17,292 nt of DNA from a bacterium (lineage in GTDB: Bacteria > SM23-31 > JAUVVT01): assembly GCA_030616165.1 (NCBI GenBank), contig JAUWXV010000055.1, positions 1 through 17,292 of the forward strand, given 5' to 3'. Made by a program: the position numbers and the translations under genes. The notes below the pieces were generated by a model that was not told where the DNA came from, did not search any database, and was given only the letters and a program-made list of their open reading frames with translations. This document shows, in pieces, positions 1 to 17,292 of this stretch. Numbering within the stretch: position 1 is the stretch's first letter; each line of letters opens with the position of its first letter.

Positions 1-1256
1 GGCCGAATATTTTATTTATTTTAGCCGATGATTTGGGTTATGGTGACCTTGGTTGTTATGGCCAGAAAAGAATCAAGACTCCCAACATAGACAAACTATC
101 GGTTGAGGGGATGCTTTTCACCGATTGCTATGCTGGCAGTACAGTTTGCGCCCCCTCACGCTGCTGTCTTATGACTGGACTTCATACCGGACATGCCAGG
201 ATACGTGGGAACGCACGGCTGCCAATTCTTCCTGAAGATGTTACTGTAGCCGAGGTTCTAAAGGATGCAGGATACACAACAGGTATTGTCGGTAAATGGG
301 GATTAGGAGAACCAGAGTCAATTGGCATTCCAAATAAAAAAGGATTTGATTACTGGTTTGGCTATTTGAATCAGAGACACGCTCATAACTATTACCCAAG
401 TATACTCTGGCAGAATACGGAACTATACTTTCCCGAAATTGGCGAGTATTCACATGACCTGTTTACTCAGGAAGGATTAAATTTTATTAAAAATAATAAG
501 GATAATCCATTTTTCCTCTATCTTGCATATACTATACCCCATGCAAATAACGAATTAGGCAGAGCAAAAGGTAATGGTATGGAGGTTCCAAGTGATGAGC
601 CATATTCAAACGAATCCTGGCCTCAGGTAGAAAAGAATACCGCAGCAATGGTCACAAGAATGGATAACGATATTGGAAAAATAATGAAACTTTTGAAGGA
701 ACTCGGGTTGGATGAAAACACAATTGTGTTTTTCAGCAGTGATAACGGCCCTCATCAGGAGGGTGGACACGACCATAATTTTTTTGATAGTAATGGACCG
801 CTGAGGGGCTATAAACGTGACCTATACGATGGTGGTATCCGTGTACCAATGATTGTACGCTGGCCAGGGCATATTAAAGCCGGGGCTGTTAGCGAGCAGG
901 TATGGGCGTTCTGGGATTTTCCACATACTGCCGCTGAAATTGCCGGAAAAAAAATGCCGACCGGGTTAGACGGGATTTCTGTACTTCCTGCACTTCTTGG
1001 AAATAAGCAAAATGACCATGAATATCTATACTGGGAATTTCATGAACGCGGTCTCACTCAGGCTGTTCGTATGGGAAATTGGAAGGGAGTGCGTCCTGGA
1101 TTAAATAAGCCAATCGAACTTTACGACCTCAAAACAGATATAGGAGAGAAAAACAACATCGCCGAAAAGCACTTAGATATAGTGAGAAGAATTGAAGAAA
1201 TTCTTAAAAATGCCCGCACTGATTCAAAGGAGTTTCCGATAAGAGTGAGAAAATGA
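1..1256 (+). CDS. Sulfatase (arylsulfatase A-like, S1 family), 5' end outside window
   Basis: This is a formylglycine-dependent sulfatase that hydrolyses sulfate esters, probably from a glycan, outside the cytoplasm. The frame is open to the left edge. The first full codon is at position 3 and the reading begins PNILFILADDLGYGD, the classic sulfatase N-terminus, so the TTG at 33 is not the start and any signal peptide lies upstream. Numbering from position 3, the visible metal ligands are D9-D10, and the formylglycine Cys49 lies in CAPSR at 147-149. GKWGLG is at about 97-102, a possible catalytic His in TIPH at about 180, and the SDNG metal motif at about 246-249. GKWGLG replaces the commoner GKWHLG; I recall this form in a subgroup of bacterial arylsulfatases. 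About 418 residues are visible, close to full length. Substrate cannot be assigned. It is the first of three sulfatases in the same direction. Confidence 0.93.
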   Translation, partial: PNILFILADDLGYGDLGCYGQKRIKTPNIDKLSVEGMLFTDCYAGSTVCAPSRCCLMTGLHTGHARIRGNARLPILPEDVTVAEVLKDAGYTTGIVGKWGLGEPESIGIPNKKGFDYWFGYLNQRHAHNYYPSILWQNTELYFPEIGEYSHDLFTQEGLNFIKNNKDNPFFLYLAYTIPHANNELGRAKGNGMEVPSDEPYSNESWPQVEKNTAAMVTRMDNDIGKIMKLLKELGLDENTIVFFSSDNGPHQEGGHDHNFFDSNGPLRGYKRDLYDGGIRVPMIVRWPGHIKAGAVSEQVWAFWDFPHTAAEIAGKKMPTGLDGISVLPALLGNKQNDHEYLYWEFHERGLTQAVRMGNWKGVRPGLNKPIELYDLKTDIGEKNNIAEKHLDIVRRIEEILKNARTDSKEFPIRVRK

Positions 1257-1288
1257 ACATTATGTTAATATTACTGTATGATGTTGAG

Positions 1289-1313
1289 GGCGAAGGTGAA
1301 GAACACCTTCGCC
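1289..1313. repeat. Perfect 10-bp stem-loop after the first sulfatase gene
   Basis: GGCGAAGGTG (1289-1298) and CACCTTCGCC (1304-1313) form a perfect stem with a 5-base loop, 33 bp after the stop codon. No T-run follows on either strand, so it is not a standard intrinsic terminator. It may stabilise the upstream mRNA or be another dispersed palindrome like those just downstream. Confidence 0.7.
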
Positions 1314-1349
1314 AGTGGAAATTGGAATGACTATCAGTCTCTGAATTAT

Positions 1350-1440
1350 CCCCTGACTAAAGTCAGGGGTTAATGATTATTGAAATGGTTTAAATCTTAA
1401 ATCAACGTTTTCATCCCCCTGACTAAAGTCAGGGGTTAAT
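1350..1440. repeat. REP-like palindrome pair
   Basis: Two identical 25-bp copies occur at 1350-1374 and 1416-1440. Each begins with the palindrome CCCCTGACTAAAGTCAGGGG and ends in TTAAT, and both have the same orientation, 66 bp apart start to start. Each can fold into an 8-9 bp GC-rich stem with a tiny A/T loop. Short paired palindromes like this resemble REP/BIME elements mobilised by REP-associated tyrosine transposases (IS200/IS605-like). No transposase is in the window. The second copy ends only 8 bp before the Shine-Dalgarno of the next sulfatase, so it may affect read-through or translation. Confidence 0.75.
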
Positions 1441-1461
1441 TTAACACAAAGGAGGATAATT

Positions 1462-3123
1462 ATGCCACAAAAAATGAAACGGCGGGAATTTATGGGATTA
1501 ATGGGTGCAGGGATGGCGGCGATGACACTGCACGGATGTATCTCTAAAGAGAAGATTGCAAAAGAAAGACCGAATATTCTCTGGATAAGCTGCGAAGATA
1601 TAAGCCCAGACCTCGGTTGTTATGGTAATACGGATGTATCTACGCCTAATATTGATAAACTTGCCAGTCAGGGAGTACGATATTCGAACGTGTTTACAGT
1701 AGCACCTGTGTGTTCACCTAACCGCTCCGGGATGATAACCTGTATGTATGCCACAACAATAGGTTCTATGCATATGCGTACCAAGCCGAGTCTTCCCAAA
1801 TATAATCCTCCAGGCATTAGTTACGAAACTGTTCCTCCTCCCTATGTAAAGTGTTTTACAGAATATCTCCGTGCTGAGGGATATTATTGTACAAACAGAG
1901 TCAAGACAGATTACCAGTTTACTTCTCCCATTACTGCCTGGGATAGAAATAGTAGAAATCATGGTGATTGGAATGGAAGAGCAGAGGGACAGCCGTTTTT
2001 CTGTGTAATTAATTACGAAGAAACACATGAATCCAGAATTCGTATTCCACTTGACAAGGATCCTATTATAAATCCGGACAGCGTGACGCTTCCACCTTAT
2101 TACCCTGATACTCCCATTGTTCGCAGGGATTGGGCACGGTATCTTGATAATATCGAAACATTAGATAAACGGGTTGGCGAAACTCTTGAACGGCTGGATA
2201 ATGACGGACTTTCAGAAAATACTATTGTTTTTTTCTGGAGCGACCACGGACGCGGCTTACCACGCGCAAAACGATTGTTATACGATGCAGGGACTCATGT
2301 TCCTTTGATTGTTCGCTGGCCTGTTGTGATTGAACCGGGTACTGTACGTGATGATATGATAAGTTCCATAGACTTTGGAGCTACGGTTCTTTCGATTGCC
2401 GGCGTTGAGGTCCCATCTTATATGCAGGGACATGCCTTCTTAGGAGAACAAAGGGGTAACCCCCGCGAATATGTTTTTTCACAACGTGACCGCATGGATG
2501 AAAAATATGACATGATTCGTGCGGTACGTGACAAAAGATTTAGATACATACGCAACTTTCAGCCTGAAAAACCCTATGCACCGCCTATGGAATACGCCGA
2601 CATGATGCCTACATTACAAGAGATGCGAAGACTTTCAGCAGAAGGTAAGCTCAAGGGAGCTCAGAAACTTTTTTTACAAAAAACAAAGCCAAACGAAGAA
2701 TTATATGACACAACAGTTGACCGGCACGAAATCAACAATCTCGCTGATAATCCAAAGTATAAAGATGTACTCGAACGGATGAGAAAAGTTCTTGACAATT
2801 GGATGGAAGAGACAAATGACCTTGGCCGTATTCCGGAGAAAGAACACATGGAAAATACGTGGCCCGGCGGTGTTCAGCCGAAGACTGCCGCACTAACAAT
2901 AAATCCTAATGGGGGAACATTTGATGGTTCTGTTACTGTTAAAATAACCTGCCCAACTGAAGGTGCATCGATTGCCTATACCACTGAAGAGGGCGAGGAT
3001 TCCCATTGGCTTATTTATACGAAGGAAATTAAACTGACAGAGAGCACCAGACTTAAGGTACGGGCTATACGTATTGGTTATGCAGAAAGTCCCGAAGTTC
3101 AGGCTGATTTTGTAATCGAATAG
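1462..3123 (+). CDS. Tat-signal lipoprotein sulfatase, heparan N-sulfatase-like, with C-terminal chitobiase/FN3-associated-type domain
   Basis: Probable sulfatase acting on N- or O-sulfated amino sugars. ATG 1462 is preceded by a strong AAAGGAGG at 1448-1455. The N-terminus has RREFMG (residues 7-12), a hydrophobic stretch and a lipobox-like LHGC ending at Cys26, indicating Tat export and lipid anchoring. Sulfatase motifs are ISCEDISPDLGCYG (about 42-55), the formylglycine Cys84 in CSPNR (Asn replaces the usual Ser; the Cys-x-Pro-x-Arg core is kept), TNRVKTDYQF (about 144-153) and FFWSDHGRGLPRAKR (about 257-271). This set resembles the heparan N-sulfatase (sulfamidase) group rather than ordinary arylsulfatases. 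Residues about 475-553 form a separate beta-rich domain (NPNGGTF, IAYTT, LKVRAI) like the chitobiase/FN3-associated C-terminal modules. The 553-residue length fits a sulfatase plus that module. Subfamily and substrate are inference. Confidence 0.92.
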   Translation: MPQKMKRREFMGLMGAGMAAMTLHGCISKEKIAKERPNILWISCEDISPDLGCYGNTDVSTPNIDKLASQGVRYSNVFTVAPVCSPNRSGMITCMYATTIGSMHMRTKPSLPKYNPPGISYETVPPPYVKCFTEYLRAEGYYCTNRVKTDYQFTSPITAWDRNSRNHGDWNGRAEGQPFFCVINYEETHESRIRIPLDKDPIINPDSVTLPPYYPDTPIVRRDWARYLDNIETLDKRVGETLERLDNDGLSENTIVFFWSDHGRGLPRAKRLLYDAGTHVPLIVRWPVVIEPGTVRDDMISSIDFGATVLSIAGVEVPSYMQGHAFLGEQRGNPREYVFSQRDRMDEKYDMIRAVRDKRFRYIRNFQPEKPYAPPMEYADMMPTLQEMRRLSAEGKLKGAQKLFLQKTKPNEELYDTTVDRHEINNLADNPKYKDVLERMRKVLDNWMEETNDLGRIPEKEHMENTWPGGVQPKTAALTINPNGGTFDGSVTVKITCPTEGASIAYTTEEGEDSHWLIYTKEIKLTESTRLKVRAIRIGYAESPEVQADFVIE

Positions 3124-3446
3124 TTAAGATAATACACATAAATTGATAATAGTTCAACAAGCTTTGCTAACCTGACTTATTCACAAATCTTGTTTTTGTC
3201 ATTATGAAACAATAACTGTCATTCCGATCCTGAAACATATTCAGGAACTTTGGAATCTATCTTCAGGTTTCATATTAGATCCTGAAACAATACTGAATCA
3301 AGTTCAGCACAGGGTTCAGGATGACAATAGTAGCGGCACTCAACATTTTTTCAAAGGTAATTCTATAGTAGTTTTTATAATATCAATAATTTGCCTAATA
3401 AAATAAAGAATTTTATGAATTATTTAGGCTAAAAGGATTTTTTAAT
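3124..3446. other. Intergenic gap between second and third sulfatase genes
   Basis: This 323-bp gap contains no convincing reading frame. Its centre is the palindromic element at 3217-3326, described separately. The right part is AT-rich and presumably holds the promoter of the third sulfatase gene, but I see no unambiguous promoter boxes. An AAAAGGA Shine-Dalgarno lies at 3431-3437, 9 bases before ATG 3447. Confidence 0.6.
3217..3326. repeat. MITE-like dispersed palindromic element
   Basis: The element opens with TGTCATTCCGATCCTGAA (3217-3234) and closes with TTCAGGATGACA (3315-3326), an imperfect terminal inverted repeat. Inside, CCTGAA and TTCAGG recur and can pair locally: CCTGAA-5 nt-TTCAGG at 3229-3245, TTCAGG...CCTGAA at about 3262-3286, and CTGAA-5 nt-TTCAG at 3293-3307. 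Elements of the form TGTCAT-tcCTGAA...TTCAGGATGACA are, from memory, common intergenic repeats in Bacteroidetes and related genomes. There is no coding capacity and only one copy in this window, so its multicopy nature is inferred. Confidence 0.65.
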
Positions 3447-4949
3447 ATGAATGTTAATCAAAAAATTACAAATCAGGGAGAAAGGTATAATCGTAGGAAT
3501 TTTCTAAAGAAAACAGCATTGACTGCAATAGCAGCCCCGTGGATTATGCGATTTCCTAACATCTATGCCAAATCAAATGAAAAAAGAAATATCATTTTTA
3601 TTTTGAGTGACGACCATCGTTATGATGCGATGAGTTGTTTGAATCATCCAATTGCACAAACACCAAATATGGACCGTCTATTAAAGGATGGAATCCACTT
3701 TAAAAACGCATTTGTAACAACGTCACTTTGTTCGCCAAGCAGGGCTTCCATACTGACCGGTCTTTATGCTCATAAACATGGAGTCCTCAATAACAGAACC
3801 CTTATTCCGAAGGGTACCCTTACCTTTCCAGTCGAATTGTCCAGGGCAGGATATAGAACCGGGTTTGTCGGGAAATGGCATATGGGGGGTTCAAACGATA
3901 ATCCAAGACCAGGATTTGACCGATGGGTTTCTTTGCGAGGACAGGGGCAGTGGTTTAATCCTTTATTCAATATAGATGGAATCCGTCAGAAGCCAGATGG
4001 ATATGTTTCTGATTTAATTACCGAGTTCTCGCTGGATTTTGTGAAGAAAAATAAAGACCGTCCTTTTTTCCTCTATATGTCACATAAGGCAGTGCACGAA
4101 GATTTCACTCCTGCGCCCCGTCATAAAGATGAATTTAAACATGTAACTATGCCCCGTCCTATAACATTTCCGGATACTGATGAAAACTATCAGGATAAGC
4201 CTGATTGGGTGAGAAGACAAAGGAAAAGCTGCCATGGAATTGACGGATTATCGTATACCCATAATATTGACTTTGACGGCTTTAACAGAAGATATGCTCA
4301 ATGTCTTTTAGGATTGGATGAGAGTATCGGTGCATTGACCGATTTACTGGATAAGGAGGGATTATTAGAAGATACATTTATCATATATATGGGTGATAAT
4401 GGTTTTCAGTTTGGTGAACACGGTCTCATTGATAAGAGGGTTATGTATGAGGAGTCAATTCGTGTTCCGTTTTTTGTACACTGTCCGTCATTGACAAGTG
4501 GAGGGCGCGTTGTAGAAAAAATAGTCCTCAATATCGATATCGCTCCCACTCTTATAGATGCTGCTGATGTTCCTGTTCCTTCATCAGTACATGGACATTC
4601 TTTCTTACCATTAATCAAGGGCAGTGGAGTAGATTGGCGAAAAGATTTCTTATATGAATATTTCTGGGAGCGAGCATATCCGATGACCCCAACGATTCGA
4701 GGCCTGCGTACAGAAAAATATAGTTACATCAAGTCCTACGGCACATGGGATAAATATGAATTATATGATATTGAAAACGACCCTTATCAGACTAAAAATC
4801 TATTGGGTGATGTTTTTCCTCCAAAAAGCGGCGGGACGCCAGAAGGCAATATCAGTGACCCCGAATTGAAAAAACTTGTGAATGGTTTTGAAGAAAGAAT
4901 GAGTCAAATTATCGAGGAAACTGGCGGGAATCTTAAGCCTCAATGGTGA
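3447..4949 (+). CDS. Tat-exported sulfatase, N-acetylglucosamine-6-sulfatase-like
   Basis: Sulfatase predicted to act in the periplasm or at the surface. The N-terminus carries a Tat signal (RRNFLKK at 16-22, then a hydrophobic stretch to about residue 36). Metal and catalytic motifs are complete: ILSDDHRYD (about 52-60) with D55-D56, formylglycine Cys95 in CSPSR (codon 3729-3731), GKWHMG (142-147) with Lys143 and His145, His217 in KAVHEDF, and GDNG (316-319). The stretch RPGFDRWVSLRGQGQWFNP and the histidine-rich segment after CSPSR (AHKHG) recall the glucosamine-6-sulfatase/mucin-desulfating group. The C-terminus has the usual LYDIENDPYQTKNL strand seen in this family. The length of 500 residues is normal. 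It is the last of the three sulfatases and is followed by a convergent gene. The specific substrate is inference. Confidence 0.93.
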   Translation: MNVNQKITNQGERYNRRNFLKKTALTAIAAPWIMRFPNIYAKSNEKRNIIFILSDDHRYDAMSCLNHPIAQTPNMDRLLKDGIHFKNAFVTTSLCSPSRASILTGLYAHKHGVLNNRTLIPKGTLTFPVELSRAGYRTGFVGKWHMGGSNDNPRPGFDRWVSLRGQGQWFNPLFNIDGIRQKPDGYVSDLITEFSLDFVKKNKDRPFFLYMSHKAVHEDFTPAPRHKDEFKHVTMPRPITFPDTDENYQDKPDWVRRQRKSCHGIDGLSYTHNIDFDGFNRRYAQCLLGLDESIGALTDLLDKEGLLEDTFIIYMGDNGFQFGEHGLIDKRVMYEESIRVPFFVHCPSLTSGGRVVEKIVLNIDIAPTLIDAADVPVPSSVHGHSFLPLIKGSGVDWRKDFLYEYFWERAYPMTPTIRGLRTEKYSYIKSYGTWDKYELYDIENDPYQTKNLLGDVFPPKSGGTPEGNISDPELKKLVNGFEERMSQIIEETGGNLKPQW

Positions 4950-4970
4950 GAAATGTAGAAGTCTTCACGC

Positions 4971-5218
4971 GCTCAATTGAAATTGGGCAGCATAAATGTC
5001 GCTCTCCCGACAGGATTACGTAAACCTGCTTAATCATAATGTTCATATCATTTGTCGAGTCATCTTAAAAAGATGGTTGGCTTCACTGCAGAATGTCCGC
5101 TCTTGCGGAGGTATCTTCCCAAGACGGGAAATAAACTTTATACTTATTCCTCATCCCGAAGTTTTAGGATGAGGAATAAGTTGAAGTTTTGCGGGGCACC
5201 TTTTTTTCAAAAGAGGTG
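4971..5218. repeat. Chain of short stem-loops between convergent genes
   Basis: At least eight inverted repeats follow one another: GCTCAATT/AATTGGGC (4971-4988), TGTCG/CGACA (4997-5012), the near-palindrome CAGG-TTACGTAA-CCTG (5011-5028), CATCTT/AAGATG (5061-5075), TCCGC/GCGGA (5096-5109), TTCCC/GGGAA (5116-5130), the long stem at 5134-5189, and CACCT/AGGTG (5197-5218, extended by T/A pairs). No gene is convincing here. The region could be a structured RNA, a composite of decayed palindromic repeats, or part of a termination zone for the two convergent genes. Confidence 0.6.
5134..5189. terminator. Strong hairpin, probable bidirectional terminator
   Basis: CTTATTCCTCATCC (5143-5156) and GGATGAGGAATAAG (5167-5180) form a perfect 14-bp stem with a 10-base loop. 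Outside it AAACTT (5134-5139) and AAGTTT (5184-5189) extend the stem past a small internal bulge. It lies between the ends of two convergent genes (stops at 4949 and 5223), where a terminator serving both strands is expected. On the + strand the stem is followed by a weak TTGAAGTTTT; on the - strand by ATAAAGTTT. The U-tracts are poor, so termination is inferred mainly from stem strength and position. Confidence 0.55.
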
Positions 5219-5222
5219 TGAA

Positions 5223-6611
5223 TTATGTCAGTTTATCAACATTCTCTGCGACCTTCTGAACAGCCTCTATAATATCGTCCATATCTTTTTTGGTGCCGAG
5301 GAATCCCATTTTCCCGCGCAAGGAAAGCCTTTCTTTTTCTATTCTGTTGACAACCAGTGATTGTAAGGATTCTCTGTATTTTCTAAGTCGGGCTTTGGAG
5401 AACGATGATTGAAATGGACGTGAATTAAGATGTTCTTCTACCATTGCTTCCTTATGCATCCCTTCTCCATACGGTGGTCTGATTTGTCCCCCTGAAATGA
5501 TTGGAAAACCTTCTGCTCGAACTGCCTCTGCAAACTTTGATGCAGGAACATTTTTAAAATATTCTTTATTATAATCTAATCTAAGACTAATATGTGTGAT
5601 TTTTGTATTTTCGGAGTATGTCTTTGCTTTTTTAATACCTGGAATTTCTGTTAATTTTTCCTCTATATATTGTCCATTTCTTGTACGAGTCTCGTGCTGT
5701 TTTACAAAATGTTCAAACTGTGATAAAAGAACGGCAGCCTGAAATGCGCTCGCTCGATAATTAGAGCCAGGATAAGGAGAACCTCTTAATTTTCTTTGAG
5801 GGTCCCTTCCGTTATTTATGAATGCCCCACATCTGCGCATAAGTTCCTCATCACTTCCGATTAAAGTACCTCCTTCACCACAAATAAGAGGTTTCCCAGC
5901 CTGATGGCTGAAACAGCCTGTGGCACCGAATGTGCCGACTTTTTTGCCGTCCACTTCCGCTAAATGTGATTGGCAGGCATCTTCAACAACAGGAATATTG
6001 TATTTGTTTGCTATGGACATAATTTTTACTATATCACACGGGAATCCACCCAGATGAACAGGGATAATTGCTTTTGTGTCTTCTGTTATAGCCTCTTCAA
6101 CAAGGTCAGGGTCTATTAAACCGGTTTCGGGGTCAATATTGACAAATATGGGTAATGCATGTATATCGAAAATAACATTAATAGTTGCGATAAACGTGCT
6201 TGTTGTTGTAATAACTTCATCACCGGGACCTACGTCGAGTACCTGCAGAGAAGTAAAAAGAGCGTTAGTCCCTGCATTTGTCATAAAAGCGTATGGTACA
6301 TTATTGGCTTTTGCCCATTTTTCTTCATACTGAACGGTAAGCTCTGATGGAGTCTTGTTATATTCTGACCACCTGCCGCCTTTAAGAACATCAATAAGGG
6401 CTTTCTCATCAGTTTCATCGTAAATTGGCCAGGAAGGAGGAGTGTAGCGTTTTTCGCGAACTGGTTTTCCACCAAGTATTGCAAGGGCAGATGATTTTTT
6501 AACGATATTCCCATAAAGAGAACTTGACACACCAGCGGTTAAGGCAGCCCCGGCTAACCCTGCTGAAGTTTTCTTTATGAATGAGCGACGTGTTAATGGA
6601 TATTTTTTCAT
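5223..6611 (-). CDS. Tat-signal DegT/DnrJ/EryC1/StrS-family PLP aminotransferase
   Basis: Fold-type I PLP enzyme of the sugar aminotransferase family, which transfers an amino group from glutamate or glutamine to keto-sugars or related cyclic ketones. I start it at ATG 6611 because TGAGG lies 6 bases upstream; the longer frame to 6638 would need TTG. This gives 462 residues against roughly 370-400 for cytoplasmic relatives, the difference being an N-terminal Tat signal (TRRSFIKK then a small-residue hydrophobic stretch, about 1-34). Visible family features are the LGGKPVR opening, TNAGTNAL, the PLP-contacting Asp211 in VVEDACQSH, and Lys240 in CFSHQAGKPLICGEGG, the expected Schiff-base lysine. 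The active site looks intact, so the protein is probably functional. Export is odd for a PLP enzyme; Tat would allow folding with cofactor first. Such Tat-tagged relatives occur in Planctomycetes and allied genomes as I recall. Substrate unknown. Confidence 0.9.
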   Translation of the reverse strand: MKKYPLTRRSFIKKTSAGLAGAALTAGVSSSLYGNIVKKSSALAILGGKPVREKRYTPPSWPIYDETDEKALIDVLKGGRWSEYNKTPSELTVQYEEKWAKANNVPYAFMTNAGTNALFTSLQVLDVGPGDEVITTTSTFIATINVIFDIHALPIFVNIDPETGLIDPDLVEEAITEDTKAIIPVHLGGFPCDIVKIMSIANKYNIPVVEDACQSHLAEVDGKKVGTFGATGCFSHQAGKPLICGEGGTLIGSDEELMRRCGAFINNGRDPQRKLRGSPYPGSNYRASAFQAAVLLSQFEHFVKQHETRTRNGQYIEEKLTEIPGIKKAKTYSENTKITHISLRLDYNKEYFKNVPASKFAEAVRAEGFPIISGGQIRPPYGEGMHKEAMVEEHLNSRPFQSSFSKARLRKYRESLQSLVVNRIEKERLSLRGKMGFLGTKKDMDDIIEAVQKVAENVDKLT

Positions 6612-6617
6612 AAAAAA

Positions 6618-6622
6618 CCTCA
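6618..6622 (-). promoter_or_regulatory. Ribosome-binding site that decides the aminotransferase start
   Basis: TGAGG on the minus strand, 6 bases before ATG 6611. Its first two bases belong to an alternative ATG at 6623, which has no purine-rich site ahead of it. This supports the start MKKYPLTRRSF, placing the twin arginines eight residues in, as usual for Tat signals. Confidence 0.6.
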
Positions 6623-6638
6623 TGATTATAAATTTCAA

Positions 6639-7094
6639 ATGTCGATAATTGATTGATAAACTTAGTAATAAAAGTGACTTTTTCAGTAATATTTAAATTT
6701 CCTATAAAAAAAGTTTAAAAATACATAAATAATAAAAAAAACTTAAATAGGAAAACTCCTTGTTTTAATATATAAGAATTAAAAAATTAAGCAAGGAAAT
6801 TTTTCGATGTTCGATGTCTAACACAGGTATATTGTATTCACTTTTAGGATTAAGTAAATAAATAAAATAGTCAAGTATGATGATTCAGTATAAAGTTTAT
6901 CGTAAAAGTTCATAAAGTTTTTACAGATTAATCAAAATTGATATATTTAAATATTTACCATATACAAGACCGTATCGAAGATTTTTAGATTGATTATTTT
7001 TTAACATTGTATCTGAAACTGAACAAAGTTTATTTCGATTGATTCTAAAATACTACGTTACTGTATTCCTATGGAATATCAAATGATTTTTCAT
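6639..7094. other. AT-rich intergenic gap between aminotransferase and PHP-hydrolase genes
   Basis: The 456 bp between the two minus-strand genes has no supported gene. It presumably contains the promoter of the aminotransferase gene near its left end, but the sequence is too AT-rich to choose boxes with confidence. An imperfect stem-loop, CCTTGTTTTAAT (6758-6769) against ATTAAGCAAGG (6786-6796), could be a terminator for the upstream PHP gene or a relic. The gap makes co-transcription of the two genes uncertain. Confidence 0.6.
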
Positions 7095-8708
7095 TCAAGT
7101 TTTTTCCACCCAAATGGGACTGGACCATGCTAATTGACCATTAGCCTGTATCACCCGAATATAATACCAATCAATACTTCCTGAGAGTTGTTTATCAATA
7201 ATATTAAATTCGGTTTTAAAATGTTCTGAAAATACAAGAGGATGAATCAAAAGGGATTCATCCGGGAAAGGGCCGGTAAAAAAAATGTCATTCTTTTCTT
7301 CAAATTCTTTTAACAATTTATTAATTACCATTTTAGTTGGTTTATTAATGGTTAAGGATAATTTGGTTTCTGGAGTTCCTGAGATATTGAGTACAACGGC
7401 ATTTGTTGGTTTCTCTGCAAATGCCTGCTGACGGGAAGTATAGGATTTAATGAGACAAGTATTTTTTGTTTGTTCTTTTATCAGGTTCCTGCGTGATTCT
7501 GAGAGAGGACCGGATTGAAAACAAGGTTGAATGTCGTTTATTTCGCCATTAGATATCTCTACTTTAATTTCCCAGTCGCATATACGGGACATATTTAAAT
7601 CTGCCCATGGACCCCAGCCGAATTCGATTCGAAGTAACATTTGTTTATTCCAACTGTAGCGGGAGAGCTTTCTATCCATTGGAAAGTCTCTATATATGAG
7701 TTGATTATTTTTGATTACCTCGACTCGTTCTATTTTATCCCAGCCTGAAACTCTAATATACATATCTCTTTCAGTTGAAAAAGGAATTTCTTCACCCATA
7801 AAATGACCGTTAAGTTTAAAATTCAGGTTGATTCTATCACCTGTAACACCATATGTTCGCCGTTTTCTGACTGCATTTAGGATAGATTCCCGCGATAAAT
7901 CTTCTGCTATCACTGCAGCAAGACCTTCCCCGTATGCACCAGGATATCCAAGATGGTCATCTGTGTTGGCTATCACTCCGATGCGGTGTCCCGAAACTAA
8001 GGCGTACTGCATTGTGTTCTTTGTCAAGCATCCGCCCATAGAATGTCTGATATATTGGTAGGGAGCATCGTCTCTTTCTGCGTTTCCGTGCTCCGAATAA
8101 ATTTCAAGAACTGGAGACACCTCCGAATCTAAAAAGTCAAAATTTGCACCTCGATGCCCCGTGCGATATCCGGGGTGATGTGGGATAAGAAGAGCACCCT
8201 CCTTTCTGGCAAATTTTTGAAGAGATTTTATATCATTAAAAATAATTAAAGGTGCATAATCATAAGGAAAAATAATAAAGTAATCACCGTAGTAACTTGA
8301 GTGCCACTCATAAGCAGGGAAGGTAATAAATTCTCCTGTTTTGTTATAATCTGCACAAATCTTTTGTACTTCATTCCAGCGATTTTTTGTTTCTTCGAAT
8401 CCATTGACCCATTTCAGGTGTTTATCTCCTTGCATTTGAGGCATATCGTGCCACTGGGAGTGGGGAGTAAAGGCAAAAAAATCTAAATGACTTTTAGCAA
8501 TCTCGAATGTCCGCTTCAAGGAACCTTTTGCATAACCAACACTATTATGATTATGAATGTCCCCCCAGAAAATGTTGAATTTTTCTGATGTAGATTCATT
8601 TTTGGAAATCTTTTTAGAATATGTAATTTTTTTATTTGTCAATTTAGAAGCCAAAAAACAAAAAAAAGATTTTTTTAACCACATTCTTCGGCTAATATGT
8701 TTATTCAT
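7095..8708 (-). CDS. Exported PHP/DUF3604-like metallohydrolase
   Basis: Probable metal-dependent hydrolase of the PHP/CehA-McbA/DUF3604 type. ATG 8708 follows GGGGAGA with a short spacer. The N-terminus has SRRMWLKKSFFCFLA (6-20), a Tat-like signal with a rather short hydrophobic part. Metal motifs are in the usual PHP order: WGDIHNHN (48-55, with His52 and His54), FTPHSQWHD (80-88), LLIPHHPGYRTGH (173-185), EIYSEHGN (202-209) and ANTDDHLGYPG (247-257). Residues about 290-537 are beta-rich and contain no motif I recognise, fitting the C-terminal sandwich of DUF3604-type proteins. The natural substrate of these exported members is not known to me; a phosphoester or similar ester is only a family-based guess. 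It sits head-to-head with the beta-barrel gene at 8948. Confidence 0.8.
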   Translation of the reverse strand: MNKHISRRMWLKKSFFCFLASKLTNKKITYSKKISKNESTSEKFNIFWGDIHNHNSVGYAKGSLKRTFEIAKSHLDFFAFTPHSQWHDMPQMQGDKHLKWVNGFEETKNRWNEVQKICADYNKTGEFITFPAYEWHSSYYGDYFIIFPYDYAPLIIFNDIKSLQKFARKEGALLIPHHPGYRTGHRGANFDFLDSEVSPVLEIYSEHGNAERDDAPYQYIRHSMGGCLTKNTMQYALVSGHRIGVIANTDDHLGYPGAYGEGLAAVIAEDLSRESILNAVRKRRTYGVTGDRINLNFKLNGHFMGEEIPFSTERDMYIRVSGWDKIERVEVIKNNQLIYRDFPMDRKLSRYSWNKQMLLRIEFGWGPWADLNMSRICDWEIKVEISNGEINDIQPCFQSGPLSESRRNLIKEQTKNTCLIKSYTSRQQAFAEKPTNAVVLNISGTPETKLSLTINKPTKMVINKLLKEFEEKNDIFFTGPFPDESLLIHPLVFSEHFKTEFNIIDKQLSGSIDWYYIRVIQANGQLAWSSPIWVEKT

Positions 8709-8947
8709 CTTTTTCTCCCCAAATTATAAATTTTATGATATTTTCAATTTGCTTCTTAAAAAATAATATAAAAATATAACTTAAAAGTGAAAGTGTTATT
8801 TTTATTATTGTTTTTGAACATTATTATTTTTAAATTGTATATGTTAAATAATAAATTAAATATTTTTTATCAGAATTAGTTTAAGCTGTTTATTTTTGTG
8901 AATCTTTAAAAAAATTCTTGAACATAATTTTATTAGAAAATCTTAAA
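8709..8947. promoter_or_regulatory. Divergent promoter region, extremely AT-rich
   Basis: These 239 bp separate the divergent PHP-hydrolase and beta-barrel genes, so both promoters should lie here. The DNA is almost entirely A and T with many TATAAT-like strings, such as TATGTTAAATAAT around 8838-8850, and no box can be singled out. No coding sequence or operator-like inverted repeat stands out. Confidence 0.5.
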
Positions 8948-9571
8948 ATGAAAAAGATAATATTCGTGATTATTATTTTGCTTTTAAGCGTTCATTTTTC
9001 CTTATTTTCTGAAGAGCTTATTAAGAAGGAATATGGTTCGCCTGGAACCTACGAGTTAAGTCCGATTATAGGGGCGTTTGTTTTTGAAGATAGAACTTAC
9101 GACAATTCATTTATGCTTGGTGTTAAATCGTTAATCAACATTACAAAAAAATATGCCTTAGAAGGAGAAGTCGGGTTTTCTCCTACTTCGTTCAATTATC
9201 AAATACATGGAAGTCCTTTAAATAAGGAAGACCTTAAAATATATAATTACTGCTGCAATTTTATTTACAAATATCCTTTATCTCAATCAATATATTCATA
9301 CGGGACATTTGGAGTTGGAGGTGTATCATTCGTTCCAGAAACAGCAAATTCGAATACGGACATTTATTTTAACTTTGGAGGGGGGATAAAAATTTCATTT
9401 GGGAAAAATAAGGCTTTTAGACTTGATATACGTCAGTATGCTCCATCTTTAGATGTAAGACTTTTTTCACCAAGAAGTGGTTTCCCTTATATTTCACCCG
9501 ATACCTCACCTAAAGCAAAAGTTCAAAAAATACTACAATTTAGTGTTGGAATTATTTTCTCATTTGAATAA
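8948..9571 (+). CDS. Secreted outer-membrane beta-barrel-like protein, unknown function
   Basis: A 207-residue protein starting at ATG 8948; an in-frame TTG at 8918 would put ten residues ahead of a ready-made signal peptide and is unlikely. MKKIIFVIIILLLSVHFSLFS (1-21) is a clear Sec signal peptide. The rest alternates short amphipathic strands with glycine- and aromatic-rich turns (LEGEVGFSP, YSYGTFGVGGVSF, YFNFGGGIKISFG) and ends in QFSVGIIFSFE, the pattern of an 8- to 10-strand outer-membrane barrel such as the OMP_b-brl group. No enzymatic motif is visible. The Shine-Dalgarno is weak (TAGAAAA). A small barrel of this type is often structural or of unknown role; nothing links it directly to the sulfatases. 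It is followed 67 bp later by a tRNA gene. Confidence 0.75.
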   Translation: MKKIIFVIIILLLSVHFSLFSEELIKKEYGSPGTYELSPIIGAFVFEDRTYDNSFMLGVKSLINITKKYALEGEVGFSPTSFNYQIHGSPLNKEDLKIYNYCCNFIYKYPLSQSIYSYGTFGVGGVSFVPETANSNTDIYFNFGGGIKISFGKNKAFRLDIRQYAPSLDVRLFSPRSGFPYISPDTSPKAKVQKILQFSVGIIFSFE

Positions 9572-9610
9572 TTAACAAAACATTTTCGACTTTTTAAATT
9601 TATAACTTAA

Positions 9611-9628
9611 TATGTTTTCAAAAACATA
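9611..9628. terminator. AT-rich stem-loop between the beta-barrel gene and tRNA-Ala
   Basis: TATGTTTT (9611-9618) pairs with AAAACATA (9621-9628) around a 2-base turn, 39 bp after the stop of the beta-barrel gene and 10 bp before the tRNA. It has no T-run on the + strand. It could be a weak terminator or an A/T palindrome by chance in this composition. Confidence 0.3.
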
Positions 9629-9638
9629 AAAAATATAT

Positions 9639-9712
9639 GGGGCAGTAGCTCAGATTGGGAGAGCGCATCCCTCGCACGGATGAGGTCGGCGGTTCGATCC
9701 CGCTCTGCTCCA
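9639..9712 (+). tRNA. tRNA-Ala (anticodon CGC)
   Basis: A complete 74-base cloverleaf can be folded. The acceptor GGGGCAG pairs with CTGCTCC, including G3-U70, the alanine identity pair. The D arm is GCTC/GAGC with a GG-containing loop. The anticodon stem CATCC/GGATG encloses CTCGCAC with anticodon CGC at 9673-9675, reading GCG. The T arm is GGCGG/CCGCT with loop TTCGATC. The discriminator is A, and the 3' CCA is not encoded (ACGA follows), so CCA must be added by the nucleotidyltransferase. A T-rich stretch follows after about 25 bp. Confidence 0.97.
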
Positions 9713-10456
9713 CGAATTATATATATTATGCTAATTTAATTTTTTTTAGTTTTGTCAATATCAAAACAATTAATCTTAAATAATAAAAAAAAATTATAAC
9801 TAATTAAAAATTTGTTTAGTTTTATAAGTTATGAGTTTATCTGAATTGTTTGAAAATGGGTTTCCTTTATTCAAGGACTTTAAATAATTTTTTTTATATT
9901 ATATTTTTTTCTTATTATAGTTTAATTATTCTACCTTCGAAAAGTTCCCTCTGAAACAATGGTGTTCTTTTAAGTATTTACTTAATTATATATGACCAAA
10001 TAAAAATATTATGTAAACTAAATTATAATATAATAAATAATCCGAGAGAAGCCAAATATTTTTTCTTTATTTAAAACCCCTGAAGCGTCAAGCGTAAGGA
10101 GGTTATACATTTTCTGTTCATTTATCAAGATTCTTAATTCCAGCCGGAATCCATATATATAATTCCCTATTCACCATATTAGACATAAAAAGTGCTTTCA
10201 AAATAAGAATCAAGGGACAGGTGTCTCCAGTTATCTTATTTTGTGGGAAAAACATCTTAATCAGAAAGAAACAGACAATATTAATTGAAATAGTAAGAAA
10301 AAATATTGCACTTAACGAAAAAATTGTTAGTTTCCATTTAAAATATAACCGAAACTCATACCAAATTCATATTTAATTTTAATATTGGGAATGTTGGTTA
10401 AATATATTCAAATACGATTTTAGAACATTACAAAATATATATGAAGGTGAAAGAAA
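9713..10456. other. Long non-coding stretch with relic reading frames
   Basis: This 744-bp region has no supported gene. The left 350 bp is very AT-rich and featureless. At about 10130-10260 the minus strand has a short open stretch (reading GDTCPLILILKALFMSNMVN, ending IPAGIKNLDK and a stop) that looks like a repeat or relic, not a gene. It contains GACACCTGTCCC at about 10213-10224 (minus strand) and a small hairpin ATTCC-AGCC-GGAAT at about 10138-10151. The first copy of the 62-bp direct repeat lies at 10331-10392. AAGGTG at 10444-10449 is the ribosome-binding site of the next gene. Confidence 0.6.
10331..10392. repeat. 62-bp direct repeat, copy 1
   Basis: Matches 11585-11646 at 60 of 62 positions in the same orientation; 51 consecutive bases (10335-10385 and 11589-11639) are identical. 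On the minus strand it reads LTNIPNIKIKYEFGMSFGYI followed by LNGN and a stop, like the last strand of an outer-membrane beta-barrel protein, with an in-frame TGA shortly upstream. It therefore looks like the tail of a lost barrel gene. It lies 65 bp before the start of the amidohydrolase gene. Confidence 0.85.
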
Positions 10457-11581
10457 ATGAATATTAAGAACTTATACCATACCTTGACAATCCTTCCTTT
10501 GCTTTACTTTTTTATTGGATTTTACTGTGACAGAAAAGATGATATAAAAAATATCCAACTTGTCGATTATCAACCACAACCAATGCTTGTAACAAAGGAA
10601 ACATATGTTCCAAAAGCAAGATATCCTGCAATAGATGTCCATAATCATTTACGCCATATTGTAGAATCAGGAGAAGATATATCTAAAATTGTAAGCATCA
10701 TGGATGAATGTAATGTCAAGGCAGTTGTAGATTTAGACGGTGGATTCGGAGAGAATCTTGATAAACATTTAAGAGTACTAAAAGAACCTTATCCTGACAG
10801 GTTTATTATTTATGCAAGAATCGACTGGAGTAGAATTAACGAACCGGATTTCTCCGAATATGCAGTGAACCAGCTTGAAGAAGCAGTTAGAAAAGGTGCA
10901 CAGGGATTAAAAATTTCGAAGAGTCTTGGTCTTGGAGTCGAGGAAGCAGACGGCAGATATCTGAGAGTTGATTCACCCAAGTTAGACCCGATTTGGGAAA
11001 AATGCGGTGAACTTGGTATTCCCGTGGAGATACATACTTCTGACCCGGCTGCATTTTTTACTCCTCTTGACAAGCATAATGAATGGTTGAGCATTCTTGT
11101 GAAATATCTTAACTGGATGTTTAACAAACCGGAATTTTACTCCCGTGAGGAGCTTCACAAACAGAGAAATAATGTTATTGCAAAGCATAAAAACACAATC
11201 TTCAGCGGCGCACACATGGGAAATAATCCTGAAAATTTGCAACAGTTAGGAGAATGGCTGGACAAATATCCCAACTTTTATGTAAATATAGATGCGCGCC
11301 TTGCCGAGCTTGGAAGGCAGCCTTATACTGCAAGGAAATTTATTATAAAATATCAGGACAGAGTGATGTTCGGAACAGACGGATACTTCGATACTCCGAT
11401 AAATGCGGAAATGTACCGTACTCACTGGCGATTCCTTGAAACTGATGATGAATATATGGATATTTCAAAAAGCCATACTGTGACTCCGGATTGGAGAGTT
11501 TATGGTCTTTATCTCCCTGATGAAGTCTTGAATAAATTATATTACCTCAATGCTAAAAAGATGATTCCGGGTATTAAATAA
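10457..11581 (+). CDS. Exported amidohydrolase_2-family (COG2159-like) metal-dependent hydrolase
   Basis: TIM-barrel metal-dependent hydrolase or decarboxylase of the amidohydrolase superfamily. ATG 10457 follows AAGGTG at 10444-10449. The N-terminus has a hydrophobic stretch (about 8-23) ending GFYC at Cys24, a possible but atypical lipobox, so the protein is probably exported or anchored. Family motifs are in order: AIDVHNH (58-64, His62 and His64), GLKISK (150-155), VEIHTSDP (190-197, His193), SGAHMGNNPE (250-259, His253) and VMFGTDGYF (303-311, Asp308). These are the expected metal ligands and catalytic Asp, so it looks active. Length of 374 residues is normal with a short leader. The substrate is unknown; relatives are often annotated only as amidohydrolase 2. 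It is bracketed by the 62-bp direct repeats and stands 338 bp before the next gene. Confidence 0.88.
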   Translation: MNIKNLYHTLTILPLLYFFIGFYCDRKDDIKNIQLVDYQPQPMLVTKETYVPKARYPAIDVHNHLRHIVESGEDISKIVSIMDECNVKAVVDLDGGFGENLDKHLRVLKEPYPDRFIIYARIDWSRINEPDFSEYAVNQLEEAVRKGAQGLKISKSLGLGVEEADGRYLRVDSPKLDPIWEKCGELGIPVEIHTSDPAAFFTPLDKHNEWLSILVKYLNWMFNKPEFYSREELHKQRNNVIAKHKNTIFSGAHMGNNPENLQQLGEWLDKYPNFYVNIDARLAELGRQPYTARKFIIKYQDRVMFGTDGYFDTPINAEMYRTHWRFLETDDEYMDISKSHTVTPDWRVYGLYLPDEVLNKLYYLNAKKMIPGIK

Positions 11582-11919
11582 GCATTTTCATTTAAAATAT
11601 AACCGAAACTCATACCAAATTCATATTTAATTTTAATATGGGGAATATTAGATAAAATCTATATCTTAATATTTGGTTTAAAGTGTCCAAAATGTTCTGA
11701 AGACATACAGGAAGGAAAAATAGTAGATAAGGTTACATTCGGTTCACCGACAAATGAAACTCAAAGTGTTACATATAAAATAAATAATAATATATATAGA
11801 AATAACAATTCCGGAGTTTGAAGTTTACAGCTTAGCTACCATTTTTCTTAATCAGTAAACGCCTGGCTGAGAGCTGTCTCGAAATTATTATTTATGATTT
11901 TATACAAGGAGAAAAAAAA
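11582..11919. other. Intergenic gap with repeat copy 2 and a start-less reading frame
   Basis: This 338-bp gap begins 3 bp before the second copy of the direct repeat. A frame open from 11603 to the TGA at 11819-11821 reads, in its right part, GLKCPKCSEDIQEGKIVDKV and then about 30 more residues, with a CPxC pair like half of a zinc ribbon. It has no ATG, GTG or TTG in frame, so it is probably a gene relic. AAGGAG at 11906-11911, 8 bases before ATG 11920, is the ribosome-binding site of the next gene; its promoter is probably also here. Confidence 0.6.
11585..11646. repeat. 62-bp direct repeat, copy 2
   Basis: Second copy of the repeat at 10331-10392, starting 3 bp after the amidohydrolase stop codon. 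On the minus strand it reads LSNIPHIKIKYEFGMSFGYI and then continues LNENA without the stop seen in copy 1; an in-frame TAG lies just upstream of it. Sequence outside the 62 bp diverges sharply from copy 1. Confidence 0.85.
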
Positions 11920-13467
11920 ATGAAATATTACCACAAAAGAATCTTTAATTATAAATTAATTTTAATTATTACCCTACTCTTCTTATTTTCAAGAGGCTTT
12001 GCTGCTGAAAGTTCTACAATTAAAATTCTGTTTCCGAGGGCTTTTTCAGTAGCTACGGACGATATGGGCTGGAACGAGGGTGGTTCTCTTGGAAACTCAG
12101 GAGGTCCCTGGAGGGTCGGATTCAGGAGACATTTTGATGTGCGTGATTATAAACCGTTAGTGGAAATAGGAAAAGCTGTCGGAATGAGATTTCAGGGGGC
12201 TTTTATTTTAGCGGAAATGGATAGACTAAATGTCTGTACAAAGTATCCTACTACTACATTGGATGGGAAAAACTGGGACAATTCGGCGAATGTGGGTCCA
12301 ACGCAGTTTGAGGTGATGAATTATGTTAAAGATAATGCAGCATATCTGGAGTTTGGTATTCACGGCGTCGGTCATGAAAACTGGGATAACGGGAAACGGA
12401 CCCGGGCAGAATGGTATGATATTGAAAATGATAAGCCCCGTTCTATAGAAGATAATTTGGAACATATGAAATGTTTTAAGGAAATTATGGCTCAGTATGG
12501 CTGGACACCGGAAAACGGACATTCTTTTCCGGAGAGTTTTGTTCCCTGCTGTTTTGCTTATTATTGGAATCCCGATGGAGAATACAGTACAGGTAAATTG
12601 ATGCATGAAAATGGAGTAAAATATGTAAATACAGTATATAGTTATATAACCGAACTCAATCCGCCGTTTGAAATCGGCGGTGGTTTTGACCATGGCGTAC
12701 TTGTCCTCGACAGACACAGTTTTGGTAATCCATGGAATGAACCTGCTGCTTTGCCAACGAAGCCTGTTGAAGAATATGATACGGATTTTATTGAAGCTCA
12801 TTGGGCAAACTGGCTTGCTACGGATGATGAACAGCAGCCAAGATTAAATCAACAGTGGATAAGATTTTTCAAGAAAATTCAGGCTCATCCGGAGCATTAT
12901 CTGGCAAAAAATACCGAACAGCTTAACTCTCAGTGGCTTTATAATCGCTATACAACTGTAACAGAAAAGACAGAAGGTAAAGTAACGATCGATAACAGAA
13001 ATATGCCTGAAGAATCTTATAAGTATGATTTATTGGGGAATATGGTTCTTGTTGTCAAATTAGAGGAAGGTTGGCATGTTTCGGAAGCTAATTTAAACAG
13101 AAAACCAGTATCGGCATATTTTGAAGATGAAGGATATGGATTTATATATCTTCCTCCGTTAAAAAAAGAAGTTTATCAATTGGAATATAAAATTGGCAAA
13201 AATTTAATGCCGCAATTTATTAACAATACCGGAACATATAATGTCTATGATGTTGAAATTACAGAGCAGGAAATGAAATTTGACCTGAAAATGTACGGAA
13301 CACAGGTTGTCAAAGTAAAGTGTCCCAAACCGGTTTCGGTCAGCTCGTCCAACCGGTATCTTAACATTCTTACTCAGGAGTATAATTCAGAAAACAAAAT
13401 GCTTCTTCTTGAAATATATGGACGCGATATGCAGGGAGAGGAAGGAGAGATATTAATAAAATTTTAG
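11920..13467 (+). CDS. Secreted protein with polysaccharide-deacetylase-like (NodB-like) metal motifs
   Basis: A 515-residue secreted protein. AAGGAG precedes ATG 11920 by 8 bases, and residues 1-29 form a Sec signal peptide (hydrophobic 12-25, likely cut after GFAA). The mature N-terminus reads LFPRAFSVATDDMGWNEGG (Asp47-Asp48), followed by FGIHGVGHENW (His148 and His152, an HxxxH). A DD pair and an HxxxH are the metal ligands of polysaccharide deacetylases, so a de-N- or de-O-acetylase-type barrel (about 35-330) is plausible, though overall similarity to known families was not recognised. Residues about 350-515 are beta-rich, like an accessory sandwich domain. It starts a tight run with the next two genes (gaps of 49 and 88 bp). 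The role in the glycan pathway is inference; it could also be a glycoside hydrolase relative. Confidence 0.7.
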   Translation: MKYYHKRIFNYKLILIITLLFLFSRGFAAESSTIKILFPRAFSVATDDMGWNEGGSLGNSGGPWRVGFRRHFDVRDYKPLVEIGKAVGMRFQGAFILAEMDRLNVCTKYPTTTLDGKNWDNSANVGPTQFEVMNYVKDNAAYLEFGIHGVGHENWDNGKRTRAEWYDIENDKPRSIEDNLEHMKCFKEIMAQYGWTPENGHSFPESFVPCCFAYYWNPDGEYSTGKLMHENGVKYVNTVYSYITELNPPFEIGGGFDHGVLVLDRHSFGNPWNEPAALPTKPVEEYDTDFIEAHWANWLATDDEQQPRLNQQWIRFFKKIQAHPEHYLAKNTEQLNSQWLYNRYTTVTEKTEGKVTIDNRNMPEESYKYDLLGNMVLVVKLEEGWHVSEANLNRKPVSAYFEDEGYGFIYLPPLKKEVYQLEYKIGKNLMPQFINNTGTYNVYDVEITEQEMKFDLKMYGTQVVKVKCPKPVSVSSSNRYLNILTQEYNSENKMLLLEIYGRDMQGEEGEILIKF

Positions 13468-13516
13468 TAAAACATTAGTAAGATATAAATAAAAAATTGA
13501 AAAAGGAAATTTTAAA

Positions 13517-15103
13517 ATGAAAATTAATAGAAGAAATTTTCTTAAGGCTGGAGGCGCAGCAGCGTTAATGGGAGGTTTAAATATAAAATCAACTTACGGA
13601 TATAATCTTTCTGCAGCAGATATACCATCACATAGATGGGACGGGTATGATTTTGGACCGGGTCCAAAGGTAACAGACCGCCTGAATCAAGGTTCTTTTG
13701 GTATCGAGCAGGATCAGGGATGGAGAACTATTGAAAGTACTTCACCTTCAGATAAACCGGTTAAGAATTTTGGTCTTGGCTTGGTAGCTTATACCTGGGA
13801 AGAAAATGGACCGTCATTGGCAGCAAGAAAAGGTGAGGAAACCCTTGAACAACATGTCGAAAAATTAGCAAGTCTGCCATTTGTGGATATTTTGTATATA
13901 CGCTGTGATTGGCGCAATGTTCAAAAAAAGCCGGGTTCACTTGATTTAGACCCGATTTGGAAGCTTACTTTTGATGCTGCAAGGAGTTACAATCTTAGAG
14001 TAGGGTTACGTGTGCAGCTTTCAAGTCCGAATTTTCAACCGAAGCAGTTTGCGCTGCCTGATTTTGTTAAAGAAAAGGTTCCTATGGTAAATATTGGTAA
14101 GAGAAGAGGCAGAAATCAAAACTTTGATTACTATGAACCAAGATATGATCATCCTGAATTTCAAAAAGCATTTAAGGAATTGAATGAGCTGCTTGCTGTG
14201 GAGTTTGATGACAATACTTTAATGGAATTTATGGATTTAATGATGTATGGATTCTGGGGTGAAGGACATACTAACGACTGCCGGAATCCGTTTCCTGATT
14301 ATCTTACTGCGGAAAAAACTTTTGTTGAAATGACTCAACTTCAACTTGATGCTTGGAAAAAAGTTCCTCTTGCCGTGAACACACAGCCGGATATAAGTAA
14401 TACAGGTAACCGGCAAGTGATCGATATGTCTGTTCGTGCCGGATGCTGGCTGCGGTCGGATAGTATTATAAATGATGAACCAATACAAATAGAACGCCTT
14501 TCAAATCGTCCTCCATGGCTCGCTGTTATTATGGAGCAGGGCGGGAACAGGCATTACAGAATTGATAATATACAAACTGATGGAGCCGATGTGAATTATA
14601 AGGAAAAATCCATGCTTCATGTGCTCGATCTTGGTGCAAATTATTGGTCATTGTGGACTGAAGCGGACAATCTTCGCAAATATCACGAAATATATCCTAA
14701 CGGATTTAATACCCTTCAAAGAAGGATGGGATACAGAGTCCGCCCGTCCTGGGTTTGGCAGAGAAAACGCTACGGAACAAGCGAGTTAGTTGTAGCATTT
14801 GCCAATGACGGGGTAGCCGGTGTTCCGGGTATTCTCAGAGTCTACCTTGAAAGTCTTGACAGAAAATTCAGGATTGGAGGAAGTCTCGATCCGGGGCATC
14901 CTTACGGCGGCAGATTGAGGCAGGCTTCTTTTATTTTGCCGAAAGATATAGAGGGTAAAAAAATGAAAATATTTGCTGAAATTGAAACTAATGGAATTCG
15001 GCGCCCGGTTCAATGGGCTTGTGCGCAGCCTCTCAATCCAGACGGGTCTTTTAACATACAGTTGAGGACCTATGACGAAAGAGGCTGGCGAAAAGGGATT
15101 TAA
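13517..15103 (+). CDS. Tat-signal TIM-barrel glycoside-hydrolase-like protein
   Basis: A 528-residue exported protein starting at ATG 13517 after AAAGGAA. The N-terminus NRRNFLKAGGAAALMGGL (4-21) is a textbook Tat signal. The body looks like a (beta/alpha)8 barrel: strand-helix units such as VDILYIRCDWRNVQKKPG (123-140), NLRVGLRVQL (159-168) and LMEFMDLMMYGFWGEGH (235-251), with Glu249 in WGEGH a good candidate acid/base. The pattern 'R..W..V...PG.LDLDPIW' plus 'WGEGH' recalls the DUF4832/GH42-like glycosidase barrels, but I cannot assign a GH family. Residues about 420-528 are a beta-sandwich. It follows the deacetylase-like gene by 49 bp and precedes the lipoprotein by 88 bp, so all three are probably co-transcribed. 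Function is most likely glycan cleavage outside the cytoplasm. Confidence 0.7.
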   Translation: MKINRRNFLKAGGAAALMGGLNIKSTYGYNLSAADIPSHRWDGYDFGPGPKVTDRLNQGSFGIEQDQGWRTIESTSPSDKPVKNFGLGLVAYTWEENGPSLAARKGEETLEQHVEKLASLPFVDILYIRCDWRNVQKKPGSLDLDPIWKLTFDAARSYNLRVGLRVQLSSPNFQPKQFALPDFVKEKVPMVNIGKRRGRNQNFDYYEPRYDHPEFQKAFKELNELLAVEFDDNTLMEFMDLMMYGFWGEGHTNDCRNPFPDYLTAEKTFVEMTQLQLDAWKKVPLAVNTQPDISNTGNRQVIDMSVRAGCWLRSDSIINDEPIQIERLSNRPPWLAVIMEQGGNRHYRIDNIQTDGADVNYKEKSMLHVLDLGANYWSLWTEADNLRKYHEIYPNGFNTLQRRMGYRVRPSWVWQRKRYGTSELVVAFANDGVAGVPGILRVYLESLDRKFRIGGSLDPGHPYGGRLRQASFILPKDIEGKKMKIFAEIETNGIRRPVQWACAQPLNPDGSFNIQLRTYDERGWRKGI

Positions 15104-15126
15104 TTTTTAAACTCTTATTAAAAATT
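15102..15126. repeat. A/T-only stem-loop at the end of the TIM-barrel gene
   Basis: AATTTTTAA (15102-15110, overlapping the stop codon) pairs with TTAAAAATT (15118-15126) around a 7-base loop; ACTCT/AGAGT in the same place can form an alternative pairing. It is too weak in G-C to be a clear terminator and lies inside the probable operon, so it may be an mRNA-processing or attenuation element or a composition effect. Confidence 0.35.
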
Positions 15127-15191
15127 TAGAGTCTATTTGAAAAAGAAATATGGTCAACTAAAATTAACTTTTAAAAAAAGGGAATAAAAAG

Positions 15192-17292
15192 ATGAAAAAG
15201 AAAATAATTATTAAATGTATTTTAATTTTTGTGTTGGCTGGGGCTGTTTGCTTTATTTTTAATTGTGGAGAGAAAAAGGAAGAATATTATCAGGGAATAA
15301 CAGCATACGGCAGAGGAAATGCAGTAAAAAGTTACAATATTAAAATAGACGACGTCAAAAGTATTGAAAATCCAGGACTGGTGCTTCTTGCAAAATGCAG
15401 TGATTTTGATGGTAAAGCATATGTTAATATCAACGGTAACAGATACGATATACCACAAATTATATGTGATCTCAATGTAAAAATAGTTATACCCTTAGAT
15501 TCTGAACATCTTATTAACGGATTAAATAGGATTTCATACTTTGCAGAACCTGATGGTGACAAATATAATGTATTTGATACACGCATTGAATCTGTTGAAG
15601 AAAAGACCGCCCAGGTAGCAGGTCAAACTTATCGCATTCTCGGAAGAGAAATTACCCCTAATATAAATAGTTTTGATTTTGTTATGAATTATAAAGATGA
15701 GCATAAAAGGAAAGAAACAGAATTCCCCGACTGGGCAAGAAGGGGTAAGATAAGATTTTATCGTGCAGGTATATATTACGATCACGTTGACAGAATGATA
15801 GAAATGTTTAAAGAGGCATATATTAATTTAGTATTATTACAGGTTCCCACACCGTCAGATAAAAATAGTGAGGAATACAAAAGATATAAAGATTTCATAG
15901 ATAGATGCCATGCTAATGGAATTAAAATAATGTATGATGGAGGAAGCGGCGGACTTCCAGTGCGTCTTAATGCTATCAATTTGGAAGCTTTCATAATGCA
16001 CCCTGAATGGAGAGAATGGATAAGTAAAGATGAGTACGGAGTTCCACGCTGGCGTGGGAGACCCGGAAGAATTTTTTTACCCGACCTCAAAAATGAGGAC
16101 TATATAAATGAGTGTTTGAAAAATACGGAGATAGCAATAGACGCAGGTGCGGACGAGCTATATTATGATTGGGCTATTGGAAGGACAGAAGAGTTGATGA
16201 ATTTCTTTTTAAGGGTAAGAGAGTTGACACAGAAAAAAGGTAAAAATATTACAATCTACGCCAATACTCACGGGCATATCCTGGTAAATGGTGTATGCGA
16301 TATTGATAAATCAGAAGGTACGGCAGAACCTGGAATATCGAAAGGGAAATGGATACATAATGTTTCACAGGCAAGATTTTATTACGCAACTGGTGATGGA
16401 TGGAAACCTTATAGAAGTAAGTATGGAGGCGGCAGGACACTTACTTTGAGAGACGGAATGAGAGCTGGCTGGCAGAGACCTTTAGCGGAGGCTTCATCCT
16501 TTCAGTCACACTTTGCGATAGCGGAAACCGGAAGAAAGCTGAGCGATGGCTGGGTATTGAAGAACAATAAGGTGGCACTGGAGATATGGGATGACATTTG
16601 TCAGTATAACAAATTTTTAGCTGAAAATGAAGAACTCTATACGGAAGTAAATACTGTCAGTGAGATAGGTTTATTGGCTCCTCCACTGGTTCCCAGCTTT
16701 TTTGTTGTTTTGGAAAGAGAACCGATATATGATGCTTTAGCTGAGATGAATATTATGTACGACGTGCTGCTGCTTCCAAGGTTAAATGAAAACACTTTAG
16801 CCAAGTATAAGACAATAGTGATACCAGATATCCCATGGATAGATGAAAGGCAGCTTAAATTTATCGAGGATTATAAAAAAGGCGGTGGTAAGATATACAC
16901 AATAGGAAGTTCTGAAGATTTGAGGAGATTAGCTTCCACATATTCACCTGCATCTATGGGTATAGAAATTGGGAATGAAGCAACGAGAAAGGAATTTCTT
17001 AATAATTTGCGGGAGTTATCGGGAGAGCCTTTGATCACCATGGAAGGTGCAAAATATGTAATTGCTAATGTTGTAGGGAAGAAAGGAACAGACAAGATAA
17101 TCCTTCACTTAATAAATTATTCAGAACATTTAGACAATATAAAAATAAAAGTAAATCTGGAAGGATATGTCAATAATATAAACAAAGAGAGTATAACACT
17201 TTATTCTCCTGATAATGTACCCAAAATAATAAAAGATATTTCTGTTAATGGTAAAAAAATAGAATTTACCATACCTGGATTGGAAATTTACG
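15192..17292 (+). CDS. Putative lipoprotein, glycoside-hydrolase-like with amidotransferase-like domain, 3' end outside window
   Basis: The frame is open from ATG 15192 to the right edge (700 codons, no stop), with AAAGGGA about 9 bases upstream. Residues 1-25 are a signal ending IFNCGEKK, consistent with a lipoprotein anchored at Cys25. Residues about 35-180 are a beta-rich N-terminal domain. From about 183 (KIRFYRAGIYYDH) to about 510 a TIM-barrel-like part includes VDRMIEMF, IMYDGGSGG, GADELYYDWAIG (319-330, with Asp321, Glu322 and Asp326 as candidate catalytic residues) and ITIYANTHGH. Residues about 540-573 (YKTIVIPDIPWIDERQLKFI, then KKGGGKIYTIGS) match the glutamine-amidotransferase-like domain found in the middle of GH42-type beta-galactosidases. 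The tail is a beta-sandwich (HLINYSEH). The order barrel, amidotransferase-like, sandwich suggests a GH42-like glycosidase, but I cannot name the family. It is probably the third gene of an operon. Confidence 0.75.
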   Translation, partial: MKKKIIIKCILIFVLAGAVCFIFNCGEKKEEYYQGITAYGRGNAVKSYNIKIDDVKSIENPGLVLLAKCSDFDGKAYVNINGNRYDIPQIICDLNVKIVIPLDSEHLINGLNRISYFAEPDGDKYNVFDTRIESVEEKTAQVAGQTYRILGREITPNINSFDFVMNYKDEHKRKETEFPDWARRGKIRFYRAGIYYDHVDRMIEMFKEAYINLVLLQVPTPSDKNSEEYKRYKDFIDRCHANGIKIMYDGGSGGLPVRLNAINLEAFIMHPEWREWISKDEYGVPRWRGRPGRIFLPDLKNEDYINECLKNTEIAIDAGADELYYDWAIGRTEELMNFFLRVRELTQKKGKNITIYANTHGHILVNGVCDIDKSEGTAEPGISKGKWIHNVSQARFYYATGDGWKPYRSKYGGGRTLTLRDGMRAGWQRPLAEASSFQSHFAIAETGRKLSDGWVLKNNKVALEIWDDICQYNKFLAENEELYTEVNTVSEIGLLAPPLVPSFFVVLEREPIYDALAEMNIMYDVLLLPRLNENTLAKYKTIVIPDIPWIDERQLKFIEDYKKGGGKIYTIGSSEDLRRLASTYSPASMGIEIGNEATRKEFLNNLRELSGEPLITMEGAKYVIANVVGKKGTDKIILHLINYSEHLDNIKIKVNLEGYVNNINKESITLYSPDNVPKIIKDISVNGKKIEFTIPGLEIY

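Follow-up and report, generated by a model that had tools for sequence, protein, structure and literature searches.

A clade of DegT-family PLP enzymes with Tat leaders points to possible, previously unrecognised amino-sugar chemistry outside the cytoplasm

DegT aminotransferases are usually regarded as cytoplasmic enzymes that act on nucleotide-activated sugars. The window considered here, the whole 17,292-nucleotide stretch of DNA that was analysed (contig JAUWXV010000055.1), encodes a DegT protein that begins with a twin-arginine (Tat) leader, and so raises the question of whether an enzyme of this family is sent out of the cytoplasm and, if so, on what it would act there. The main reading developed below, which we judge to be probable, is that the protein is exported, is active and has a non-nucleotide substrate. 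The features of the window that bear on this reading are as follows.

3..1256 (+): sulfatase, truncated at its 5' end by the contig edge (PF00884 E 3e-55, CxPxR motif)
1462..3123 (+): sulfatase with RREF leader and C-terminal CHB_HEX_C_1 (PF00884 E 8e-35, PF13290, CxPxR)
3447..4949 (+): sulfatase with RRNFLKK leader (PF00884 E 2e-57, CxPxR), convergent with the DegT gene
5223..6611 (−): Tat-leader DegT-family PLP enzyme, 462 aa (PF01041 E 1.2e-75, TAT_signal_seq, AlphaFold model)
5892..5894 (−): Lys240 codon, PLP Schiff-base lysine (alignment to BtrR)
5979-5981 (−): Asp211 codon, PLP-pyridine aspartate (alignment to BtrR)
6510..6611 (−): Tat leader MKKYPLTRRSFIKKTSAGLAGAALTAGVSSSLYG, 34 codons; cleavage before N proposed from the paralogues; RR invariant in 25/25
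7095..8708 (−): CehA/McbA-like PHP metallohydrolase with SRRMWLKK leader SRRMWLKKSFFCF (NF038032 E 4.9e-18, below cut-off; DUF3604 fragment)
10457..11581 (+): exported Amidohydro_2 protein (PF04909 E 6e-24), of a family that recurs near Tat-DegTs

The DegT gene and its surroundings

The reading frame at 5223-6611 opens with an ATG at 6611 and encodes 462 residues with no internal stop; an alternative in-frame ATG at 6623 would add the residues MRFF, and the paralogues favour the start at 6611. PF01041 is the top Pfam match and covers the full length of the protein (255 bits against a curated cut-off of 19.8), with Aminotran_5 reaching 22.7 bits only, and the search covered 22 matches in the genome of origin. 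In the AlphaFold model (mean pLDDT 84) confidence is high from around residue 41 onwards (residues 41-50 have a block mean of 91), and the structure is that of a fold type I aminotransferase, with Z scores of 45-47 to DegT structures. The enzyme core starts near this residue, after MKKYPLTRRSFIKKTSAGLAGAALTAGVSSSLYG and an N, and the poor pLDDT (<50) at residues 17-39 is as expected for a leader ahead of an enzyme. The lysine and aspartate of the PLP site, which the earlier note had described as kept, do align with those of BtrR. The window protein is a full-length DegT-fold PLP enzyme, predicted from its conserved residues to be catalytically competent.

The N-terminus displays a twin-arginine motif, a hydrophobic stretch and a small-residue cleavage region, and scores 19.3 bits with NCBIfam TAT_signal_seq (TIGR01409; cut-off 16.7), in agreement with the Tat signal proposed in that note, and the leader is shared clade-wide. 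A TatC gene is found in the same genome (E 3e-64) and in nearly all of the checked genomes that carry the clade, the exceptions being L026 (none) and L029 (a partial gene). Predicted Tat export of the window DegT is well supported by the motif throughout the clade, the genomic TatC and the exported gene neighbours. A chance Tat-like N-terminus was considered and ruled out, on the ground that the motif does not vary within the clade. No exported DegT protein is described in the full-text literature searched, the coverage of which was partial and is no proof of novelty. Export of folded, cofactor-loaded PLP enzymes by the Tat system is nevertheless established for PvdN and PtaA, both active in the periplasm and the latter a transaminase (PMC6206403).

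Within the window, the three plus-strand sulfatases converge on the DegT gene and hence lie outside its operon, and sulfatases occur at 4/49 loci of the clade compared with 1/65 leaderless loci, a difference that is not significant; the case for them as functional partners is therefore weak. The metallohydrolase at 7095-8708 shares its strand with the DegT gene, lies 484 bases upstream of it, and is a possible, if speculative, functional partner. An exported protein with a PHP-like 'DFHIHTVFS' motif is encoded near another Tat-DegT of the same genome (L203). Amidohydro_2 proteins such as that at 10457-11581 are found at 8/49 clade loci versus 1/65 leaderless loci. Further along the window, three large proteins with export-type N-termini are encoded on the plus strand (11920-13464, 13517-15100 and 15192-17294), the first two of which have no informative Pfam match (TAT_signal only, on 13517-15100), and no relatives of the three were found beside other Tat-DegTs. 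The inference that can be made at the level of the family is stronger than anything that the window alone shows.

A leader-bearing clade in several phyla

The genome of the window encodes at least six full-length DegTs with a Tat leader, in addition to leaderless paralogues, and a scan of a genome collection, in which the window's phylum is represented by six genomes, found close relatives with a Tat leader in Bacteroidota and Planctomycetota. As judged by sequence, the leader-bearing group is one that spans at least three phyla, namely these two and the small phylum to which the window belongs; the clade also takes in single MAGs with the provisional labels Campylobacterota and Acidobacteriota. 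The clade is uncommon, with matches beyond 1e-110 in 6/395 sampled Bacteroidota genomes and beyond 1e-120 in 13/392 sampled Planctomycetota genomes, some of which pass these thresholds by way of leaderless DegT copies.

In a maximum-likelihood tree of DegT cores, from which the leader was left out, all leader-bearing rows fall in one 40-row clade (SH-aLRT 99). Six rows of this clade are without a called leader, comprising five copies cut by a locus edge and L050, which starts MQRRQFVSL. An HMM of the core alone, again without the leader, separates the two groups at about 420 bits, complete matches above this value all having a Tat leader and those below it none, apart from locus-edge truncations and the one short leader of L050. 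No homologue starting after the leader was found inside the clade, the leaderless ones being sisters outside it that begin directly at the core. The twin arginines, Lys240, Asp211, Gln214, Ser235 and Glu246-Gly247 are invariant in the 25 aligned members, among which the remainder of the leader varies.

The window protein has an Asn at position 284, in an N-Y-R motif near the PLP site (codon 5760-5762, minus strand), and 17/25 clade members have Lys there. This difference may divide the clade functionally and counts against the main reading, with the window protein itself keeping Asn. A separate observation concerns two of the loci, L014 and L015, which are the two ends of the 29.9-kb contig C249 (G000): one leaderless DegT runs off one end and resumes at the other, which suggests a circular contig (a plasmid, or a loop made in assembly).

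The ceramidase-like partner and other recurrent neighbours

When the neighbours of the leader-bearing homologues were examined, as the earlier note had advised, the recurrent partner proved to be encoded outside the window. This commonest neighbour is a ceramidase-like protein (PF04734), the gene for which lies within 1.5 kb of the DegT gene at 17/25 leader-bearing and 4/55 leaderless loci (Fisher 4e-8, an upper estimate of specificity since some phyla in the leaderless set may not have the PF04734 family). The two genes often overlap, several by 4 bases; at L034, for example, the partner opens with an ATG at 9383 and the DegT stop lies at 9386. Gene orders in the window's genome and a sister genome include CER-CER-DegT-DegT (C59), DegT-CER (C94) and CER-DegT-DegT-CER (G031 C241), where CER is the ceramidase-like gene. 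There is no ceramidase-like gene beside the window copy, which counts against the main reading.

The model of the partner (pLDDT 86) matches neutral ceramidase 2zws with a Z score of 38.7, the next unrelated entry having a Z score of 4.3, and the match to PDB neutral ceramidase by sequence is at E 2.6e-35. Homology to PF04734 falls short of proving amidase activity, and this too weighs against the main reading. The partners divide into several divergent subfamilies, which suggests that the pairing with DegT arose, or was retained, on more than one occasion.

A signal peptide is present in all 30 callable ceramidase-like partners of Tat-DegTs, whereas 14 of the 17 partners of leaderless DegTs (from Lentisphaerota, Omnitrophota and one Planctomycetota genome) start at the core without one. 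The resulting table (30 exported and 0-1 not, the L248 entry being cut by a contig edge, versus 3 and 14; p ~1e-8) was initially of interest as pair-level proof of export. This use of it, including the p value, was dropped after a control: unpaired ceramidase-like proteins in genomes with leaderless DegTs are also mostly without a signal peptide (Lentisphaerota), so that the agreement holds for lineages rather than for pairs. At that level, the predicted compartments are consistent with export and with the two enzymes sharing one compartment, and give no pair-level proof. One locus, L041, has a leaderless DegT adjoining an exported partner and counts against the main reading. At L057 (7908-11748) a leaderless operon encodes a DegT, a Gfo/Idh protein and a ceramidase-like protein, with signal peptides absent, and Lentisphaerota relatives are arranged likewise; this is apparently a cytoplasmic version of the gene set.

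The proposal that the DegT works on an amino-sugar glycan held in part, with GH20, NagA/NagB, NagP-like and MurQ-like genes being found near Tat-DegTs in some Bacteroidota, but the sulfatase argument on which it was founded is weak. MurQ-like etherases lie beside a Tat-DegT at L037 (369-1193), L038 (5780-6604) and L040 (9359-10174). In each of these three genomes the DegT-adjacent etherase is an additional, divergent copy (E 1e-88 to 1e-93, the other copy matching at 1e-112 to 1e-115); given 18 etherase copies in 12 multi-megabase genomes, finding three of them within 8 kb of the DegT locus greatly exceeds what chance would give. The divergent etherases may act on another ether-linked amino sugar. 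A secreted beta-propeller-like repeat protein without a Pfam match occurs at 10/49 clade loci and 0/65 leaderless loci (L032:10661-12028, with relatives in L025, L034, L035, L037, L039, L045, L248, L258 and L260). In the sister genome, an exported Amidohydro_3 protein that resembles N-acyl-D-amino-acid deacylases is encoded upstream of two Tat-DegT genes (L208:224-1810), and is a second putative type of deacylase beside Tat-DegTs.

Proposed function and comparison with known enzymes

The closest solved relatives of the window DegT, by both sequence and fold, are RbmB, BtrR, Fic25 and AHBA synthase, the substrates of which are small non-nucleotide molecules, and no cut-off was reached among the nucleotide-sugar transaminase equivalogs (ArnB, WecE, PseC, RfbH and others; best 170 bits versus 375, NF008687, with every other one falling far short). 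Together with the amino-sugar genes in the neighbourhood, these results favour an extracytoplasmic transaminase of an amino sugar or keto sugar in free form, or of a cyclitol; the free keto sugar that had been suggested earlier is plausible in view of the non-nucleotide substrates of the closest structures. In such a scheme, the DegT would fold around PLP in the cytoplasm, be exported by Tat and then transaminate a small substrate that carries no nucleotide (an amino sugar, a keto sugar or a cyclitol). The putative zinc amidase of neutral-ceramidase fold, which bears a signal peptide and is encoded alongside in most relatives, would strip an N-acyl or amide group and the DegT would turn the amine so released into a ketone, or work in the opposite direction, with exported oxidoreductases or amidohydrolases acting next and, in Bacteroidota, the products of amino-sugar uptake and catabolism genes as well.

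That this amounts to an extracytoplasmic pathway of several phyla, in which N-acylated amino sugars or aminocyclitols are processed, with an amino co-substrate, by a ceramidase-fold amidase that Sec exports and a DegT that Tat exports, and which has a leaderless, cytoplasmic counterpart in Lentisphaerota and Omnitrophota, is a proposal in which our confidence is a little short of even. The catabolic order, with the amidase first and the DegT after it, is the likeliest one but is put forward more tentatively still. An exported clade with working PLP chemistry would bring transamination into the breakdown of glycans outside the cell, and would pose the question of which amino donor or acceptor serves there. 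To our knowledge neither is known in the periplasm for any DegT enzyme, which counts against the main reading. The conserved pairing yields a testable substrate hypothesis, that of N-acylated amino sugars or cyclitols, and also offers a candidate role for bacterial ceramidase-like proteins.

The direction could be biosynthetic, with the DegT aminating an extracytoplasmic keto sugar supplied by an exported Gfo/Idh enzyme and the ceramidase-fold enzyme N-acylating the product for an envelope glycoconjugate. The aminating direction is the usual one among known members of the DegT family, and neutral ceramidases can run the reverse reaction, N-acylation. Gfo/Idh genes, found near 14/49 clade loci, and a 3-keto-disaccharide hydrolase gene 4.3 kb from one Tat-DegT copy of the window's genome make extracytoplasmic keto sugars plausible. 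However, Gfo/Idh genes are no commoner there than beside leaderless DegTs (26/65; no significant enrichment) and the loci have a catabolic look, with SusC/SusD, GH20, NagA/NagB, NagP-like and sulfatase genes, and we consider the biosynthetic direction unlikely.

There is a smaller chance that the leader does not function, or holds the protein at the membrane, and that the enzyme works in the cytoplasm, as the modest Tat HMM score (19.3 versus 16.7 bits) and the resemblance of some other clade members to Tat lipoproteins might suggest; against this stand the fixation of RR in 25/25 members within a leader that otherwise varies, the restriction of the leader to one clade with leaderless sisters that begin at the core, and the signal peptides of the ceramidase-like partners. 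Equally improbable is an exported PLP-binding sensor or binding protein, or PLP chemistry other than transamination (dehydration or oxygen-dependent deamination), for which the dehydrases among the relatives (ColD and E1, both among the structural matches), the Lys in place of Asn284 in 17/25 members and the lack of an evident amino acceptor outside the cytoplasm could be cited, but which is disfavoured by the retention of Lys240, the strict conservation of the PLP residues and the transaminases as nearest relatives. In the dehydrase branch (ColD, E1) a His stands at the position of the PLP lysine; the title of PDB entry 3bb8 is 'E1 Dehydrase H220K Mutant'.

Compared with BtrR/BtrS and RbmB (2c81, 5w71, 5w70), L-glutamine:2-deoxy-scyllo-inosose aminotransferases that act on a free cyclitol and no nucleotide sugar, the window DegT has the same fold and PLP residues and is ~29-30% identical over ~390-400 residues, but those enzymes are leaderless, cytoplasmic and devoted to antibiotic biosynthesis, and we know of no linkage between them and ceramidase-like genes. 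Fic25 of Streptomyces ficellus (8gyh/8gyi/8gyj), a DegT-fold protein of ~31% identity (Z 46), has a bound substrate adduct that is an N-acetylated small molecule and no nucleotide sugar; it differs in being without a Tat leader and in serving the biosynthesis of an antibiotic pathway. NtdA, a 3-oxo-glucose-6-phosphate aminotransferase of the DegT family (4k2b, E 2e-31), the substrate of which is a sugar phosphate and no nucleotide sugar, is a weaker match and is likewise cytoplasmic and leaderless. The partner shares with neutral ceramidase (2zws, 4wgk) its fold (Z 38.7 and 35.8), PF04734 membership, the HTHSGP motif and His/Glu/Tyr candidates for the zinc site, but is ~20% identical, shorter and encoded adjoining a DegT gene, and its substrate is likely to be other than N-acyl sphingosine. 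The window DegT, which has a Tat leader and the PLP residues, would resemble PvdN, a class V PLP enzyme, and PtaA, both of Pseudomonas, if it is exported. It differs from both in its PLP family, in their pyoverdine substrate and in the pyoverdine-type contexts in which they are described (PMC6206403).
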